Assembly: GCA_030428885.1 (NCBI GenBank)
Contig: JAUIEJ010000010.1
Location: forward strand, 124,001 to 188,000
DNA length: 64,000 bases
Direction of reading: 5' to 3'
Source of the DNA: Gemmatimonadota bacterium
GTDB lineage: Bacteria; Gemmatimonadota; Gemmatimonadetes; Longimicrobiales; Gaopeijiaceae
Below are positions 1 to 64,000 of this stretch, in pieces. The translations under genes were made by a program, and so were the position numbers. The notes beneath the pieces were generated by a model. The model saw only the letters and a list, made by a program, of their open reading frames with translations. It did not search any database and was not told where the DNA came from. Positions within the stretch are counted from its first letter, which is position 1; every line of letters begins with the position of its first letter.

Positions 1-545
1 TCCCCCTCTCCGATTCGGCCGGGCGGCGCCCGGGCTCTACGCCGCCGGAGTCGCCGGCCCACACCGACGCCCTGGCGAGGCTGGAAGTACCGGCTCGGAT
101 CACCGCCCTTCTGGTCGTCTTCGCGCCCCTGCTCGACCTGCTCTTCCTCTTCTCGCCTCCTCTGTGGGAGTCCCGGGCGTGGCGGATCGGTGTGGCCAGC
201 ACCCTTCCAGGCACGCTGACCCTCCCCACCGTGGGCGCCCTCGCCCTGGCCCTCCTGGCGGTGGCGCGTCCCGGACCCACGGCCCGGGTGCTGGCTTTGA
301 GCGCCTCGGCGTGCTGCGCCGCACTGGCCGGTCTGGCGGCGGGGGTCCTGGCCGCCGAGCTGCTGCCGACGTCGGGGCTCCCCTACGCCGCCCGGGGTTC
401 GGTGGTGTGGTCGGCCTCCCTGGCCCTGGCCACGGCCCTGGCCAACGGCGCCATGGCCTGGGCCGTGGCCCAACACGCCGTGGTGCCTCTCCGGGGCGCC
501 GCCCTTCCCCGACCCCGCTCTCCGGGGATCGAACTGCTGGACTGA
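1..545 (+). CDS. Multi-pass membrane protein, C-terminal part (5' end outside window)
   Basis: The frame is open from the left edge (first full codon at base 3) to TGA, so the true start lies upstream. About 180 residues are visible. After a polar, Pro-rich stretch come about four hydrophobic segments: one around ITALLVVFAPLLDLLFLF, one at GALALALLAVARP, one very Ala/Leu-rich (ALSASACCAALAGLAAGVLAAELL) and one near ASLALATALANGAMAWAV. A short basic/proline tail follows. I recognise no family or catalytic motif, so it is annotated only as an integral membrane protein fragment. An ATG inside the frame at base 192 would cut through the membrane region and is unlikely to be the real start. Confidence 0.6.
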   Translation, partial: PLSDSAGRRPGSTPPESPAHTDALARLEVPARITALLVVFAPLLDLLFLFSPPLWESRAWRIGVASTLPGTLTLPTVGALALALLAVARPGPTARVLALSASACCAALAGLAAGVLAAELLPTSGLPYAARGSVVWSASLALATALANGAMAWAVAQHAVVPLRGAALPRPRSPGIELLD

Positions 546-566
546 GGGAGTGTCGGGGCGCATACT
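538..566 (+). promoter_or_regulatory. Candidate sigma-70 promoter, leaderless
   Basis: TGGACT (538-543) and CATACT (561-566) are separated by 17 bp. Transcription would start about six bases after the second hexamer, essentially at the ATG of the next gene at 573, and no Shine-Dalgarno sequence precedes that ATG. The same CATACT hexamer sits at the same distance before the sigma factor gene at 54788. Confidence 0.4.
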
Positions 567-572
567 GGCCCC

Positions 573-920
573 ATGCGAAATCTGATCGTTCGGATCGTGA
601 TCAACGCCCTGGCGCTCTGGGCCGCGGCCTCGTTCGTCGACGGCATCCAGCTCACCGACGACCTGGGGGGCGTGGTCGTGGTGGCCCTGGTCTTCGGAAT
701 CGTGAACGCGATTCTGAAGCCCATCCTGAAGCTCATCTCGTTTCCGTTCCTCATCGCCACCCTGGGCCTCTTCGCCCTGGTGGTGAACGCGGCCCTCCTC
801 ATGGTCACGGCCCGGCTCACCGACGGGCTCACCGTGAGCGGGTGGGGCCCGGCCATCGTGGGCAGCATCGTGGTGTCGCTGGTGACCATGCTGCTCGGCG
901 GACTCAAAGACGACGACTGA
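573..920 (+). CDS. Phage-holin-4-like small membrane protein (PF04020 type)
   Basis: This 115-residue protein is almost entirely hydrophobic and shows four membrane segments. It has the features of the 'phage holin family / membrane protein of unknown function' (PF04020): a conserved FGIVNAILKPILKLISFP stretch in the middle (residues about 47-65), an early N-terminal helix with RNLIVRIVINALALW, and a final glycine-rich helix ending in charged residues. Despite the family name, such genes are common single chromosomal genes in many phyla and are not evidence of a prophage. No phage gene is nearby. The cellular role is unknown. The start is supported by the promoter-like CATACT six bases upstream. 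The rRNA methyltransferase follows after 4 bp, so they may be co-transcribed. Confidence 0.8.
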   Translation: MRNLIVRIVINALALWAAASFVDGIQLTDDLGGVVVVALVFGIVNAILKPILKLISFPFLIATLGLFALVVNAALLMVTARLTDGLTVSGWGPAIVGSIVVSLVTMLLGGLKDDD

Positions 921-924
921 CCCG

Positions 925-2028
925 GTGGAACTCTTCGTCCAGTCGGCGCCCGGCCTCGAACCCGCCCTGGACGAGGAACTCCGGGACCTGGGCTACCCCG
1001 GGACGGTGGAGCCCGGAGGCGTGTCGTTGGAGTCCGACGACCCCTCCCTCGTGGCCCGGCTCAACCTCCGTCTCTCCACAGCGTCCCGCGTCCTCGTGAC
1101 CCTGGGGCGGTTCACGGCCTCGGCTCTCCCCGAGCTCGAGCGAAAGGCCGGCGGCCTTCCCTGGGACCGCTTCCTGGACGAGGGACGTCGACCGGCCTTC
1201 CGGGTCACCTGTCGGAAGTCCCGTCTCTACCACACCGGCGCGGTGGCGGAGCGGCTGACCCGGGCGGCGGGACGGGATCCGGCCATGGATCCCTCCGCCC
1301 CCGACACCACCCCGTTCATCGTGCGCATCGTCCGGGACCGGGTGGTGGTCCGGGCCGACTCCAGCGGCGTGCACCTCCACCGCCGGGGGTACCGCCTGGC
1401 CAGCACCCGCGCCCCCCTCCGGGAGACCCTGGCCGCCGGGGTCCTGCGCCTGGCGGGGTGGGACCCGGACCGGCCGTTGGTCGACCCGCTGTGCGGCTCG
1501 GGCACCTTCGTCATCGAAGCGGGGCTCCGGGCGTGCCGACGCGCCCCCGGCGAGAACCGGACCTTCGCCTTCCAGGCGTGGCCCGGCGCCGATCCGGACC
1601 GGGTACGGGCCCTGCGCGCCGAGGCCCTGGCCGGAGTGCGGCCCGCCCCTGCGCCCCTCCGCGGGTCGGACCGGGACGCCGGCGCCGTGGAATCGGCCAC
1701 GGCCAACGGAGCCCGGGCGGGCGTGGCCGGAAGCGTCCACTTCGAGCGCCGGGCGATCTCGGAGGTGACGCCGCCGGACGGGGCCCTCGGGCCCGGGCTC
1801 CTGGTGGCCAACCCGCCCTGGGGTCGACGGGTGGGCCAGGCCCGGGCCCTCCGGGACCTCCACGCCCGCCTGGGTCAGGTGGCCCGACGGGAGTTCTCCG
1901 GGTGGACCCTGGCCCTGGTCTCCCCCTCCGACACCCTGGTCCGTCAGGCCGATCGCCGGGCCGAGTGTATCGCCACGATCCCGTCCGGGGGCGTGTCGGT
2001 GGGGGTGTGGAGGGTCGGCGAGCTGTAG
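925..2028 (+). CDS. THUMP-domain class I SAM-dependent RNA methyltransferase (RlmL/YcbY N-terminal type)
   Basis: The 367-residue product begins with the FVQSAPGLEPALDEEL motif typical of the RlmL/RlmK(L) family, which N2-methylates a guanosine of 23S rRNA. Residues 1-150 form the ferredoxin-like/THUMP RNA-binding part. The Rossmann methyltransferase follows, with SAM-binding VDPLCGSGTF (about 186-195) and the catalytic NPPWGRRVG at N296-W299, where NPPY/F/W marks amino-group methylation. GTG is taken as the start because the family motif begins directly after it. It lies 4 bp after the previous stop. Length fits the stand-alone (unfused) RlmL form. The exact rRNA position cannot be read from sequence. 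Confidence 0.85.
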   Translation: MELFVQSAPGLEPALDEELRDLGYPGTVEPGGVSLESDDPSLVARLNLRLSTASRVLVTLGRFTASALPELERKAGGLPWDRFLDEGRRPAFRVTCRKSRLYHTGAVAERLTRAAGRDPAMDPSAPDTTPFIVRIVRDRVVVRADSSGVHLHRRGYRLASTRAPLRETLAAGVLRLAGWDPDRPLVDPLCGSGTFVIEAGLRACRRAPGENRTFAFQAWPGADPDRVRALRAEALAGVRPAPAPLRGSDRDAGAVESATANGARAGVAGSVHFERRAISEVTPPDGALGPGLLVANPPWGRRVGQARALRDLHARLGQVARREFSGWTLALVSPSDTLVRQADRRAECIATIPSGGVSVGVWRVGEL

Positions 2029-2032
2029 ACGC

Positions 2033-3418
2033 TCAGCCCGGCGTCACGGGCATCTGGACCTCGAGGCCCTTGATGGAGAAGCCGTCCCACACCCATCCCG
2101 CGACGCAGGCGGGACGAGGGCCGATGGTGAACCGGACCTCGTTGGCCCCGACTCTCCACTCGTCGTCGGGAACGGGCAGTCGGAACGACGTCCACCCCGC
2201 GGCGTGACAACTCGTCTCGGTCCAGTCCACGGGCTCCACCACCCGCTCGGGTCCGTCGTTGACCCGGACCCGGACCTGCCCCCGCATGGCGTTGTGCACC
2301 TGCCCGAAGAGCACGGGGTCGGGCCCCGTCCGGGGAAGGTCCAGGGTGGCCGAGGCGCTTTCTCCCACGCCGCGGCTTCCGTTGGCCTGGAGGTAGACCA
2401 GCGATTCGGTCTCGTAGGCGTCGTAGCGTCCCACCACCGGGCCCGTGAACCGCACGTCGTCCCAGTGGAACGTGTAGGTGTCGGTGTTGCCGTCCTTCCG
2501 GGGTGTGTAGGCGTGGGTCTTGAAGAGGACCAGCCCCCGGGTGAAGGGGAGTCCCCCGGGCACCTCCAACACCAGGGAATCCAGAGCTCCGTCGGCCGTC
2601 TGCACGGCCCAGATCAGCTCGTCGTCTCCCAGGTGGAGCCGCATGGAGCGCCGGATGCGCCGATCGTCGTTGGCCGGGTCGCCGGGATGTCGATCGGCCC
2701 AGGCGCCCCAATCCGAGGCCCCGGCGATCCACCCCTCCGGATCCACCGCCCCGGTCCCCACCTCGAGCCGTCGTGTGCCGCCGAAGAAGTCCAGGAGGAT
2801 CCGGTCCCGCGGGTAGGTCTCGTCGATGGGCAGCCAGGAGCGGGCCGCCCCCACCTTGAGCTGATCACGGGGCACGATGACCACCTCCCACCAACTGCGC
2901 GCCGCCGCGGTGAGATTGACGTCGAACTCCAACACGCCACCGTCGGCGAAGTCGAACTCCTGGCGGGGCCAGAAGGCGGTGACCGAATACCCCTCCACAT
3001 CGCCCATGGACGACATGAGGTGATTGCGGCAGACGAAGAAGCTCTCGTCGGGCGCCCGCCCGCTGGAGCGGTGGGAGGTGGTGACGGCGTGCTGGGGCAC
3101 CGGGTCGGCCTGGGGCGACGGCCCGGCGCAATCCATCCCGTGGTCGGCCGGGAACGCGGCGAACGCCGGGTCGTGGTCCCGGGGGTGGGTCCGGTGGGTC
3201 ACCGAGTAGTCGAACTCCGCGGGAAGCGCGGATTGGGACGGCGCCCCGGGGTCGCCGTCGAACGTGGCCTCGAACGCCCACCCCGTGGCGGGCCCCCCGG
3301 GCGGGTCTCCCCCATCGGGTGGATCGGGGTCGTCGGGCACGGCCGGGGCCGCAGGGGGGCCGTCGCAGGCGGCCAGGACCGCCACGAGGAGCAGGGTGCG
3401 GAGGAGAACGGAGGGCAT
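2033..3418 (-). CDS. Exported lipoprotein of unknown function
   Basis: The ATG chosen starts a textbook lipoprotein signal ([18 protein letters not shown]), giving 461 residues. An upstream in-frame ATG would add 45 basic residues before the signal and is rejected. After the lipidated Cys there is a Pro/Asp/Gly-rich linker ([18 protein letters not shown]) that would tether the protein to the membrane. The body is Trp- and Asp-rich with alternating beta-type segments (for example [21 protein letters not shown]). The last about 120 residues look like a carbohydrate-binding or jelly-roll module with paired Cys. I do not recognise a catalytic motif. It is divergent from the glycoside operon, 122 bp apart, so a related carbohydrate-binding job is possible but only inferred. 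Confidence 0.7.
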
Positions 3419-3540
3419 GGTTCCAAGCTGGACCCCCTCGCCGGATTTGTGCAAGACGCTTCCGACGCCCATCCTACCCCGATCCTGACGCCCCTGTGAC
3501 GGCGGGCGCGGGAACCGTTTCCTCGGGATCGGAGGACCTC

Positions 3541-5034
3541 GTGTCGGACGCATTTCTCTCCCGGCGTGACTTCGTTTCGGGCAGCTCGAAGCTGGCGTTC
3601 GGCGCCATGATCGTACCCCGTCACGTCCTGGGAGGGCCCGGATACCGGGCCCCCAGCGACATGCTCAACATCGCCGTGGTGGGCGCCGGCGGCATGGGGG
3701 CCGAGAACGCCCAGGAACTCGGATCGGAGCACATCGCCGCCGTCTGCGACGTCGACTTCGCCCAGGTGGAGAAGAAGGCCGACGAGCGCTCCCGGGACGG
3801 CGACGGCAACCCCCGGGAGAAGGGGGTGCGCTGGCAGGAGCAGCTCTCCGCCGCCCGGCGCTACGCCGACTTCCGGGAGATGCTGGCCGAAGGCGACGAC
3901 ATCGACGCCGTGGTGGTGGCCACCCCCGACCACACCCACGCCGTCATCGCCGCAGCAGCCATGCGGGCCGGGAAGCACGTGTACGTGCAGAAGCCCCTGG
4001 CGTGGTCGGTGGAGGAGTGCCGGGTCCTGGGCCGTCTGGCCGACGAGACGGGGGTCGTGACCCAGATGGGCAACCAGGGGCACTCCAGCGACGACGCCCG
4101 CCGCATCAACGAGTGGGTGCAGGCCGGAGTGCTGGGGCCGGTGCGGGAGGTCCACATCTGGACGAATCGGCCCATCTGGCCCCAGGGCCTCCCGGCGCCT
4201 CATTTCCCGCCCCGGGAGCGGGGCCCCGAGGCCGACGCGTCCTGGTGGCCCGGCGACGTGGCGGGGCGGGTGGCCGACGCCATCGGCGGCGATTGGTCGC
4301 CCCCCGACTCCCTCCACTGGGAGCTGTGGCGCGGCCCGGAGGCCGACGACGTGGACTACCACCCCATCTACCATCCCTTCCACTGGCGGGGCTGGACCCG
4401 GTTCGGCGTGGGCGCCCTCGGCGACATGGGGGCCCACCTGGTGGACCACCCCTACTGGGCCCTGGACCTGGGCTACCCCGACACCATCGAGGCCACCTCC
4501 ACCCCGTGGGGCGGCCCCTCGGACGATCCGGCCACCTACCCACTGGCCATGAAGGTGCACTACACCTTCCCCCGTCGGGGCATCCAGCCCCCCGTGTCCA
4601 TGCACTGGTACGACGGCGGTCTCATGCCCCGCCGCCCCGACGTGCTGCCCGCCGACGTGGTTCTGGACCGGGGGGGCGGCGTGATCTTCGTGGGGGAGCG
4701 GGGGATCCTCATGCACGAGACCTACGGGCGGAATCCCACGCTGTACCCCGAATATCTGCAAGCCGAAGCCGATCTCGTGACCCCGTCCTACCCCCGGATC
4801 GAGGGAAGCCACGAGATGAACTTCGTCCGGGCCTGCAAGGGTGAGGAGGCGGCCTCGAGTCCCTTCTCGTACGCCGCGCCCCTCACCGAGACCATGCTCC
4901 TGGGCCTGGTGGCCCTCCGGTCCGGTCAGGGCCGGAAGATCGAATACGACGCCGCCTCCATGCGGGTCTTGAACGACGCCGACGCCAATCAGTGGCTGAC
5001 CCGAAACTACCGTCCGGGCTGGGAGGTCCGATGA
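3541..5034 (+). CDS. Gfo/Idh/MocA family oxidoreductase, Tat-exported
   Basis: This 497-residue protein starts at a GTG preceded by GGAGG eight bases upstream. The first residues ([26 protein letters not shown]) form a twin-arginine signal, so the enzyme is probably exported folded with its NAD(P). The Rossmann dinucleotide motif is VVGAGGMG (G48-G53). The family's Lys appears in [14 protein letters not shown] (K151), the counterpart of the catalytic EKP lysine. The remainder matches the secreted bacterial Gfo/Idh/MocA subgroup, with [15 protein letters not shown], an H-rich segment ([19 protein letters not shown]) and a C-terminal [11 protein letters not shown]. Likely role: oxidation or reduction of a sugar or 3-keto-sugar in the periplasm. 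It is the first gene of the operon and overlaps the next by 4 bp (ATGA). Substrate is not determinable from sequence. Confidence 0.88.
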
Positions 5035-5777
5035 ACGCTCGCTCTCTGGCCCTCGCCGGCCTCGTCTGCATGCCCCTGGCCGCCGCCTGCAGCGGGGGCT
5101 CCGACGCCGCCGAGGCTCCGGCCGACACCGAGGCCGAGGCCCAGACGCCCCCCAACACCCTCACCGACGAGGAGCGGGCCGAGGGGTGGACCCTGCTTTT
5201 CGACGGCACGTCTCTCGACCAGTGGCGGACCTACGGCGCCGACGACCTCCACGACGGATGGCAGGCCGAAGACGGCCTCCTGGTGAGGGTCGGCGGAGGG
5301 GGCGACATCATCACCCGGGAGACCTACGACGACTTCGAACTCCAGGTGGAGTGGATGGTCCGGGAAGCGGGCAACAGCGGCATCTTCTTCAACGTGTCGG
5401 AGGACTCGGGACGAATCTTCGAGGGCGCGCCGGAGATGCAGGTCCTGGACGACGCGGCCCACGCCGACGGACAGAACCCCCTCACGTCGGCCGGCGCCAA
5501 CTACGCCCTCCACCCGGCCCCGCGGGGCGTGGTGCACCCGGCCGGCGAGTGGAACGAGGCCCGGATCCGGGTCCAGGGTGACCACGTGGAGCACTGGCTC
5601 AACGGCCAGAAGATCGTGGAGTACGACCTGGGCAGCCCCGAATGGCAGGAGTTGGTGGCCGGAAGCAAGTTCACCGAGTGGCCCGAGTACGGCACGTATT
5701 CGTCGGGCCACATCGGACTCCAGGATCACGGCGATTGGGTGGGCTACCGCAACCTGAAGATCCGGCGGCTGAACTGA
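5031..5777 (+). CDS. DUF1080 lipoprotein, probable 3-keto-disaccharide hydrolase
   Basis: The 248-residue product has a lipoprotein signal ([19 protein letters not shown]), then an acidic linker and one DUF1080 (PF06439) jelly-roll domain. Characteristic pieces are [14 protein letters not shown] at its start, the middle [12 protein letters not shown]...[12 protein letters not shown] and EMQVLDD, and the end [22 protein letters not shown]. The family is related to concanavalin-like lectins and has been renamed 3-keto-disaccharide hydrolase after members shown to cleave 3-keto-glycosides. That reaction suits this operon, where a GMC dehydrogenase could make the 3-keto substrate. It overlaps the gene before it by ATGA and the one after by a single base (TGATG), so the three are translationally coupled. 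Confidence 0.9.
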
Positions 5778-6643
5778 TGGACCGCCGCGCGTTTCTGGGC
5801 GCCGCGGCCACCGTGGGACTGGGGCTGACAGGCCGATCCGCGTTCGCCGGCCCTCACGGCGCCGGCCCCGCGTCGGGCCCCCGGATCCCCGAGTCCCTGG
5901 GCGTTCAGCTCTACACGCTCCGGGACCGCATGGCCGACGACGTGGCCGGCACCCTGGCTGCCGTGGCCGAGGTGGGCTACGGCGAGGTGGAGTTCGCGGG
6001 GCTCTTCGGGCACTCCCCCGCCGAGGTGGCCGCCATGCTTTCGGACGTGGGACTCACGTCCCCCTCCACCCACGTGGGGCTCCCCCGCCTCACCGAGGGC
6101 ATGGACGCGCTGCTGGACGAGGCCGAGGCACTGGGGCATCGTTGGATCGTGGTGCCGTCGGTGCCGTCGGACTTCCGTTCGGCCGACGGCTTCCGCCGGC
6201 TCGCCGACGTCTTCAACCAGGTCGGAGCCCGGGTGCAGGCGCGGGGCATGGGGGTGGCGTTCCACAACCACGACGCCGAGTTCGCCGACCTGGGCAACGG
6301 CGAAACGGGGCTGGGCCTCCTCCTGGAGCGGGGCGACCCCGACCTGGTCTCGTTCCAGTTGGACCTCTTCTGGGCCGTCCACGCGGGCGAGGATCCCCTG
6401 GCCTGGTTCACGGCCTGGCCCGGGCGATTCGTCTCCGTCCACGCGAAGGACCGCACGGCCGCCGGCGACATGGTGGCCGTGGGCGACGGTGTCATGGACT
6501 TCGCCGCGCTCCTGGCCGCAGGCGAACGGGCCGGGGTGCGTCACGTCTTCGTGGAGCACGATCGTCCCGACGACTCCCTGGCGTCGGTGACCCGGAGCTT
6601 CCGCACCCTGGCCGCCCTCGGCTCCGGCGGCGGGCACCCCTAG
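5777..6643 (+). CDS. Sugar phosphate isomerase/epimerase-like TIM-barrel protein, Tat-exported
   Basis: The 288-residue protein opens with [26 protein letters not shown], a clear twin-arginine signal. The mature part is an AP-endonuclease-2 type (PF01261) TIM barrel: GVQLYTLRDRMADD at strand 1, GYGEVEFAGLFG, VAFHNHDAEF (metal His), a DLFW segment, SVHAKD and a C-terminal VEHDRP. The acidic and His residues at strand ends are the expected divalent-metal ligands. Family members isomerise or epimerise sugars, and some relatives open 3-keto glycosides by beta-elimination (the C-glycoside cleaving enzymes), so a step after oxidation at C3 is plausible. The start codon overlaps the previous stop by one base. 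Export by Tat places it with the Gfo protein and DUF1080 lipoprotein. Confidence 0.87.
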   Translation: MDRRAFLGAAATVGLGLTGRSAFAGPHGAGPASGPRIPESLGVQLYTLRDRMADDVAGTLAAVAEVGYGEVEFAGLFGHSPAEVAAMLSDVGLTSPSTHVGLPRLTEGMDALLDEAEALGHRWIVVPSVPSDFRSADGFRRLADVFNQVGARVQARGMGVAFHNHDAEFADLGNGETGLGLLLERGDPDLVSFQLDLFWAVHAGEDPLAWFTAWPGRFVSVHAKDRTAAGDMVAVGDGVMDFAALLAAGERAGVRHVFVEHDRPDDSLASVTRSFRTLAALGSGGGHP

Positions 6644-6680
6644 ACCCGTTCGATTCTCCCCGCAGGACGAGGACCATCGC

Positions 6681-8465
6681 ATGCCGAGACGAACCCAGGA
6701 CGACTACGACGTGATCGTGGTGGGCTCCGGCGCCGCAGGCGGGATGTCGGCGTTCATCCTCGCGGCCCACGGGGTCCGGGTGCTCATGCTCGAGGCGGGT
6801 CGGAACTACGATCCGGTGACCGAGACCCCCATGTTCCACCTTCCCAAGGACGCCCCGCTCCGGGGCGGCGGGACGCCGGAGAAGCCCTTCGGCTTCTACG
6901 ACGCCACCGTCGATGGGGGATGGCGGGTGCCCGGCGAGCCGTACTCCAGCGTCGACGACGCCGGCTTCCTCTGGTGGCGGGCCCGGATGCTGGGAGGCCG
7001 CACGAATCACTGGGGCCGCATCTCGCTCCGCATGGGCCCCTACGACTTCAAGCCGCGCTCCCGGGACGGGCTGGGATTCGACTGGCCCATGACGTACGAC
7101 GACCTGGAGCCGTACTACGACCGCACCGAGGCCCTCATCGGGGTCTACGGATCCAGCGAAGGGCTCGAAAACACGCCCGACTCGTCGCCGGGGATCCTCC
7201 AGCCGGCTCCGCCCCCCCGGGCCACCGAACTCTACACCCAGCACGTTTGCCGCGACCTGGACATCCCGGTGGTTCCGGCCCATCTGGCCATCCTCACCCA
7301 GCGTCAGGACGCCGATCGGCTCCCCGCCTATCTCTTTCCGAACAATCCCCTGGCCCAGCGGGTCACGGCCGAGTCCATGCGGCAGCGCCAGGCCTGCTTC
7401 TACGCCACGCCCTGCGGCCGGGGCTGCTCCATCAAGGCCAACTTCCAGTCCCCCACTGTCCTGATTCCCCCGGCCCTGGCCACGGGCAATCTGGACATCC
7501 GCACCGACGCCATGGTGCGGGAGGTGACGGTGGACGCCCAGGGTCGAGCCACGGGCGTGCACTACATCGACAAGGCCACCCGCACCGACCAGTGGGTCGG
7601 CGCCCGCGTGGTGATCCTGGCCGCCAGCGCCCTGGAGTCGGCCCGGATCCTCCTGAACTCGAAGAGCGCGTCGTTTCCCGACGGGCTGGCCAACGGCAGC
7701 GGCCTCGTGGGCAGGTACATCATGGACACGGTGGGCGCCGGCGTGGGCGGCCAGTTCCCGGCCTTCGAGAACATGCCGGCCCACAACACCGACGGCGCCT
7801 CGGCCATGCACCTCTACATGCCGTGGTGGCTCTACGGGGAGCAGCTCGCCGGGCAGCTCGACTTCGCCCGGGGCTATCACATCGAGTTCGGGGGCGGGCG
7901 GGGCATGCCGGGCCCCGGGGCGTTCGGTGGGATGGAGGGCTACACCGAGGGCGCCTACGGGCGGCGCTTCAAGGAGGAGTGCCGCCGCTACTACGGCTCG
8001 TTCATGTGGTTCGACGGTCGGGGCGAGATGATCCCCAACGACGACTGCTGGTGCGAGATCGACCCCGACGGAGTGGACCAGTGGGGCATTCCCACCCTCC
8101 GTTTCCACTGGAAGTGGTCGGACCACGAACTGAACCAGGCCCGTCACATGCAGCGCACCTTCGCCGGGATCATCGAGGCCATGGGCGGGCGCGTGACGTC
8201 GAACGTGGCCGACGACGGCGCCGACGCCATCGCGCGCCCGGGGCAGATCATCCACGAGGTGGGGGGCGTGCGCATGGGAGCCTCCTCCCGGGACTCGGTC
8301 CTGAACGAGTTCTGCCAGTCGTGGGAGGTGGACAACCTCTTCGTCACCGACGGGGGCTGCTTCGTGAGCAACGCCGACAAGAACCCCACCCTGAGCATCA
8401 TGGCCATCGCCTGGCGCTCTGCGGACTACCTCATCGAGGAACTCAACCGGGGGAGCTTCGCATGA
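6681..8465 (+). CDS. GMC-family FAD-dependent oxidoreductase, probable catalytic subunit of a glycoside 3-dehydrogenase
   Basis: The 594-residue protein has an N-terminal FAD motif VIVVGSGAAGG (G15-G20) with EAG at the end of strand 2, the LGGRTNHWGR segment near residue 110, and the C-terminal GMC signature HEVGGVRMG (H525) followed by DGGCFVSNADKNPT with the Asn-Pro-Thr of the active site. A cysteine group, CFYATPCGRGCSIKANF near residue 240, resembles the cysteine cluster of membrane-linked sugar dehydrogenases and may bind an iron-sulfur centre. It has no signal peptide of its own. The next gene carries a Tat signal and overlaps it by ATGA, the arrangement seen for LacA/LacC and gluconate 2-dehydrogenase, where the large subunit is carried out with the small one. 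Substrate is inferred from context as a glycoside oxidised at C3. Confidence 0.88.
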   Translation: MPRRTQDDYDVIVVGSGAAGGMSAFILAAHGVRVLMLEAGRNYDPVTETPMFHLPKDAPLRGGGTPEKPFGFYDATVDGGWRVPGEPYSSVDDAGFLWWRARMLGGRTNHWGRISLRMGPYDFKPRSRDGLGFDWPMTYDDLEPYYDRTEALIGVYGSSEGLENTPDSSPGILQPAPPPRATELYTQHVCRDLDIPVVPAHLAILTQRQDADRLPAYLFPNNPLAQRVTAESMRQRQACFYATPCGRGCSIKANFQSPTVLIPPALATGNLDIRTDAMVREVTVDAQGRATGVHYIDKATRTDQWVGARVVILAASALESARILLNSKSASFPDGLANGSGLVGRYIMDTVGAGVGGQFPAFENMPAHNTDGASAMHLYMPWWLYGEQLAGQLDFARGYHIEFGGGRGMPGPGAFGGMEGYTEGAYGRRFKEECRRYYGSFMWFDGRGEMIPNDDCWCEIDPDGVDQWGIPTLRFHWKWSDHELNQARHMQRTFAGIIEAMGGRVTSNVADDGADAIARPGQIIHEVGGVRMGASSRDSVLNEFCQSWEVDNLFVTDGGCFVSNADKNPTLSIMAIAWRSADYLIEELNRGSFA

Positions 8466-9244
8466 GCCGCGACGACGAGATCCGCTCCGGGGGCGTCCCC
8501 CTTCCCATGGCGCCGCCCCGGGGAGTGCCGGCCCACGGGGGCGACGATCCCGACGCCCCGGACGGCCCCGACCGCCGCACCGTCCTGAAGTGGATGGCCC
8601 TGGCCGCCGCCGCCCCCGCCGTGACGGCCTCCTGCGCCCCTGACGCCCCGACCGGATCCGCCGGCGCCGGCACCGCAGGCGCCTCAGGCACCGGGTCCTC
8701 GTCGTCCACGGTGGGCAACCCCCTGGCCGCCGGCACCCCCTGGGACCCGGACCTCATCGCCCCCCGGCGCCATTGGGAGCTGGTCCTCACCGACGACGAA
8801 CGGCAGGGGCTCGCCGCCCTCTGCGACGTCATCATCCCGGCCGACGACGTCTCCCCCGCCGCCAGCGAGGTGGGCGCCGTGGACTACATCGACGAGTGGG
8901 TGAGTGCGCCGTACGACGGCCAACGCAACGATCTGGTCCTGGTCCGGGGCGGGCTCGTGTGGCTCGACCGGGAGTCGGGCAGCCGCTTCGGCGACGACCG
9001 GCGCTTCCGGGACCTGACCGGAGAGCAGCAGACCGCCATCTGCGACGACATCTGCTGGATCCGGCGTGCGGCGCCGGAGCACCGCATGGCCGCCCGGTTC
9101 TTCGCCAAGGTGCGGGACCTGACGGCCACGGCCTTCTACACGACGCCCGAGGGCATGGCCGACATCGGCTACGTGGGCAACACCGCCCTGGCCCGCTGGG
9201 AGGCGCCCCCGGACGACGTACTCCGCCATCTGGGCCTCGCCTGA
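8462..9244 (+). CDS. Gluconate 2-dehydrogenase subunit 3 / LacC-like protein with Tat lipoprotein signal
   Basis: This 260-residue protein starts with a polar 36-residue lead, then DRRTVLKWMALAAAAPAVTASC, a twin-arginine signal ending in a possible lipobox Cys. After a Gly/Ala/Ser linker the domain matches gluconate 2-dehydrogenase subunit 3 (PF13618): LTDDERQGLAALCDVIIPADDVSPAASEVGAVDYIDEWV at its start, a Trp-rich middle and FFAKVRDLTATAFYTTPEGMADIGYVGN near the end. In known systems this subunit escorts the FAD subunit through Tat and helps assemble it. The usual cytochrome c subunit is not encoded here, because no CXXCH protein lies in the operon. Translation is coupled to the GMC gene by ATGA. 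Confidence 0.88.
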   Translation: MSRDDEIRSGGVPLPMAPPRGVPAHGGDDPDAPDGPDRRTVLKWMALAAAAPAVTASCAPDAPTGSAGAGTAGASGTGSSSSTVGNPLAAGTPWDPDLIAPRRHWELVLTDDERQGLAALCDVIIPADDVSPAASEVGAVDYIDEWVSAPYDGQRNDLVLVRGGLVWLDRESGSRFGDDRRFRDLTGEQQTAICDDICWIRRAAPEHRMAARFFAKVRDLTATAFYTTPEGMADIGYVGNTALARWEAPPDDVLRHLGLA

Positions 9245-9279
9245 CCCCTCCCCCGCCCCACCCTTCCACCGGATCGTCC

Positions 9280-10743
9280 ATGGCCACCACCGCCTCCACC
9301 GACGTCCACCGTCGGCGCCTGTTCCTGGGCAGTTGCCTCGCCCTCATCGCGACCTCGGTGGCCTTCGCCACCGTGGGGGCCATCATGGGCGCCCTCAAGC
9401 AGGAGTTCGTGCTGACCAACGCCCAGGTGGGGTGGATCGGCGGGGCGGCCCTCTGGGGCTTCGCCGTGTCCCAGCTCGTCTTCGCTCCCCTGTGCGACAC
9501 CCTGGGCATGCGGACCCTGCTCCGCATGTCGTTCCTGGGGCACGCCGCAGGGGTCGTGGTCATGATCCTGGCCACGGGCTTCTGGGGGCTCTTCGCCGGC
9601 GCCCTGATCATCGCCATGGCCAACGGACTCGTCGAGGCGGCGTGCAATCCCCTGGTGGCCACGCTGTATCCCGACGACAAGACCGTGAAGTTGAACCAGT
9701 TCCACGTGTGGTTCCCCGGTGGCGTGGTCCTGGGGGGCCTGGCGGCGTACGGCCTGGACCAGGTGGGCATCACGAGCTGGCAACTCAAGCTGGGGCTGAT
9801 CCTCATTCCCACGGCCATCTACGGCGTCATGCTCCTGGCCGAGCGGTTTCCCGAGACCGAGGGCGTGCAGGCCGGGGTGAGCGTGGGCGAGTCGTTCAAG
9901 GCCGCCTTCGGCACCCCCCTCATGTGGATCATGCTCATCGCCATGGCCATGACCGCCTCGGTGGAGCTGGGTCCGAACCGGTGGGTGCCCGCCGTGCTGG
10001 AGGCCGGCGGCATGGCCGGGATCCTGGTGCTCGTCTGGATCAACGGGCTCATGGCCCTGCTCCGGTATCGGGCCGGGCCCGTGGTGGAGCAATTGTCTCC
10101 CACGGGGATCCTCCTGGCCTCGTCCATCCTGGCCGGGATCGGACTCACCTGGCTGAGCTACGCCGGGTCGGGCACGGCCACCTTCGCCGCCGCCACCGTC
10201 TTCGCCGTGGGGGTGTGCTACTTCTGGCCCACCATGCTGGGGGTCGTGTCGGAGCGGGTGCCCCGGAGCGGCGCCCTGGGCCTCGGCCTCATGGGCACCG
10301 TGGGCATGGCCACGGTGGGACTGGTCACCTCGCCCACCATGGGCTCCATCGCCGACGACTACGCCAACGACCGGATCCCCGCCGTCGAGACCACGGCGCT
10401 GCTGGACGAGGTCGCCGCCACCCTCGCCCCCTCGGACGACGCCGACGACCAGGCCGCCGTGGCCGCGGCCCGTGCGGTGGTGGCGGGGTACGGCAGCACG
10501 GGCGAGTTGCCCTCCCCCGAGACCGCCAACGCCCTCCGGGCCATCCAGTCGTCGGGGGCGCCGGCCGCGCAGGTGGAGCGGGCCGGGGCGATCCTGGGCC
10601 CGGCCGACAACTACGGGGGCCGGATTTCGTTCCGGTACGTGGCTCCCCTCTGCGTGATCCTGGCGTTGATCTTCGGGGGACTCTGGACTGCCGATCGCAG
10701 GGCCGGCGGCTATCGGGTCACCCGCATCGGCGAGGCCGCGTGA
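9280..10743 (+). CDS. MFS transporter, probable sugar uptake, with large loop between last two helices
   Basis: The 487-residue product has twelve hydrophobic segments in two groups of six and resembles sugar MFS permeases (FucP-like): AQVGWIGGAALWGFAVSQLVFAPLCD for helix 2 and ANGLVEAACNPLVATLYPDDK after helix 4. The odd part is about 95 polar residues between helix 11 (GLVTSPTMGSIADDY) and helix 12 (YVAPLCVILALIFGGLW). They are rich in Ala/Asp/Glu and predicted helical, and by the usual N-in topology they lie in the periplasm. The start ATG follows the previous gene by 35 bp, and the stop overlaps the GTG of the next gene. Likely role: import of the sugar released by the periplasmic enzymes of this operon. 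Confidence 0.85.
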   Translation: MATTASTDVHRRRLFLGSCLALIATSVAFATVGAIMGALKQEFVLTNAQVGWIGGAALWGFAVSQLVFAPLCDTLGMRTLLRMSFLGHAAGVVVMILATGFWGLFAGALIIAMANGLVEAACNPLVATLYPDDKTVKLNQFHVWFPGGVVLGGLAAYGLDQVGITSWQLKLGLILIPTAIYGVMLLAERFPETEGVQAGVSVGESFKAAFGTPLMWIMLIAMAMTASVELGPNRWVPAVLEAGGMAGILVLVWINGLMALLRYRAGPVVEQLSPTGILLASSILAGIGLTWLSYAGSGTATFAAATVFAVGVCYFWPTMLGVVSERVPRSGALGLGLMGTVGMATVGLVTSPTMGSIADDYANDRIPAVETTALLDEVAATLAPSDDADDQAAVAAARAVVAGYGSTGELPSPETANALRAIQSSGAPAAQVERAGAILGPADNYGGRISFRYVAPLCVILALIFGGLWTADRRAGGYRVTRIGEAA

Positions 10744-11753
10744 CGGAGGTCCGCTTCCTCCTCGCGGGACTCCTCTGTGCCGGGGCGGCCGGGGCGTCGG
10801 CGGCCCAGACGGCGCCGTCCACGCCCCGTCTGCACCACGCCCATCTGAACAGCGTGGACCCCGAGGGCGCCGCCGCCTGGTACGCCCGGGTCTGGCCCCA
10901 GGGGCGGGTCGGCGTGGTGGCGGGGCACACGGCGTTCGTGGCCGAGATGCCCCTTCTCTTCGATGGGGTGGACGCCCCGCCGTCGGGGGCGTGGGACCCG
11001 GAGCGCCAGCGCTCCGAACCCCAGAGCCCCTTCTGGCACATCGGGGGCTTCGTGGACACCACCGACCGGTTCGAGGCCCTGGAAGCCACCGGCGTCACGG
11101 TGCTGCGCCTGGAGCCCGGTCCGGGCCAGGGCCCCGGCGTCGTGCGCTCCGGCCTCACGCCCTACGCCGGCATCCACGGGGCCGAGGACGTGGCCGAGGC
11201 GGAGCGGGCCGATCCTCGCCCCGGCGGCTTCGGATACCTGGTGGGTCCCGACGGGGCCCTGGTGGAACTGACCGGATCGCCCCGCACCACCCCCGCGTGG
11301 GCCCACGTCCACCTCTTCCACACGGCCCCCCGCTGCGCCGCCAACTGGTACGTGGAGGTTCTGGGCTTCGCCCATGCCCCGGCCCGGGATCCGGCCACCG
11401 GCGAGCGGACGGAGCGGGAGCGCTGGGATCCGTGCGGCGCCGACCCCGGACCCCGGGGGTTCCCGTCGCTGGAGCGGGCCGGCACCATCCGCTCGCCCGC
11501 GGCCACCGTGGTCCACGGGTCCGGATCCATCTCCCTGTATCCCCGGCAGGGCGACACCCCCCTGGTGCCGTCCCGGGGTCAGGTCCTGGACCACGTGGCC
11601 TTCGCCGTGGACGACCTGGACGCCTGGGAGTCCCATCTCGAGACCCTGGGCGTGACGATCCTCCGCCGCGGCGCGTTCGGAGAGGGCCGGTCCCTCCTTC
11701 TCGAGGGCCCCGACGGACTGGGGCTGGAACTGGTGCAGGAGGGCGGTTCGTGA
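10740..11753 (+). CDS. Exported two-domain VOC (glyoxalase-fold) protein
   Basis: The 337-residue protein begins at a GTG overlapping the transporter stop and carries a cleavable signal (FLLAGLLCAGAAGASAAQ). Two vicinal-oxygen-chelate modules follow. The first (about 30-185) opens with LHHAHLNSVDPEGAAAWYARVWP and contains EDVAEAE and FGYLVGPDGALVELTG. The second (about 190-335) opens with AHVHLFHTAPRCAANWYVEVLGF and contains LDHVAFAVDDLDAWESHLETLG and LEGPDGLGLELVQE. The His near the start of each module and the Glu near the end are the usual metal ligands. Exported VOC proteins are uncommon. In this operon it could act on a keto-sugar or a side product, but no reaction can be assigned from sequence. 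Confidence 0.83.
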   Translation: MTEVRFLLAGLLCAGAAGASAAQTAPSTPRLHHAHLNSVDPEGAAAWYARVWPQGRVGVVAGHTAFVAEMPLLFDGVDAPPSGAWDPERQRSEPQSPFWHIGGFVDTTDRFEALEATGVTVLRLEPGPGQGPGVVRSGLTPYAGIHGAEDVAEAERADPRPGGFGYLVGPDGALVELTGSPRTTPAWAHVHLFHTAPRCAANWYVEVLGFAHAPARDPATGERTERERWDPCGADPGPRGFPSLERAGTIRSPAATVVHGSGSISLYPRQGDTPLVPSRGQVLDHVAFAVDDLDAWESHLETLGVTILRRGAFGEGRSLLLEGPDGLGLELVQEGGS

Positions 11754-12919
11754 GCCGCCCGATCCGGTACGCCATGGTGGGGGGTGGTCCCGGTGCGTTC
11801 ATCGGGGCCGTGCACCGCGCCGCGGCCCGCCTCGACGGCGAGTGGACGCTGGTGGCCGGCGCGTTTTCGTCCGACCCCGGACGGTCCCGGGCCCAGGGGG
11901 CCGAGCTGGGGCTGGACCCCGCGAGAACCTACGACGCGTGGGACGAGCTCGTCCGAGGCGAAGCGGCGCTCCCCCCCGAGCAGCGGGCCGAGGCCGTGGT
12001 CGTCGTGACGCCCAACCACGTGCATTTTCCCGTGGCCCGCGCCGCCCTGGAAGCCGGCTTCCACGTGGTGTGCGACAAACCCCTCACCACCACCCTCGCC
12101 GACGCCGAAACCCTCTGCCGCCTCACCGCCGCCCAGGACCGGGTCTTCTGCGTCACCCACAACTACACCGGGTATCCCATGGTGAAGGAGGCCCGGGAGC
12201 GGGTGGCTCGGGGCGACCTGGGAGAAATCCGGAAGATCGTGGTGGAGTACACCCAGGGGTGGCTGCGCACGCTCCTGGAGGCCCAGGGACAGAAGCAGGC
12301 CGCCTGGCGAGGCGACCCCGCCCTGGCCGGTCCGTCGTCGGCGCTGGGCGACATCGGCAGCCACGCCCACAACCTGGCCGGCTACGTGTCGGGGATGCAG
12401 CCCGCTCGGCTCCTGGCCGATCTCTCCACCCTGGTGGAGGGGCGCACCCTGGAAGACGACGCCACGGTGGTGTTCCACTACGCCGGAGGTGCTCGGGGAC
12501 TCCTCACCGCCAGCCAGATCGCCACGGGCGAGCGAAACCACCTGAGGCTGCGCATCTACGGCGAGGACGGCGCCCTGGATTGGTGCCAGGAACGCCCCGA
12601 TCGCCTGCGCCTCGTGGCACCCAGCGGCGTGGAGACCGTTCTCCACGACGGGGTGGAGGGGCTCTCGGATCGGGCCGCGGCCCACCTGCGCCTTCCGGGA
12701 GGTCACCCCGAGGGGTTCATGGAGGCGTTCGCCAACCTCTACCGCAACGTGGCCCGGACGCTCCGGGCCCGGGCGGGCGAAGGCGATCACCACCCCTTCG
12801 ACGACGACTTCCCCACCGTGGAGGACGGGGCCCGGGGCGTCCACTTCATCGAGACGGCGGTGGCCTCGTCCCGGGAGGGACGGTGGCAGTCGGCGGAGTG
12901 GTCGTCGCCGGCGTCGTGA
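11750..12919 (+). CDS. Gfo/Idh/MocA family oxidoreductase, cytoplasmic
   Basis: This 389-residue enzyme starts at GTG, overlapping the VOC gene by 4 bp. Its N-terminal Rossmann motif AMVGGGPGAFIGAVHR has no signal peptide, in contrast to the Tat-exported paralogue at the operon start. The conserved VVTPNHVHF and FHVVCDKPLTTTLADAE (catalytic Lys) segments and the C-terminal GGHPEGFMEAFANLYRNVARTL are characteristic of the family. HNYTGYPMVKEAR follows the pattern of the subgroup that acts on inositols, sugars or 3-keto-sugars. It probably handles, inside the cell, the product imported by the MFS transporter. It is the last gene of the operon, and its 3' end overlaps the convergent membrane protein gene by 74 bp. 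Confidence 0.88.
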   Translation: MSRPIRYAMVGGGPGAFIGAVHRAAARLDGEWTLVAGAFSSDPGRSRAQGAELGLDPARTYDAWDELVRGEAALPPEQRAEAVVVVTPNHVHFPVARAALEAGFHVVCDKPLTTTLADAETLCRLTAAQDRVFCVTHNYTGYPMVKEARERVARGDLGEIRKIVVEYTQGWLRTLLEAQGQKQAAWRGDPALAGPSSALGDIGSHAHNLAGYVSGMQPARLLADLSTLVEGRTLEDDATVVFHYAGGARGLLTASQIATGERNHLRLRIYGEDGALDWCQERPDRLRLVAPSGVETVLHDGVEGLSDRAAAHLRLPGGHPEGFMEAFANLYRNVARTLRARAGEGDHHPFDDDFPTVEDGARGVHFIETAVASSREGRWQSAEWSSPAS

Positions 12920-13427
12920 CGCCCGATCCGCCACCGAGCACCAGGCGCCCGCCCGAGAGTGCGACCAGTTCCTCGGCCGTGGCCCGGGAGGTCCGGAAGC
13001 GGACCCTGGGCGCCCGGCGGAACCGATAGACCGCCCGCGGTCCCACGATGCTGGACTCCTCGGTGACCGTGATCTCGTCCAGGGGAATCCGGAGCGGCGG
13101 GTGGCCCACCCGGAAGGGGGCCATCACCGAGATGTGGAGGGCGTGGGCGTCGGCGCCCAGGGTCAGGGACCACCCGTATCCCCACAGGCCCATCCATCCG
13201 TTCCGGGCCGAGAGCGCCGGCCCGGTCCAGGGGGCCGGGTCGGCATAGGCCCCCGCCAGGGCACGCCACCCGCCCAGGGCCGCGGTGAGCCACGTCACCG
13301 AGGTCCACAGGCCGACGAAGGCCAGGGGAAAGGCGACGAGGATGATGGCCGATGTCGCTCCCCTTCGTCGCCACGGAGGGTGTCGGCGCCGCGGCCGACC
13401 CGGACCCCACCCGCGCCGGAGACCCAC
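12846..13427 (-). CDS. Hypothetical membrane-anchored protein
   Basis: A 193-residue frame lies between two solid genes. It starts 5 bp from the divergent kinase gene and overlaps the 3' end of the Gfo/Idh/MocA gene. It shows a basic lead (RPRRRHPPWRRR), two hydrophobic segments (SAIILVAFPLAFVGLWTSVTWLTAAL), a Trp/Gly-rich stretch around residues 75-90, then a beta-rich part (ALHISVMAPFRVGHPPLRIPLDEITVTEE) that looks like the small PH-like domain found behind one or two helices in membrane proteins. The last 25 residues are low-complexity Thr/Pro and may be antisense read-through. The start is uncertain, as no strong ribosome site is seen. No function is assigned. Confidence 0.5.
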   Translation of the reverse strand: MGLRRGWGPGRPRRRHPPWRRRGATSAIILVAFPLAFVGLWTSVTWLTAALGGWRALAGAYADPAPWTGPALSARNGWMGLWGYGWSLTLGADAHALHISVMAPFRVGHPPLRIPLDEITVTEESSIVGPRAVYRFRRAPRVRFRTSRATAEELVALSGGRLVLGGGSGVTTPATTTPPTATVPPGTRPPPSR

Positions 13428-13432
13428 GCCCC

Positions 13433-15889
13433 ATGGCGGACGTACGCTGGGAGGCCCTGGAAGACATCTTCCTCCGGGCCCTGGACCACATCGGAGACGA
13501 CCGGGCCCACTACCTGGAACGGGCCTGCGCCGACGACCCCACCCTCCGGGACGAGGTGGAGGGGATGCTCCGGGCCGAGGAGTCCGGTACGGACTTCCGG
13601 TGGATCGACCGGGTGGACGGGCCCGAGTCGGGGTCCCCCCTCACGGGAGCGCCCATCCCCCCGGAACACCGGCGCATCGGTCCGTGGAGGATCCTCCGGC
13701 TCCTGGGACGGGGCGGCATGGGGCAGGTCTACCTGGCGGAGCGCGACGACGACCAGTACCGGGAGCAGGTGGCGCTGAAGGTCGTGCGCAGCGACTACCA
13801 CGCCGACCTCCTGGACGAACGATTCCGGGCGGAGCGGCAGATCCTGGCGCGCCTGCGCCATCCCAACATCGCCACCCTCCTGGACGGCGGGGTCACCGAC
13901 GACGGGCGCCCCTATCTGGTCATGCAGTACGAGTCGGGGCTGCCCATCACGGCCTACTGCGACGAACACACCCTGCCGGTCCGGGATCGGCTGACGCTCT
14001 TCGCCACCGTGTGCGACGCCGTGCATTTCGCCCACACCAACCTGGTGGTGCACCGGGACCTCAAGCCCTCCAACATCCTGGTGGACGACGACGGGCGCCC
14101 GCGGCTGCTGGACTTCGGAATCGCCAAGATCCTGGAGGGCGGCCTCGACGTGACCCGCCCCGTCACGGGCGACATGCGGCTCTTCTCGCCCGACCACGCC
14201 GCCCCGGAGCAGGTTCGGGGCGAGCCCGTGACCACGGCCACCGACGTCTACGCCCTGGGGATCCTGCTCTACGAGTTGCTGGCGGGCCGTCGCCCGTTCC
14301 GGTCCGGCGACACGGGCCCCCTGGAGTTGCATCGACAGGTCTGCGAGGAGCCCCCCACGCGGCCCAGCGACAACGTCTCCAGCCTGGCGCGGAACACCCC
14401 GGGCGAGGCGGCGGCCACGGGCCCGGCGGCCCTCCGCGGCACCCGCCCGGGGCTCCTGGTCCAGACCTTGAAGGGCGACCTGGACCAGATCGTTCTCAAG
14501 GCGCTGCGAAAGGAACCGCACCGTCGCTACGCCTCGGCCGGACAGTTCGCCGACGACGTGCGGCGGTACCTGGCCGGCCTTCCCGTGGATGCCCAACCCG
14601 ACGCCGTGGGATACCGGGTGCGGAAGTTCGTGGGTCGGCACCGCCTGGGGGTGGCCACCGCCGCGGCCGTGGCCCTCCTCACGGTGGGGTTCGCCGGCAC
14701 CATGGCGGCGGCGTCGACCCGCCTCGCCCGGGAGCAGGTGCGGACCCAGGAGGCGCTGGACCGGGCCGAGACCGTGAGCGAGTACCTCATCGGCCTCTTC
14801 GACGCCGCCAACCCCGAGGAGGACCCGTCGGGATTGTCGGCCCCCGAACTCCTCGCCCGGGGGGTGGAACGGGCGGAGCAGCTCGCCGATCAGCCGGCCG
14901 TTCAGGCCCAGATGCTCCACTCCATCGGTCGAGCCTACTCGAGCCTGGCCCGATACGACGAAGCGCGTCCGCTTCTGGAGCGGGGGCTGGCCCTGCGCCG
15001 GCAGGTGTACGGCGACCGCCACGGCGACGTGGGGCGGAGCCTCACGGCCCTGGCGTGGCTGTACCTCCAGCAGGACGGCGACTTCCGCTCGGCCGAGCCT
15101 CTGCTCCAGGAGGCGTTGGACATCTACGGGGACCCGTCCACGCCGGACCTGGAGCGGAGCAATCTGGCAGCGGGCCTGTCCAACCTCGGCGCAGTCCTCT
15201 ATCAGCGGCAGGACTACGAGGGCGCCGAGCGGGCGTTCCTCGACGCCCTGGCGGCGCTGGCGTCCATCGAGGGCGTGGACGGCCTCCAGTTGGGCCCTCC
15301 CACGGGCAACCTGGCTCTGGCCCTGAGCCGACAGGGCCGGTATGCCGAGGCCGAGGCCGCCGCCCGGGACGCGCTGGAGCTGAATCGTGAGGCCCGGGGC
15401 GACGAACACCCCTACGTCGCCGTGGCGCTGAACATCCTGGCCGAAACTCTCCTGGAGCAGGGCCGCTACGACGAGGCGCGCCCCATCTACGACGACGTCC
15501 TCTCCCGACGACGGGCCCTCTACGGCGACGATCACCCGGCGGTGGCGGCGGCGCTGAACAACCTGGGCCAGCTCCTGAATCGACAGGAGCGATGGGAAGA
15601 GGCGATCCCCTACGCCCAGGAAGCGGTGGACATCCAGCGCCGCACCCAGGGCGAGACCCACCCGCTCCTGGGCATGGGGCTCAAGAACCTGGGACGCCTC
15701 TATCTCTACCAGGGCCGCTACGGCGAGGCCGAACCCTACCTCCTGGAAGCCCTGGCCATCAACGTGGCGTCCCTCGGCCCGGATCACGCTCAGTCGGCGC
15801 TGGTGCGTTCGTCCCTGGTGCAGATCTACGAGGGCCTGGGGCGCGACGACGACGCCGCCCGGTACCGGGATCCCCCAGGGTCGGACTGA
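13433..15889 (+). CDS. Transmembrane Ser/Thr protein kinase with C-terminal TPR repeats
   Basis: The 818-residue product has an N-terminal segment of about 80 residues (WEALEDIFLRALD...DEVEGML) typical of Gemmatimonadota/Acidobacteria kinases, then a complete Hanks-type kinase: glycine loop LGRGGMGQVY (91-100), Lys116 in VALKVV, catalytic HRDLKPSN (H207-N214) and DFG (227-229), ending near 380. One membrane helix (about 405-425) is followed by an extracytoplasmic region of some 390 residues made of tetratricopeptide repeats (for example GRYAEAEAAARDALELNREARGDEHPYVAVALNILAETL). All catalytic residues are present, so it should be active. Unlike the kinase at 55381 it has no sigma factor gene in front. 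An earlier in-frame ATG at 13352 would add 27 unlikely residues and run into the divergent gene. Confidence 0.88.
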   Translation: MADVRWEALEDIFLRALDHIGDDRAHYLERACADDPTLRDEVEGMLRAEESGTDFRWIDRVDGPESGSPLTGAPIPPEHRRIGPWRILRLLGRGGMGQVYLAERDDDQYREQVALKVVRSDYHADLLDERFRAERQILARLRHPNIATLLDGGVTDDGRPYLVMQYESGLPITAYCDEHTLPVRDRLTLFATVCDAVHFAHTNLVVHRDLKPSNILVDDDGRPRLLDFGIAKILEGGLDVTRPVTGDMRLFSPDHAAPEQVRGEPVTTATDVYALGILLYELLAGRRPFRSGDTGPLELHRQVCEEPPTRPSDNVSSLARNTPGEAAATGPAALRGTRPGLLVQTLKGDLDQIVLKALRKEPHRRYASAGQFADDVRRYLAGLPVDAQPDAVGYRVRKFVGRHRLGVATAAAVALLTVGFAGTMAAASTRLAREQVRTQEALDRAETVSEYLIGLFDAANPEEDPSGLSAPELLARGVERAEQLADQPAVQAQMLHSIGRAYSSLARYDEARPLLERGLALRRQVYGDRHGDVGRSLTALAWLYLQQDGDFRSAEPLLQEALDIYGDPSTPDLERSNLAAGLSNLGAVLYQRQDYEGAERAFLDALAALASIEGVDGLQLGPPTGNLALALSRQGRYAEAEAAARDALELNREARGDEHPYVAVALNILAETLLEQGRYDEARPIYDDVLSRRRALYGDDHPAVAAALNNLGQLLNRQERWEEAIPYAQEAVDIQRRTQGETHPLLGMGLKNLGRLYLYQGRYGEAEPYLLEALAINVASLGPDHAQSALVRSSLVQIYEGLGRDDDAARYRDPPGSD

Positions 15890-15973
15890 GGCCCGGGCCC
15901 CCTCGCTCCGGCCGCCCCGGGTCCGTATCCTGCCTGCGGTCCCCTCCGCCCTTCCTCCTGCGCCGAGCCCTCC

Positions 15974-17488
15974 GTGATCTGGCTCCTCGTCGTTCCGGTT
16001 CTGCTCCTGCTGGTCGTGATCTACGACCTCGTCCAGACGAAGCACGCGATCCTCCGGAATTTTCCCATCATCGGCCACTTCCGGTACCTCCTGGAAGCGG
16101 TGGGGCCCGAGTTGCGCCAGTACATCGTGACCTCCAACAACGAGGAACGCCCCTTCTCGAGGGACCAGCGCAGTTGGGTCTACGCGTCGGCCAAGAAGCA
16201 GAACAACTACCAGGGCTTCGGCACCGACAACGAACTGGAGCAATCGCCCAACTACCTCATCATCAAGCACGACACCCTGGGGCACCCCGGCACGGCCACC
16301 CAGCACGACGAGCTCTGGCGCCTGCCCTGTGCCAAGGTCCTGGGGGGACCCCGGAATCGTCGGAAGGCGTTCCGCCCCGACTCGGTGGTGTCGGTGAGCG
16401 GCATGAGCTTCGGATCGCTGTCGTCGGCGGCGGTGGAGGCGCTGAATCGGGGTGCGAAGATCGCCGGATGCCTCCACAACACGGGGGAAGGGGGCATCGC
16501 GCCGCACCACCTCCACGGCGGCGAGCTCATCTGGCAACTGGGCACGGGATACTTCGGCGCCCGCACCGCCGACGGCGGCTTCGACCTCGCGGAGTGCGTC
16601 CGGAAAATCGAGGCCCATCCGGTGCGGGCCATGGAGGTCAAGCTGAGCCAGGGGGCCAAGCCCGGGCTCGGGGGCGTCCTTCCCGGAGCCAAGGTCACCG
16701 CCGAGATCGCCGCGATCCGCGGCGTGCCCCAGGGCCGCAGCGTCATCAGTCCCTCGGGGCACCGGGCGTTCTCGTCCGTCGACGAGATGCTGGACTTCGT
16801 GGAGGGCCTGGCCGACGCCACGGGACTCCCGGTGGGCATCAAGTCGGCGGTGGGACTTCCGGACTTCTGGGTCGAACTCGCCGACCGCATGGCGCGGGAG
16901 GACCGGGGGGTGGACTACATCGCCATCGACGGCGGGGAGGGCGGCACCGGCGCAGCCCCCCCTTCGTTCGCCGACCACGTGGCCCTGCCCTTCAAGGTGG
17001 GCTTCAGTCGGGTCTACCGGATCTTCGCCGAGCGGGGCGTCCACCACGACGTGGTCTGGGTCGGGTCGGGGAAGCTGGGATTCCCGGAGACGGCACTCCT
17101 GGCGTTCTGTCTCGGCGCCGACATGGTGGCGGTGGCCAGGGAGGCCATGATGGCCATCGGGTGCATTCAGGCTCAACGGTGCCAGACGGGCCACTGCCCC
17201 ACCGGCGTCGCCACCCAGAATCGGTGGCTGGTCCGGGGGCTGGACCCCACCGACAAGGCGGCCCGCCTGGCCAACTACGTCATCACCCTCCGGAAGGAAC
17301 TCACCCGGTTGAGCCACGCCTGCGGGGTGGGCCACCCGGGTCTCCTCCGGGCCGACCACATGGAGCTGTTGGACGACCACTTCGGCAGCCGGTCGCTCCG
17401 CGACGTGTTCGCCTACGAGACGGGGTGGGAGCTGCCCCGGGAGGCCGACGCCCGGGCCGTGCTGGCGGAGATGGGCGTGGGGGGATAG
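15974..17488 (+). CDS. FMN-binding glutamate synthase-family protein, membrane-anchored
   Basis: This 504-residue enzyme begins at GTG with one N-terminal membrane helix (IWLLVVPVLLLLVVIYDL). The rest is the FMN-binding TIM barrel of the glutamate synthase large subunit (PF01645): SGMSFGSLSSAAVEALNRGAKIAG, HNTGEGGIAPHH, QGAKPGLGGVLPGAKV and YIAIDGGEGGTGAAPPSFADHVALPF. The three cysteines in GCIQAQRCQTGHCPTGVATQ correspond to the iron-sulfur ligands of glutamate synthase. The glutaminase and GXGXG domains are missing, as is usual for this stand-alone family, so it is not a complete glutamate synthase. Its real substrate is unknown. It has no close operon partner. Confidence 0.88.
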   Translation: MIWLLVVPVLLLLVVIYDLVQTKHAILRNFPIIGHFRYLLEAVGPELRQYIVTSNNEERPFSRDQRSWVYASAKKQNNYQGFGTDNELEQSPNYLIIKHDTLGHPGTATQHDELWRLPCAKVLGGPRNRRKAFRPDSVVSVSGMSFGSLSSAAVEALNRGAKIAGCLHNTGEGGIAPHHLHGGELIWQLGTGYFGARTADGGFDLAECVRKIEAHPVRAMEVKLSQGAKPGLGGVLPGAKVTAEIAAIRGVPQGRSVISPSGHRAFSSVDEMLDFVEGLADATGLPVGIKSAVGLPDFWVELADRMAREDRGVDYIAIDGGEGGTGAAPPSFADHVALPFKVGFSRVYRIFAERGVHHDVVWVGSGKLGFPETALLAFCLGADMVAVAREAMMAIGCIQAQRCQTGHCPTGVATQNRWLVRGLDPTDKAARLANYVITLRKELTRLSHACGVGHPGLLRADHMELLDDHFGSRSLRDVFAYETGWELPREADARAVLAEMGVGG

Positions 17489-17602
17489 GACCCCCGGGGG
17501 AAAACGATCCGGCGTCGGAACGTCCAACTCCACGAAGGGCCGATCGCGCGGAGCGGCCTCGGACCCGAGCAGAGTGGTGACCATGGCGATCCCGGCGCGA
17601 CC

Positions 17603-18151
17603 GTGACCGCACCCGATTCCCGTGCAGGCATCGACGCGGCCCGGCTCCAGGCCCTGGCGGCCCTGCACCGCCCCCGGGTGTGGCGGGTCGCCGTGCGGTT
17701 CCTCCGGGACCCGGACCAGGCCGACGACGTGACCCAGGAGGCCTTCATCCGCCTCCAGCGTTCGCCCCCCTCCTGCCCCGAGTCCCAGGTGGGGACGTGG
17801 CTCCACGCCGTCGTGGTGAACCTCTGCCGCGACCGCCTGCGGGCTCGGCTCCGCCGGGGCACGCCGGTGGAGTTGGACGCGGCGGAAGGCGTGGCCGCCC
17901 TGACCCATCGCCCCGACCCCGAGGGGCGGCTCGACCGGGAGCGTGCCCGGCAGGACCTGGACGCCGCCCTGGCGCGCCTCACCCCCGACATGGAGCGAGC
18001 CGTGCGCCTGCGGTACCTCGACGGGCTCACCTACGCCGAAATCGCCGAGGCCACCGGAGTGCCGGTGGGCACCGTGGCCTCCCGCGTGTTCCGGGCCCTC
18101 AGTCGGCTCGGCGAAGACCTCGACCCCCGGCACCTGGAGGTGCTGACATGA
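17603..18151 (+). CDS. ECF-type RNA polymerase sigma factor
   Basis: The 182-residue protein has the two-domain layout of group 4 sigma factors. Region 2 spans about residues 15-85 with FLRDPDQADDVTQEAFIRLQR and GTWLHAVVVNLCRDRLRARLRR. Region 4 spans about 118-170 with LARLTPDMERAVRLRYLDGLTYAEIAEATGVPVGTVASRVFRAL, a helix-turn-helix that reads the -35 element. Translation starts at GTG. A nearby ATG at 17583 is in another frame and meets a stop within eight codons. The stop overlaps the ATG of the following gene (ATGA), which encodes its likely anti-sigma factor, so this is probably a self-contained envelope or redox stress regulator. The inducing signal is not evident. Confidence 0.88.
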   Translation: MTAPDSRAGIDAARLQALAALHRPRVWRVAVRFLRDPDQADDVTQEAFIRLQRSPPSCPESQVGTWLHAVVVNLCRDRLRARLRRGTPVELDAAEGVAALTHRPDPEGRLDRERARQDLDAALARLTPDMERAVRLRYLDGLTYAEIAEATGVPVGTVASRVFRALSRLGEDLDPRHLEVLT

Positions 18152-18885
18152 CCCGGACCCCGGACGAGCGCCTCCTGGCGCTCCTGGAAGACCGCCTGGA
18201 CGACGAAGCCCGCCTGCGGCTCCTGGACGAGGTGGCCGACGACCCCGAACTCCTGGCCCGCCTCGAAGCGGCGTCGGCCGGACTGGTGCGCCTGGAGCGA
18301 TGGGCTGCCGATCCCGCCGCAGCGACACCGACGCCCCTGCCGCGCCGCCGTGTTCCGGCGTGGTGGACCGCGGCCGCCGCCGTCCTGACCCTCCTGGCCT
18401 CCGTCCCCCTGACCCTGCGGTGGGCGCCCCGAGCCCCGGGCGTCCCCGAGGGGCGTGACGGGGCGGCCGTGCCCGGGTCCCTCGTGGGCCGACCCGACGC
18501 CCCCGCCCCGAGCTACATGCTGGTGCTCCAGGGCGTGTGGCCGGATCGGGATCGCCTCAGTGCGGCGGAGGTGCGGAGCCGGGCCGACGAGTACTGGGAC
18601 TTCGTCTCGGACCTCGCCCGGGACGGGGTACTGGTGGCGGCCGGCGATCTGCGGTTCGAGGGCGGCCGCCGGCTGGGCCGCGGGGCCCCCGTGTCCCTGG
18701 CCGCGGCCGAGGCCCGCTCGCCCGATCACCTGGTGGGCATCCTCACCCTCCGGGTCCCGTCGTACGAGGCCGCCCTGGACATCGCCCGGCGGGCGCCCCA
18801 CCTCCGGTACGGCGGCACGGTCACCGTGCGGGAGGTGGGTCTCGGGTTCGTCACGGTGCCGGGCATGGACGACTGGCCCGGCTGA
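18148..18885 (+). CDS. Membrane anti-sigma factor fused to an exported YCII-like domain
   Basis: The 245-residue product is translationally coupled to the ECF sigma gene. Residues 1-50 are a charged helical segment (DERLLALLEDRLDDEARLRLLDEVADDPELLARLEAAS), as in cytoplasmic sigma-binding domains, although a zinc-binding HxxxCxxC motif is absent. One membrane helix (about 71-91, VPAWWTAAAAVLTLLASVPLTL) leads to an exported part. From about residue 122 that part resembles the YCII/DGPF dimeric fold: SYMLVLQGVWP, a DEYWDFVSDLARDGVLVAAGDL segment, SPDHLVGILTLRVPSYEAALDIARRAPHLRYGGTVTVREV. YCII-type modules bind small ligands or act as small enzymes, so the outer part may be the sensor. The YCII assignment is from pattern recognition only. 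Confidence 0.72.
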   Translation: MTRTPDERLLALLEDRLDDEARLRLLDEVADDPELLARLEAASAGLVRLERWAADPAAATPTPLPRRRVPAWWTAAAAVLTLLASVPLTLRWAPRAPGVPEGRDGAAVPGSLVGRPDAPAPSYMLVLQGVWPDRDRLSAAEVRSRADEYWDFVSDLARDGVLVAAGDLRFEGGRRLGRGAPVSLAAAEARSPDHLVGILTLRVPSYEAALDIARRAPHLRYGGTVTVREVGLGFVTVPGMDDWPG

Positions 18886-18929
18886 CCCGGGTGCCGCGGC
18901 GGGGCCCGGACGGATAGCTTCCGGGCACC

Positions 18930-20702
18930 ATGCCCTCCCCCCCCGCCCGCACCCCCCTCCGCCGCCTCGTCGGGTTCGCGCGCCCCTACCGGCGCGATGC
19001 GATCCTCGCCACCACCTACTCGATCCTCAACAAGGTCTTCGACGTCCTCCCCGAGATCCTCATCGGGGTGGCGGTGGACGTGGTGGTGAACCAGCAGGAC
19101 TCCTTTCTCGCCCGCCGGGGCATCGAAGATCCGGTCCACCAACTCGTGGCCCTGGTGGGGCTCACGGTGTTCGTCTGGGCCTGCGAGTCCCTCTTCCAGT
19201 ACGGCCACGCGCTGAAATGGCGAGGGCTGGCCCAGGATCTCCAGCACGAACTTCGCCAGGCCGCCTACACCCACATCCAGACCCTTCCGCCCACCTTCAT
19301 CGAACGGGAGCGGAGCGGGCGGCTCATGGCGGTCCTCAACGAGGACGTGAACCAGGTCGAGCGCTTCCTCAACACCGGGGCGAACGACCTGATCCAGGTG
19401 TTCTGCTCCTCCCTCCTGGTGGGCGGCGTGTTTTTCGTGGTCACCGCCGATCTGGCGGTCATGGCGTTGCTGCCCGTGCCCCTGATCCTCTTCGGGGCGT
19501 TCTGGTTCCAGACCCGCCTCGCCCCTCGCTACGCCGCCGTGCGCCATGCCGCCGGGACCGTATCCACGCAGCTGAGCAACAACCTCTTCGGCATGGCCAC
19601 CATCCAGGCCTACACCGCCGAAGCCTTCGAGGCGGCGCACCTGCGAGACGCCTCCGACGAATTCCGACTGCGCAACACCGACGCCATCCGGTTTTCGGCG
19701 GCCATCACGCCCGTGATCCGCATGGCGGTCCTGGCCGGGTTCGTGGCCACCCTGCTCTACGGCGGGATCCTGACGCTCCGGGGCGTGATCGGGGTGGGCA
19801 GCTACTCGGCTCTGGTCTACCTCACCCAGCGCCTGCTCTGGCCCCTGACCCGCCTGGCCCAGATGACCGACCTGTACAACCGGGCCATGGCATCGGTGAA
19901 CCGCATCATGGATCTCCTGGACACGCCGGCCCCGGAGCGGGCGTCCGCGCCCCTCCCCCAACCGGTGACGGGCCGACTCCGGTTCGAGGGCGTGGGGTTC
20001 GCCTACGAGGATCAGGTGGCGGTGGACGACGTCTCGTTCGACGTGGCGCCCGGGACCACCGTGGCCCTGGTGGGGCCCACCGGCGCCGGAAAGAGCACGC
20101 TCCTGAAGCTCCTCCTCCAGTACCTGAGCCCCGACGCGGGCCGCATCCTGGTGGACGGCCACGATCTCGCTCTCCACGACCCCGTGACCGTGCGGCACCA
20201 CCTGGGCTACGTGGCCCAGGAGCCGTTCCTCACCGACGGCACGGTGGCCGAGAACATCGCCTACGGTCAGGCCGAAACCGACCCGACCCGGGTCGAAGCG
20301 GCGGCGCGGGTGGCCGAGATCCACGCCTTCATCGAGGGACTCCCGGAGGGCTACCGCACCCGGGTGGGGGAACGGGGCACTCGACTGTCGGGAGGCCAGC
20401 GCCAGCGCATCGCCCTGGCCCGGGCGTTCTACCGGAATCCGGCGATCCTGGTGTTGGACGAGGCGACATCGGCGGTGGACAACGAGACCGAGGCGGCGAT
20501 CCAGCACTCCCTGACCCGCACGGCGGGAGAGCGGACCACGGTGGTGGTGGCCCACCGCCTCTCCACGGTGCGCCACGCCGACGAGATTCTGGTCATGGAC
20601 CGGGGCCGCATCGCCGAACGGGGTGCCCACGACGCCCTGGTGGCCCAGGGCGGAATCTACGCCGCCCTCTGGCGCCTCCAGACCGGGGAACCGGTGGCTT
20701 GA
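18930..20702 (+). CDS. ABC exporter, fused permease and ATPase half-transporter
   Basis: This 590-residue protein has six membrane helices in the first about 330 residues and an ATP-binding domain in the remainder. Visible motifs are Walker A GPTGAGKST (near residue 382), Q-loop YVAQEPFLTDGTVAENI, signature LSGGQRQRIALARA, Walker B ILVLDEATSAVD and H-loop VVVAHRLSTVRHADEI. The permease half shows HELRQAAYTHIQTLPPTFIERERSGRLMAVLNEDVNQVERFLN, typical of lipid or multidrug exporters of the MsbA/ABCB type. It would work as a homodimer, as no partner half-transporter adjoins it. An ATAGCTT element lies about 10 bp before the ATG and may be part of a -10 box. The exported substrate cannot be told from sequence. 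Confidence 0.9.
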   Translation: MPSPPARTPLRRLVGFARPYRRDAILATTYSILNKVFDVLPEILIGVAVDVVVNQQDSFLARRGIEDPVHQLVALVGLTVFVWACESLFQYGHALKWRGLAQDLQHELRQAAYTHIQTLPPTFIERERSGRLMAVLNEDVNQVERFLNTGANDLIQVFCSSLLVGGVFFVVTADLAVMALLPVPLILFGAFWFQTRLAPRYAAVRHAAGTVSTQLSNNLFGMATIQAYTAEAFEAAHLRDASDEFRLRNTDAIRFSAAITPVIRMAVLAGFVATLLYGGILTLRGVIGVGSYSALVYLTQRLLWPLTRLAQMTDLYNRAMASVNRIMDLLDTPAPERASAPLPQPVTGRLRFEGVGFAYEDQVAVDDVSFDVAPGTTVALVGPTGAGKSTLLKLLLQYLSPDAGRILVDGHDLALHDPVTVRHHLGYVAQEPFLTDGTVAENIAYGQAETDPTRVEAAARVAEIHAFIEGLPEGYRTRVGERGTRLSGGQRQRIALARAFYRNPAILVLDEATSAVDNETEAAIQHSLTRTAGERTTVVVAHRLSTVRHADEILVMDRGRIAERGAHDALVAQGGIYAALWRLQTGEPVA

Positions 20703-20728
20703 CGGTCGGCGCCACCCCCGCGTAGGCT
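20699..20728 (+). promoter_or_regulatory. Candidate sigma-70 promoter for the sugar isomerase gene
   Basis: TTGACG (20699-20704) and TAGGCT (20723-20728) are spaced by 18 bp, a good match to a housekeeping promoter. The -35 box overlaps the stop of the ABC exporter. Transcription would begin near 20735, leaving a leader of about 54 bases before the ATG at 20789. Confidence 0.5.
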
Positions 20729-20788
20729 CGCGGGGTCCCCACACCGCGCCGCGCTCCGCTGCGGTGCTCTCTCGAGCTGCCCCCGGCC

Positions 20789-21811
20789 ATGCCCCGACCC
20801 GTCACCCTCTTCACCGGACAGTGGGCCGACCTCCCCCTGGAGACCCTCGCCGAGCGCGCCGCCGCGTGGGGGTACGACGGCCTGGAACTGGCCTGCTGGG
20901 GCGACCATTTCGAAGTCGGCCGCGCCCTGGAGGAGGACGGCTACTGCGAGGAGCGACGGGCCCTCCTGGCGCGCCACGGGCTCGAGGTCTTCGCCATCAG
21001 CAACCACCTGGTGGGGCAGGCGGTCTGCGATCCCATCGACGAGCGCCACCGCTCCATCGTGCCCGACCACGTCTGGGGCGACGGAAGCCCGGAGGGCGTG
21101 CGCACCCGGGCCGCCGACGAGATGGTGCGGACAGCCCGGGCGGCGGCCCGCCTCGGCGTGAGCGTGGTGAACGGCTTCACCGGAAGCCCCATCTGGCACC
21201 TGCTCTACAGCTTTCCCCCGGTGCCCGACGACACCCTCGACGAGGGCTTCGCCGACTTCGGGCGGCGGTGGACGCCGATCCTCGACGCCTTCGAGGAATC
21301 GGGCGTGAAGTTCGCTCTGGAGGTCCATCCCACCGAGATCGCCTTCGATCTCTCCACCACCCGGCGTGCCCTCGAGGCCGTGGGCCATCATTCCGCCTTC
21401 GGCTTCAACTACGATCCCAGCCATCTCGCCTACCAGGGCGTGGACTACGTGGCCTTCATCCGGGCCTTCGGCGAGCGCATCCACCACGTGCACATGAAGG
21501 ACGTCTGGTGGTCCGACGTGCCGACGCCGTCGGGGGTGTTCGGGGGACACCTCCCCTTCGGGCACGGGGATCGGTACTGGGATTTCCGTTCGGTGGGTCG
21601 GGGTCGGGTGTCGTTCGAGGACGTGATCCGGGCCCTCAACCGCGTCGGCTACCACGGGCCCCTCTCGGTGGAGTGGGAGGACGCCGGCATGGAGCGGGAG
21701 CACGGCGCGGCCGAAGCGTGCGCCTACGTGCGAGCCGTGGACTTCCCCGCCTCGTCCTCGGCCTTCGACGCGGCCTTCGCTCGGGACGACACCTCGGGCG
21801 GGGGCTCGTAG
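20789..21811 (+). CDS. Sugar phosphate isomerase/epimerase family protein, cytoplasmic
   Basis: The 340-residue protein lacks a signal peptide and shows an AP-endonuclease-2 (PF01261) TIM barrel. Visible are [15 protein letters not shown] at strand 2, [44 protein letters not shown] (metal Glu/His), [16 protein letters not shown] (Asp-Pro-Ser-His, a strong family signature), HVHMKDVWW and [15 protein letters not shown]. These Glu, Asp and His residues form the metal site. Close relatives accompany Gfo/Idh/MocA enzymes in sugar catabolism, so it may cooperate with the operon at 3.5-12.9 kb, though it has its own promoter. The 3' end overlaps the convergent cysteine-rich gene by 88 bp. Confidence 0.88.
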
Positions 21812-22584
21812 CGCGCCACGCCGCCCACCTGTCGACCGTCCTTGGACATGGCCACGAAGACGTGGCCCGGGGGCACACCGTCTCCACCCCCCGTGTCCAG
21901 GAACAGGTCCTTCAGTTCGGTGCAGATCCACTCGTTGCAGGTGTCGCTGCGCAGTTCCCGGGGCAGGCGACAGCCCCGTTCGCCGTGGAAGAGACAACTG
22001 GAGCGGGCGTGGGTGGGGCCCAGGTGGGCGAGATAGAGGTCGACGAGCCCGCCGGCGTCCATGCCTCGCCCCTCGTCGCCCCGCACGCGTCGGAGGGTCG
22101 CGACGGTGAGGAAGGCGCCTCGGGTCAGCCCCTCGCGACAACACAGCCCCCCGCAGGCGCGGCACGCCGCGGCGAAGACCGGCCCCGACCCCCGGAACCT
22201 CGGGCCCGGGAGTCGGCCCTCTGCCTCGTCCGGTTCGGAGGCACCCTCCGGCTCCCCTCCCCCCGCCCGGGCGGCGGCGACCAGGGTCTCCAGGCGGGCA
22301 CGCAACTCCTCCCGGTGCTCGTCCGAGACCGGGATCTGGGGCGCGGGCTGGTAGGGCGTGGGCGACCAGGTCACGGCATCGGGATCGATCCCCTCCGCCC
22401 GGAGCCGCTCCGTCCCCCGCAGGACCCGCCGCCGGCGGCGGCGGCGGAGTTCGTCCAGGGCCGCCCCCACCGTGCACTCGGGACGGCCGCACGGCGTGCC
22501 CGGCGGCCCCGACACCGGCTCCCCGCAGCGGGGACACGACTCGGGGGTGAAGGGGAGGCGAACCCCGCCACCGGCACCGGTCAC
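21724..22584 (-). CDS. Cysteine-rich protein with N-terminal zinc ribbon and YkgJ-like cysteine cluster
   Basis: Taking the GTG that overlaps the stop of the upstream M1 peptidase gene (GTGA) gives 286 residues. An ATG 36 bases further up would lie inside that gene. A zinc ribbon comes first (CPRCGEPV...CGRPEC), then a basic RRRRRRR stretch. After a variable Pro/Glu-rich region the C-terminal half contains [24 protein letters not shown] and DTCNEWIC. This resembles the CxxCxxxCC...C pattern of YkgJ-type iron-sulfur or zinc cluster proteins. Function is unknown. The 3' end overlaps the convergent isomerase gene by 88 bp. Confidence 0.72.
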
Positions 22585-24263
22585 GGAGTCCCCGGGACCC
22601 TTCGGTGGTTCACGTACCAATCCTCGTCCACGGTGGGATCGGGAGCCCCGACCGGCACCTCAACCGACTGCCACTGGGCGGTGGGTGTGACCCGGAGCGT
22701 CACCGTGTCGCCCATGTGAAGCTCCACGGGGAGGGCGAAGCCGTCCACGACCTCGGCCCATCGAACCTCCAGCGTCCCGCCGTCGCGACGCCACTCCAGC
22801 ACCGGGACCCGGGTGGTGCGCAGGTATTGGTCGAAGACGGGCGCCAGGTCGAGGCCGGTCTGCCGAGCGATCCACCCTTCCACCTCGGCACTGGTGACGA
22901 TGCTCCGGGCGAATTCGGCCTGGAGTCCCCGAAGCACCGCCTTCCACCGGGCGTCGTCGTCCACGAGCTGACGGATCAGGTGGAGCAGGTTGCCCCCCTT
23001 GTAGTACATGTCCCCCGACCCCTGATCCTGCACGCCGTAGGCCCCGATGATGGGCACGTCGTTCTGGATGTTGGCCCGGGTCCCGATGACGTACTCGGCC
23101 CCGGCCGCGGCGGACCCGGTGAGGCACTCCACGTACAGGTTCTCGGAGTAGTTGGCGAAGCCCTCGTGGACCCACATGTCGGCCACGTCCTCGGTGGTGA
23201 GGTTGTTGCCCCACCATTCGTGGGCCGCTTCGTGGACGATGATGAAGTCCCAGGTGAGGCCCCGACCGGTCTGGGAGAGGTCCCGGCCCCGGTATCCGTT
23301 CTGATAGCCGTTTCCGTAGGCGATGGCGCTCTGGTGCTCCATGCCCAGGTGGGGGGCCTCGATCATCTGGAAGCCGTCTTCGTACCACGGGTACGCCCCG
23401 AACCACTCCTCGAAGCAGCGCAGCATGGATCGGGTCTGACCCGGCCACTGCCGGCGCGCCGCGTCCAGGTTCTCGGCCAGGGGCCAGAACTCCACGTCCA
23501 GGGGGCCCCGCAGCCCGTCGTACGTCTCGTGCCAGTGGGCGAACGACCCGGCGTTCACGGCAATGGCGTAGTTGTTGATGGGCGACGCCACGAACCACTC
23601 CCAGGTGGCGGTGCCGTCGGGATGGGTCTCCACGCTCCGGAGCGTGCCGTTGGACACCTCCACCATGGGCTCGGGCACGGTGAGGGCGACGCGCTGACTG
23701 TCGGGCTCCTCCCCCTGCCAGTCCTTGTTGGGCCACCACACGCTGGCCCCCAGTCCCTGGTTCGCCGTGGCCACCCAGGGACGCCCTTCCCCGTCGGTGG
23801 CCCAGATGAAACCGCCGTCCCAGGGCGGATTGGCCGCCACCACCGGCGTGCCGTGGTACCACACGATCACCGTGTGCCGGGCTCCCGGCTGCTGGAGCGA
23901 GGGCACGGCGGCGAACCAGGCGGCCCCCTCGTTGCGGAGCGGAAGCCGCGCGCCCTCGGAGGTCACGCTGTCCACCACCAGGGGCGGCTGCAGGTCGATC
24001 TGGAGTTCACGCGACGCAGGCGCCGGACCCACCACGTCGTAGGTGATGGCGTTGTGGCCGTCGATGGACCGGGTGGCCGGGTCGATGGCGACGTTCAGAT
24101 CGTAGAAGGTGACGTCCCACCAGGCCCGTTCCGGCCCGTTCGAACCCCGAAGGCTGTCGGCCCGGCTGAAGCTCGGGGACTGGGCCGAGGCGGGACCCCC
24201 GGCCAGAGCCGCCACGGCGACGGCGCCCACGACACGACGGAGAGTTCTCCGATGGGACTCCAT
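22581..24263 (-). CDS. Exported M1-family zinc metallopeptidase (aminopeptidase)
   Basis: The start that begins a signal peptide (RRTLRRVVGAVAVAALAGGPASAQ) gives 560 residues. The N-terminal beta domain (WDVTFYDLNVAIDPATRSIDGHNAITYDV) is followed by the catalytic domain with GMEHQS, the M1 counterpart of GAMEN, and zinc motif HEAAHEWW (H344-H348) with the third ligand E367 in WVHEGFANYSE. Tyr and the C-terminal helical region continue to the end. All zinc ligands are intact. It lacks the long C-terminal domain of PepN, which fits the shorter 'M1 family metallopeptidase' group of secreted bacterial enzymes. The cysteine-rich gene downstream overlaps by 4 bp, so they are co-expressed. It probably trims peptides in the periplasm or outside the cell. 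Confidence 0.92.
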   Translation of the reverse strand: MESHRRTLRRVVGAVAVAALAGGPASAQSPSFSRADSLRGSNGPERAWWDVTFYDLNVAIDPATRSIDGHNAITYDVVGPAPASRELQIDLQPPLVVDSVTSEGARLPLRNEGAAWFAAVPSLQQPGARHTVIVWYHGTPVVAANPPWDGGFIWATDGEGRPWVATANQGLGASVWWPNKDWQGEEPDSQRVALTVPEPMVEVSNGTLRSVETHPDGTATWEWFVASPINNYAIAVNAGSFAHWHETYDGLRGPLDVEFWPLAENLDAARRQWPGQTRSMLRCFEEWFGAYPWYEDGFQMIEAPHLGMEHQSAIAYGNGYQNGYRGRDLSQTGRGLTWDFIIVHEAAHEWWGNNLTTEDVADMWVHEGFANYSENLYVECLTGSAAAGAEYVIGTRANIQNDVPIIGAYGVQDQGSGDMYYKGGNLLHLIRQLVDDDARWKAVLRGLQAEFARSIVTSAEVEGWIARQTGLDLAPVFDQYLRTTRVPVLEWRRDGGTLEVRWAEVVDGFALPVELHMGDTVTLRVTPTAQWQSVEVPVGAPDPTVDEDWYVNHRRVPGTP

Positions 24264-24375
24264 GCTGATCGCTCCTGCGTTTCCGGCCACCAGTACCCCG
24301 AGGGCCCCCAAGCTAACCCACCCCCGCCCCCTCCGCCCGTGGATCCCGGAGGCCGTCCCCGACGTACGAGGAAGC

Positions 24376-24822
24376 ATGCGCGCACTTCTCTTCACTGCGG
24401 CCCTCGCCGTGCTCGTGCCCTCCGGGGCCCGGGCCCAGGGCATCGCCGAGCTGCTCGAAGCCGTCCGGGTCGGGGGCGGATGGATCAGCCTTCCCGTGGT
24501 GAACGGCCGGGCGAGCCTCACCACCGTGGCCCTGCCGTCGGCCGGTCGCACCCTCAAGGGGTGCATGGAGATCTGGCCCGGGCATTCCGGGTCGTGGACC
24601 CTCAAGGTCACCGACACCTACGGCAACGGCCGCATCGAGGCCGAGGCCCGCCCCGCCGACGACATTCCCTTCACGTACACCACCGGCATGGTGGCCCAGC
24701 TCGAGGTGGACGTGCGGTGGAGTGAGCCCCGGGACACCACCCTCATGGTCTGGGTGGGCCTGGAGAGCCCCCGTCGCCAGCGGGACGCCTGTGAGCCGGT
24801 GTACCCGGACGGATCCGGCTGA
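24376..24822 (+). CDS. Small exported protein of unknown function
   Basis: The 148-residue product opens with a signal peptide (MRALLFTAALAVLVPSGARAQ). The mature part is beta-rich and begins with GIAELLEAVRVGGGWISLPVVNGRASLTTVALPSAGRTLKGCMEIW. Two Cys (in KGCMEIW and RDACEPVY) could form a disulfide outside the cell. No family is recognised. It is divergent from the M1 peptidase gene (112 bp between starts) and lies 87 bp before the S9 peptidase gene, so it sits among secreted peptidases and may be co-expressed with one of them. Confidence 0.6.
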   Translation: MRALLFTAALAVLVPSGARAQGIAELLEAVRVGGGWISLPVVNGRASLTTVALPSAGRTLKGCMEIWPGHSGSWTLKVTDTYGNGRIEAEARPADDIPFTYTTGMVAQLEVDVRWSEPRDTTLMVWVGLESPRRQRDACEPVYPDGSG

Positions 24823-24909
24823 CCAGCGGCAGGGTGGCGGTTCGGAGGCGGACCCGGCATCGTAGCCCGTCCGCCCCACTCTCGAACCGCTCTCTCCGGA
24901 GTCCGCTCC

Positions 24910-27459
24910 GTGACGCATCGTCGCTCCGCCGCTCTCCTGGCTCTGGTCGGCCTCCTGACCGCCGCCCCCGTGTTCGCCCAGGACCCCCAGGGCCCCGCCG
25001 AGAACCCCGATCTCGCGCGCTACGTCACCCCGCCCCCGGAGATCGAGCGGATTCTCCGCACCGACAAGAACTGGGCCGAGCTCGACTACGTGAGCCCCGA
25101 CGGCGCCCACTTCCTGGTGCCCCTGGTGAACGAGCTCTCCACCCTCGAGCTCATGTCCAAGGAGACCTATCGCCTGGCGGAGCTGGAGATCCGTCCCCAG
25201 ACCGACCGGCTCTGGCACCTGGACACGTGGGGCGTCTACGACATCCGCTTCTATTCGCTGCCCGAGCGGCGGTTCGTGGAGGTGGACATTCCCGAGGGGA
25301 CATTCCTCAGCGACTTTACCTGGTCGCCCGACGGCCGCCGCATGGCCTTCCTGGCCCACCTGCCGTCCCATACCGAAGTCTGGACCGCCGATCCGTCCAC
25401 GGGAGACGCCCGCTCCCTGAGCGACGCCCGGGTGATGGCCACCCTGGCCACGGGTTCGGGGGGTCAGGGCGACCGCCCTTCCAGCATGCTCCAATGGACC
25501 CCCGAGGGGACCCTGGTGACCCTCCTGGTGCCCGAGGGGCGGGGCCCCGAACCGGCCCGGGACCGGATCCCCGACGGCCCGGTGACCCGTCGCACCCGGG
25601 ACGAGCCCACCCGCAGTCCCACGTACCCGAATCTGCTGGACGACGAACACGACGCCATGCTCTTCGAGCGCTACACCACGGCGCAGATCGCCGAACTCGC
25701 CGACGGCCGGGCCCCTCGCCCCATCGGCGAGCCGGGCATGATCGCTTCGCTGGAGCTCAGCCCCGACGGTGACTGGCTCATGGTGGAGCAGTTGCATCGC
25801 CCCTTCTCGTACATCGCCAGCTACCGGAGCTTCCCCAGCTCCACGACCCTGGTCTCCGTGGCCGACGGATCGGTGGTCGCGACCCTCGATGACCAGCCCC
25901 TCCGGGAAGGCCGCGGCGGCTTCGGCGGAGGCGGCGGCGGAAACGGGCCCCGGGGCTTCGCCTGGCGGCCCGACGGCGCCGGACTGTCGTTCCTGCAGCG
26001 GGCCCCCCGGGAAGACGACGCCCCCGCCGACGCGCCCCGGCCCGATCGGATTCTCCTGGCCACGGCGCCGAGCTTCGACCTGAACGATGCCGCCGTGGTG
26101 GTGGAGAGCGACGACCCCATCGCCGGAAGCGTGACGTATTCCCTCGACGGAGCCCACGCCTTCGCGCCGGTGCGGGGCGACGACGGCACGGCGTTGGTGC
26201 ACTGGGCCCTGAGCGGGGGCGCCGGCGAAGCCGACGTCCTGGTGCCCGCCTCCGACGACGACGACCCCACCGCCCAGCCCGGCGATCTCTGGACCCGCCT
26301 CACGGGCAACGGCATTCCCTACGCCGTGGTGTCGTCCGCCGGCGACGCCACCTACCTGGAAGGGGCCGGACTCAAGGCCGACTACCGCCCCCAGCCCTTC
26401 GTGGACCGGGTGGCGTTCGACGGGACGACCACCCGGGTCTTCGAGGGGTCACGGGACTCGTTCGATCGCCCCCTCGTGCCGCTGGATTCCGACCTCGACG
26501 CCATGGTGGTCAGCCGGGAGTCCAAGAGCGACTTCCCGGACAGCTTCCTCTGGACGGCCGACGGCGGGTGGGGCGAGAACCTCACCGACAACGTGGACCC
26601 CTTCCCCGAGATCACGGCCGCCCGCCGCATCGACTTCTCGTTCGAGCGGCGCGACGGCCTCGAGGTCCAGGGGAGGGTCTCGCTTCCGGTGGGATACCGG
26701 GAGGGGGAGCGGGTGCCGGCCATATTCTGGACCTACCCCCGGGAGTACGAGCAGGCCGAGCAGTACGAGGACGCCACGGTGCGGTCCCGGAACCACAACG
26801 CCTTCACCCACATGAGCTGGCTGCGCTGGTCCGACATGTGGCTGGCGGCGGGCTACGCCCTGGTCTACCCCGACATTCCCATCATCGGGGAGAACTACAA
26901 CGACACGTACATCGCGAGCCTGGTGGACGCCATGTACGGGGCGATCCGGGCCGTGGACGAGCTCGACGTGGTGGACATCGACCGCATCGGCCACGGCGGG
27001 CACAGCTACGGGGCGTTCGCCACGGCCAACATCCTGGCCAACGCCCCCTTCTTCAAGGCGGGCATCGCGGGAGACGGCGCCTACAACCGGTCCCTCACCC
27101 CCGACGGCTTCCAGGCCGAGCGCCGGAGCGTCTGGGAGGCGCCCAGCACCTACATCGAGATGTCGCCGTTCTTCAAGGCCGACCAGATCGACACGCCGCT
27201 CCTCATGTACCACGGGGGCGACGACAACAACACCGGGACCTTTCCGGTGCAGTCCCGTCGCCTGATCTCCGCCCTGACGATCCTGGGGAAGACGGCGGTG
27301 CTCTACGAGTATCCGTACGAGTCCCACACGCCCCGGTCCATGGAAAACAAGCTGGACATGTGGGCCCGCTTCATCGACTGGTTCGATCGGTACGTGAAGG
27401 ACCCCGATGGGGGTGAGGCGCGGGTGGTCTCCGACGGAGCGGGGACCGGGGGAGGCTGA
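24910..27459 (+). CDS. Exported S9-family prolyl oligopeptidase-like serine peptidase
   Basis: This 849-residue enzyme starts at GTG with a signal peptide (LLALVGLLTAAPVFAQ). The first about 580 residues form the beta-propeller region, where tool-free reading shows repeated blade-like segments such as WSPDGRRMAFLAHLPSHTEVW and ELSPDGDWLMVEQL. A glycine run (GGFGGGGGGNGPRG) interrupts one blade. The C-terminal alpha/beta hydrolase domain has the nucleophile in GGHSYGAF (S699), the acid in YHGGDDNN (D771 or D772) and H806 in YESHTPRS, in the right order and spacing. Length and sequence match the large S9 (S9D-like) peptidases of this kind of bacterium. Substrate is probably peptides outside the cytoplasm. 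Confidence 0.92.
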   Translation: MTHRRSAALLALVGLLTAAPVFAQDPQGPAENPDLARYVTPPPEIERILRTDKNWAELDYVSPDGAHFLVPLVNELSTLELMSKETYRLAELEIRPQTDRLWHLDTWGVYDIRFYSLPERRFVEVDIPEGTFLSDFTWSPDGRRMAFLAHLPSHTEVWTADPSTGDARSLSDARVMATLATGSGGQGDRPSSMLQWTPEGTLVTLLVPEGRGPEPARDRIPDGPVTRRTRDEPTRSPTYPNLLDDEHDAMLFERYTTAQIAELADGRAPRPIGEPGMIASLELSPDGDWLMVEQLHRPFSYIASYRSFPSSTTLVSVADGSVVATLDDQPLREGRGGFGGGGGGNGPRGFAWRPDGAGLSFLQRAPREDDAPADAPRPDRILLATAPSFDLNDAAVVVESDDPIAGSVTYSLDGAHAFAPVRGDDGTALVHWALSGGAGEADVLVPASDDDDPTAQPGDLWTRLTGNGIPYAVVSSAGDATYLEGAGLKADYRPQPFVDRVAFDGTTTRVFEGSRDSFDRPLVPLDSDLDAMVVSRESKSDFPDSFLWTADGGWGENLTDNVDPFPEITAARRIDFSFERRDGLEVQGRVSLPVGYREGERVPAIFWTYPREYEQAEQYEDATVRSRNHNAFTHMSWLRWSDMWLAAGYALVYPDIPIIGENYNDTYIASLVDAMYGAIRAVDELDVVDIDRIGHGGHSYGAFATANILANAPFFKAGIAGDGAYNRSLTPDGFQAERRSVWEAPSTYIEMSPFFKADQIDTPLLMYHGGDDNNTGTFPVQSRRLISALTILGKTAVLYEYPYESHTPRSMENKLDMWARFIDWFDRYVKDPDGGEARVVSDGAGTGGG

Positions 27460-27533
27460 CGTCCAGGGTCGTCGCCGCCCGTGCTGCGGCGGCCCAGACC
27501 CCCGGCGGCGGACCCGTACAACCTGGAACGGCG

Positions 27534-27565
27534 AAGGGCCGCCCCGACGAATCGGGACGGCCCTT
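27534..27565. terminator. Stem-loop between convergent genes, likely bidirectional terminator
   Basis: A 14-bp stem (AAGGGCCGCCCCGA against TCGGGACGGCCCTT, one mismatch) with a 4-base loop lies between the ends of the S9 peptidase gene and the convergent cold-shock gene. There is no clear T-run on either side, so termination may be weak or assisted. Confidence 0.5.
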
Positions 27566-27594
27566 CTTCAGGCTGGTTCAGCCTGCGGCGTCGG

Positions 27595-27801
27595 TCAGAC
27601 CACCGACACGTTCTCCGCGGCGGGGCCCTTCTGGCCCTGCACGACGTCGAACTCCACAGTGGCGCCCTCGGCGAGGGTCTTGAACCCGGTGCCCTGAATG
27701 GCGCTGTGGTGGACGAAGCAGTCCTTGCTACCGTCCTCGGGGGTGATGAAGCCGAAGCCCTTCTGGTCGTTGAACCACTTGACGGTTCCCTTGGTACGCA
27801 T
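27595..27801 (-). CDS. Cold-shock protein (CspA family)
   Basis: This 68-residue protein is a typical single cold-shock (OB-fold) domain. RNP1 is [11 protein letters not shown] and RNP2 is [20 protein letters not shown] begins strand 1 and ends-of-domain [10 protein letters not shown] is intact. It binds single-stranded RNA or DNA and melts RNA structure. Length is the family norm. A GAGG ribosome site precedes the ATG by about 10 bases. The upstream 287 bp to the next, divergent gene hold no other gene. A long transcribed leader, common for csp genes, is possible there. Confidence 0.95.
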
Positions 27802-28018
27802 GATCGCGCTCCTCGGTTGTATGCTGGTCGGAGCCTACGATCGAACGTACGTGCCGACAGCCTGTTGCGCGGACACCCGCGCGGTGTGTGGCCACCTGGC
27901 CACCAGCCACGTAGAGGCCCCGGCAGTGAAGATGCCGAAGCCTCTCCTGACCTGGGGTTGCCTCTACGGCATTGGCAGGACATTCGCGGGTATCGGGCCC
28001 GGCGTCAATGGACGCATG

Positions 28019-28043
28019 GATACTTTCCCTACGTGCAAGTATC
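28019..28043. promoter_or_regulatory. Inverted repeat, candidate operator for the winged-helix regulator
   Basis: Perfect 7-bp arms GATACTT (28019-28025) and AAGTATC (28037-28043) flank an 11-base spacer, 46 bp before the membrane protein gene that is paired with a winged-helix regulator. On the minus strand it contains TACTTGCACGTA, nearly the same as TACTTGCACGGTA in front of the PadR gene at 41937. Confidence 0.45.
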
Positions 28044-28088
28044 GACCAGTTTCCTCTGGGGAAACGAGAATCGCCACCGGAGGCACCG

Positions 28089-28541
28089 ATGAACGAAGCT
28101 CCGTCGACCGATCCCGGCGAGGCCGCCGAGGCGCTGAGGGCCTTCGCCGCCGCGGGTGACGCGGCCATGCGCCGCGGGGAGTACTCCCGCACCCGTGCGG
28201 TTCTCGTCGCAGGGTGGGCCGGAGGCCTCGCGGTGGCGGTGGGATTCGAGACCGGGTGGATGCTGGAGTGGTTGTTCGCCGGGATCTTCGGGTTGATCCT
28301 GACCCGGAGGCGAGCCGGGGCGTGGGTGCAGGAAGTACCCTCGCCGGCGGCGGGCCGGCTCGTGATCGCCCTGGGACTCCTCTTCGGCGTCCTCTTCCTC
28401 GCCGGCAACGTGGCCCGCCAGGACTTCGGGTTCGGCGCGGCCCCCTTCCTCGCCGGAGGGGTCATCGCAGGGGGGCTGTTCGCGCTCATGGAGTGGGGTC
28501 GGCGCGGCCGACTCCGGGCCGACGGCCACGGCCCGGGTTGA
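28089..28541 (+). CDS. Small membrane protein paired with a winged-helix regulator
   Basis: The 150-residue product has a polar N-terminus (EAAEALRAFAAAGDAAMRRGEYSRT), then four hydrophobic stretches in pairs: AVLVAGWAGGLAVAVGFETG with LEWLFAGIFGLIL, and VIALGLLFGVLFLAGNV with APFLAGGVIAGGLFALMEW. It resembles small membrane proteins commonly found next to PF13601-type regulators, whose own function is unknown. The stop (TGA) overlaps a TTG that could start the regulator, and a GTG lies 2 bp beyond, so the two are an operon. An inverted repeat just upstream may let the regulator control both genes. Confidence 0.65.
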   Translation: MNEAPSTDPGEAAEALRAFAAAGDAAMRRGEYSRTRAVLVAGWAGGLAVAVGFETGWMLEWLFAGIFGLILTRRRAGAWVQEVPSPAAGRLVIALGLLFGVLFLAGNVARQDFGFGAAPFLAGGVIAGGLFALMEWGRRGRLRADGHGPG

Positions 28542-28543
28542 CG

Positions 28544-28846
28544 GTGGACACGGCGGGACTGGATCGCCTGATCCTCGAACCCACCCGGCTGCGCATCTGC
28601 GGGTTCCTGGCTCCTCTGGAGGAGGCCGACTTCGGCGCGCTGCGCGACGATCTGGACGTGAGTGAATCGGCACTGTCGAAACACATGGCCCGCCTGGAGG
28701 CCGCCGGGTACGTGAGCACCCGCAAAGACACCTTCGACGGTCGCCGGAGTTGGGCCGGCCTCACGGGCCCCGGGCGCCGGGTCCTGGCCGCCCACGTCGA
28801 GGCCCTCCAGCGGATCGCGGGTGTGGCTGTGGGCGGCGCGGGATAG
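28544..28846 (+). CDS. Winged-helix transcriptional regulator (PF13601 / MarR-PadR-like)
   Basis: From the GTG start the protein has 100 residues and is essentially one winged helix-turn-helix. Helix 1 to the recognition helix read LEPTRLRICGFLAPLEEADFGALRDDLDVSESALSKHMARLEAAGYVSTRKDTFDGRRSWAGLTGPGRRVLAAHVEAL, with ALSKHMARLE as the recognition helix and DGRRSWAGLT as the wing. This is the single-domain 'winged helix DNA-binding' type that usually acts as a dimeric repressor of the adjacent membrane protein. A TTG six bases earlier would give full 4-bp coupling (TTGA) and is an equally possible start. No ligand-binding domain is present. Confidence 0.82.
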   Translation: MDTAGLDRLILEPTRLRICGFLAPLEEADFGALRDDLDVSESALSKHMARLEAAGYVSTRKDTFDGRRSWAGLTGPGRRVLAAHVEALQRIAGVAVGGAG

Positions 28847-28860
28847 GCGACGGCGAGGGC

Positions 28861-29880
28861 ATGATCGCCGTCGTGCAGGACCGGTACGGGCCCCCCGCCC
28901 GAACCCTCCGGGTCGCCCAGGTCGAGGTGCCGCGGCCCGGGCGGGGGGAGGTGCGGGTCCGGGTTCACGCCACGTCGGTGCACGCCGACATCTGGCACGT
29001 GATCCACGGGCGGCCCCTGCCCCTCCGGTTCATGGGCTCGGGACTCCGGCGACCCCTCCCCCCGATTCCCGGCACGGACGTGGCAGGGACGGTCGACGCC
29101 GTGGGGAGCGGCGTGACCGCCTTCCGGCCGGGCGACCGGGTCTTCGGCTCCACCGTACGGCGGCACGAGTGGGTGCATTGCGGGGCCTGGGCCGAGTACG
29201 CGGTCGCCCGCGACGATCGCCTGGTCGCTCTGCCCGCCGACACGTCGTTCGCCCAGGCCGCCACCCTTCCCAGCGCCGGCCACATCGCCCTCCAGAACCT
29301 GCGAGACGACGTGCGTGCCGGGCCCGGGCGGTCGGTGCTCGTCAACGGAGCCGGCGGCGCCGTCGGCTCCATCGCGCTCCAGGTCACCCGGGGTCGAGGC
29401 GCCCACGTCACGGCCGTCGAGTTACCGCGGAAACTCGACCTGGTCCGACGGCTCGGAGCCGAACAGGTGGTCGACGGCACCGCCGACGACTTCACGACCC
29501 ACGTGGGCCGCTACGATCTCGTGTTCGACGTCCCCGGCACTCGACCCTATCGGCGCTGTCTCCGCGCGTTGGCGCCGGGCGGACGCTACCTGACCATCGG
29601 CCACGAGGCCTACGGCCGGCGTGGAAACCGCATCCTGGGCATCATGCCCGGGTTCTTCGCCCTGATGCTCCGGGCCCGCTTCGACGAACGACTCCGGGGC
29701 CCGGGGACTCCGCTGCCCGATCGCTCCACCACCCTGGCCGAGTTGGGACGCCTGCTCCACGAGGGAGTCCTCGATCCCGTGGTGGACCGCGTGCTCCCGT
29801 TGGATCGCGCCGTGGAGGCCCTCGACGTGCTCACCTCGGGAGCGAACGTCGGCGCGGTGGTGCTCGCGCCGAACCCCTAA
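28861..29880 (+). CDS. Zinc-independent medium-chain NAD(P)-dependent oxidoreductase (quinone reductase-like)
   Basis: The 339-residue product starts with MIAVVQDRYGPPARTLRVAQVEVPRPGRGEVRVRVHATSVHADIWHVIHG, the GroES-like half of the MDR superfamily. The cofactor half has SVLVNGAGGAVGSIALQVTRGRGAHVTAVE and DLVFDVPGTRPYRRCLRALAPGGRYLTIG. The structural and catalytic zinc cysteines of alcohol dehydrogenases are absent, so it belongs with quinone or enoyl reductases. The end, LHEGVLDPVVDRVLPLDRAVEALDVLTSGANVGAVVL, is standard. Typical substrates are quinones or reactive alkenes, and the true one is unknown. It follows the winged-helix regulator by 14 bp on the same strand and may be in its operon. 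Confidence 0.88.
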   Translation: MIAVVQDRYGPPARTLRVAQVEVPRPGRGEVRVRVHATSVHADIWHVIHGRPLPLRFMGSGLRRPLPPIPGTDVAGTVDAVGSGVTAFRPGDRVFGSTVRRHEWVHCGAWAEYAVARDDRLVALPADTSFAQAATLPSAGHIALQNLRDDVRAGPGRSVLVNGAGGAVGSIALQVTRGRGAHVTAVELPRKLDLVRRLGAEQVVDGTADDFTTHVGRYDLVFDVPGTRPYRRCLRALAPGGRYLTIGHEAYGRRGNRILGIMPGFFALMLRARFDERLRGPGTPLPDRSTTLAELGRLLHEGVLDPVVDRVLPLDRAVEALDVLTSGANVGAVVLAPNP

Positions 29881-29912
29881 CCCTCCCGCGTCGCCCACCA
29901 CGCCCACATGGG

Positions 29913-30180
29913 TCAGCGGTGAGCCCAGGCTGACGGAGTCTCCCGACCCACGATGGCCGGCGCTTCCTGCACGAGGGTGTCCTCCACACGGGCACCCCCT
30001 GGCTCTCGCCCTCCTCCAGATCGCTGCCTCGCACCACCGTCCAGCGGGTGTCGCTGGCGAAGGTGAGGACTCCGTCGCAGCCCGCCACCGCGCGGCGAAT
30101 CACCTCGGCGTCGTGGGTTCGCCCCGGGAGCACCGTGATGCGCCCCTCGAACTCAGCCAGCTCGCCCACGCTCTCTCGAC
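29913..30180 (-). pseudogene. Remnant of an NAD(P)H-binding SDR (NmrA-like) gene
   Basis: On this strand the end of an atypical SDR is visible: LAEFEGRITVLPG and DAEVIRRAVAGCDGVLTF, followed directly by TRWTVVRGSDLEEGE, which in intact relatives comes about 100 residues later. A frame change then leads to VEDTLVQEAPAIVGRETPSAW ending at TGA (29913). The GxxGxxG cofactor motif that should precede is gone. So the gene has lost its N-terminus, has an internal deletion and a frameshift. The remnant fills most of the 365-bp gap between the oxidoreductase and GNAT genes. No other gene is evident there. Confidence 0.6.
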
Positions 30181-30245
30181 CGGGCGCACCCCACCGACCC
30201 TCGGCCGACGATTGCGAGGATCCGGTCGCGGGACTACGGTCGGGC

Positions 30246-30731
30246 ATGGACGCCGACCCCACCTCCGCGCCCCCCGTCCGCATCACGACCGTGGACCCCT
30301 CCGAACCCGACGCGCTCTGGTGCCTCGAGCAGTACTACGCCGAGCTGGAGCGGGTCTTCGACGGCGGGTTCGACCTCGGGCGCAGCCTGGCGCCGGATCC
30401 GGAGGTCTTCGCGCCCCCCCGGGGGGCGTTCCTCCTGGCCACCCGCGACGGGCGCCCCGTGGGCTGTGGCGCCCTCAAGCTCGAGGACTCCGAGACCGCC
30501 TACATCAAGCGCATGTGGTTGGACGACTCGGTGCGGGGTGTCGGGCTGGGCCGTCGCCTGCTGGAAGAACTGGAGCACACGGCCCGAGCCCTGGGCTGCA
30601 CCACGGCGCAACTCGAGACGAACCGGGCCCTGAAGGCCGCCATCGCCCTGTACCGGCGGGCCGGCTACGACGAGGTGGAGCCCTTCAACGACGAGCCCCA
30701 CGCCCACCACTGGTTCACGAAGGCGCTCTGA
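30246..30731 (+). CDS. GNAT family N-acetyltransferase
   Basis: The 161-residue protein is a single GNAT domain. The acetyl-CoA binding motif A is AYIKRMWLDDSVRGVGLGRRLLEELEHTARALGCTTAQLETN, with the R/Q-x-x-G-x-G/A loop as RGVGLG. Strand 4 is GCGALKLEDSETAYIKRMW and the C-terminal motif B is LYRRAGYDEVEPFNDEPHAHHWFTKAL, which includes the conserved Tyr of the family. The upstream remnant on the other strand does not overlap the coding part. The 3' end overlaps the convergent monooxygenase-like gene by 17 bp. The substrate is not predictable. Similar proteins are small-molecule acetyltransferases. Confidence 0.88.
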   Translation: MDADPTSAPPVRITTVDPSEPDALWCLEQYYAELERVFDGGFDLGRSLAPDPEVFAPPRGAFLLATRDGRPVGCGALKLEDSETAYIKRMWLDDSVRGVGLGRRLLEELEHTARALGCTTAQLETNRALKAAIALYRRAGYDEVEPFNDEPHAHHWFTKAL

Positions 30732-31029
30732 CCTCGTAGTGGGCTGCCTCGGCATCCCACCGCTGCAGGACGGCGCGCGCCACGTCGGGCACGTAGGCCC
30801 GGGCGTAGTCCTCGCCCTGGAAGTCGACGACGTTCTTCAGCGAGTCGAAGGTCATGATCGTCACGAACTCGACCTCCGCGTCGCGCGCCCGGCGCAGCAC
30901 CTCGATGCCCCGGTAGCCCGGAATCGCCTTCGCTTCGATGCCCGGAATCACCCGGGTGCGGAGGATCCGCTCGTAGGCGTCGGCGTTCTCCGGGGTGGTC
31001 CAGCCGTGCCAGATGCGTCGAATGCTCAT
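30715..31029 (-). CDS. Antibiotic biosynthesis monooxygenase-like (ABM/dimeric barrel) protein
   Basis: This 104-residue protein looks like one ferredoxin-like dimeric barrel domain. It starts SIRRIWHGWTTPENADAYERILRTRVIPGIEAKAIPGYRGIEVLRRARDAEVEFVTIMTFDS and ends VDFQGEDYARAYVPDVARAVLQRWDAEAAHYEV. The pattern W.GWT....ADAYE..L....P.....IPGYRG..VLRR matches small ABM-domain proteins of unknown substrate. The start overlaps the stop of the fragment gene upstream (ATGA), so it is the last gene of a three-gene coupled unit with DinB. The function might be a cofactor-independent oxidation, but that is inference. Confidence 0.75.
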   Translation of the reverse strand: MSIRRIWHGWTTPENADAYERILRTRVIPGIEAKAIPGYRGIEVLRRARDAEVEFVTIMTFDSLKNVVDFQGEDYARAYVPDVARAVLQRWDAEAAHYEVRAPS

Positions 31030-31343
31030 CGGTCGTCCTCGTGTGCGGTGGCCCAGTCGAGCGCTCGGAGTGCTCGCAGCGTGATCCATCGATTGGGGGC
31101 GCCCTCGTCGCCGGCCATGCCCTCGTGGAGGGTGTCGCGGTACTGGACCTCCAGGGGCCAACGGCCGTGGGGGTCGCGACGGGCCCGGAGCCGATCCAGC
31201 GCCTCGCCCGCTCGGGGATCGGGCGGGTCCCCGGCGGCGCGGAAAGGGTCCAGGGCCCGGAGCGTGACCTCGCCGGTGGATCGGCGCCGCAGGAGTCGCC
31301 GCTCCAGGAGCGGGCGCTGGGCATCCACCCCGTGGGCGCTCAC
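31026..31343 (-). CDS. Short C-terminal fragment related to proteins labelled 'NifH-like / prenyltransferase-squalene cyclase repeat'
   Basis: Starting from the GTG that overlaps the DinB stop (GTGA), 105 residues are coded. The recognisable part is AGEALDRLRARRDPHGRWPLEVQYRDTLHEGMAGDEGAPNRWITLRALRALDW, which is the C-terminal end of a larger helical family (usually about 300 residues) with DGRW and RW.TLRALR.L.W motifs. Those longer proteins are often mislabelled nitrogen-fixation NifH and actually resemble terpenoid-cyclase-like alpha-helical repeats. Here about two thirds of the expected protein is missing, but reading frame and coupling to both neighbours are intact, so it may be a retained small protein or a recent truncation. 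Confidence 0.55.
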   Translation of the reverse strand: MSAHGVDAQRPLLERRLLRRRSTGEVTLRALDPFRAAGDPPDPRAGEALDRLRARRDPHGRWPLEVQYRDTLHEGMAGDEGAPNRWITLRALRALDWATAHEDDR

Positions 31344-31870
31344 CGTCCATCGCCCAGCACCGAGAGGTAGGCCTTCCACGGCCCCACGGCCTCGTCGTGC
31401 CGCTTCGCCATGACCCGAGCGATCTGGGCGACGTGGGTCAGATCGTGGGCCACCCAGGTGGCCAGGAGCTGAGCCAGGGTGACCGTGCCGAATTCCGGAT
31501 GTCGGCCGGTGCGGGTCAGATCGTCGGGGCCGAGGCGGAGTCCCCGGAGATCCGCGAGGTTCGCCGCGCGGAGGTCGGCAAAACGGTCGAGAAGTTCCCC
31601 GAACGCCGCGCCCCGATTGAGATCCAGGTGCCGGAAGCGATCGAAGGGGTGGAAACGCCGATCGTCGTCGTCGCCCAGGATGATCCGGGCGCGGACCATC
31701 CAGTCGTGTTCCTCGCCGTCGATGAGGTGCCCCACGACGTCGAACGCACTCCAGCTTTCGGGGCCTTCGTCACAGTGGATCCAGGCCGACGGGAGGCCCT
31801 GGAGCCAGGAACGGAGGAGCGCGGGAGTCCGCTCCAGGAGCGCGATGGAGTCGTCGAGGTCGAAGTGCAC
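31340..31870 (-). CDS. DinB family metal-binding protein
   Basis: The 176-residue protein is a single DinB/YfiT-type four-helix bundle. One His is in DVVGHLIDGEEHDWMVRARIIL and the other two are in LLATWVAHDLTHVAQIARVMAKRH, giving the His3 metal site of the family. The DinB superfamily includes thiol-dependent S-transferases (bacillithiol and mycothiol related) and many proteins of unknown role. The start ATG follows the previous gene by 75 bp. The next gene downstream overlaps by 4 bp. A second DinB protein is coded at 32779, but the two are only distantly alike. Confidence 0.88.
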   Translation of the reverse strand: MHFDLDDSIALLERTPALLRSWLQGLPSAWIHCDEGPESWSAFDVVGHLIDGEEHDWMVRARIILGDDDDRRFHPFDRFRHLDLNRGAAFGELLDRFADLRAANLADLRGLRLGPDDLTRTGRHPEFGTVTLAQLLATWVAHDLTHVAQIARVMAKRHDEAVGPWKAYLSVLGDGR

Positions 31871-31945
31871 GCGGAGCCGTGGAAGGAGGATCGGAACGAC
31901 GCGGGGCCGGCCGGATCATGTCCGACCCGGCCGTCCTCCAGCAAG

Positions 31946-32665
31946 TCAGCGCACCTCCTCCAACGAGCCCCGGAGGCGCTCGGTGATGCGATCGGCGGCG
32001 TAGTCGGCGACGTGCTCCATGGCGCGGGCGAGGTCGTCGACGGACATGTCGGCGAGGACGGCGGCAGTGACCACGTTCCGGGCGATCCGGGCCCGGTCCC
32101 CTCCGAAGATGTGGGGGGTGAGGGGGTCGCGCTCCCGCACGTGGGACTCCCAGATCTCGCTGCCGTCGGCCCCGTCGAGGATCAGGACCTGGGCGTCGAC
32201 GAACACGTGGGCCGCGGCGTCCCATTCCTCGGCGTCGATGCCGTAGTCCCGAACCCGCACCTCCAGGAGGAAGTCGGCGCCCGCCTCGTCGTCGACGAGG
32301 GTGGCCCGCAGGAGACGCGCCGCCCGTTCACTCGTGCGGGCGGCCAGGCGACCGGCCACGTCGGTTCGGGTGGCGGCGCTGTCGAGGCGTTCCCGGACCC
32401 CGGCGGCCGCCACCTCCCGAGCGATGCGACTGCCCAACCGGACCAGGGCGTGGACGGGATCGTCGGGGTGACCGGGAAAGTACGGGCCCGTGAGGACCTC
32501 GGGGTACGGAGGGAAGTCGTACACCGCCGCCACGGTGCGGTCGGCGAAGTCGTACTCCCCGAGACGGCCGGCCGACTGGCACGACGACAGAAGGACGGCG
32601 GAGAGCAGTGCGGCGGCGACGCACGCCGAGGCCGCGCTGACACGGGCCAGGGGCGGGATCCTCAT
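31946..32665 (-). CDS. Exported lipoprotein of unknown function
   Basis: The 239-residue protein starts with a lipoprotein signal whose lipobox is LLSSC (ASACVAAALLSAVLLSSC). The mature part is helical and rich in Ala, Arg and Asp: DDPVHALVRLGSRIAREVAAAGVRERLDSAATRTDVAGRLAARTSERAARLL, then a beta-hairpin-like DFLLEVRVRDYGIDAEEWDAAAHVFVDAQVLILDGADGSEIWESHVRERDPL. The last part (MSVDDLARAMEHVADYAADRITERLRGSLEEV) is another helix. The middle portion resembles the domain of curli/CsgG-like or DUF-type lipoproteins that combine a beta sheet with helices, but I cannot assign a family. No operon partner is close: the DinB gene downstream is 75 bp away. Confidence 0.65.
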   Translation of the reverse strand: MRIPPLARVSAASACVAAALLSAVLLSSCQSAGRLGEYDFADRTVAAVYDFPPYPEVLTGPYFPGHPDDPVHALVRLGSRIAREVAAAGVRERLDSAATRTDVAGRLAARTSERAARLLRATLVDDEAGADFLLEVRVRDYGIDAEEWDAAAHVFVDAQVLILDGADGSEIWESHVRERDPLTPHIFGGDRARIARNVVTAAVLADMSVDDLARAMEHVADYAADRITERLRGSLEEVR

Positions 32666-32778
32666 GCGAACCTCCGGTCGAGACCGGGAGGGCCCACCCT
32701 ACCATGGCACGGCGGTGGCGGAGCGGTATCGGGAGAAGTCCGCGAGCAGGCGTCAGGGCCCGCCGGGGCGCACCCGCG

Positions 32779-33306
32779 TTACCGCGGTAACGTCCCATCC
32801 GGGCCGGTGGGCGCCCCAGGTCGGTCCAGCACCTGCCCCAGGTGGTGTTCCAGATGCCCGACGTAGTCGTCCATGAAGTAGTCCAGGGTCGTCGGCTCGG
32901 AGGCGGGCACGGTGCGCCAGGCGATGCGGTGGAGGGCGTGGCGGGCGCGGGGGCGGAGGCGTACGTCGTCGGGCACGGCCTCCATGACCCGGGCGAGATG
33001 CAGGTTGAACGACCGCCACAGGGCGACCAACTCGGGCCACGAGGCGTCGTCGTACCGTTGCGCCGTGACCCAGGCGTCCTGGTCGTAGCCGGCGAACTCC
33101 AGGTGATCCACGAACTGGGCCCGGACGAACCGCTGGTGGTTGTTCGACGCCGAGTCGATGAGGTGGCCGATCACCTGCTTGGGAGTCCACTTCCCCGGCG
33201 CGGGCTCTCGTCCCACCGCGCCCTCGTCCAGGGCCAGGAGAAGGGGCGTCGCCGCTTCCACCACATCGCGCAGCCAGCGCGCGTAGTTCGGTCCCGACAC
33301 CCTCAC
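32779..33306 (-). CDS. DinB family protein, second copy
   Basis: Starting at the GTG that overlaps the stop of the upstream fusion gene (GTGA), this is 175 residues. It has the DinB/YfiT layout with GKWTPKQVIGHLIDSASNNHQRFVRAQF near the N-terminus and FMDDYVGHLEHHLGQVLD near the C-terminus. The His residues in IGHLIDSASNNHQR and GHLEHHLGQV are the likely metal ligands. The N-terminal GREPAPGKWTPKQVIGHL pattern marks the YfiT-like subgroup of DinB. It is the last gene of the minus-strand run that begins with the DUF885 gene. Confidence 0.86.
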   Translation of the reverse strand: MRVSGPNYARWLRDVVEAATPLLLALDEGAVGREPAPGKWTPKQVIGHLIDSASNNHQRFVRAQFVDHLEFAGYDQDAWVTAQRYDDASWPELVALWRSFNLHLARVMEAVPDDVRLRPRARHALHRIAWRTVPASEPTTLDYFMDDYVGHLEHHLGQVLDRPGAPTGPDGTLPR

Positions 33307-34502
33307 ACCCTCCCTTCGTACACGATCACCTGAACTCCGCTGGGATCGGTGAGGTACGCGTACCGGCTGCCCCACGGACGATCCACCGGACCCTCCACGG
33401 GCCACCGTTCCCCCAGGACGTCCAGGAACCGGTCCAGGTCGTCCACTCGGATCTGCACCGACGCCCCGCCGTTGGACGGGACCTCCACCGGGACGAACTC
33501 CAGAAAGGCCGGACCCGTCACCGTGTCGGTCAGCCCGAGGATGGCGCCCACGTCACTGCCGTCATTCCATCGCTCCACCACGCGAAGTCCCATGAGGTCA
33601 CTGTAGAACGCGACGACGCCGTCCAGGTCGGCGGTGTCGAGGCGCACCTTGAGGCCGGTGATGGGGCCCGCCCCCTTCGCGGACGCCAAGGGCCGCCGCG
33701 CCACGATCCCGTACGCGTTGGGCAGTCGGCCGTGCACGGACGGGGGCCAGTGGGGAAACTGGTTCCAGAAGGGCTTCGGGTACTCCCGGAACGCCCTCAC
33801 CTCGAGGCCGGCCGAGAGGAGGGCCTCCATGACCTGGCCCGGCCGCCAGTGGCGCTCGGGCATGCGAGGCCCGTCGGGACCCGCGACCCGCTCCACGACG
33901 CTCCGGGGAAATCCCGGCGCCTCCTTCGGGTCGACGTCGAAGTAGCCCACCTCGGGGCGGAGCGCGAGCCCAGTCGACTCCCGGTCCCAGAGATTCGCCA
34001 GGGGATGGCCCTCGTACACGACGAGCGATCCGCCCGGGCGGAGAAGGCGCGCCACCCCTCGACCCCACGGCTCCAGCGCCATGAGCCACGGGAGCGAGCC
34101 CCGCCCGGTGTAGACCACGTCGGCGGTGCCGTCGAGTTCGTGGGGAGGATCCGCGGCGTCTCCGACCAGGAACGACGCCTCCGACGCCCCCACCGCCTCG
34201 GCCTTGGCCCGGGCCTGGCCCACCATCTCGGCGCTGAGATCGACCCCCACCACCGAGGCCGCGCCGGCGTTGAGGAGTCCCAGGGCATCCAGGCCGTGGG
34301 AACACTGCAGTTGAATCACCCGCGCTCCGGGGAGGAGGTCGGCCACGAGCGCGCGCTCCTCCGGGAGCAGGTTGTCGCCTCCCCCCCGGAGGAGGGCCAC
34401 GTGCTCGTCGAACTCGGCTCCGTACTTCTCCCTAGCCACCACGTCCCAGGCGTCCGCCGTCTCCCGGTGGATCGCGGGGACGTCGTCGTTCTCGTTCGTC
34501 AT
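33303..34502 (-). CDS. SAM-dependent methyltransferase fused to a VOC/glyoxalase domain
   Basis: The 399-residue product is a fusion. Residues about 1-270 are a class I methyltransferase: VIQLQCSHGLDALGLLNAGAASVVGVDLSAEMVGQAR (motif I and II region), SFLVGDAADPP, DVVYTGRGSLPWLMALEPWGRGVARLLRPGGSLVVYEGHPL, and a C-terminal half with VERHWRPGQVMEALLSAGLEVRAF-like and FWNQFPHWPP. Residues about 285-399 are a VOC domain: LKVRLDTADLDGVVAFYSDLMGLRVVERWNDGSD, SVQIRVDDLDRFLDVLGERWP and RYAYLTDPSGVQVIVYEGRV, with Glu/His ligands only partly visible. A second ATG four codons earlier (34514), with its own GGAGG site, is an alternative start. The stop overlaps the DinB GTG. Confidence 0.85.
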   Translation of the reverse strand: MTNENDDVPAIHRETADAWDVVAREKYGAEFDEHVALLRGGGDNLLPEERALVADLLPGARVIQLQCSHGLDALGLLNAGAASVVGVDLSAEMVGQARAKAEAVGASEASFLVGDAADPPHELDGTADVVYTGRGSLPWLMALEPWGRGVARLLRPGGSLVVYEGHPLANLWDRESTGLALRPEVGYFDVDPKEAPGFPRSVVERVAGPDGPRMPERHWRPGQVMEALLSAGLEVRAFREYPKPFWNQFPHWPPSVHGRLPNAYGIVARRPLASAKGAGPITGLKVRLDTADLDGVVAFYSDLMGLRVVERWNDGSDVGAILGLTDTVTGPAFLEFVPVEVPSNGGASVQIRVDDLDRFLDVLGERWPVEGPVDRPWGSRYAYLTDPSGVQVIVYEGRV

Positions 34503-34533
34503 GCGCCTCTCCATCCACCCGTCCCCTCCGGGG

Positions 34534-35112
34534 TCAGCCTCCGGCTTCCGCGAACTCCCGGTACTCCCCCCGGTCCTCGGGGGGCACGAAGGCTTCCCAC
34601 TCGACGCTGAACTGATCGCCGTCCTCGAACTCGTCCGCTTCGAGCCGGAGCTCCACCTGACGTTCGTCGCCCGACTGGAATCCCCGGGTCTCGACCCACT
34701 CGTGGTAGGTCTCCTTGATGGTCCCGCCGGCATCGACGAGGTCGACGTCCACCGTGATGCCGGGAAGCGGAGTCTCGCCCCGGAATCGAACCAGGAGGTC
34801 CAGAAGCACACCCGTGTTCCGCGGCCCCTCGTCGGTCGGCATTCCCTCTTCACCCTCGGCCGCCGCTTCCGAGGCCATCGCCGCCGCTTCCGCACCGGCC
34901 ATCGCACTGCTCGCGGCCGCCCCCGCCTCGGCCGGGTCCGGAGACTCCTGAAGAGCCACCGCGTGCCCATCGACCGTGTAGGAAAGCAGACTCACCGAAT
35001 AGAGGGCCCGTCCGGCGAGGGCCTCCTCCTCCGGGTCCATCTCCATACACCCTGCCGCGGGAAGGGTGAGGGCCAGCAGGGACACCCCCAGGGCCATGGT
35101 TGAGCGCTTCAT
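34534..35112 (-). CDS. Exported lipoprotein of unknown function
   Basis: The 192-residue product has a lipoprotein signal (MALGVSLLALTLPAAGC, lipobox PAAGC). Next is a helix of Ala/Glu/Ser low complexity (EAGAAASSAMAGAEAAAMASEAAAEGEEG), then a beta-rich domain (VLLDLLVRFRGETPLPGITVDVDLVDAGGTIKETYHEWVETRG...GDERQVELRLEADEFEDGDQFSVEWEAFVP). The latter looks like an Ig-like or FxLYD-type sandwich. No catalytic residues are apparent. It lies in the minus-strand unit between the SGNH hydrolase and the methyltransferase/VOC fusion, 20-32 bp from each, so it is probably co-transcribed with them. Confidence 0.65.
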   Translation of the reverse strand: MKRSTMALGVSLLALTLPAAGCMEMDPEEEALAGRALYSVSLLSYTVDGHAVALQESPDPAEAGAAASSAMAGAEAAAMASEAAAEGEEGMPTDEGPRNTGVLLDLLVRFRGETPLPGITVDVDLVDAGGTIKETYHEWVETRGFQSGDERQVELRLEADEFEDGDQFSVEWEAFVPPEDRGEYREFAEAGG

Positions 35113-35142
35113 CTCCGTTCTCCTCCGGTGGGGTTTCGTCGG

Positions 35143-35988
35143 CTACCGGGCGTCGCCCGGTTCCCGGTCCCCGGACGGGGCCGAGGGCACGGCGTCGGCG
35201 GCGATCCGCTGGAGCGCTTCGGCCAGGGCGTCGGGCAGGCTCACCAGAACGGTGGGCTGATCCGACTCCATGACTTCGGCGAAATTCCAGGGGGCGCCCC
35301 GGAGTTCGTGGGGTGCCCCCATGGGACTCCGTCCCGTCACCGTGGCGTAGATCACGAGAGCGGCCAGGTAGCTGCCCGTGGGATTGGGGTGGGAACCGTC
35401 GTCGAGAAAGAGATCGACATCGGGGACTCCGGCCAGCGCAGCGGTCCAGGCCTCTCCCACCGGGGCCACCGAGGCCGCCTCCTCCCGGGCGATGTCCCGG
35501 TAGGCGGCGCGGATCACCGGCGCCTGGTCGGGAAACGCCTCCTTGGCCCAGGTCATGTAGAACCCCGGGCGGGCATCGACCCCCCGGGCCATGGCCACCA
35601 GCTCCCGGGCCGCGGCGTGGAAGCCGTCGGGGGCGACCAGGGTTCCGGCCTCGTCGTCGGCGTACGGGGCGCCCAGGGTGCTCTGCTCCTGGAGGATCAC
35701 CCACTCCCACTGGCCGTCGTCGGGACCCTCGGTCAGCAACTCGGCCACGTGCCCGTCGTCCAGGTGGCCCCGAAGGGTCTGCCCTCCGTGGGTGTGGCTC
35801 ACGACCCGCACCACGGGACCGTCCATGGCCTCCGACACCCCTCGGATCAGCGCCGGGAGGTTGTTGAAGTAGATGTAGCTGTTGCCCACCAGGAGCACGT
35901 CGATGCCGTCGCGGGCCGGCTGGCACGCGGCCGAGCCCACGGCGGTGGCGATGAGAGCGCAGGTCAGGGCGATGGAACGGAGGCGCAT
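35143..35988 (-). CDS. SGNH/GDSL-superfamily hydrolase-like lipoprotein
   Basis: The chosen ATG (MRLRSIALTC) gives 281 residues with a lipoprotein signal (lipobox GSAAC, C22). An earlier in-frame ATG would precede the signal with about 37 basic residues. The mature protein has block I VLLVGNSYIYFNNLP with the candidate Ser nucleophile S37, an oxyanion Gly/Asn region (HTHGGQTL, VILQEQST), and block V DGSHPNPTGSYLAALVIYATVTG, where Asp and His of the catalytic pair occur as DGSHPN. This matches the SGNH esterase/acyltransferase fold. It might remove ester groups from polysaccharides outside the cytoplasm. It is coupled, 22 bp apart, with the trypsin-like gene upstream. Confidence 0.8.
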   Translation of the reverse strand: MRLRSIALTCALIATAVGSAACQPARDGIDVLLVGNSYIYFNNLPALIRGVSEAMDGPVVRVVSHTHGGQTLRGHLDDGHVAELLTEGPDDGQWEWVILQEQSTLGAPYADDEAGTLVAPDGFHAAARELVAMARGVDARPGFYMTWAKEAFPDQAPVIRAAYRDIAREEAASVAPVGEAWTAALAGVPDVDLFLDDGSHPNPTGSYLAALVIYATVTGRSPMGAPHELRGAPWNFAEVMESDQPTVLVSLPDALAEALQRIAADAVPSAPSGDREPGDAR

Positions 35989-36010
35989 GGGCGGCGGTCC
36001 GGGTCGGAGG

Positions 36011-36850
36011 TCAGGGTCCATGATGCGACCGGTGCTCCGGCGGCGCGACCCCCGCCCGCCCTGATGCCGTCTCCAGAGGCCGCGCCTCGGCCCCTCCAAG
36101 TACCTGGAGCAGGTACCCCACCCCGCCCACCACCCCCAGCATCCCCGTCGCTCCCGAGACGATGCCCACCAGGTGGCCGTTCTCGTCGATCACGGGGGAG
36201 CCGCTGGTGCCGACGGGGTCGGCGTCGGGGTCCATGGGCCGCACGTGAACGTACGGCCCGGGGTTGTCGACGACCCGCATGGGAACCACCGTCGGCTCGG
36301 CGTCGCCCCGGGCCGCCCGGCTCCGCCCCACGGCGTACACCCCTTCGCCGCGTCGCAGGGGTGTGGTCCGCACCTTCAGGGGCACGACCCCCTCGACCCT
36401 CGTCACCACGTCGAACACCAGCCAGTCCCGTACCTTGAGCGTGTTGAAGTCCCCGACGGGCTCCGAAGGGTCGTCGTTGAGCAGGCGGCCGAGTTCGACC
36501 ACTGTCCCGGACTGCGGAGAGCGCAGGCGCCACCCTGCGAACCGGGGTCCCAGAGATACCGTTTCGAGCCCCTGCTCCTCGCCAAACACGAGAAACAGGT
36601 GCTTCACCGTCACCCCGACGGTATCGTCGGCGGCCTCCACCAGGAATGCGTTGCCGAGGCCTTCGTACGTCGTGTCGGCGAAGGCGACGTCGTTGGTGAG
36701 CACGAGGTCGGGCCACTCGGCCACGGGCCGCGATACCCAGGCCTCGGCCACCGCCCCACCCTCGCCGCACCCCCACGTCAGCAGCACCCCGACGAGAGAC
36801 CGTACCGGCCATGCCGCGGGCCTCCTCCCTCGGCGCCACCCCATGTTCAT
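36011..36850 (-). CDS. Exported trypsin-like serine protease-fold lipoprotein
   Basis: Taking the ATG that overlaps the DUF885 stop (ATGA), 279 residues are coded. A signal ends at a possible lipobox (GVLLTWGC). The mature part has the trypsin-fold triad in order: H84 in TVKHLFLVFG, D147 in DWLVFDVVT and S218 in GTSGSPVIDENGHLVGIVSGATG. The GTSGSP segment differs slightly from the usual GNSGGP but keeps the pattern of HtrA-like and other bacterial peptidases. It lacks a PDZ domain. It probably cleaves or binds protein outside the cytoplasm. It lies between the DUF885 and SGNH genes, in a run of exported proteins likely to be expressed together. Confidence 0.78.
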   Translation of the reverse strand: MNMGWRRGRRPAAWPVRSLVGVLLTWGCGEGGAVAEAWVSRPVAEWPDLVLTNDVAFADTTYEGLGNAFLVEAADDTVGVTVKHLFLVFGEEQGLETVSLGPRFAGWRLRSPQSGTVVELGRLLNDDPSEPVGDFNTLKVRDWLVFDVVTRVEGVVPLKVRTTPLRRGEGVYAVGRSRAARGDAEPTVVPMRVVDNPGPYVHVRPMDPDADPVGTSGSPVIDENGHLVGIVSGATGMLGVVGGVGYLLQVLGGAEARPLETASGRAGVAPPEHRSHHGP

Positions 36851-38532
36851 CGGATCGCCTCCGGCACCGCCTGGGGGGAGTCCCCCACCTCGAGGATCGG
36901 GTCCTTCTCGCCGGTGAGCTGCCACCGCACCAGTACCGTGGGGATCACGCCGGCGGCGTAGAAGTCGTCGAAGAAGCCCTTCACGGTGAAGTCGTCGCCC
37001 CGTTCCAGCGCCACCTCGGCCAGCAGCTCCTCGATCTGGATCTTGCCGCTCACGTAGCTCGTGCCGTAGCCCGGCTGGCGCAGATAGAGGTGCTGCTCGC
37101 CCCGGACCAGGTCGCCGTCGGGCAGCCATCCCCGGGGCGTCCAGCGGCCGGCGTATTCCACGGCTTCCTCCATGACGAACTCACCGCCGTGGAGCATCAG
37201 CCCCGACGTGGCCCGGGCGGCGCGCTGGGCCAGCATGATCCACACGAGCTCCCGAGCTCGGGCGGAGTTGTCGTCCAGGAGTCCCAGATGCATGAACATC
37301 TCCTCGACCCCCGTGGCGAGCCCCTCGGAGCGGGCGTCGAAGATGTTGTAGAGCGAGGGCACGCGACGTATGGGACTGGGGTGCGGATCCTCCCGCATGC
37401 GGGCCAGCTCGATCCAGTGGTGCATGTGGGGCCGGAACGCGTCGGGATCGCGGTAGATCACCTCGCTGAAGAAGTTGCGGATCTCGCCGGGTTCGGCCGG
37501 GGTGAAGCTCCCGTTCACGGCCCGGAGGGCGGCGTCCATCCACGCCTCGACGGTCTCGATCTCCTCGTCCGCGAGGAATCGCATGTAGCGGTCCACCGAC
37601 TCGTTCAAGCGCCGGTCGTACTCCTCGGGGGTGGCGATGCGCTCGAGTTCGGGAAGGTCGCGGTTGCGGTTCTCCTCCAGGCGCAGGGAGGCGTGGGAGC
37701 GGGCCAGCTCGCGCCGCATCAAGGTCACCTGCTCGTCCCACGAATACGGGACGAGGTGGACGTTCTGCATATACCAGGTATAGGCGTCCTTTCCGACCCC
37801 GCTGGGTCCGGACTTCGACGGCAACGTCTCGGCGATCCAGTCGGCGAAGGCGACGCTGGCGGCCTCGGCGTCGGCCAGGGCGGCGTCGAGGTCGGTGCTC
37901 GTGCCCGCCACCCGCTCGGCATAGTCGGCGAGGTCGGCGGCCTGGCCCCGGAAGGAACGGATGCCCGCCTCCCAGAGGTCCCTGGCCTCGCTGTCGGCGA
38001 GATTCGTGCGGGCCTGCTCCAGGAGCGGCGGAATCGCGGCGAAGCGCGCGGCGAGTTCGGCGGCGGCGGCCTCCGATAGAGGCTCGTCGTAGGTCCAGGT
38101 GTCGATCCAGCCGTGGATCACCGCCCCTTCGTGGGCCGGGACGTCGCTCTCGGCGGGGTACAGGGTGACGTAGAACGCCGGATCCCGGGCCCACGGCCGC
38201 CGCACCGCGTGATCGAAGTCGAGGCCGTTCATCTCGGCCCGCACCAGGTGCCAGTCGACCTGCTGCTCCACGGGCCAATCGTCGACATCGAGAGCCCAGA
38301 GGCGCTCCTTCCACCGGCGCAGCGCCTCGCGCTGGGCGGCCATGGCCTCGGCGGAGTAGTCGGGGACGCCGTCGACGAAGGTCGGGCGTTCGAACCCACG
38401 CCACTCGTCGAAGAGGGTCACGAGGTCGTCGTAGGCCGACCCGGTCCGGGCCGGGGACTCGGGGACGGTGCAGGCGAGCAGCGGGAGGGCGGCGAGGGCG
38501 ACGGCGAGACGGCGGAGTGGACGGGGGCGCAT
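36847..38532 (-). CDS. DUF885 family lipoprotein, divergent, without the usual HExxxGH motif
   Basis: This 561-residue protein begins with a lipoprotein signal ending LPLLAC. The helical body follows the DUF885 (PF05960) pattern, with FDARSEGLATGVEEMFMHLGLLD, ARELVWIMLAQRAARATSGLMLHGGEFVMEEAVEYAG and LYLRQPGYGTSYVSGKIQIEELLAEVALERGDDFTVKGFFDDFYAAGVIPTVLVRWQL. The classical family carries HExxPGHHxQ, a likely metal-peptidase motif. It is absent here, and only an HHWIELARM segment lies near its expected position, so the enzyme may be inactive or use other ligands. It is the first gene of a coupled minus-strand series of exported proteins (DUF885, trypsin-like, SGNH, lipoprotein). Confidence 0.78.
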   Translation of the reverse strand: MRPRPLRRLAVALAALPLLACTVPESPARTGSAYDDLVTLFDEWRGFERPTFVDGVPDYSAEAMAAQREALRRWKERLWALDVDDWPVEQQVDWHLVRAEMNGLDFDHAVRRPWARDPAFYVTLYPAESDVPAHEGAVIHGWIDTWTYDEPLSEAAAAELAARFAAIPPLLEQARTNLADSEARDLWEAGIRSFRGQAADLADYAERVAGTSTDLDAALADAEAASVAFADWIAETLPSKSGPSGVGKDAYTWYMQNVHLVPYSWDEQVTLMRRELARSHASLRLEENRNRDLPELERIATPEEYDRRLNESVDRYMRFLADEEIETVEAWMDAALRAVNGSFTPAEPGEIRNFFSEVIYRDPDAFRPHMHHWIELARMREDPHPSPIRRVPSLYNIFDARSEGLATGVEEMFMHLGLLDDNSARARELVWIMLAQRAARATSGLMLHGGEFVMEEAVEYAGRWTPRGWLPDGDLVRGEQHLYLRQPGYGTSYVSGKIQIEELLAEVALERGDDFTVKGFFDDFYAAGVIPTVLVRWQLTGEKDPILEVGDSPQAVPEAIR

Positions 38533-38622
38533 GGCTGGCTCCGGACGGGGTGGGCACCGGACGGGGTCAACCTCTCGCGCCGGCCCGCCCCGGGCAATGC
38601 ATCCGGGCCGGGCCGGCCCGTC

Positions 38623-39381
38623 TCAGAGGTTCTGCCCCCCGGACAGCTCGATGCGCTGGCCCGTCATCCAGTGGTTGCTTCCGGTGACGAGGCTGGCGAT
38701 GCCGCCGCCGATGTCGTCGGGCAGTCCTACGCGACCCATGGCCGTGGACGCGGCGATCATGCCGTTCAGATCAGGGTTGTCGCGCACCGCCCCCCCACCG
38801 AAGTCCGTCTCGACGGCACCTGGGGCGACGGTGTTGACGGCGATGCCCCGGGGACCGAGCTCCCGAGCGAGATACCGCGTCAGCACCTCCACGCCGCCCT
38901 TGGCACTCGCGTAGGCCGAGTATCCCGGGAACGTGAAGCGGGTGAGGCCCGTGGAGACGTTCAGGATCCGACCCCCGTCCGCCAACCGGGGCAGGAGCGC
39001 CTGCGTGAGGAAGAACGGGCCCTTGAGGTGGACCGCCACCTGGCGGTCGAAGTCGTCTTCGGTGGTGTCCTCGAAGGCACTGTGCACCCCGAATCCAGCG
39101 TTGTTGATCAGAACGTCGAAGGTGGATCGACCCCACACCTCGTTCAGACTCCCACCGACGGCGGCGGCGAAGTCGGGGAAGCTGGCGACCTCTTCGGTAT
39201 CGAGGCGCAACGCCGTCGCCCGGCGACCCTCATTCCGGATTGCGGCCACCACTTCGGCGGCCTCGTCGGCGCCGTTGCGGTAGGTGAGGAGGATGTCGAT
39301 GCCGGTCCGGGCGAGATGGAGGGCGGCGCTGCGACCGAGCCCGCGGTTGCCTCCGGTGATGAGAGCGATGGTGTCGGCCAT
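38623..39381 (-). CDS. SDR-family oxidoreductase
   Basis: Starting at ATG with MADTIALITGGNRGLGRSAALHLARTG (cofactor motif TGGNRGLG), the protein is 252 residues. The catalytic residues are Ser in NVSTGLTRF and the YSAYASAKGG pair (Tyr and Lys), with NNAG before them. VNTVAPGAVETDFGG and the final SGG are typical of the classical SDR family. Longer in-frame starts up to 39531 extend into the divergent promoter and are rejected. The enzyme probably reduces a carbonyl with NADPH. The divergent AraC regulator gene 170 bp away is a common partner for SDR genes of this type and probably controls it. Confidence 0.9.
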   Translation of the reverse strand: MADTIALITGGNRGLGRSAALHLARTGIDILLTYRNGADEAAEVVAAIRNEGRRATALRLDTEEVASFPDFAAAVGGSLNEVWGRSTFDVLINNAGFGVHSAFEDTTEDDFDRQVAVHLKGPFFLTQALLPRLADGGRILNVSTGLTRFTFPGYSAYASAKGGVEVLTRYLARELGPRGIAVNTVAPGAVETDFGGGAVRDNPDLNGMIAASTAMGRVGLPDDIGGGIASLVTGSNHWMTGQRIELSGGQNL

Positions 39382-39465
39382 GCTGCCTCCGTGGGGAATC
39401 GTGATCGTCGGCAGACACAATAGCGGGGTCTCCCAGGCGAACCGGCGCCCGATCCTCTCCCGTTC

Positions 39466-39496
39466 TTGCCTGATCCTCCAGGCCAGGAGAAACAGG
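39466..39496. promoter_or_regulatory. Possible AraC-regulator binding site between SDR and araC-type genes
   Basis: Between the divergent start codons lies TTGCCTGATCCTCCAGGCC, followed by AGGAGAAACAGG. It contains the inverted pair TCCT/AGGA and flanking CCTG/CAGG. Two such half sites about one turn apart would fit an AraC dimer acting on both genes. This is pattern reading only. Confidence 0.35.
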
Positions 39497-39551
39497 TCTG
39501 TCCATGAACGGCCCGGGCGCCCATCGTGCATGCTCGAACCTACGGAGACGC

Positions 39552-40466
39552 ATGGATATGGACCTCGACGCCCTCACAGCACGGTTGTGCGCGTTTGCCG
39601 ACGCGATGGACGCATCGGAGACCCCCATCGAAACGGGGATCCCCGGGTTCACGTTGGTCCGATCGCGACAGCCTACGCCCATCGAACCGACCCTGTACTC
39701 CCCGCTTCTGTGCGTCGTCCTGCAGGGTCGCAAGGAAACCATGTTGGGCGCAGAGCCCGTGGAATTCGGAGCGGGCGAGTCGCTGGTGGTCAGCATGGAT
39801 CTGCCCACGTCGTCTAGGATCACAGAGGCGAGCGAAGGCCGCCCCTACGTGGGCCTGGCGCTGGAGATCGACCGGGGTCTCGTACGGGACCTGCAGGCCG
39901 AGATCGACGAGGCTCGGCTCCCCGCGATCACTGCCGGAGTGGTCGCCTCCGGGGTTGCCGACCCGGGCCTGCTGGAGGCCATGGGACGCCTCTTCGATCT
40001 CGTGGATCGTCCACGGGAACGAGGAGTCCTCCTCCCCCTGCTCCGCCGCGAGATCCACTTCCGCATGGTGCTCGCCGGGCACGCCGCCATGCTCCGGCGG
40101 CTGGCGTGGCAGGACAGTCACGCCAGCCGCGTCGCACGGGCCATCGCCCACATCCGGCGCGAGTTTCCCAGGACGTCGAGCGTCGCCGAACTGGCCCGGG
40201 TGGCCGGCATGGGCGCCTCGAGCTTCCACGAGCACTTCAAGGCCATCACCCGAACCACGCCGCTCCAGTTCCAGAAGGACCTCCGCCTCCTGGAGGCGCG
40301 CCAACGGCTGCAGAGCGGGCGCCCCCCGGTCGCGACGGTGGCCTACGACGTCGGCTACCAGAGCCCCGCCCAGTTCAGTCGGGAATACGCGCGCAAGTTC
40401 GGGCGCCCGCCGAGTACCGATCGGGGAGCCCGGAGGGCTGGGTCCGGCCCCGCCGGCGCGAGGTGA
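39552..40466 (+). CDS. AraC family transcriptional regulator
   Basis: From ATG this is 304 residues. The N-terminal domain (about 25-170) has the AraC_N pattern: TPIEPTLYSPLLCVVLQGRKETMLGAEPVEFGAGESLVVSMDLPTSSRITEASEGRPYVGLALEID. The two helix-turn-helix motifs occupy about 200-300: TSSVAELARVAGMGASSFHEHFKAITRTTPLQFQKDLRLLEARQRLQSG and PVATVAYDVGYQSPAQFSREYARKFGRPPS. This architecture (PF06719 plus HTH_18) usually regulates a divergent oxidoreductase gene, which fits the SDR gene here. A 48-base longer start is possible but has no support. Confidence 0.9.
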   Translation: MDMDLDALTARLCAFADAMDASETPIETGIPGFTLVRSRQPTPIEPTLYSPLLCVVLQGRKETMLGAEPVEFGAGESLVVSMDLPTSSRITEASEGRPYVGLALEIDRGLVRDLQAEIDEARLPAITAGVVASGVADPGLLEAMGRLFDLVDRPRERGVLLPLLRREIHFRMVLAGHAAMLRRLAWQDSHASRVARAIAHIRREFPRTSSVAELARVAGMGASSFHEHFKAITRTTPLQFQKDLRLLEARQRLQSGRPPVATVAYDVGYQSPAQFSREYARKFGRPPSTDRGARRAGSGPAGAR

Positions 40467-40469
40467 TGC

Positions 40470-41789
40470 CTACCCCGGGGAGGGTGTGGAGGGAGCCGGG
40501 TGGGTCTTCGCCCCGGTCATGCCGCCCCTTGACCCCCGCGACCCGCCCCCGGCCAGGGTCCGCAGGGCGTCGGCGGCACCCAGGAGTCCCCGGGTCTCGT
40601 GGTAGCAGGCCTTCCACAGATGGGCCTTGGCCCGCGCCACGGGCCGGCCTCGGGCGTCGACCGACTCGAACCACCCTCCGTGTCGCGCGTCGAGGAAGTG
40701 GGCCTCGATCCAGGCCCAGAGGCGGTGCAGCGCCGCGAGGGGCTCCGACCGGCGGTGGGAATCGTCCCGGGCGAGAACGGCGAGGGTGAAGAGGGCCTCG
40801 GCCTGGGCCCACCACACCTGAGGCTCATCGGGCCGAAGCCAGCCGCGCCACCCCCGTCGCGGGAGGCCGTTGCGGAGCCCACCGGACCGGGTCAGTCCCT
40901 CATGCAGGGCCCGGCGGGCCAGGCCCTCGATGGGCGTCCCAGGGGCCAGGCCCAACGCCGCCCGCGCGGTGCGTACCAGGTGGTAGGCCTCGACGTCGTG
41001 GCCGTACGAGATCACCCGGTCCAGTGGCCGCCACCCTCGGTCGTAGTGCCGAAAGAGCCGTCCCCCGTCCCGGGTGACCAGGGCTTCGGTGCGCTCGACC
41101 AGGGCGCCCAGGCGATGGGCCGCCCGAGAGTCTCCCGTGGCCTCCACCAGTTCGGTGAGCGCCTCGACCGCGTGGAGTAGTGCGTTCGACGACCGGCCGC
41201 CCCAGGGCGTGCCGATGAAGTCGTTCGGTCGGTCGGGGTGCGTCACCAGCGGCGATCCGTCGCCGGCGAGGGCTTCGGCGTAGCTCGCCGAGCCGGGGTC
41301 CCATGCGCCGTCGTCGAGCCACTGGAAGAGTTGGAGAGCCCGGTCGCGGTGCGCGGGGAATCCGGTGAGGCGAGCCAACGCCGAAGCGGCGAACACCCCG
41401 AACGAGACGGCGTAGAGGTGGGTCTCCCGGGGACGCCCCTCCCAGAAGGAGAGCCCCCCTGCCGGTTCGGTGGCGAACCGCTCGAACAAGGCGCCCAGGC
41501 CTTCGTCGGCCCAGCGACGGTAGGCGGCGCTCCCCGGACCCGTGTCGGGGCGGCAACGCGCCAGGGTGGCGGCGGCCCACACGAAGCGAGCCTGGTAGAC
41601 CACCGACGCCGGGCGGGGGTCCGAGGGAGCCCAGGCGTGGTCGAAGTCCTGCGGAAACCCCTGGACTGCCGCACCGTGCCTGCCCATCACGCGCCCGAAC
41701 CACGGCTCGACGGTGTGGCGGAGCAGGGCGTCGTCGAGGGCATCGGCGAGAGCCCCGGGAGAGGGGGTGGACGGGGTGGTGCGGGGCAT
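40470..41789 (-). CDS. AGE-family sugar epimerase/isomerase (N-acylglucosamine 2-epimerase-like)
   Basis: This 439-residue protein shows the (alpha/alpha)6 barrel of the AGE superfamily. Signature segments are VVYQARFVWAAATLARC, GGLSFWEGRPRETHLYAVSFGVFAASALARLTG, ISYGHDVEAYHLVRTA (the conserved His), QVWWAQAEALFTLAVLA and AKAHLWKACYHETRGLLGAADALRTLAG. The last has the second conserved His near a Glu. Family members interconvert aldoses at C2 (cellobiose, mannose, N-acylglucosamine); which sugar is unclear. A Pro/Gly-rich tail follows residue 415. The promoter region is shared with the divergent padR gene (147 bp). Confidence 0.9.
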   Translation of the reverse strand: MPRTTPSTPSPGALADALDDALLRHTVEPWFGRVMGRHGAAVQGFPQDFDHAWAPSDPRPASVVYQARFVWAAATLARCRPDTGPGSAAYRRWADEGLGALFERFATEPAGGLSFWEGRPRETHLYAVSFGVFAASALARLTGFPAHRDRALQLFQWLDDGAWDPGSASYAEALAGDGSPLVTHPDRPNDFIGTPWGGRSSNALLHAVEALTELVEATGDSRAAHRLGALVERTEALVTRDGGRLFRHYDRGWRPLDRVISYGHDVEAYHLVRTARAALGLAPGTPIEGLARRALHEGLTRSGGLRNGLPRRGWRGWLRPDEPQVWWAQAEALFTLAVLARDDSHRRSEPLAALHRLWAWIEAHFLDARHGGWFESVDARGRPVARAKAHLWKACYHETRGLLGAADALRTLAGGGSRGSRGGMTGAKTHPAPSTPSPG

Positions 41790-41871
41790 GGGCGAAGGTC
41801 CGACGAGTCCGGGCCATGCCGCAAGCCTCCGCAGGGATCCCCGCCCGACTGTCGCGCGGCGCGCTCATTTA

Positions 41872-41886
41872 TTACCGTGCAAGTAA
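41872..41886. promoter_or_regulatory. Inverted repeat, candidate PadR operator
   Basis: TTAC (41872-41875) and GTAA (41883-41886) are arranged as an inverted repeat with 7 bases between, 50 bp before the padR gene and within the intergenic region shared with the AGE gene. Reading the minus strand, the motif is TTACTTGCACGGTAA, which closely resembles the operator-like repeat at 28019-28043. Confidence 0.45.
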
Positions 41887-41936
41887 CAAATGACCTCGCC
41901 GCCCCCCGGGAACCGCTGTGAACCGCCCCTGAGCCG

Positions 41937-42287
41937 ATGGAACGACACCACATCCTGAGCGATCTGGAGCTTCGGGCACTGCTTGCGGCGGCCCGACTCG
42001 GTGAGGAGGCCAGCTACGGAGTCGCGATCCACGACGACATCGTGCGTCGCACCGGCCGGGGCGTCTCGGTGGCCGCCGTCTACGCAGCCCTGGCGCGCCT
42101 GGAGGACCGCACGCTGGTCCGGTCCTCGCGGTCCGACCCGCTCCCGGAGCGCGGGGGACGGTCGCGACGCCACTTCGCCGTCACCCCCGAGGGCCTCCTG
42201 GCCCTCGCCGAGGAGCAGCGGATCCAGGATCGTCTCTGGGAAGGGATCGACCTCGCCGGCGAGGGCCAGACCGGCGGCGCCGGATGA
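41937..42287 (+). CDS. PadR-family transcriptional regulator
   Basis: The 116-residue product is one PadR winged helix: SDLELRALLAAARLGEEASYGVAIHDDIVRRTGRGVSVAAVYAALARLEDRTLVRSS, then RRHFAVTPEGLLALAEEQRIQDRLWEGI. The AVYAALARLE recognition helix and the SYG motif are typical. It overlaps the next gene by 4 bp (ATGA), so it forms a regulator-permease operon in the manner widespread in Acidobacteria and Gemmatimonadota (ADOP pairs). A candidate operator lies 50 bp upstream, suggesting autoregulation. Confidence 0.92.
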   Translation: MERHHILSDLELRALLAAARLGEEASYGVAIHDDIVRRTGRGVSVAAVYAALARLEDRTLVRSSRSDPLPERGGRSRRHFAVTPEGLLALAEEQRIQDRLWEGIDLAGEGQTGGAG

Positions 42288-44947
42288 GTGGTCAGGGACC
42301 CCCGCGGTGGCTGGAGCGGCTCCTCGCACGAGTGCTGCCCGCGTCCCATCGCCAGGACGTCCTGGACGACCTGGCCCTGCTCTTCCGCCGGCGGGTGGCG
42401 GATGCGGGTCGTGGGCGGGCTTTGCTGTGGTACCTGCGTCAGGTTGGACGGGAGTTGATGGCGGTGGCAACGGGCGAATCGACACGGGAGGGGCACATGG
42501 GCGGATGGTCGACGGTGAAGGACGTGATCCGGGATGGGCGGTTCGCTGTGCGGTCGTTCCTGGCCACTCCTGCGTTCACGGTGTCTTCGGGCCTGACGTT
42601 GGTGCTGGGGATCGCGGGGACGACCACGATGTTCGCGGTGGTGGATCAGGTGTTGTTGCGCCCCCTTCCCTATCCGTCGGGGGAACGCCTGGTGCACCTC
42701 GTCCAGACGGGGCCCACCGGTGGTGGCGGATTGGCCGTCTCCTGGCCGAACGTGGAGGACGTGGCCGACGCGGTCGACGGACTGGACGGCCTCTCGGCAT
42801 GGCGTGGTTGGGGATTCCTGGATCAGCGCGATGGGGTCACGGAACGCCTGAGCGGCGCGTCGGTGACCCCCTCCTACTTCGATCTCCTCGGCCTGGAGCC
42901 GGCGGTGGGTCGCTTCTTCGCCTCCGACGACGTGGAACAGCCGCGGATCGTCGTGAGCCACGCCTATTGGACCGGGCGCCTGGCGTCGGATCCCGGCGCG
43001 GTGGGGCGCACCGTGAGCCTGGATGGGTACGGCTACACCGTGGTCGGCGTCGCTCCCCCGGGGTTCGTGGACCCCGTCGCCGCCGTGGCGGGGCTGGGCC
43101 AGCCGGACGCCTGGCGGCTCCTCTCCGGGACGCCGACGGCATCGGGCCGAAGCAACCGCAACGTGTGGTCCATCGGCCGCCTCGCCACCGGGGTCGGAAT
43201 CCACGACCTCGACGAGGAGATGCGGGCCGTCTCGGCGCGGCTGGCAGACGCCCACCCCGCCGAAAACGACGGGCAGAGCTTCCACCTGATCGGCGCCCGG
43301 GAGGCCCGGGTGGGCGACGTTCGTCGGACCTTGCTGATCCTCCTCGGGGCGGTGGGGGTGCTGCTCGCCATCGCCTGCGCCAACGTCGCCAACCTCTTCC
43401 TGGCTCGTGGTACGGCGCGGCGCCGCGAACTCGCCCTCCGTTCGGCGGTGGGAGCCAGCCGGGGTCGCCTCCTCGCTCAGCTCCTCACCGAGGCGGCCGT
43501 CTTCGCTCTCGCCGCGGGCGCCGTGGGAATCGTCGCGAGTTGGATCGCGCTGCGGGCCCTGAGTTCGGCGAGTGCGGTGTGGCTCCCTCGAGCCGAGACC
43601 CTGGGTCTCGACCCGCGCATGGTGGCCTTCGCCCTGCTGACGTCCCTGCTCACCGCCGCCCTCTTCGGCCTCGTTCCCGCCCTCCGATCGGCCGGAACCG
43701 ACCTCGCCGCGCGCCTCCGAGGCAGCCGTGGCGGAACCGAACGAGACGCGACCCGGCTCCGCACCATCTTCGCGGCGAGTCAACTCGCGCTGGCGGTGGT
43801 CCTCCTGTCGGGAATGGGGTTGGTGCTGGAGAGTTTCCTCAGGCTCACGGGCGAAGAACTGGGACTGGACGCCCCCCAGGTGCTCACGGCGGAGGTCATC
43901 GTCGACCGTACCGTCCACCAGAGTCGCGAGGCCCAGAACGACGTGGTGGCCCGTCTGATCGAGGGGATGGGAGGCCTCCCGGCGGTGCGCTCGGCCGCCG
44001 GGATCAACGCCCTGCCCATGAGCGGTCGTGTGGACGCCACGAACGTGATCCGAGCCGAGGACGAGGCCGCGTTGAACGATGATCCGGAAGCCAGCGCGCG
44101 CCTGCCTCGCTTCCCGGTGCGCACGGTCACCCCGGGGTACTTCGGCACCGTGGGCATGCCCGTGATCAGCGGCAGGGACTTCGCCGTCGGGGACGGGGCG
44201 GACGCACCGCCGGTGGCCGTCGTGAACCGGGCGCTGGCCCGCCACCTCTTCGGAGACGACGACCCCCTGGGCCGCCGGGTCGTGGTGCGCGGTGCGACCC
44301 TGGAGGTGGTGGGAGTCGTGGGTGACGTTCGGCAGTTCGGCCCCCACCGCGCGCCCGAACCCGCCCTCTACACCGTGTACGACCAGGAGGCGCAGAGCTG
44401 GATGCGGGGGACCATGAACGTCGCTCTCCGAGTGGGTTCGGAGAGCGGTCCGACCCCCGGGGCGGTGCGGGAGGCCGTGGCGAACACGGGCCCGGGCCTG
44501 ATCGTCGTCTCGGTTGCCCGCCTCGACACGCTGCTGGGTCGACACCTCGCCGTACCCCGCTTCCGATTGGCGCTGGCGACCATCTTCGGAGCCCTTGCTC
44601 TCATCCTCTCCGCCGTAGGCGTCGGCGCCATGGCGGGGTACACGGTCGCCCGCCGGACCCGGGAGTACGCCGTGAGGCTGGCGTGCGGCGCGCGGCCCGA
44701 CCAGGTGGTCCGATCCATCGCCGGATCGGTGGGCGCCTTCACCCTGGCGGGACTCGGGACGGGATTCGCCGCCGCCCTCGTGTCGTCCCGCCTGCTGACG
44801 GGAATCCTCTACGGGGTGTCGCCGGGAGACGTGCGCGTCCATCTCGCCGTGGTCGCCGTCCTCGCAGCCGTGGTCGCCGGCGCGGCGGCGGCGCCCGCCC
44901 GGCGGGTGCTCTCCATCGATCCGGCTCGAGTCCTCCGCGACGAATAG
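42284..44947 (+). CDS. ADOP-type ABC transporter permease (duplicated FtsX/MacB domains)
   Basis: This 887-residue membrane protein begins with a short cytoplasmic segment (PRWLERLLARVLPASHRQDVLDDLALLFRRRVADAGRGRALLWYLRQVGREL) known as the prefix domain of ADOP permeases. The first MacB_PCD/FtsX unit follows: FTVSSGLTLVLGIAGTTTMFAVVDQVLLRPLPYP, a periplasmic domain, then three helices (LLILLGAVGVLLAIACANVANLFLARGTARRRELALRSAVGASRGRLLAQLLTEAAVF). The second unit starts near TIFAASQLALAVVLLSGMGLVLESFLRL and ends with GVGAMAGYTVARRTREYAVRLACGARPDQVVRSI. Such proteins are usually found without a dedicated ATPase, so the name means 'orphan permease'. Function (possibly mechanotransmission or export) is unknown. 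Confidence 0.92.
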   Translation: MSGQGPPRWLERLLARVLPASHRQDVLDDLALLFRRRVADAGRGRALLWYLRQVGRELMAVATGESTREGHMGGWSTVKDVIRDGRFAVRSFLATPAFTVSSGLTLVLGIAGTTTMFAVVDQVLLRPLPYPSGERLVHLVQTGPTGGGGLAVSWPNVEDVADAVDGLDGLSAWRGWGFLDQRDGVTERLSGASVTPSYFDLLGLEPAVGRFFASDDVEQPRIVVSHAYWTGRLASDPGAVGRTVSLDGYGYTVVGVAPPGFVDPVAAVAGLGQPDAWRLLSGTPTASGRSNRNVWSIGRLATGVGIHDLDEEMRAVSARLADAHPAENDGQSFHLIGAREARVGDVRRTLLILLGAVGVLLAIACANVANLFLARGTARRRELALRSAVGASRGRLLAQLLTEAAVFALAAGAVGIVASWIALRALSSASAVWLPRAETLGLDPRMVAFALLTSLLTAALFGLVPALRSAGTDLAARLRGSRGGTERDATRLRTIFAASQLALAVVLLSGMGLVLESFLRLTGEELGLDAPQVLTAEVIVDRTVHQSREAQNDVVARLIEGMGGLPAVRSAAGINALPMSGRVDATNVIRAEDEAALNDDPEASARLPRFPVRTVTPGYFGTVGMPVISGRDFAVGDGADAPPVAVVNRALARHLFGDDDPLGRRVVVRGATLEVVGVVGDVRQFGPHRAPEPALYTVYDQEAQSWMRGTMNVALRVGSESGPTPGAVREAVANTGPGLIVVSVARLDTLLGRHLAVPRFRLALATIFGALALILSAVGVGAMAGYTVARRTREYAVRLACGARPDQVVRSIAGSVGAFTLAGLGTGFAAALVSSRLLTGILYGVSPGDVRVHLAVVAVLAAVVAGAAAAPARRVLSIDPARVLRDE

Positions 44948-44957
44948 ACCCCGTCCC

Positions 44958-45893
44958 TCACGCCCGACGGGCGCTGCGCTCCGACCCCGCCACGGCCAGG
45001 ACCTGGGCGATCCGGGTTACGGTGGCGACCGGCTCGAGGTCGAGCTGCCTCCACGTGATCCGTACGATTCGATACCCCAGGGACGAGAGGCGGGCGTCGC
45101 GGCGGCGGTCGGCCTCGAAGCTCTTTCGGGAGCCGTGGAAGGCGAAGCCGTCGACTTCCACCACGACGCGGGACGTGCGCCACACGCAGTCGAGTTCCAG
45201 ACCTCCGACCCGGCCGTTGGTTTCGGGCCGGGGCAGCCCGGCCTTCCCGATCCACTCGAGGAGGCGCTCCTCGGCCTCGGATCGTGTGAAGGCCGGTCCG
45301 GTGGATCCCGACACCAGGCTTCGCAGTCGCCCGGCCCCGGGGATGGGGCCCCGACGAACCAGCGCCGCCTCGATGGCCTCCGGTCTAGCCCGTCCGTCGC
45401 GGGTCGCCTGGGCATACGCCCGCTCGAGGGTGTGCGACGGCACCGCCCCGGCGACGTCGAGAAGGGTGGGGACGGGCGCGGTGACGGGAATACCCTCGAT
45501 CCGCTGCCAGTCGGACGGCGCCAGGGCGGGCACCCGGTGGGGTCGGATGCCGGGGCGTCGGCCGCCGTCCGTGCCCACCATGGAGACGTGGACCGGCGCG
45601 CGCGCCGGTTCCTTCGACGCGAAGCCGTGGAGCGCCAGGGCGGTGACGTGGCTCACGACGCCCCCCGGACCGCAGGCGAGGACGGCCGCCATCACCCTCG
45701 CCCTCGGAGGTTCGAGGCCGCCGTGCAGGGCACCGATCAGGTAGACCCCTCGATGGAGCCGCCGGAGGCGGCCCGATCTGCACTGCCGGTCGATCCAGGA
45801 GGGCGAGACCGGGAGGTCGAGCAGTTGTCGGCGGGTGACGACGCCGTGCTGACGGGCGGCGAGCGCCGCGGCGGCTCGTTCGGGGGCGGTCAT
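44958..45893 (-). CDS. AbiEi-like N-terminal domain fused to DUF559 nuclease-like domain
   Basis: The 311-residue product begins with an AbiEi_4-type winged helix: PERAAAALAARQHGVVTRRQLLDLPVSPSWIDRQCRSGRLRRLHRGVYLIGAL. A middle region follows (THV...ALALHGFASKEPARAPVHVSM, ITAPVPTLLDVAGAVP-like), and the C-terminus is DUF559, a Vsr/restriction-endonuclease fold: LELDCVWRTSRVVVEVDGFAFHGSRKSFEADRRRDARLSSLGYRIVRITWRQL. The acidic residues D and E of LDCVW..VVVEVDG are the nuclease-like catalytic ones. No AbiEii toxin gene is adjacent, so it is probably not a classical toxin-antitoxin pair. These genes occur in many copies in such genomes. A repeat cluster lies directly in front of the start. Confidence 0.8.
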   Translation of the reverse strand: MTAPERAAAALAARQHGVVTRRQLLDLPVSPSWIDRQCRSGRLRRLHRGVYLIGALHGGLEPPRARVMAAVLACGPGGVVSHVTALALHGFASKEPARAPVHVSMVGTDGGRRPGIRPHRVPALAPSDWQRIEGIPVTAPVPTLLDVAGAVPSHTLERAYAQATRDGRARPEAIEAALVRRGPIPGAGRLRSLVSGSTGPAFTRSEAEERLLEWIGKAGLPRPETNGRVGGLELDCVWRTSRVVVEVDGFAFHGSRKSFEADRRRDARLSSLGYRIVRITWRQLDLEPVATVTRIAQVLAVAGSERSARRA

Positions 45894-45901
45894 GGCGAGG
45901 G

Positions 45902-45946
45902 TGGGTGGCGGGTGGCGGGTGGCGGGGCGGGTGGCGGGGCGGGGCG
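45902..45946 (+). repeat. G-rich imperfect tandem repeat (GGGTGGCG/GGCGGGGC)
   Basis: About 45 bases consist of repeats of GGTGGCGG with GGCGGGGC variants, lying 8 bp upstream of the DUF559 gene start. Several runs of three or four G on this strand could form a quadruplex. It may be a slippage product with a regulatory effect, or simply neutral. Confidence 0.5.
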
Positions 45947-45948
45947 AA

Positions 45949-46130
45949 GCGAATTCCCCAACAGGGGCCCACAGCCCCCGTGATTCCGGGTTGGCGTCGC
46001 GAAGCGGTGGAAACGCCCCAGGCTGGCCTCGGCGGCCCATCGCGCTTGGGGAATCCACGTTGGTCCACGACGCAAATGCCCCACAGTCGGCTCGACGGCT
46101 CCCTGTTGGGGACTTCGCGTCGGCGAAGGA
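45949..46130. repeat. Cluster of short degenerate repeats in both orientations
   Basis: GCGAATTCCCCAACAGGG (45949-45966) recurs, inverted, as CCCTGTTGGGGACTTCGC (46101-46118) with one mismatch. Weaker relatives lie between: GCAAATGCCCCACAG (46072-46086) direct, GCTTGGGGAATCC (46044-46056) inverted and GCGAAGCGGTGGAAACGCCCC (from about 46000) direct. The region belongs to a 404-bp gap without a gene between the DUF559 gene and the M14 peptidase gene. The remaining about 170 bp hold no recognised element except a weak TAGGTT box at 46251. Confidence 0.55.
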
Positions 46131-46297
46131 GATCCACGGGCCCGCGCCGGCGACGGCAGCAAGGAAGCTGCTCCGGGCCACGGGGCGACCCCATGGGCCG
46201 TCGGGTCGGGGGCGACGGTCCCGCGAATGGCTGACCGCGGGGCCCCGTCCTAGGTTTGCGAGTCGAACCGACCGTCCCTCCGCCCGACGCGCCCGCC

Positions 46298-49200
46298 ATG
46301 ACGCACCGTCTTCGCCTCGCCGCCCCGCTCCTGGCCGCCCTCCTGCCCGTGCTGCTGGCGGGTTCGGGAGGGGAGCCGGCCGCGGAGACGTGGGGACCGG
46401 AACCCGCCGCACCGGCCACTTCGAGAGGGGAGCCGGCCGCGGAGACGTGGGGACCGGAGCCCGCCGCACCGGCCACTTCGGGAGGGGAGCCGGCCGCGGA
46501 GACGTGGGGACCGGAACCCGCCGCACCGGCCACTTCGGGAGGGGAGCCGGCCGCGGAGACGTGGGGACCGGAAGCCGCCGCACCGGCCGCGGGCAACGCG
46601 AAGGCCGCCGGCGCGACGGGTGCGCAGGCCGCCGCGCCGGCCCCAGACACGGTCGTCGACCTCCGGGATCTGTTCGCCGCCGGGCTGTTCGTCGACGACC
46701 GCAACGGCGACTCGCTGCCCGACTTCGTGGACGGGCGGATCGTGCTGGCGGCGGAGTCGACCCCCGCCGAGGCCGGCGCGGCGGCCGACCTGGCGGCCCG
46801 ACTGGGGTATGAGACCACCGCCACCGATCTGGGGCGGGCCGCCCGGATCGGCGACCCCGTCGCCGGGCCCGTGCTGCTGGTGGGCGACGAGGCCGCGGGG
46901 TCGGCAGGGATCGACGCCGCCGCCGTCCGCTCCACCCTGGCGCCGGGACAGGGGGCGCTGAGCCGGGTGGGCCCCTCGCCGGCCTATCCGTTCGGGGGCG
47001 TGGCCCTGGTGGGTTACGACGCCACGGGCCTGCTGGCGGCGTCGGCCTACCTGGCGGGGCGCTACCCGGCGGTGTGGGGGGTCGACGGCTCCACCTGGGC
47101 CAGTCTGTCCGCCGCCGCCGACACCTTCGCCGCCGTGGCCTCCCCCGACCTCGCCCCCCGGCTCACCCGCATCGTGGTGGACGCGGCCCGTCCCGGCGTG
47201 GCCCGGGCGGAGATGGCGGTGGCGGCGTCCGACGCCGCCGCCCGGGGCGCTCTTCTCGCGGCCCTCGCCGGCGAGCCCGCCGACACGACGGCCGACGACT
47301 CCGACGCCGACGACCCCCTCCAGCCCCTCCGGATTCGCGACCTCCACCGCCTGGAGTGGCACGTCGTGGGCGCCGGCGCCGACACCGTGGTGGCGGTACG
47401 CCCCGAGGAACCGTGGAGCCCGTCCAACGGGAGCGCCTACCGCCCCCCCTCCACCCCGCCCTTCTCCCTCGTCGACCTCTACACCGTCGACGGCCTCTAC
47501 CGCGACACCAACCAGGATCTGGTGCCCGACGAGAGCCGGGCGTCGCTGTCGCTGGCGTCGGGCGCCGTGGCCGACGGAGTGGTCGACCTGGCCACCCGCA
47601 TCGGCCTCGAGACCGCCGGCATCCGCCTGCCCCTGGCCCGGGTGGGCGGCCAGGAGGACGACCCCACCGCCAGGGGGTTCCCCATCCTGGTGGGGCCGGG
47701 CCACCACGCCCGCCGCGCCCTGGCCGCCGACGGCGGTATGCCCGGCGACGACGGCGCCCCGGGCACGGGCTTCGCCCTGCTCCTGGACCGTTCGTTCGGG
47801 CTCGGCGAACCCGAAGAGCGCCGGGGCGGTCTCGTGGTCGACGGCGCCGACGCCGACGGGGTCTCGGCGGCCCTCGACTGGCTGGCGGGTCGGGCCCCCT
47901 ATCTGTGGTCCCACGGAAAGGGCCAGGTGCGCCTCGCCGACCTCCAGACCGAGATCCGGCGCTTCCTCCAGGCCCGGAAGGCACCGGGCCAGGTCGCTCT
48001 CGCCCTGGCCAAGCTCGGCACCTGGATGGATCGGGACGCCGAAAGCGGCGCCGCACCCCGCCGCGTCGAGGTCGAACTCGTCGCCGAAGACGCCCCCGAG
48101 GGCCTCGCCGCCGTCGCCGAGGCCACGATCCGCGAGCGCTTCACCGACGCCGACATCGCCGTGGACACCTGGTCCAGCGGCTTCGGCCAGGGCGACACGA
48201 TCTTCGTGCAGGAGTGGGCGATTCCCTGGGAGGTGGACGACGCCCGCGCCCGTCTGGAGGCCGAAGTCTACCCCGCCGTCCGGCCCGGCGCCCCCGCCTC
48301 GGTGGAGCTCCGGGTGAGCGAGCCGCCGGCCATCCGGGCCCGACTCGCCGACGAGATCCGCACGCGCCTCGCCGAGGCCGGCGCCGATCCGGTGGACGTC
48401 CACGTCTTCAGCGCCTACAAGCAGGGCTATTCCTGGCTTGAGGACCGGGTCCTCCCCGAACTCCGGGAGGTCGACGCGGAGCGGATCGAGATCACCTACC
48501 ACACCCTGGACGAATCCGACGAGATCCGCTGGCAGACCATCGCCGCCGATACCCGGTGGCTCCAGGAACTGTACCCGGTGGACGCCGTGCTGGCCCGGGA
48601 ACTCGCCCTCTCGGACTCGGCCATCACCTTCACTCCGACCCGCACGGCCGACCCGATCTACACGGTGACGGCGCGGAACGCTGCCGGGACGGTGGTCTTC
48701 GAAGACGCCTTCACGCCCCGATACGTGGTGCGCCCGTTCTTCGATCTCTTCCCCGAGTACGAGCAGGTGCGCGTCACCACGGGGTGGCTTCACGCCGCCA
48801 TCGGGGGCGAGACGGTGCTCGACGAGCGCGTGGTCACCGATCCCGAGCGCTTCTGGGACCGCCTCCAGACCGAGACCTACGCCGAGATCGTGGACTACGT
48901 GCTGGACACCCAGGACGGCGCCCCGTCGCCGGCCAACGCACCGTTCTTCGACGAGTTCCACATCGACCTGCGCCTGAGCGAGCCCGACTACCGCATCGGC
49001 GTCGATGAAGAGGTGATCAGTTCCCTCGAGGCGCTCCACGAGGACATCTACTTCGAGACCCTGACCCTCTTCGACCTCATCGGGAGCCGCTACCAGACCA
49101 GCCAGCCCTATCCGGGGCGGGTGCTGCCCTGGATCGATCCGTCGGGCGCCGGCCAGCCGGGCCAGGCCCGCCTCAGCCTCAACGGCAAGGAGCGGGCGGG

Positions 49201-50764
49201 GGCCGAACTCCTGGTGCGCACCTGGACCGACGACGCAGCCGCCCCCCGGGTGCGCCGGTACGGGCTCGGACCCCTCCCGGTGGACCCGCCCCGGATCGTG
49301 GGCGTGGGGGTCGACGCGGGGGCCGACGGACTCCGTACCCTCGTGGCCCGGGTCGAGGTGCCCGACAGCGTGGACCGCTTTCGGGAGTTCGAGGGCCGCT
49401 CGTCGGAAGCAGGCATCGACGCCCAGTTCATGAATGCCGAGCTCCTGGACGCCATGGTGGCCGCCCTCCGGACGCTGCACGCCGCGGGTCTCTTCACCGA
49501 CGCTCTCTCGTGGGACCGCGTGGCGGAGCTCGTGATCGACGTGCGGGTCGAGGACGCCCCGGGGGCGGGGCGCCGAGCCGGAGTCCCCCGGAGCCCGAAC
49601 CCGGCCTCCACCGACGCCCCCCGTCTCGTCGCCGACGGGTGGAGCGGGGACGGATCGCCCCTGGTGCAGTGGGACACCCCCATCCCGCCGGCCGAGAACG
49701 ACACCGTGCTGGCTCGCCTGGCGACGTTCCCCCAGGCCACGGTCTACCACATGACGAACTCGTTCCTGGGCCAGCCCATCTGGGCCGTGGATCTGTTGCC
49801 GCCCCACGACGCCGGGTACGTGAGCCAGGCGAAGCTGAACGCCCTCAAACCCACCCTCTTCATCAGCGGCCGCCAGCACGCCAACGAGGTATCGAGCACC
49901 AGCCACATCCTCCGCCTCGCCGAGCTGCTGGTGACCGATTCGAGTTACACGGCGCTGCTGGACGACGTGAACGTGGTGCTCCACCCCATCACCAATCCCG
50001 ACGGCGCCCGCCTCGCGGTGGAGATGCAGGAGGTGACCCCCGACTTCATGCTCCACGCCGGGTATCTCGGGGCCCTGGGCGTGGATGCCACCTCGGGAGA
50101 GCGGGACGACGACGCCCTCTACCCCGAGTCCCAGGTCCGCCGCCGGATCCGGGAGACGTGGCTGCCCGACGTCTACATCAACATGCACGGGTACCCGAGC
50201 CACGAGTGGGTCCAGTACTTCGCCGGCTACAGCGCCTGGGTGCGGAGTCGCCGGGGCGGGCAGCGGAGCTGGTGGGCGCCCCGGGGCTGGTTCATCCCGG
50301 GACTCTCCATCGTGGAGGACGACGACGAGGCCGAGTACGGCGACGCCCAGTGGGCGGTGTTGGACTCCATCGCCGCCGCCATCACCGGCGAGCCCGAGGT
50401 GGAGGCCATGAACCGGCGCCTCTACGCCCGCTACCGGAAGTACGGCGTGCAGGACCGGGACGACTTCACCGAGTTCTTCCACGAGGGCATCCTGGTGAAC
50501 CTGCGGCCGAGGGGTCCGCAGAGCATCGGTCAGGGCCTCTACAGCCCTCGCATCACCTGGTTCTCCACCACCACCGAGGCCCCCGACGAGACGGCCCGGG
50601 GCGACTGGCTGGAGCTCGTCGCCACGGCGGGGCTGGCCCACTCTTCGGCCCTGCTCCGATACCTGGCCGGCGGAACGTTCGAGATGGAGCGGGAGGTGGA
50701 GGCCGACGCCGGAGGGGTGGTCCGGAAGGCCTCCCGGGTGAAGCCGGTACTCCCGGGGGGCTGA
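46298..50764 (+). CDS. Very large exported M14-family zinc carboxypeptidase
   Basis: The product is 1488 residues, several times the size of a plain M14 enzyme. A signal peptide (RLAAPLLAALLPVLLAGSG) leads into four 19-residue repeats rich in Pro, Glu and Ala, then a long extracytoplasmic region of alternating helices and strands with acidic content (residues about 110-1100). The M14 domain is near the C-terminus: zinc motif RQHANE (H1194, E1197), then NPDGARL and third-ligand region NMHGYPSHEW (H1297 or H1302). EFFHEGILVNLRPRG follows, in the region where the catalytic Glu is expected. The N-terminal part may be a substrate-binding or inhibitory domain; I recognise no family in it. It probably cleaves peptides outside the cytoplasm. 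Confidence 0.85.
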   Translation: MTHRLRLAAPLLAALLPVLLAGSGGEPAAETWGPEPAAPATSRGEPAAETWGPEPAAPATSGGEPAAETWGPEPAAPATSGGEPAAETWGPEAAAPAAGNAKAAGATGAQAAAPAPDTVVDLRDLFAAGLFVDDRNGDSLPDFVDGRIVLAAESTPAEAGAAADLAARLGYETTATDLGRAARIGDPVAGPVLLVGDEAAGSAGIDAAAVRSTLAPGQGALSRVGPSPAYPFGGVALVGYDATGLLAASAYLAGRYPAVWGVDGSTWASLSAAADTFAAVASPDLAPRLTRIVVDAARPGVARAEMAVAASDAAARGALLAALAGEPADTTADDSDADDPLQPLRIRDLHRLEWHVVGAGADTVVAVRPEEPWSPSNGSAYRPPSTPPFSLVDLYTVDGLYRDTNQDLVPDESRASLSLASGAVADGVVDLATRIGLETAGIRLPLARVGGQEDDPTARGFPILVGPGHHARRALAADGGMPGDDGAPGTGFALLLDRSFGLGEPEERRGGLVVDGADADGVSAALDWLAGRAPYLWSHGKGQVRLADLQTEIRRFLQARKAPGQVALALAKLGTWMDRDAESGAAPRRVEVELVAEDAPEGLAAVAEATIRERFTDADIAVDTWSSGFGQGDTIFVQEWAIPWEVDDARARLEAEVYPAVRPGAPASVELRVSEPPAIRARLADEIRTRLAEAGADPVDVHVFSAYKQGYSWLEDRVLPELREVDAERIEITYHTLDESDEIRWQTIAADTRWLQELYPVDAVLARELALSDSAITFTPTRTADPIYTVTARNAAGTVVFEDAFTPRYVVRPFFDLFPEYEQVRVTTGWLHAAIGGETVLDERVVTDPERFWDRLQTETYAEIVDYVLDTQDGAPSPANAPFFDEFHIDLRLSEPDYRIGVDEEVISSLEALHEDIYFETLTLFDLIGSRYQTSQPYPGRVLPWIDPSGAGQPGQARLSLNGKERAGAELLVRTWTDDAAAPRVRRYGLGPLPVDPPRIVGVGVDAGADGLRTLVARVEVPDSVDRFREFEGRSSEAGIDAQFMNAELLDAMVAALRTLHAAGLFTDALSWDRVAELVIDVRVEDAPGAGRRAGVPRSPNPASTDAPRLVADGWSGDGSPLVQWDTPIPPAENDTVLARLATFPQATVYHMTNSFLGQPIWAVDLLPPHDAGYVSQAKLNALKPTLFISGRQHANEVSSTSHILRLAELLVTDSSYTALLDDVNVVLHPITNPDGARLAVEMQEVTPDFMLHAGYLGALGVDATSGERDDDALYPESQVRRRIRETWLPDVYINMHGYPSHEWVQYFAGYSAWVRSRRGGQRSWWAPRGWFIPGLSIVEDDDEAEYGDAQWAVLDSIAAAITGEPEVEAMNRRLYARYRKYGVQDRDDFTEFFHEGILVNLRPRGPQSIGQGLYSPRITWFSTTTEAPDETARGDWLELVATAGLAHSSALLRYLAGGTFEMEREVEADAGGVVRKASRVKPVLPGG
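46370..46597 (+). repeat. Four near-identical 57-bp tandem repeats in coding sequence
   Basis: Each 57-bp unit codes GEPAAETWGPEPAAPATS plus Arg or Gly. The first three are almost identical at the DNA level and the fourth is slightly changed (EAAAPAAGN). They follow the signal peptide of the M14 gene and would form an extended Pro/Ala linker. Copy number can change by recombination or slippage. Confidence 0.85.
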
Positions 50765-50843
50765 GGCGGCACCCGGCGGGGTTGCCCCGGAGGCGATGGC
50801 CCCCGTAGGGTCGGGCGACCTCTCCCCCCACCCCGGAGCACCC

Positions 50844-52496
50844 GTGGCCCGCCACCCCCTGGCCGGACAGTCGCCCCCCGACTCCATGCTCGTGGACGTC
50901 GACGCCCTGGTCGACGCCTACACCTCCCGTGTCCCCGACCCGTCGGTGCCCGGCCAACGGGTGTCGTTCGGCACGTCGGGCCACCGGGGCAGCGCCCTGG
51001 ACACCACCTTCAACGAGCACCACATCGTGGCGGTGGTGGAGGCGGTGCGGCGCTACCGGGCGACCCAGGGCATCGACGGTCCCCTCTTCCTGGGCCTGGA
51101 CACCCACGCCCTGTCGGCGCCGGCGGGGCGCACGGCGTTGGAGGTCCTGGGTGCGGCCGGGGTCGACGTCATGGTGGCCCCGGAGGACGGCCCCGACGCC
51201 GGGTTCACCCCGACCCCCGCGGTGTCCCATGCGATCCTGACGTGGAATCGGGACCGCCGCAGCGGCCTGGCCGACGGCATCGTCATCACGCCGTCCCACA
51301 ATCCCCCTCGGGACGGGGGCATCAAATACAACCCGCCCCACGGAGGGCCCGCGGGCACCGACGCCACGCGCTGGATCGAGGACGAGGCCAACGCCCTCCT
51401 GGAAGCGGGGATCGCCGGGGTGCGCCGGATCTCGGTGGACCGGGCTCGGGCCCGGGACACCACCCACGCCCACGACTACATGAGCGCCTACGTCGACGAC
51501 CTGGCGGCCGCGGTGGATCTGGAGGCGGTGCGGGGCGCCGGCGTGCGCCTGGGAGTGGACCCCCTGGGGGGGGCCGGCGTGCATTACTGGGGCCGCATCG
51601 CCGAGCGGTATGGCCTGGATCTCACGGCGGTGGACACGCTCATCGATCCCACCTTCCGCTTCATGAGCGTGGACAGCGACGGGGTGATCCGCATGGATCC
51701 GTCGTCGCCCGACGCCATGCAGCGGCTCCTGACACTCCGGGACTCCTTCGACGTCGCCTTCGCCTGCGACACGGACTACGACCGCCACGGGATCGTCACG
51801 CCCGGGGGCGGGCTGATGCCGGCCAACGACTACCTGTCGACGGCGGTGTGGTACCTGTTCCAGAACCGCCCCGAGTGGGGCGAGGACCGGAAGGTGGGCA
51901 AAACCCTGGTCACCAGCGGAATGGTGGATCGGGTGAGCCGCTCGCTGGGGCGGCGGACGTACGAGGTGCCCGTGGGCTTCAAGTGGTTCGTCGACGGTCT
52001 GGTGGACGGCTCCCTGGGGTTCGTGGGCGAGGAGAGCGCCGGCGCCACCTTCCTGCGCCGGGACGGCCGCCCCTGGACCACCGACAAGGACGGCATCGTG
52101 CTCTGCCTGCTGGCGGCCGAGATCCTGGCCCGCACGGGCCGGGATCCGGCCCAGGTGTACGAGGAGCTGGCCGAGCGGTTCGGCCGGCCGACCTACCGGC
52201 GACTCTCGGCACCGGCCACCGCCGAGCAGAAGGCCCGGCTCAAGTCGCTGGACGCGTCGGATCTCCACCTCACCGAAGTGGGAGGCCAACCCATCGAGTC
52301 GGTCCTCACCCACGCCCCGGGGAACGGGGCCGCCATCGGCGGCTTGAAGGTCACCACCGCCGACGCCTGGTTCGCCCTCCGTCCCTCGGGCACCGAGAAC
52401 ATCTACAAGATCTACGTGGAGAGCTTCCTCGGACCCGACCACGTGGACCGGATCGCCGACGCCGTGGGGGGCATCGTCGACGACGTCATGGCGTGA
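50844..52496 (+). CDS. pgm: Alpha-D-phosphohexomutase: phosphoglucomutase
   Basis: The 550-residue enzyme from GTG (VARHPLAGQ...) closely follows bacterial Pgm along its length. FGTSGHRGSALDTTFNEHHI starts domain 1, and the phosphoserine loop is IVITPSHNPPRDGGIKYNPP. The metal loop is ACDTDYDRHG, the sugar-binding loop GEESAGATFLRRDG, and the phosphate-binding loop ARPSGTE-like ALRPSGTENIYKIY. All catalytic residues are present. It interconverts glucose 1- and 6-phosphate and links glycogen, UDP-glucose and cell-surface sugar supply to glycolysis. A GGAG site lies 6 bp before the GTG. Its end overlaps the convergent pseudokinase gene by 11 bp. Confidence 0.95.
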   Translation: MARHPLAGQSPPDSMLVDVDALVDAYTSRVPDPSVPGQRVSFGTSGHRGSALDTTFNEHHIVAVVEAVRRYRATQGIDGPLFLGLDTHALSAPAGRTALEVLGAAGVDVMVAPEDGPDAGFTPTPAVSHAILTWNRDRRSGLADGIVITPSHNPPRDGGIKYNPPHGGPAGTDATRWIEDEANALLEAGIAGVRRISVDRARARDTTHAHDYMSAYVDDLAAAVDLEAVRGAGVRLGVDPLGGAGVHYWGRIAERYGLDLTAVDTLIDPTFRFMSVDSDGVIRMDPSSPDAMQRLLTLRDSFDVAFACDTDYDRHGIVTPGGGLMPANDYLSTAVWYLFQNRPEWGEDRKVGKTLVTSGMVDRVSRSLGRRTYEVPVGFKWFVDGLVDGSLGFVGEESAGATFLRRDGRPWTTDKDGIVLCLLAAEILARTGRDPAQVYEELAERFGRPTYRRLSAPATAEQKARLKSLDASDLHLTEVGGQPIESVLTHAPGNGAAIGGLKVTTADAWFALRPSGTENIYKIYVESFLGPDHVDRIADAVGGIVDDVMA

Positions 52497-53784
52497 ACAC
52501 CGTCTCCTTCGACGTCTCCAACGCTCGGAGCACCGCCTCCCGCTCGGCCTCGGGGCCCGGCGTTCCGTCGCTGCGGCGTGCGCCCCGGGTGAGGATGTGG
52601 AGCCGAAAGAGCCCGCCCAGGGTGGGCAGGCCCAGTTCCCGGCGCGCGCCGTAGGCCACCAGAGCCCGGCGCACGGCCGCGGCTGTGCGGTTCCTCCCGA
52701 CGAACACCCGGCGCACGAGCTTCACCGGATCCTTCGCACGGCGGGGCTCCAGATGGCGGGCGTAGGCCAGGAGGAAGTCGAAGAGATCGCGGGTGGGCAC
52801 GTCGGCGGCGGTGTGGGCCGACCAATCGGCGATGCCCGAGACCCGCCCCTGGTCGAACCGGACCGTATCGGGCCCCAGGGCCCCGTGGGACGGCACCAGG
52901 GGCACGGGGCGGACGTCCAGTCGCTCGCCGAGTTGGACGGCCCAGGGCTGCTCCCCCACCTCGTCGGGGACCAGGGATCCGTCGGCGGCCCCGTCGCTCC
53001 GAAGGGCGTTCTGGAGATCGGCCAGGGTCTCGGCCACCGCCACCAGGTGCTGGGCCATGAGGGAGGGCGAGGGGCGGCGGGGAAGATCCAGGCTCAGCGC
53101 CCGGCCCGGGAGAAACCCCGTGGCCAGGACCTCGACCTTCTCCGAGAGTCGGTGAGCCAGGGGCGCGGGGACCAGCTCCCGCCAGGGCGACGGCAAGGCG
53201 CCCCGCACCGAGGCCAGGGCCCGGGCCTGCCCCACGAGCCCGGATCGCCCCGTCCCCCGGGGACGCACCTGCACCAGGACCAGAGGGTGACGAGCCTCCG
53301 GGCTTCCCCCGCGCCGGCCGAAGCCCACGAGATCGCCCCCGTAGGCGAGACCGGCGGCGGGCTCGGCGAGTTGGTGGACCCGGATCCCCACTCCGGTCAG
53401 CCCGCAGGCCTTGAGGGCGGCTCGAACCTCGGTCCAGACGGCGTCGACCTCCAACGGCCCCGGGGTCCGGGTGCCGAACCGCCGCCGCAGGACCGCCACG
53501 GCGATCCCCTCGAAGCCCCGGTTCAGCGCCGCCAATCCCAGCGACCGCTCCCACCGCTGGCGGCGGCTCGTCATGGGGACGTGATGGCGGAGGATGTGCC
53601 CAAGGGCGACCCGGTCTCCCGGCTCCACCAGGAACCGGCCGAACCGGAGGGGAGCCACGCTGCCCCGCCCGGAGGGAGGCACGACCAGGGGAGCCGCCGA
53701 GGGGGCGGTGGTGCGGATGCGGATCGGATTCCGGGGGGCGCGAGCCTCCCGAACGTCGACGGTGGGTGCGGGAGACGAAGACAC
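52486..53784 (-). CDS. APH-fold (aminoglycoside phosphotransferase-like) protein without catalytic Asp: probable pseudokinase
   Basis: The 432-residue product starts at GTG with a strong GGAGGAG site 5 bp upstream. The second half matches the phosphotransferase (APH) fold. KVEVLATGFLPGRAL and MAQHLVAVAETLADLQNAL are N-lobe/hinge features, SHGALGPDTVRF (H300-F310) stands where HGDLHPGN usually is, and GIADWSAHT has the metal-binding DW at D320. In SHGAL the catalytic Asp is replaced by Ala302 and the Asn is also absent, so ATP phosphate transfer is unlikely. The N-terminal third (to about 190) has no clear family. The leader contains a candidate GEMM-type riboswitch. Confidence 0.68.
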   Translation of the reverse strand: MSSSPAPTVDVREARAPRNPIRIRTTAPSAAPLVVPPSGRGSVAPLRFGRFLVEPGDRVALGHILRHHVPMTSRRQRWERSLGLAALNRGFEGIAVAVLRRRFGTRTPGPLEVDAVWTEVRAALKACGLTGVGIRVHQLAEPAAGLAYGGDLVGFGRRGGSPEARHPLVLVQVRPRGTGRSGLVGQARALASVRGALPSPWRELVPAPLAHRLSEKVEVLATGFLPGRALSLDLPRRPSPSLMAQHLVAVAETLADLQNALRSDGAADGSLVPDEVGEQPWAVQLGERLDVRPVPLVPSHGALGPDTVRFDQGRVSGIADWSAHTAADVPTRDLFDFLLAYARHLEPRRAKDPVKLVRRVFVGRNRTAAAVRRALVAYGARRELGLPTLGGLFRLHILTRGARRSDGTPGPEAEREAVLRALETSKETVFTP

Positions 53785-53827
53785 CAGCTCCTCCGTGCAA
53801 TCAGGGGGGTGCGCTGGCGGCTCGGCA

Positions 53828-53920
53828 GGCGTGGCGCCGCCCCGAAACGTCGGGCGCGGACGCGGTAGCCCCGGGGCTCTGCGTCACCACCTTTCGGTGG
53901 CTTTGCTCTGAGCAGCGGTC
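53828..53920 (-). promoter_or_regulatory. Candidate GEMM-I (cyclic di-GMP / cyclic dinucleotide) riboswitch
   Basis: Read on the minus strand, 53861-53913 gives GAGCAAAGCC, a CCACC/GGTGG stem closed by a GAAA tetraloop, then TGACGCAGAGCC, CCGG and GGCTACCGCG. This follows the GEMM-I core, GCAAA.CC-hairpin(GAAA)-GG.GACGCAAAGCC-stem-GGCUA, nearly base for base. A second GC-rich stem (from about 53828 to 53860) would be the other helix to which the tetraloop docks. The element ends about 40 bases before the pseudokinase GTG, i.e. in its leader. The GGAGGAG ribosome site lies just downstream and could be sequestered or released. A covariance-model score has not been computed. Confidence 0.6.
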
Positions 53921-54037
53921 GTACCCGAACGGTGCGACTCCGAAGCGGTCGTGGTCAAGGCTGGCGTACCCGGGTGTCACACCTGAACTCTGTCCTGCGC
54001 ATGCCCCTTCGAACGACACTCACTCCTGGAGGAATCC

Positions 54038-54697
54038 ATGCATCCCGCCGTTGACACCCGCTCCACCCGGCGCCTGGCGCGCCTGCCCATCGCCCTGGCC
54101 CTTCTGGTCGCCGTGGCCGCCCTCGGCGCCTGGCGCGCTCCCGACGCCGGCGCCGTCGTGCCGACGGCGGACTGGCTCGAGGCCCTGGACGCCCCCAACC
54201 GCATGCTGTTCGACGCCCCGAGCTCCAACAACGGAGTGCCCCTGGTCCACGCGCTCAACTACATGAACTCGTGGAACGCCGCCGGGGCCGAAGACGCCGA
54301 CATCGACGCCGTGATCACGCTCTACGGCGCCACCACGTTCCACGGCCTCGACGACTCCATGTGGGCCAAGTACGGCCTGGGCGCCGTCATGGGCGAGAAC
54401 GATCTCGCCGGGGCGCCGTACGAGGTCAACCCGTGGCGGACGGCTCCCGTCTTCGACGGCGCCACGCTCCCGCCCGCGAGCATCGAGGCCCTCTCCGACC
54501 GGGGCGCGACCTTCATCATGTGCAACAACGCCCTCACCTACTTCGCCGGAAAGGTGGCCGCCGCCCACGGGCTCGACGCCGAGGTGGTCTACGGCGACAT
54601 GAAGGCCCACATCCTGCCGGACGTCACTCTCGTCCCGGCCATGGTGGTGGCCCTCGATCGGGCCCAGCAGGCCGGCCTGTCCTACCACCGGCAGTAG
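54038..54697 (+). CDS. Exported DsrE-like (DsrE/DsrF/TusD-fold) protein
   Basis: The 219-residue protein has a signal peptide (LARLPIALALLVAVAALGAWRAPDAGA). The mature part has the DsrE-like pattern: LNYMNSWNAAGAEDADIDAVITLYGATTFHGLDDSMWAKYGLG, then GATFIMCNNALTYFAGKV (conserved Cys in the MCNNAL motif), and ILPDVTLVPAMVVALDRAQQAGLSYHRQ at the end. Exported members of this sulfur-relay-like fold are found in many bacteria, and their role outside the cytoplasm is unknown. A GGAGGA site precedes the ATG by about 6 bp. The nearest gene downstream is the ECF sigma factor, behind a terminator-like stem-loop. Confidence 0.72.
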   Translation: MHPAVDTRSTRRLARLPIALALLVAVAALGAWRAPDAGAVVPTADWLEALDAPNRMLFDAPSSNNGVPLVHALNYMNSWNAAGAEDADIDAVITLYGATTFHGLDDSMWAKYGLGAVMGENDLAGAPYEVNPWRTAPVFDGATLPPASIEALSDRGATFIMCNNALTYFAGKVAAAHGLDAEVVYGDMKAHILPDVTLVPAMVVALDRAQQAGLSYHRQ

Positions 54698-54714
54698 GTC
54701 CACCGGGCCGCCCA

Positions 54715-54745
54715 CCGTCCCGGCGGGGACCCCCCGTCGGGACGG
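54715..54745 (+). terminator. GC-rich stem-loop after the DsrE-like gene
   Basis: CCGTCCCGGCGGGG and CCCCGTCGGGACGG form a 14-bp stem (one mismatch) around a 3-base loop, 18 bp after the DsrE-like stop and 6 bp before the next promoter. It is not followed by a T-run, so it may be a weak or Rho-assisted terminator. Confidence 0.5.
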
Positions 54746-54750
54746 CGCGG

Positions 54751-54780
54751 TTGGTGCATGGCGCCCCGCCACCCCATACT
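54751..54780 (+). promoter_or_regulatory. Candidate promoter with leaderless start for the sigma/kinase operon
   Basis: TTGGTG (54751-54756) and CATACT (54775-54780) are 18 bp apart. The GTG at 54788 begins seven bases after the -10 hexamer, so the transcript could start at the codon itself with no ribosome site. The -10 hexamer and spacing match the promoter-like site at 538-566. Confidence 0.45.
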
Positions 54781-54787
54781 TGCGGAC

Positions 54788-55384
54788 GTGACCTCGTCCG
54801 CTTCCCCCCCCGACCCCTCCCCGGAGCGGGTGACGCGCCTCCTCGAGCAGTTGGAGGACGGCGACCGCAGCGCCGTGGACCCGCTCTTCCGGCTGGTCTA
54901 CGACGACCTGCGCCGTCTCGCCCGGGCCGCCATGTCCCGGGAACGCCCGGGCCACACCCTCCAGGCCACCGCGTTGGTGAACGAGGCGTGGCTCAAACTC
55001 GCCGGTGGACGCCCCCCGGCGGCCTCGGGCCGGGAGCACTTCCTGGGCATCGCCGCCCGGGCCATGCGCCAGGTGCTGGTGGACCACGCCCGGAAGCGCA
55101 GCGCGGACCGGCGGGGAGGAGACCGGGTCCGGGTGACCCTGGCCGCGGCCGACGGGCCCGCCGACGGACACGATCCCCACGAGATCCTGGCCCTGGACCG
55201 GGCCCTGGACGAGTTGGACGCCGTGGATCCGCGCCTGCGCCAGGTGGTGGAGTACCGGTACTTCGCCGGCCTCACCGACGATGAGATCGCCGGACTCCTG
55301 GGCGTCACCCGACGCACCGTGCTCCGGGACTGGGCCAAGGCCCGCGCCTGGCTCAACAAGGCTCTCTCCGACGACGGGTCGTGA
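54788..55384 (+). CDS. TIGR02999-type ECF sigma factor
   Basis: From GTG the protein has 198 residues. It carries the features of the TIGR02999 (ECF, SigA-like subfamily) sigma factors: ERVTRLLEQLEDGDRSAVDPLFRLVYDDLRRLARAAMSRERPGHTLQATALVNEAWLKL, then EHFLGIAARAMRQVLVDHARKRSADRRGG and the region 4 helix-turn-helix YFAGLTDDEIAGLLGVTRRTVLRDWAKARAWL. An ATG 30 bases earlier (54758) is possible but would overlap the proposed promoter. The stop overlaps the kinase GTG by 4 bp. Such sigma/kinase pairs suggest that the kinase regulates, or is regulated by, the sigma factor. Confidence 0.9.
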   Translation: MTSSASPPDPSPERVTRLLEQLEDGDRSAVDPLFRLVYDDLRRLARAAMSRERPGHTLQATALVNEAWLKLAGGRPPAASGREHFLGIAARAMRQVLVDHARKRSADRRGGDRVRVTLAAADGPADGHDPHEILALDRALDELDAVDPRLRQVVEYRYFAGLTDDEIAGLLGVTRRTVLRDWAKARAWLNKALSDDGS

Positions 55385-58185
55385 GCGCCGACGAGCGTCA
55401 GGACCGGATCTGGGACCTCTTCGAGGCGTCGCTGGACCACGCCCCGGACGAACGCCGGGCGTGGCTGCGGGACGCCGAATCCGACCCCGAGATCGTGGCC
55501 GAGGTGGAGGGCCTCCTGGACGGTCACGAAACCGAAGGGGGACTCCTGGATCGGCCCGTGCCCCTTCCCCCGTCGGGCACCGAGCCCGATGACGACACCG
55601 CCATGGAGGCGCGGGTCCGAGCCGTCTTCGAGGGCACCTACGGCCTCGTGCGGGAGCTGGGACGGGGCGGGATGTCGCGGGTCTACCTCGCCTGGGAGCG
55701 GAAGCACCAGCGGCGGGTCGTCCTGAAGGTGCTCCGGCCCGAGGTGGCCGCGGGCACCGGGGCGGAGCGCTTCGCCCGGGAAGCCCGCCTGGTGGCCCGT
55801 CTCTCCCACCCGAACGTCGTGCCCCTCATCGACTCGGGCGTGCGGGAGGGGCTGGCCTACTACGTCATGCCCTACATCGACGGCCTGTCGCTTCGAGACC
55901 GGCTGACGGGACTGGACGGGGGACTGCCCCTGGACGGGGCTCTCGCCGTGCTGCGGAACGTGGCGGCCGCCCTGGACTTCGCCCACGTGGCCGGGGTGGT
56001 GCATCGGGATCTCAAGCCCGACAACGTCCTCCTGGCCGGGCCCCACGCGTACCTCTTCGACTTCGGCATCGCCCGGGCCTCCACCGGGCCGGGGGGCGTG
56101 GACGCCGAAGGGACGGTCCTGACTCGGGAGGGAGCGTTCCTGGGCACCCCGGGCTACGCCGCCCCGGAGCAGTTGTGGGGTGGAGCGACCCTGGACCACC
56201 GGGCCGACCTCTGGGCCTGGGGCGTGTTGGCGTGGGAGGTCCTCACCGGCGAACTCCCTCCCAACCCCGCCGACCCTCTGGCGGGAGGGCACACCGCCCT
56301 GGACGAAGGACTCGTGGCCCGGCGGCCCGGCGTGCCCCCCGAGGTGGCCCGCATCGTGGCCCGCTGCCTCGAACTCGACCCGGCCCGCCGCCCCGAGAGC
56401 GCCGCCGACCTCCTGGACGCCCTGGGGGCCGGGGCCGAGGCCGCACCTCGCGATGCCCCGTCCCGATCCGGCTCCCGGTGGGGGGGGATCGGTGTGGGTG
56501 TGGGCGCGGTGGCGGTGATCGCCGCCGCGGCGGTGGTCCTGCAGGATCGGCGCGACGCCGGGGCCGCCGGATCGGGCGGGCCCCTGGGACTCCCGGTGGC
56601 CGTCGCCCCCTTCGAGGCGTCGGGAGACGACCCGGGACTCGCCCTCCTGGGGCGTTTCGCCGGCGACTGGGTCACCCAGGGCATCCAGGACCTGGACGGT
56701 CTCGCCGTTGTGCCCTGGCCCGCTTCGGTGGGAGCCGCCGGCGACCGGCGAGAAGCCGAGGACGTGCTGGCCGCCGTGATCCGGGGCACGGGGGCCGGGA
56801 CGGTGGTGGTGGGGTCGATCTACGCCCTGGACGACCGCCTGCGCTTCCGCGCCGAGGTCGTGGACGCCGCCACGGGGCTGGTGTTGTCGGCGCCCGAACC
56901 GGTATCGTCGTCTCCCGATTCGGCCGAGACGGCCTTGGGCGTGCTGGTGGACCGGATCCGGACGAGCCTCGCCATCGCCGGCGACGAACGCCTGGCGGCC
57001 ATTCCGGGGCTCGCCCGGCACCCGCCGTCGTTCGAGGCGTACCGGGCCTTCGACCAGGGCATGGAGCTCTACCTCGCCCAGGAGTACTCCGACGCCACCG
57101 AGGCCTTCCAGACGGCGTGGCAGCGGGACACCACCTTCCACTCCGCCCTGGTCTACGCTGCGGCCACCGCGCTGAACACCGGCGACCCGACGACGGCCGA
57201 CGACGCTCTGGACCGGGTCGAGCCCTACGTGGCCACGCTGAGCACGCCGGAGCGGGCTCGGTGGGAGGCCATGCGCGCCGTGGCCGACGGCGACAGCCCC
57301 CGGGCGCTGCGAGCCATGATGCGCCTCGCCGAGACCGGACCGGGGTCCCGGGCGCCGTACAACGTGGCCCGGTTGGCCCTGGCCATGAACCGCCCCGAAG
57401 ACGCGTTGGCGGCGCTGGAATCCGCCGACCCCGATCGGGGCGAACTCCGGGGCTGGGCCCAGTACTGGACCCAGCTCGCCCACGCCCGCCACGTCCTGGG
57501 CGACTTCGAGGGCGAAGCCGCCGCCGCCGCCGAAATGCGTCGTCGGTACCCGGAGCGCCGGGTGGCCCTGGTCCTGGAGGTCCGGGCACGGGCCGCCCAG
57601 GGACGCTTCGACGACGTGGACCGCCTGCTGGATCTGGCCGAGACCCTGGCGCCCGAGACCTATTGGTCGGCGGGGGCGGCGGCGGTGGTGGGAGCCGAGG
57701 CCGCCCGGGCCCACGGTCACGAGACCGCATGGCCGGATCTTCTGGCCCGGGGCGAGGCCTGGCTCGACACCCGACTGTCGGCGGCCCCGGAGTACAGGAG
57801 CCACCGCTACTGGCGAGCCAGCGCCGCCTACGACGCCCGGGCGTGGACCGAGGCCCGGGAACGGTTCGGGGCGCTCCTGGACGAGGTGCCCGACAACGAC
57901 ACCTACCGGGGCATGACGGCGCTGGCGGCGGGGCATGCCGGCGACACGGCCACGGCCCGAGCCCTTCTCGAGGAGACCTTTCCCGGCGGTCCGGGCGAAC
58001 ACACCGCCTATCGGGCGCGCCTGGCGGCGCTCCAGGGCGACGCCGACGAAACCGCCGCCCTCCTGGGCCTCGCATTCGCCCAGGGGGTGAACGGGTGGGC
58101 GTGGATCCACGAGTCGGGGTACGACGACTTCGCACCCGTGGGCTCCGACCCCCGGATCGCCAGGCTGGTCCCGGCGCGGTATTGA
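55381..58185 (+). CDS. Transmembrane Ser/Thr protein kinase with C-terminal repeat region
   Basis: The 934-residue protein is translationally coupled to the sigma factor (GTGA). Kinase motifs are LGRGGMSRVY (glycine loop), K116 in VVLKVL, catalytic HRDLKPDN (208-215), DFG (227-229) and APEQLWGG. A membrane helix lies at about 369-387 (WGGIGVGVGAVAVIAAAAVV). The exported part (about 390-934) begins with a TolB-like N-terminal segment (LGLPVAVAPFEASGDDPGLALLGRFAGDWVTQGI, VVVGSIYALDDRLRFRAEVVDAATG) and continues with helical TPR-like repeats (YSDATEAFQTAWQRDTTFHSALVYAAATAL...). All catalytic residues are present. The kinase at 13433 has a similar layout but without the TolB-like part. Confidence 0.92.
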   Translation: MSADERQDRIWDLFEASLDHAPDERRAWLRDAESDPEIVAEVEGLLDGHETEGGLLDRPVPLPPSGTEPDDDTAMEARVRAVFEGTYGLVRELGRGGMSRVYLAWERKHQRRVVLKVLRPEVAAGTGAERFAREARLVARLSHPNVVPLIDSGVREGLAYYVMPYIDGLSLRDRLTGLDGGLPLDGALAVLRNVAAALDFAHVAGVVHRDLKPDNVLLAGPHAYLFDFGIARASTGPGGVDAEGTVLTREGAFLGTPGYAAPEQLWGGATLDHRADLWAWGVLAWEVLTGELPPNPADPLAGGHTALDEGLVARRPGVPPEVARIVARCLELDPARRPESAADLLDALGAGAEAAPRDAPSRSGSRWGGIGVGVGAVAVIAAAAVVLQDRRDAGAAGSGGPLGLPVAVAPFEASGDDPGLALLGRFAGDWVTQGIQDLDGLAVVPWPASVGAAGDRREAEDVLAAVIRGTGAGTVVVGSIYALDDRLRFRAEVVDAATGLVLSAPEPVSSSPDSAETALGVLVDRIRTSLAIAGDERLAAIPGLARHPPSFEAYRAFDQGMELYLAQEYSDATEAFQTAWQRDTTFHSALVYAAATALNTGDPTTADDALDRVEPYVATLSTPERARWEAMRAVADGDSPRALRAMMRLAETGPGSRAPYNVARLALAMNRPEDALAALESADPDRGELRGWAQYWTQLAHARHVLGDFEGEAAAAAEMRRRYPERRVALVLEVRARAAQGRFDDVDRLLDLAETLAPETYWSAGAAAVVGAEAARAHGHETAWPDLLARGEAWLDTRLSAAPEYRSHRYWRASAAYDARAWTEARERFGALLDEVPDNDTYRGMTALAAGHAGDTATARALLEETFPGGPGEHTAYRARLAALQGDADETAALLGLAFAQGVNGWAWIHESGYDDFAPVGSDPRIARLVPARY

Positions 58186-58281
58186 GGGGGACCCGGATCG
58201 GCTGTCACACTCCGGCGTCGGTTCGCGCAGAGGGGGGTGAGCCGTTCCCCCGAGACTTCCGCTGCGCCGGAGACGAAGACG

Positions 58282-59367
58282 ATGACGACGACGACCCCCC
58301 TCCCCTCCCGCCCCGATGCCTCCCGGGTCGAGGACTTCGGGCAACACCTTCTGGACGTGCTGAACCACGGGGCCGTGGCCCTGGGTCTCTCCGTGGGGCA
58401 CCGGACGGGGCTGTTCGACACCCTGGCGGGGTTGTCGCCCTCCACCAGTGCAGAGATCGCCGACGCCGCCGGACTCGATGAGCGGTACGTGCGGGAGTGG
58501 CTCGGCGCCATGGCCACCGCCCGGATCGTGGAGTACGACGGCACCACGGGACGATACGTCCTACCCGCGCCCCACGCCGCCCTCCTGACCCGCTCCGCCA
58601 CACCCGACAACATGGCGGTGACGGCCCAGTGGTTCGCCGTGCTGGCCGGGGTGGAAGACCGCATCGTGGAGTGCTTCCATCGAGGGGGCGGCGTGCCGTA
58701 CGAGGAGTTCGGACGCTTCCACGAGGTCATGGCCGAGGAGAGCGGGCAGACCGTGGTGGCGGCCCTCTTCGACCACATCCTCCCCCTGGCCCCGGGGCTC
58801 ATCCAGCGCCTGCGGGAGGGCATCGACGTCCTGGACGTGGGCTGCGGTCGGGGCCGGGCGCTCCTGGCCATGGCCAGCGAGTACCCCAACTCCCGATTCC
58901 GGGGCTACGATCTCTCCGAAGAGGCCGTGGGCCCCGCCCGTCGGGAGGCGGCGGAGATGGGACTGCGCAACGTCTTCTTCGCCGCGGTGGACGCCGCCCT
59001 CATGTCGGATGCCGAGCGGTTCGATCTGGTCACGGCCTTCGACATCGTCCACGACCAGGCTCGTCCCGACCAGGTGCTGGCCAACCTCCGTGGGGCCCTG
59101 CGCCCCGGGGGCCTGCTCCTCATGCAGGACATCTCGACCCACACCCCCCTGGAGTCCAACCTCGACCACCCGCTGGGGCCGTTCCTCTACACCATCTCGT
59201 ACACCCACTGCATGACCGTCTCCCTGGCCCGGAACGGGGCGGGCCTCGGTACCTGCTGGGGTCGGGAACTGGCCGAGAGCATGCTCGCCGACGCCGGATT
59301 CGTGGATGTGGAGGTCCACACCCTCGAACACGACATCCAGAACTTCTTCTACCTGGCGCGGCGTTGA
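58282..59367 (+). CDS. Winged-helix plus class I SAM-dependent methyltransferase (Rv2258c-like)
   Basis: The 361-residue product has an N-terminal winged helix (about 15-100: VEDFGQHLLDVLNHGAVALGLSVGHRTGLFDTLAGLSPSTSAEIADAAGLDERYVREWLGAMATARIVEYDGTTGRYVL), used for dimerisation as in Rv2258c-type methyltransferases. The Rossmann core begins at VLDVGCGRGRALLAMASEYP with SRFRGYDLSEEAVGPAR, and DAERFDLVTAFDIVHDQARPDQVLANLRGALRPGGLLLMQD and the C-terminal segment complete it. All SAM-binding motifs are intact. The methyl acceptor is unknown. It has no close partner; the stop lies 16 bp from the convergent membrane protein. Confidence 0.9.
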   Translation: MTTTTPLPSRPDASRVEDFGQHLLDVLNHGAVALGLSVGHRTGLFDTLAGLSPSTSAEIADAAGLDERYVREWLGAMATARIVEYDGTTGRYVLPAPHAALLTRSATPDNMAVTAQWFAVLAGVEDRIVECFHRGGGVPYEEFGRFHEVMAEESGQTVVAALFDHILPLAPGLIQRLREGIDVLDVGCGRGRALLAMASEYPNSRFRGYDLSEEAVGPARREAAEMGLRNVFFAAVDAALMSDAERFDLVTAFDIVHDQARPDQVLANLRGALRPGGLLLMQDISTHTPLESNLDHPLGPFLYTISYTHCMTVSLARNGAGLGTCWGRELAESMLADAGFVDVEVHTLEHDIQNFFYLARR

Positions 59368-59383
59368 GGGCGGCGTTCGGGCC

Positions 59384-61276
59384 TCAGAAGAGGCGATCCT
59401 TGGAGATCCGGTAGAGGGGGACTCCGGCGCGGGCGCCGGGGCGGAGGGCTCGAAGCGAGTCCACCACCCCGGCGTCTCGCACGTCCAGTGCGGCGCCGTA
59501 CCCCGTGGACAGGACGATCCACCCGGGATGGGGCGGCACCGTGTCGGGCCGGAGGCGCACGCGGGGATCGTCGCTCCCGGCGTACCGCAGCCACACCAGG
59601 GGGGAGCCGCCGTAGCTTTCGTCCGGAACCTCGGGCTCCCAGACCCCCGGGACCAGGTCGCCGAGGAGCTCGGACGCCAGGAAGACCCGAGGATCCGACC
59701 GGTCGTAGCCGGGAACGTCGATCTGGATCCAGGCGCCCACCCGTTGGGGCGTCCGGTCCAGGACGTAGTCCCTCTGCCAGGACAGGCCCCACGCCGCCAC
59801 CAGACCGAGGCCCAACGCCCCCAGCGCCGGCACCCGGCGCACGTGACCGGGGCGCACCCAGGGATGGGTCCACACCACGACCCAGGGGAGGACCATGGCC
59901 GGAACGAAGTAGTGGAGCGAGATCCGGTACTGCACCTGGAAGAGGCCCGCGTACAGGAGGGTGAGGAGGGCCACGGCGCGCCCCACCCCCGTCTGGCCCG
60001 GGAAGAGCAGGAGCGCGACCGCCGGGACGATGCCCGCCGGGATCACCCACAGCCGGGGCCGCGCCCAATCGGACACATCCAGGGCCCGAATGCGGTCCAG
60101 CAGCTCGGTGAAGGAGTATTCGTGGCCCACGGGCACCGTCGTGCCCGCCGTGAGCGCGGCCGTCAGCAGCGAGGACAGCACCACGGCCCCGACGCAGAGT
60201 CCACCCGTGAGGACCAGCCGACCCCAGGGCACCGGCCGCAGGGTCGCCAGCGCCGCCAGACCGAACAGCCCCAGGAGGGGCACCCCGCTGGGCAGGCCCG
60301 CGCAGGTGAGGAACGCGAAGCCCGCCATCCACCCCCGACGCTCCGCTACGAACGCCCAGATGAACCCCAGGAGCGAGGCCACGAAGAGGGTGTCCTGCGT
60401 GCCCGGAAGGGCCAGGTCGGAGACGTAGGGACTGTAGGTGGCGCTGAAGGCGAGGACCGCCATGAACAGCGCCGAGCCGGCCCACTGGATCACCGCCGAG
60501 ACGGGACCCGGCTCCCCTCCGCCCGCTCGGGCCACGGCGAAGATCCCGGCCCCCATGGGAAGGAGATAGAAGAGGGCGGGAAGTCGCGCCGCACCCTCCA
60601 TCTCCCCCAGCAGCCGCATGAACCAGACCCCGGGCCAGGCGAAGGTCACCGACGTCGGACCGGGAAAGGCGGAGAGGATGCCCGCCTCGGGGGACCAGAA
60701 GGGTGACGGCGCCTCCAGCATGCGCCGCACCGATTCGAAGGCGTGCACGCCGTCGCCGTTCATCCCCTCCCAGTGGAGGTGGGGAGCCAGGGCCGCACCC
60801 AGGCCCACCAGGGTCACCACGCCCGCACCCCACCACCCGCGCCAGAGGGGATCGTCCCGGCGACGTTCCCACCCACCGGCGTCGCCCCGGGAGGTCACGG
60901 CCACCCCCGCGGCCGCCGCCACGCCGCACAGCACCGCGAAGGCGGACCCTCGAACCCCGGGGGCGAAGGCGGCCAGGAGGGTCGTGAGGACCGCCTGCCC
61001 GCCCAGGGCGACGGCGAACATGCGGAGGAACCACCCGAACGGCTCGTCGCCGTCGGCGCGCGGGAACCAGGCCCAGGCCGGGGCGAGGTAGAGCCCGAAC
61101 ACGGCGAGGGAGGCCAGGGGCGCCGCCGCCCAGGCCAGGAGGGCGTCGACGGACCTGGCGGCCGGTTGAGGACCGGCGACGGGCACGCGGGCCGCCACTT
61201 CGGCGAAGACGTGGGGGGCCGCCGCAGCCCCTGCGGTGACCAGGGCCACGACGAGGAACCGGACGCCCCGGGTCAC
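59384..61276 (-). CDS. Multi-pass membrane protein, GT-C glycosyltransferase-like
   Basis: This 630-residue protein has about a dozen membrane helices and a soluble C-terminal region of about 140 residues (VDVPGYDRSDPRVFLASELLGDLVPGVWEPE...). The N-terminal half shows HWEGMNGDGVHAFESVRRMLE, where an acidic motif (GDG) sits in the first large loop as in GT-C enzymes, although a clear DE/DD pair is not seen. It starts at a GTG overlapping the previous gene by 4 bp (GTGA), so it is the third of three coupled membrane proteins. Likely role: transfer of a sugar from a lipid-linked donor to a cell-surface acceptor. Confidence 0.68.
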   Translation of the reverse strand: MTRGVRFLVVALVTAGAAAAPHVFAEVAARVPVAGPQPAARSVDALLAWAAAPLASLAVFGLYLAPAWAWFPRADGDEPFGWFLRMFAVALGGQAVLTTLLAAFAPGVRGSAFAVLCGVAAAAGVAVTSRGDAGGWERRRDDPLWRGWWGAGVVTLVGLGAALAPHLHWEGMNGDGVHAFESVRRMLEAPSPFWSPEAGILSAFPGPTSVTFAWPGVWFMRLLGEMEGAARLPALFYLLPMGAGIFAVARAGGGEPGPVSAVIQWAGSALFMAVLAFSATYSPYVSDLALPGTQDTLFVASLLGFIWAFVAERRGWMAGFAFLTCAGLPSGVPLLGLFGLAALATLRPVPWGRLVLTGGLCVGAVVLSSLLTAALTAGTTVPVGHEYSFTELLDRIRALDVSDWARPRLWVIPAGIVPAVALLLFPGQTGVGRAVALLTLLYAGLFQVQYRISLHYFVPAMVLPWVVVWTHPWVRPGHVRRVPALGALGLGLVAAWGLSWQRDYVLDRTPQRVGAWIQIDVPGYDRSDPRVFLASELLGDLVPGVWEPEVPDESYGGSPLVWLRYAGSDDPRVRLRPDTVPPHPGWIVLSTGYGAALDVRDAGVVDSLRALRPGARAGVPLYRISKDRLF

Positions 61277-62925
61277 GGCGCCTCGGCTCCCCGCAGCCGG
61301 AAGAGGCGGAGGTCGAAGTCGTCGCCGCCGGACCGGATCAGCTCCCGTCCCCGCTGGGCCGAACGATCGTCGAGGATCCGGATGTCCTTGGGAAGGAAGC
61401 CGAACCGAGCCACCGGCGTGAGTCGCTCGTCCAGGGCGACCAGGATCCCGTCGCGCAGCACGTCGGCCACCTCCACGTACCGCCCGGTGACGAGGTAGAC
61501 CGACTCGTCCACGGCGGCCACGGCATCGGGACTCTCGGTCCGCTCGAAGGCGGGCCGCCCCCGCAGATGGAGGTAGAAGGCCAGCTCGGGCTCCCCGACC
61601 ACCACGACCCGCTGGCCCTCGGGAATGTGTCCGGTCATCTCGTCGGCCACCCGGCGCACCCCGTCGGACGGGCGCCAGGGCCCGGCCCCGCTACACCCGA
61701 CCCAGGCGGTGGCCACCACGGCGGCGCCGGCGAGGGCGGCGGCGGGCAGGAGGGCGACGTCGGTCCGGCCCCGGGCCAGGCCCCTGCCCAGCGTGGTCAG
61801 ACCCCACCCGGCCCCCAGGGCCGTGACCGCCCAGAACGGAGCCAGGAGCCGGGCATACGGATGATAGATCGGGGCCGACACCACCCAGAGGGCCACCCAC
61901 GCCAGGAGCGCCCAGGCCTGCCGGTCTCCGGGCAGCCGGACACCCCGCGCCAGCGCCAGGGCCGTGAGGACAACGGCCGCGGCGCCGGCGCCCGCCACGG
62001 CGCCGACCACGGCCACCCCGGTCAGGATCCCCACGCGTCCGGCCCCGACCCGCCCACGCCCCTGGACGCCCCATGCGGCCACCAGGGCGAGGACCGGCGC
62101 GAGGCGGCTGAAGGGCGTCTCCAGGAACGACTGCTGGGCGACCTGAATGGCCAGGTTCCCGAGCCAGGTCCCGTCGATGTTGGTGCCCTGGTAGGCCATC
62201 AGAGCCGGATACCCGATGGTCCCGTGGACGTGGAGGGCCCACGGGAGGTAGCAGAGGGCGGCCACCGCCGCCGCCACGCCCCAGGGCGCCACCCGCCGCA
62301 CCCACGCCGCCGGCCCCCTGCGTCGGTCGTTCCACAGCCCCGGCACGAACGCGGCCGAACCCACCAGCAGAGCGAACCAGCCGTGGTACTTGGTGTTCCA
62401 CGCGAGCCCCACGGCGATTCCCGCCGCCACTCCCCACCGCCACGACCCCTCTTCGGCGCTCCGCACCAGGAGGGCCACGGCGCCGATGAAGAGGAAGAGG
62501 AACGTCACGTCGGTGAGGGCCGACCGGGAGAGGGCGACGTGCAACGGGTCCAGGGCCATCATCCACGCTGCGGCGGCGCCCGCCGCCTTCCCGAACCATC
62601 GGGCGCCGACCCGACCCACGAGCGCCACGGTGGCGGTGCCCACCACGATGTTCACCAGAATCGCCTGCTCCGCAGCCACGCCCAGGAGCAGGTACGCCAG
62701 CGCCACCAATGCCGGGTAGACGGGCGGCGAGAAGAGAATCTGGTCCGGGTAGGCGCCCAGCGGTTGGGCCGCGTCGACCCAGGCCCACGCCGTGAAGACG
62801 TAGACCCCTTCATCGAAGTGGTCGATTCCCAGGGCGCCGAAGCCCCACCCCCGGGCCACCGCCGCCACCGCCACGGCGAGGACGAGGGCCAGGGAGAATC
62901 GGCGCTGTTCGGCGTCGCCCGTCAC
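61273..62925 (-). CDS. GT39-type (ArnT/PMT-like) membrane glycosyltransferase
   Basis: From the GTG overlapping the stop of the upstream gene, this is 550 residues. A GT-C acidic motif appears as HFDEGVY (D38-E39) in the first extracytoplasmic loop, as in dolichol-phosphate-mannose- or undecaprenyl-phosphate-sugar-using enzymes. About eleven further helices follow, with FLFIGAVALLVRSAEEGSWRWGVAAGIAVGLAWNTKYHGWFALLVGSAAFVPGLW and IYHPYARLLAPFWAVTALGAGWGL typical of the PMT_2/GT39 family. The C-terminal about 140 residues form an extracytoplasmic domain (VVVVGEPELAFYLHLRGRPAFERTES...). Acceptor unknown. Confidence 0.82.
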   Translation of the reverse strand: MTGDAEQRRFSLALVLAVAVAAVARGWGFGALGIDHFDEGVYVFTAWAWVDAAQPLGAYPDQILFSPPVYPALVALAYLLLGVAAEQAILVNIVVGTATVALVGRVGARWFGKAAGAAAAWMMALDPLHVALSRSALTDVTFLFLFIGAVALLVRSAEEGSWRWGVAAGIAVGLAWNTKYHGWFALLVGSAAFVPGLWNDRRRGPAAWVRRVAPWGVAAAVAALCYLPWALHVHGTIGYPALMAYQGTNIDGTWLGNLAIQVAQQSFLETPFSRLAPVLALVAAWGVQGRGRVGAGRVGILTGVAVVGAVAGAGAAAVVLTALALARGVRLPGDRQAWALLAWVALWVVSAPIYHPYARLLAPFWAVTALGAGWGLTTLGRGLARGRTDVALLPAAALAGAAVVATAWVGCSGAGPWRPSDGVRRVADEMTGHIPEGQRVVVVGEPELAFYLHLRGRPAFERTESPDAVAAVDESVYLVTGRYVEVADVLRDGILVALDERLTPVARFGFLPKDIRILDDRSAQRGRELIRSGGDDFDLRLFRLRGAEAP

Positions 62926-64000
62926 GGAGTCCCCCGGACTCGGAAGAGGGTCCCCACGGCGTTGTCCGCCACCACCTCGACCCCGGGCCGCCCCCGGAGC
63001 ATGGGGCCCACGGGAGCCCCGGCCGGGACGAACGCGAGATCGATGCCCCGATCCTCGAGGAAGGACGGCTCGGCCTCGCCGTCGAAGAACCGCCGGGCCT
63101 CGGCGGCGCGGCGATCCCATTGGGAGGTGAGGAAGAAGTGGGCCACCCAGGGGCGCCCCCGGTTCCGGGGCACGAGCCAGAGAACGTCCGGTTCTCCGGC
63201 CAACAGCACCGATTCCGGTGAAGAGGCCGTCTCCAGGGCGTCCAGGATCCGGAGGTGGTCCGGCGTCAGGTAGCTCCAGGGCTTGTCGTCGGCCACCGCC
63301 ACCCGCTGGACGTTCACACCCATTCTCCAGGCCAGGGTCGAGCCGGTGAGAACCAGAACCGTCAGCAGCGCCGGGCCGCCGATGCGGCGCCCACCCCGGA
63401 TCCAGGCCAGGGCGGCCAGCGCCGTGAGGGGATAGGCGAGGGTCATGGTGCCCCGGGACGGGTAGGGGTAGAACGGCCCCGCCAGGGTGAGGACCAGGCA
63501 TCCCAGGGCCCACCCGAAGAGCGCCCGTGTGTCGTCGTCCCGGTGACGCCAGACGGCCCCGCCACGCCACGCCAACAGGGCGAACTGGAGGGGGAAGGCC
63601 AGGAGGAGGGTGGTGGGGAGGATCAGGGGCTCCCGCCACCGGGGCATGGGGAATCCCGAGGCCCGCTGTCGGGCCAGCATCCACAGCAGGACGCCGGCCA
63701 CGGTCATGACGGACACCACGGCGCGCGCCAGGTCGGCCCGACGAAACCGCCCGTCCAGGGCGTCCAGGAGGAGCACGAACACGCCGATGGACACCAGGGT
63801 CAGCCCGGTGTAGACGTGGGCGAGGGAGGTGACGCCCCACAGGAGGGCGGTGACCGCGGTCCACCCGGCTCCGCCCCGTCCACGCCCGGCGAGGAAGGCC
63901 AGTACCGAGAGCGTCGCCAGCACCCAGATGAAGAGGAAATGGGTGTCGAAGAAGACGTTGACGAAATAGTGCTGGCGATAGTCCTCGAAGAGGGGGACGA
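62922..64000 (-). CDS. Multi-pass membrane protein, GT-C-like (5' end outside window)
   Basis: The frame is open to the right edge, so the N-terminus is missing. About 359 residues are visible, starting VPLFEDYRQHYFVNVFFDTHFLFIWVLATLSVLAFLAG. It contains about eight helices, one at ALLWGVTSLAHVYTGLTLVSIGVFVLLLDALDG, and a soluble C-terminal part (RRAAEARRFFDGEAEPSFLEDRGIDLAFVP...). The layout with paired helices, an acidic loop and an outer C-terminal domain matches the two downstream genes, which overlap in series by 4 bp each (GTGA). Together they are probably three glycosyltransferases of one surface-glycan pathway. Confidence 0.65.
   Translation of the reverse strand, partial: VPLFEDYRQHYFVNVFFDTHFLFIWVLATLSVLAFLAGRGRGGAGWTAVTALLWGVTSLAHVYTGLTLVSIGVFVLLLDALDGRFRRADLARAVVSVMTVAGVLLWMLARQRASGFPMPRWREPLILPTTLLLAFPLQFALLAWRGGAVWRHRDDDTRALFGWALGCLVLTLAGPFYPYPSRGTMTLAYPLTALAALAWIRGGRRIGGPALLTVLVLTGSTLAWRMGVNVQRVAVADDKPWSYLTPDHLRILDALETASSPESVLLAGEPDVLWLVPRNRGRPWVAHFFLTSQWDRRAAEARRFFDGEAEPSFLEDRGIDLAFVPAGAPVGPMLRGRPGVEVVADNAVGTLFRVRGTP

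What the first reader, a model, noticed from the sequence alone, without database searches (positions are those of the whole stretch)
45894..46297. Non-coding repeat cluster in front of an AbiEi/DUF559 gene
A G-rich tandem tract and at least five copies of a degenerate GCGAA-N-CCCCAACAGGG motif in both orientations fill the space between the DUF559 start and the M14 gene. DUF559 has a Vsr/restriction-like nuclease fold. Association with inverted repeats is reminiscent of REP elements with their RAYT nuclease, so the protein may act on these repeats, or they may be the site of its autoregulation by the winged helix.
Basis: partly seen in the sequence, partly recalled or inferred. Interest (0 to 1): 0.5.

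Follow-up and report, generated by a model that had tools for sequence, protein, structure and literature searches.

The report
Nuclease gene with dispersed operator-like repeats
A 170-bp palindromic repeat in front of a DNA-binding nuclease gene belongs to a scattered repeat family, and sister genes in two bacterial phyla have their own such families with the same 60-bp spacing, which looks like an unrecognised counterpart of the known REP repeat and enzyme pairs.

Summary
The repeat cluster is real. Its core is one 170-bp element (45949-46118) before an intact gene for an AbiEi winged helix fused to a Vsr-like nuclease (44958-45893, minus). Five homologous copies lie elsewhere in the genome, two of 170-171 bp and two of 108 bp. 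Related nuclease genes behave alike: four further families, each with its own motif, are dispersed in the genome that carries the gene (G022, genus g17, G394 in another phylum, and a paralogue here). Across unrelated motifs the gene flanks share a repeat spacing of 60-63 bp: 19 of 82 flanks against 3 of 98 intergenic controls, and 12 of 37 out of sample. This matches the published operator of Rv2827c, a structural relative (period 63 by my arithmetic). None of five genomes holds a Y1 (RAYT-type) transposase. I conclude that the array is the binding site of this protein and that such arrays became REPIN-like dispersed repeats. That the nuclease spreads them is inferred, not shown.

The parts
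44958..45893 (-). AbiEi winged-helix + Vsr-like (MTES_1575/DUF559) nuclease gene, 311 aa, intact
   Evidence: Translation; Pfam AbiEi_4 8.6e-11, MTES_1575 2.8e-9 (just under its cut-off), DUF559 2e-6; PADLOC AbiEi 1.1e-30; AlphaFold model pLDDT 88.7, PDB matches 6y8q, 1zel, 3r3p, 1cw0
45735..45872 (-). AbiEi_4 winged-helix part (residues 8-53)
44997..45257 (-). Vsr-like nuclease part (residues 213-299); D235, E246, D248, H253, E260, D262, D266, W281 invariant in 13 of 13 homologues
45893..45946 (.). G-rich short tandem repeats between the start codon and the element
45949..46118 (.). 170-bp REPIN-like element: three modules with a period of 60-63 bp, member of a family with at least six copies in this genome
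45949..45962 (+). motif site 1, GCGAATTCCCCAAC
45982..46000 (-). weak variant at the expected minus site of module 1; its ATTCCGG core is conserved in 5 of 6 copies
   Evidence: assignment as a site is my inference
46009..46022 (+). motif site 3, degenerate
   Evidence: read
46045..46058 (-). motif site 4, CTTGGGGAATCCAC
46072..46085 (+). motif site 5, degenerate
   Evidence: read
46105..46118 (-). motif site 6, GTTGGGGACTTCGC

Best explanation
The array in front of the gene is a set of paired, inverted binding sites (three pairs, period about 61 bp) for the AbiEi winged helix of the protein encoded beside it, which therefore probably regulates its own gene. Such arrays, each with a motif private to its own nuclease lineage, have become dispersed non-autonomous repeats in the genome, as REPINs are for RAYT transposases, here with a Vsr-like nuclease in place of the HUH/Y1 enzyme. 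Shown here: element families, dispersal, mostly extragenic location, genome- or genus-private motif, association with this gene family, common 60-63 bp architecture, difference of whole modules between two related genomes. Inferred: binding by the protein, autoregulation. Inferred and weaker: that nicking or cutting by the nuclease drives the copying.
For: Own family: six homologous elements of matched lengths. Genus g17: a 177-bp element at 16 places in each of G021 and G130 (13 and 8 of them near full length... G130 13, G021 8) and at none in 11 other genomes, one copy upstream of the nuclease gene in both. G022: 23 sites against 0 backward. G394, another phylum: 50 exact motif sites listed against 2 and 1 in two other genomes; 16 of 20 fetched places carry an element of 111-112 bp; one lies about 15 bp before the gene. 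A second family for a paralogue of this genome. Association: inverted-repeat score 19/42 against 7/73, Fisher 1.9e-5; spacing 60-63 bp 19/82 against 3/98 (3e-5) and 8/397; out of sample 12/37. 38 of 43 dispersed copies intergenic against 18% of control DNA. Geometry of the Rv2827c operator: 23-bp repeats, gaps 13 and 4 bp, so period 63 and pair offset 36 (PMC7319586); window pairs are offset 36 and 33 bp. No Y1 transposase in 5 genomes. Module number 3 against 1 at three orthologous sites.
Against: No binding or cutting data. The association is not universal: 17 of 46 and 12 of 20 loci show the spacing; in this genome the L018 paralogue shows no element that I could see and the L020 motif had no further copy in 645 kb. 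No wholly empty site was seen; module differences could be deletions between direct repeats. Across all locus pairs, protein identity does not correlate with flank similarity (Spearman 0.02), though five of the seven pairs above 30 bits are relatives at 53% identity or more. Own-genome copies are few and their model scores are by construction, as they trained the model.
Confidence: 0.6

Rival explanations
1. Only an operator: the array is the autoregulatory binding site of the AbiEi domain, and the dispersed copies are a regulon or decoys kept by selection, with no mobility.
For: AbiEi binds two and Rv2827c four 23-bp inverted repeats before their own genes (PMC7319586); the enrichment is stronger upstream than downstream; motif copies mutate independently as duplex sites would.
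Against: Whole 111- or 177-bp units with fixed ends are copied. Where both neighbouring genes were called, 8 of 32 intergenic copies lie between convergent genes, with no promoter to control. Some elements are downstream of the gene (L017, L040, L083).
Confidence: 0.22
2. MITEs of an unrelated transposase that happen to land beside this gene.
For: Elements have terminal inverted motifs and a defined length, as MITEs do.
Against: The association recurs with different motifs in five families and two phyla and in an out-of-sample set; the shared 60-63 bp spacing would need coincidence; no Y1 transposase in 5 of 5 genomes. Other transposase classes were not searched.
Confidence: 0.1
3. Chance or local tandem expansion in a fast-changing flank.
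For: Direct repeats are common in these flanks (best direct repeat p<=0.01 in 22 of 42 upstreams against 6 of 73); the window motif alone is not beyond shuffles.
Against: Homologous copies at distant places of the genome cannot come from local expansion.
Confidence: 0.04
4. Single-strand hairpin elements moved by a RAYT-like mechanism, with the nuclease nicking hairpins.
For: Strong predicted folds of the window element as DNA or RNA, z -2.25 to -2.67; REPIN precedent (PMC3116915).
Against: In 14 aligned G394 elements paired positions mostly change on one side and break the pair, with almost no compensatory change.
Confidence: 0.15

Closest known systems
REP/BIME/REPIN repeats with RAYT (TnpA-REP) transposases
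   Same: Extragenic, palindromic, modular, lineage-private repeats with a copy beside a dedicated DNA-processing gene (PMC2817692 abstract; PMC3116915 passages).
   Different: The enzyme is AbiEi + Vsr-like nuclease, not HUH/Y1; no Y1 domain in 5 of 5 genomes; 60-bp operator-like modules; lower copy number (6 to a few dozen); no clear hairpin covariation in the family tested.
AbiEi / Rv2827c antitoxin operators (type IV TA, AbiE)
   Same: AbiEi fold and winged helix; paired inverted sites with a 63-bp repeat unit in the Rv2827c promoter (PMC7319586, section 14 read).
   Different: A nuclease domain is fused and the arrays are dispersed through the genome; no toxin partner was identified (none was sought with a model).
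Vsr and EDxHD homing endonuclease I-Bth0305I
   Same: Fold of the C-terminal domain (1cw0, 3r3p) and invariant acidic/His residues.
   Different: Neither is known to me to come with a dispersed repeat family (recalled).
Caulobacter VsrA (DUF559 domain)
   Same: DUF559/Vsr-like nuclease; in cells a DNA damage response depends on it (PMC12907096 passages).
   Different: Linked there to a solitary cytosine methyltransferase, not to repeats, in the passages seen.

Membership tests
REP/REPIN-RAYT | Y1/HUH transposase (PF01797) as partner | tested here: not met
   0 of 5 genomes
REP/REPIN-RAYT | dispersed extragenic repeats | tested here: met
   38 of 43 intergenic, background 18%
REP/REPIN-RAYT | a copy flanks the enzyme gene | tested here: met
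   window, L037, L033/L085, L099, L017
REP/REPIN-RAYT | stem with compensatory changes | tested here: not met
   one family, 14 elements
AbiE type IV toxin-antitoxin | AbiEi winged helix | tested here: met
AbiE type IV toxin-antitoxin | adjacent AbiEii/DUF1814 toxin | not tested
   neighbours are an ADOP permease and, as the finding names it, an M14 gene; no toxin model was run on the neighbourhood
AbiEi-type operator | paired inverted sites, repeat unit about 63 bp, before the gene | tested here: met
   spacing 60-63 against published geometry; met in part of the loci only
AbiEi-type operator | binding by the encoded protein | not testable with these tools
   needs a gel shift
Vsr/EDxHD nuclease | fold and active-site residues | tested here: met
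   3r3p TM 0.81, 1cw0 TM 0.52 by target; invariant D235, E246, D248, H253; that these are catalytic is recalled
Vsr/EDxHD nuclease | nicking or cutting activity | not testable with these tools
   needs an assay

The most novel reading that the evidence does not exclude
A second, independently evolved REPIN-type system: a winged-helix/Vsr-like nuclease whose own operator arrays have become mobile, the enzyme binding the paired sites as duplex and copying 60-bp modules around the genome, with motif and protein co-evolving so that each lineage, and each paralogue in a genome, owns a private repeat family.
Probability: 0.4. Interest if true: 0.92.

Novelty: new variant of a known kind. Interest (0 to 1): 0.8.

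Why it matters
REP repeats have had one known enzyme class, the RAYTs (as far as I recall and as the papers seen say). A second, unrelated nuclease tied to REP-like repeats would separate what is general about such pairs from what is special to HUH enzymes. It also gives a testable role to an uncharacterised domain fusion (AbiEi + DUF559/MTES_1575) and suggests a route by which a protein's own operator can turn into a dispersed repeat.

Tried and rejected
Integron attC sites were considered from the CCCCAAC/GTTGGGG cores and set aside by eye: the outer bases and the spacing do not fit; no test was run. Rfam gave one sub-threshold match. blastn of the whole element found no copies and the long pattern was not enriched in number; the family was found only by looking at the places. 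A first repeat score without base weighting was weak and was replaced. Of eight pattern places fetched in this genome five were elements and three were not. The L020 motif was not found dispersed in 645 kb. Covariation was looked for and not found. Plasmid records (tblastn, E 1e-15) and viral contigs gave no relative. Paper searches bearing on the association: DUF559 + inverted repeats 0 papers, AbiEi + DUF559 0, DUF559 14 listed, none on repeats by title; only open PMC papers are covered.

Rows dropped: eight duplicate loci (L047, L089, L090, L091, L093, L094, L095, L097), and L085 as near-identical to L033; L039-L041 also. The 60-63 bp bin was chosen after seeing it in the discovery families; one search is the out-of-sample check, on further loci partly from the same genomes. 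Controls are upstream, intergenic or random windows from 20 stretches of related genomes, genes called with a simple GC3 gene finder of mine, not matched for gap length.

Full report
What is in the window. The minus-strand gene 44958-45893 encodes 311 aa with an AbiEi winged helix and a C-terminal Vsr-like nuclease. A model from 13 homologues has pLDDT 88.7, pTM 0.65; Foldseek finds AbiEi 6y8q, Rv2827c 1zel, the homing endonuclease I-Bth0305I 3r3p and Vsr 1cw0. Acidic and His residues of the nuclease part are invariant in 13 of 13 sequences; that these are the catalytic ones is my recollection of Vsr. Between its start codon and the next gene lie a G-rich tandem tract and a 22-nt inverted pair, 91% complementary, around further degenerate copies.

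It is one element with relatives. From GCGAATTCCCC to GGGGACTTCGC the element is 170 bp, 45949-46118. Places C2:71916-72085 (170), C15:41706-41876 (171), C20:87950-88057 (108), C20:167884-167991 (108) and C15:360862-360944 (83) of the same genome are homologous: each scores above all of 200 shuffles against the window copy, and three of the six have almost the same length (170, 170, 171) although their sequences differ widely. A sequence model built from them found these six and nothing strong in twelve other genomes (best E 0.0013, G003). Those six trained the model, and only 150 of 7859 first-look candidates were scored in this genome, so more degenerate copies may exist. nhmmer on 645 kb of this genome added none.

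The same happens at related genes. Flanks of homologues in related genomes show gene-specific motifs in both orientations by eye. Against shuffles of itself the sum of inverted pairs is p<=0.05 in 19 of 42 upstream regions, 9 of 40 downstream, 3 of 47 gene bodies and 7 of 73 upstreams of other genes (Fisher, up against control, 1.9e-5; down against control 0.057).

The motifs are dispersed families. In G022, AACTCACCAATCG (<=1 mismatch) occurs 23 times against 0 for the pattern read backward, and 2, 0 and 4 times in three other genomes; ten of eleven places fetched hold clusters of several copies. In genus g17, 17 elements align end to end and a model finds 16 places each in G021 and G130 and none in 11 other genomes. 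Full elements are 177 bp, shorter ones about 118 and 59 bp, so modules of 59 bp in threes, twos and ones. In G394, a Solirubrobacterales genome, 50 exact sites were listed against 2 and 1 in two other genomes; with one mismatch 119 against 51 backward. Of 20 places that I chose from that list, 16 hold an element of 111-112 bp with sites at +37-23+37-. A paralogue of this very genome (L017) has its own family, with four further places in 645 kb and spacing 62/124. One copy lies beside the nuclease gene and the others stand alone. By crude gene of 43 copies are intergenic; 18% of control DNA is. P0001-like genes were not found in plasmid records or viral contigs.

A common architecture. Direct repeats in flanks of these genes peak at 60-63 bp. 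Counted per flank: 19 of 82, against 3 of 98 intergenic windows (p = 3e-5) and 8 of 397 random windows; 17 of 46 loci. I chose the bin after seeing it. On 20 further loci fetched afterwards, 12 of 37 flanks and 12 of 20 loci show it (p = 1e-5 against 3 of 98). Since the motifs are unrelated, shared geometry points to a shared protein. The published Rv2827c promoter has two pairs of 23-bp inverted repeats with gaps of 13 bp within a pair and 4 bp between pairs, all four bound in vitro (PMC7319586, section 14 read; passages). My arithmetic from that gives a period of 63 and a pair offset of 36; in the window the pairs are offset 36 and 33 and the period is 60-63. Rv2827c is a top structural match of this protein. 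So the array looks like an AbiEi-type operator.

Change over time. At three orthologous sites G130 has three modules and G021 one, with clean module boundaries; at others both have the element. Five G130 sites had no counterpart in the 607 kb of G021 that I searched, and no exact empty site was seen, so insertion is not demonstrated. Flank motifs resemble each other mainly between fairly close proteins (of seven pairs above 30 bits five have identity 0.53 or more), yet over all pairs there is no rank correlation (0.02).

Mechanism. Shown: families, dispersal, privacy, architecture, association. Inferred: binding by the adjacent protein and repression of its own gene. Less sure: that the Vsr-like domain nicks or cuts within arrays and that repair or strand transfer spreads modules. 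A hairpin mechanism as for RAYTs is less favoured because paired positions in 14 G394 elements hardly co-vary, although the window element folds well. A DUF559/Vsr-like protein of Caulobacter is active enough in cells for a damage response to depend on it (PMC12907096, passages).

Compared with the known. REPs and RAYTs share the layout: RAYT genes flanked by REPs, co-evolution, strong link of gene and repeat number (PMC2817692, abstract; PMC3116915, passages). The defining Y1 enzyme is absent from 5 of 5 genomes, so this works like a REPIN-RAYT pair but is not one. MTES_1575 was described as a Vsr-fold nuclease in a HEPN fusion (PMC3710099, passages), without repeats in the passages seen. The paper searches named in Tried and rejected found no report of the association; subscription papers and preprints are outside them.

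Noticed in passing
46183-46196 (minus strand) and upstream of related genes: A box close to CCATGGNNNCGCCC in gene sense lies about 100-430 bp upstream of the nuclease gene in 12 of 32 loci. It also occurs before other genes, 75 times in this genome against 5 backward; promoter-like, unexplained.
   Followed up: partly
   Followed up: no
45893-45946 and upstream of other homologues: Direct repeats, often short tandem ones, just before the nuclease start are common in the family: best direct repeat p<=0.01 in 22 of 42 upstreams against 6 of 73 controls. Possibly length-variable leaders.
   Followed up: partly
L306:3-635 and L306:15809-16478: Near-identical 197-bp tandem copies at the end of contig C23 beside another nuclease paralogue, and a diverged tandem array 15 kb away.
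   Followed up: partly
L023, L030, L036, L087: Several homologues carry one in-frame stop in the matched stretch, so decayed copies of the nuclease gene, or assembly errors, exist in relatives.
   Followed up: no

Follow-up and report, generated by a model that had tools for sequence, protein, structure and literature searches.

Does the minus-strand leader of an open reading frame at 52486..53784 carry a cyclic dinucleotide riboswitch? If so, which ligand would it sense, and how would it act on its gene? The window, that is, the whole stretch of 64,000 nucleotides analysed here, belongs to a Gemmatimonadota genome of 5.39 Mb (95% complete). We examined the aptamer, its binding pocket, the cyclases of its host, the leader and the downstream protein.

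Identification and boundaries of the aptamer

The original prediction proposed a GEMM-I riboswitch from short motifs, all of which a sequence check finds on the minus strand. The covariance search (Rfam cmscan) gives it a significant score. It matches RF01051 (c-di-GMP-I, GEMM-I) at 53917-53813 minus with 43.4 bits and an E-value of 3.6e-5, over a gathering score of 35 bits. The match spans the full model (1-87) and is the only one above any gathering score in the 64-kb window. The minus-strand element upstream of the 432-aa gene is a genuine GEMM-I aptamer of the known family RF01051.

With the P1 ends added from the analysis of P1 pairing, the aptamer occupies 53812..53917 (minus, as all parts that follow) and belongs to a subtype that we call A20/G48. 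The P1 helix joins the 5' strand CGCUG (53913..53917) to the 3' strand CAGCG (53812..53816), both placed by the pair counts across A20 loci. The P2 hairpin, GCCACC-GAAA-GGUGGU, covers 53886..53901 in the cmscan alignment and in the folds, with its GAAA loop at 53895-53892. The P3 arm, a long variable hairpin, is aligned at 53821..53877. The intercalating A47 is at 53880 and is followed by G at position 48 (53879), where G20-type aptamers have A48. The equivalent of C92, the predicted partner of the ligand guanine, is at 53817 according to cmscan and the P1 analysis (numbering of PMC6274999). The alignment thus contains the structural features of RF01051: P1, P2 with a GNRA loop, P3, A47, and C92. 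In stability, the window folds do not stand out clearly from shuffled sequence (z -1.09), so fold energy was left out as evidence for the aptamer.

The interval first proposed, 53828-53920, is in the right place. However, it is about 15 nt short at its 3' end and leaves out the P1 3' strand and the ligand-pairing C at 53817. Likewise, the Shine-Dalgarno sequence GGAGGAG is present downstream (53788..53794), but 18 nt from the last P1 base (53812) and not about 40.

The core was also searched for in one-per-species genomes as AGAGCAAA-N6-GAAAG-N5-GACGCAGAGC, a pattern of 23 fixed bases for which exact matches alone were counted. It occurs at 114 loci at least, mostly in Gemmatimonadota. Among the matches listed, the exact A20/G48 core is also found in Nitrospirota (including Manganitrophus, which is rich in GEMM-I copies), Eisenbacteria, and others. 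P1 pairs 1 to 5 are formed in 105, 105, 101, 95, and 85 of 111 A20 loci. Pairs 3 and 4 alternate among C-G, U-A, and A-U, and beyond the five pairs the pairing declines further out. Because so many loci match exactly and P1 forms with compensatory changes in most of them, the core is no chance match.

The copy in the window could be a degenerate relic that has lost ligand binding and keeps a leader hairpin. Its score is the lowest of the three RF01051 copies of the genome (64.9, 52.1, and 43.4 bits), P3 has two non-standard pairs, and most of the genus is without the target gene. Nevertheless, this copy preserves the junction residues A18, A20, A47, and C92, together with the GAAA loop and each of the five P1 pairs, and we consider a relic quite improbable. 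The window RNA is probably a switch for a cyclic dinucleotide, cGAMP or c-di-GMP.

A pocket variant with A20 and G48

Position 20 in Vc2 numbering is the base just 5' of P2 (PMC6274999, PMC7288161). It is a published selectivity factor between cyclic dinucleotides, although not a hard filter (PMC9262584). c-di-GMP aptamers have G here, and the Geobacter cGAMP aptamer has A (A14; PMC6274999). The window aptamer has the A of the GEMM-Ib type, at 53907 (cmscan column 11). The original prediction overlooked this base, which bears on the ligand, and also the likely sequestration of the start codon described below.

In the same genome, a second copy (L002) also has A20, and the third (L001) has G20. 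RF01051 copies are present in 23 of the 116 genomes of the bacterial family, and most of them are A20/G48. All family aptamers with the usual scaffold and A20 read GCAGA (G48), while those with G20 read GCAAA (A48). The pocket search across the phylum tolerated two mismatches and therefore would have favoured mixed types. Among the matches listed, many were A20/G48, about 25 were G20/A48, two were A20/A48 (G336, G385), and none was clearly G20/G48. We found no description of A20/G48 in the literature searched. It appears to be a new pocket variant of RF01051, common in Gemmatimonadota.

Compared with Vibrio cholerae Vc2 (RF01051), the window aptamer shares the fold, the GAAA-loop hairpin, the top P1 pair G-C, A18, A47, C92, and the G21-C46 pair. 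It differs in A20 instead of G20 and G48 instead of A48. In its A20 it resembles the laboratory mutant G20A of Vc2, which binds cGAMP (PMC6274999, PMC7288161). With the Geobacter GEMM-Ib cGAMP riboswitches (pilM, pgcA), the common traits are the GEMM-I fold, A20, ON logic using the aptamer 3' strand with its ligand-pairing C, and targets related to surface structures. In contrast, the first P2 pair of the window aptamer is G-C, like that of Vc2, position 48 is G, the control seems translational, and the target is APH-like. The c-di-GMP-I-GGC variants (RF03167) belong to the same Rfam clan and are found in this bacterial family too (L007, L018). However, they conserve other bases around P2 and the P2 loop, and the best clan match of the window is RF01051.

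Cyclases and the ligand

Geobacter makes cGAMP with Hypr GGDEFs, in which Ser takes the place of the Asp that reads guanine and the motif is GGDE[F/Y] (PMC6456294). A DNA pattern for Ser/Thr-GGDEFs, G[HY]xxG[ST]-x23-GGDE, was run over 395 Gemmatimonadota genomes. The Ser-GGDEF matches form a coherent family, typically DLDGLKKINDRHGHLVGS...RFGGDEF. These Hypr-type cyclases are found in another Gemmatimonadota family, f4, and its kin (L273-L296, L298, L299). By eye, the hydrophobic N-terminal half of L293 resembles a MASE1 sensor. Matches in G099, G100:C69, and G183, and at L300, were rejected, as their translations are not GGDEF domains.

In family f4, 25 genomes have both the A20 aptamer and a Ser-GGDEF, 7 the aptamer only, 2 the cyclase only, and 47 neither (genome handles transcribed by hand). 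The Fisher test gives p = 1.7e-12 when species are counted, although these are not independent, and 0.002 by genus. Of the 36 GGDEF matches in Manganitrophus, at least two are Ser-GGDEFs.

The order of the window, Longimicrobiales, is different. All six GGDEFs of the window genome have Asp at the specificity position, so it is without the Ser/Thr-GGDEF expected, though not strictly defining, for GEMM-Ib. A SMODS cyclase was searched for in this genome and not found. For both reasons, no cGAMP synthase is known in it. One of its GGDEFs (L157) was considered as an ortholog of the f4 Ser-GGDEF and rejected, since the two are not similar beyond the GGDEF domain. In five other A20-positive genomes of the order, every GGDEF that could be read has Asp, bar one degenerate Asn domain. 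A wider pattern applied to 154 Longimicrobiales found Ser-GGDEFs in just G100, G077, and G084; of these, G084 alone has an A20 aptamer. GGDEF-like sequences with Asn at the base-specificity position were seen in six Longimicrobiales genomes where the A20 aptamer was not found (G036, G042, G006, G108, G003, and G072).

A20 points to cGAMP, and the enzyme inventory points to c-di-GMP. The aptamer, though real, may instead sense c-di-GMP; A20 would accommodate guanine by being protonated, and c-di-GMP would be what the host's only cyclases make. The Asp-type GGDEFs of this genome favour this reading, and so does the finding that, among the A20-positive Longimicrobiales genomes, only G084 shows a Ser-GGDEF. 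For cGAMP aptamers, binding of c-di-GMP with a protonated adenine has been reported (PMC9262584), and the lower P2 pair of the window is G-C, like Vc2. On the other hand, the A20 core co-occurs with Ser-GGDEF cyclases in f4 and Manganitrophus, and the genome keeps the G20-type L001, from which sensing of c-di-GMP would be expected. We regard sensing of c-di-GMP as a substantial possibility, short of an even chance. Since cGAMP aptamers bind both dinucleotides, both were kept as candidates. We infer that the ligand in the window is 3',3'-cGAMP, with a little better than an even chance, or c-di-GMP, with somewhat less than one.

L001 (G000:C2:459809-459888) precedes a 327-aa membrane-type protein without a Pfam match, and L006 seems to have a leader and a gene like these.

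A further reading is that A20/G48 forms a subclass of its own, in which the two pocket changes are linked, and that in Longimicrobiales it responds to cGAMP, or another mixed cyclic dinucleotide, from an enzyme that is neither a recognised Hypr GGDEF nor a SMODS cyclase. If so, the genome of the window would hold an unknown synthase; we find this rather doubtful. The two groups offer a natural test of the meaning of A20. Family f4 pairs the aptamer with Ser-GGDEFs, and Longimicrobiales keep it almost without them. These findings point towards cGAMP-type signalling by RNA in the Gemmatimonadota, most of which are uncultured, with Ig-like surface proteins as its regulon. Our literature searches found no report of such signalling in this phylum.

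Switching mechanism

At 79 of 108 A20 loci, the aptamer 3' strand (GGCCGCCAGC) is the 5' arm of a terminator. This helix, with a median of 11 bp, pairs the 3' strand with a downstream segment and is followed by a T-rich tail. Ligand binding should therefore prevent termination, giving an ON switch. The pilM cGAMP riboswitch of Geobacter has the same ON logic, and there too the ligand-pairing C is taken up by the terminator (PMC9262584). Three tandem A20 aptamers, about 157 nt apart, were observed upstream of one lipoprotein-like gene (L065:1990-2340, QHVB01000068.1), with terminator-like or switching segments after them. At least two are arranged in the same way at L120.

The window leader has no terminator, and no T-run follows the aptamer. 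The ribosome site is so close to P1 that little room is left for one. The strand CGCCAGC (53813..53819, minus), which includes C92 and the larger part of the P1 3' strand, can form a 7-bp helix with GCUGGUG (53782..53788, minus), which covers the GTG start codon. In free folds of 145-192 nt, this sequestering helix has a probability of 0.98-1.00. Before any ligand energy is counted, it is about 7-10 kcal/mol better than a fold in which P1 and P2 are enforced, in a model that includes neither ligand nor tertiary contacts. Because the aptamer 3' strand can pair over the start codon, the window copy is likely a translational ON switch in these models.

We infer the direction and the translational level of control as follows. 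In the absence of ligand, CGCCAGC (53819-53813) would pair with GCUGGUG (53788-53782) and bury the GUG start beside the Shine-Dalgarno. When a cyclic dinucleotide is bound, its guanine would pair with C92 and its other base would face A20. The 3' strand would then be kept by P1 and P3, and the start codon would be freed.

The 7-bp helix might also be coincidental, with a real aptamer that does not act through the start codon. An equal helix appears in 4% of shuffled downstream sequences, and most relatives use terminators. The longest construct, with 60 nt upstream and 40 nt downstream added, does not favour the helix (P 0.08). However, the missing T-run and the 18 nt between P1 and the ribosome site argue against this explanation. 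L154, an A20 locus without a terminator, seems to set its start codon opposite the aptamer 3' strand too. A coincidental helix is thus unlikely in our judgement. In constrained aptamer folds the start codon is still mostly paired (unpaired 0-0.26), and no sigma-70 promoter was found for the window leader. The combined reading, an A20/G48 GEMM-I riboswitch that works as a translational ON switch in the leader of the 53784-52486 gene, is one we hold with good confidence.

The target gene

The gene predicted to be regulated (52486..53784, minus) has a GTG start and encodes 432 amino acids; the open reading frame and its homologues suggest a probable APH-fold pseudokinase. The protein has no Pfam or NCBIfam match and nothing in a single-sequence PDB search. 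The AlphaFold2 model of the lone protein was discarded as evidence of the fold (pLDDT 35.6). A plasmid search returned short chance matches only.

One close homologue exists in the family (G079, L334; 51% identity). Its gene starts at a contig end, so its contig holds no leader in which the riboswitch could be sought. A distant homologue in G379, with 26-29% identity, matches Pfam APH (PF01636) at 3.7e-7 and has an intact VHGDFRIGNIL motif. Its gene is flanked by those for a polysaccharide flippase and a group-4 glycosyltransferase. The aligned catalytic motif reads HGALGPDT in the window, HGGFGPEN in G079, and HGD in G379, so the catalytic Asp of HxD is Ala in the window protein. With a two-sequence profile, this motif aligns to the catalytic loop of APH(4) (hygromycin-B 4-O-kinase) at an E-value of 0.03. 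The change from HGD to HGA or HGG among bridged homologues makes a phosphotransferase fold without its catalytic base likely, in agreement with the dead phosphotransferase fold first proposed. The target probably adopts an APH fold in which Ala replaces the catalytic Asp. It may serve surface polysaccharide or biofilm functions, the polysaccharide role being suggested by the G379 neighbourhood only.

The A20/G48 subtype is usually located upstream of Ig-like or fibronectin-like surface proteins, and the window target is unlike these. Among 81 proteins downstream of A20 aptamers, Big_2 is present in 50, Big_1 in 44, and fn3 in 20; there are two matches each to PilM and PilZ and one to a sugar transferase. 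L002, in the same genome, lies before the gene of a lipoprotein-like protein that contains fn3 and Big domains. The target is therefore as unusual as had been supposed, since surface Ig-like/fn3 proteins are the commonest ones of the subtype. An N-terminus of the form M(P/T)F..KL..RLA was observed in 28 of 91 proteins after A20 aptamers, often before a lipobox-like cysteine.

Two other features of the window were recorded. An ECF sigma factor gene directly overlaps the gene of a serine/threonine protein kinase that has TPR-like repeats at 54758-58185 (plus), and the pair is transcribed away from the riboswitch gene. At 27533-27885 (minus) there is a sub-threshold match with the cspA thermoregulator RF01766, of 51.8 bits against a gathering score of 78 (E 2.8e-10).
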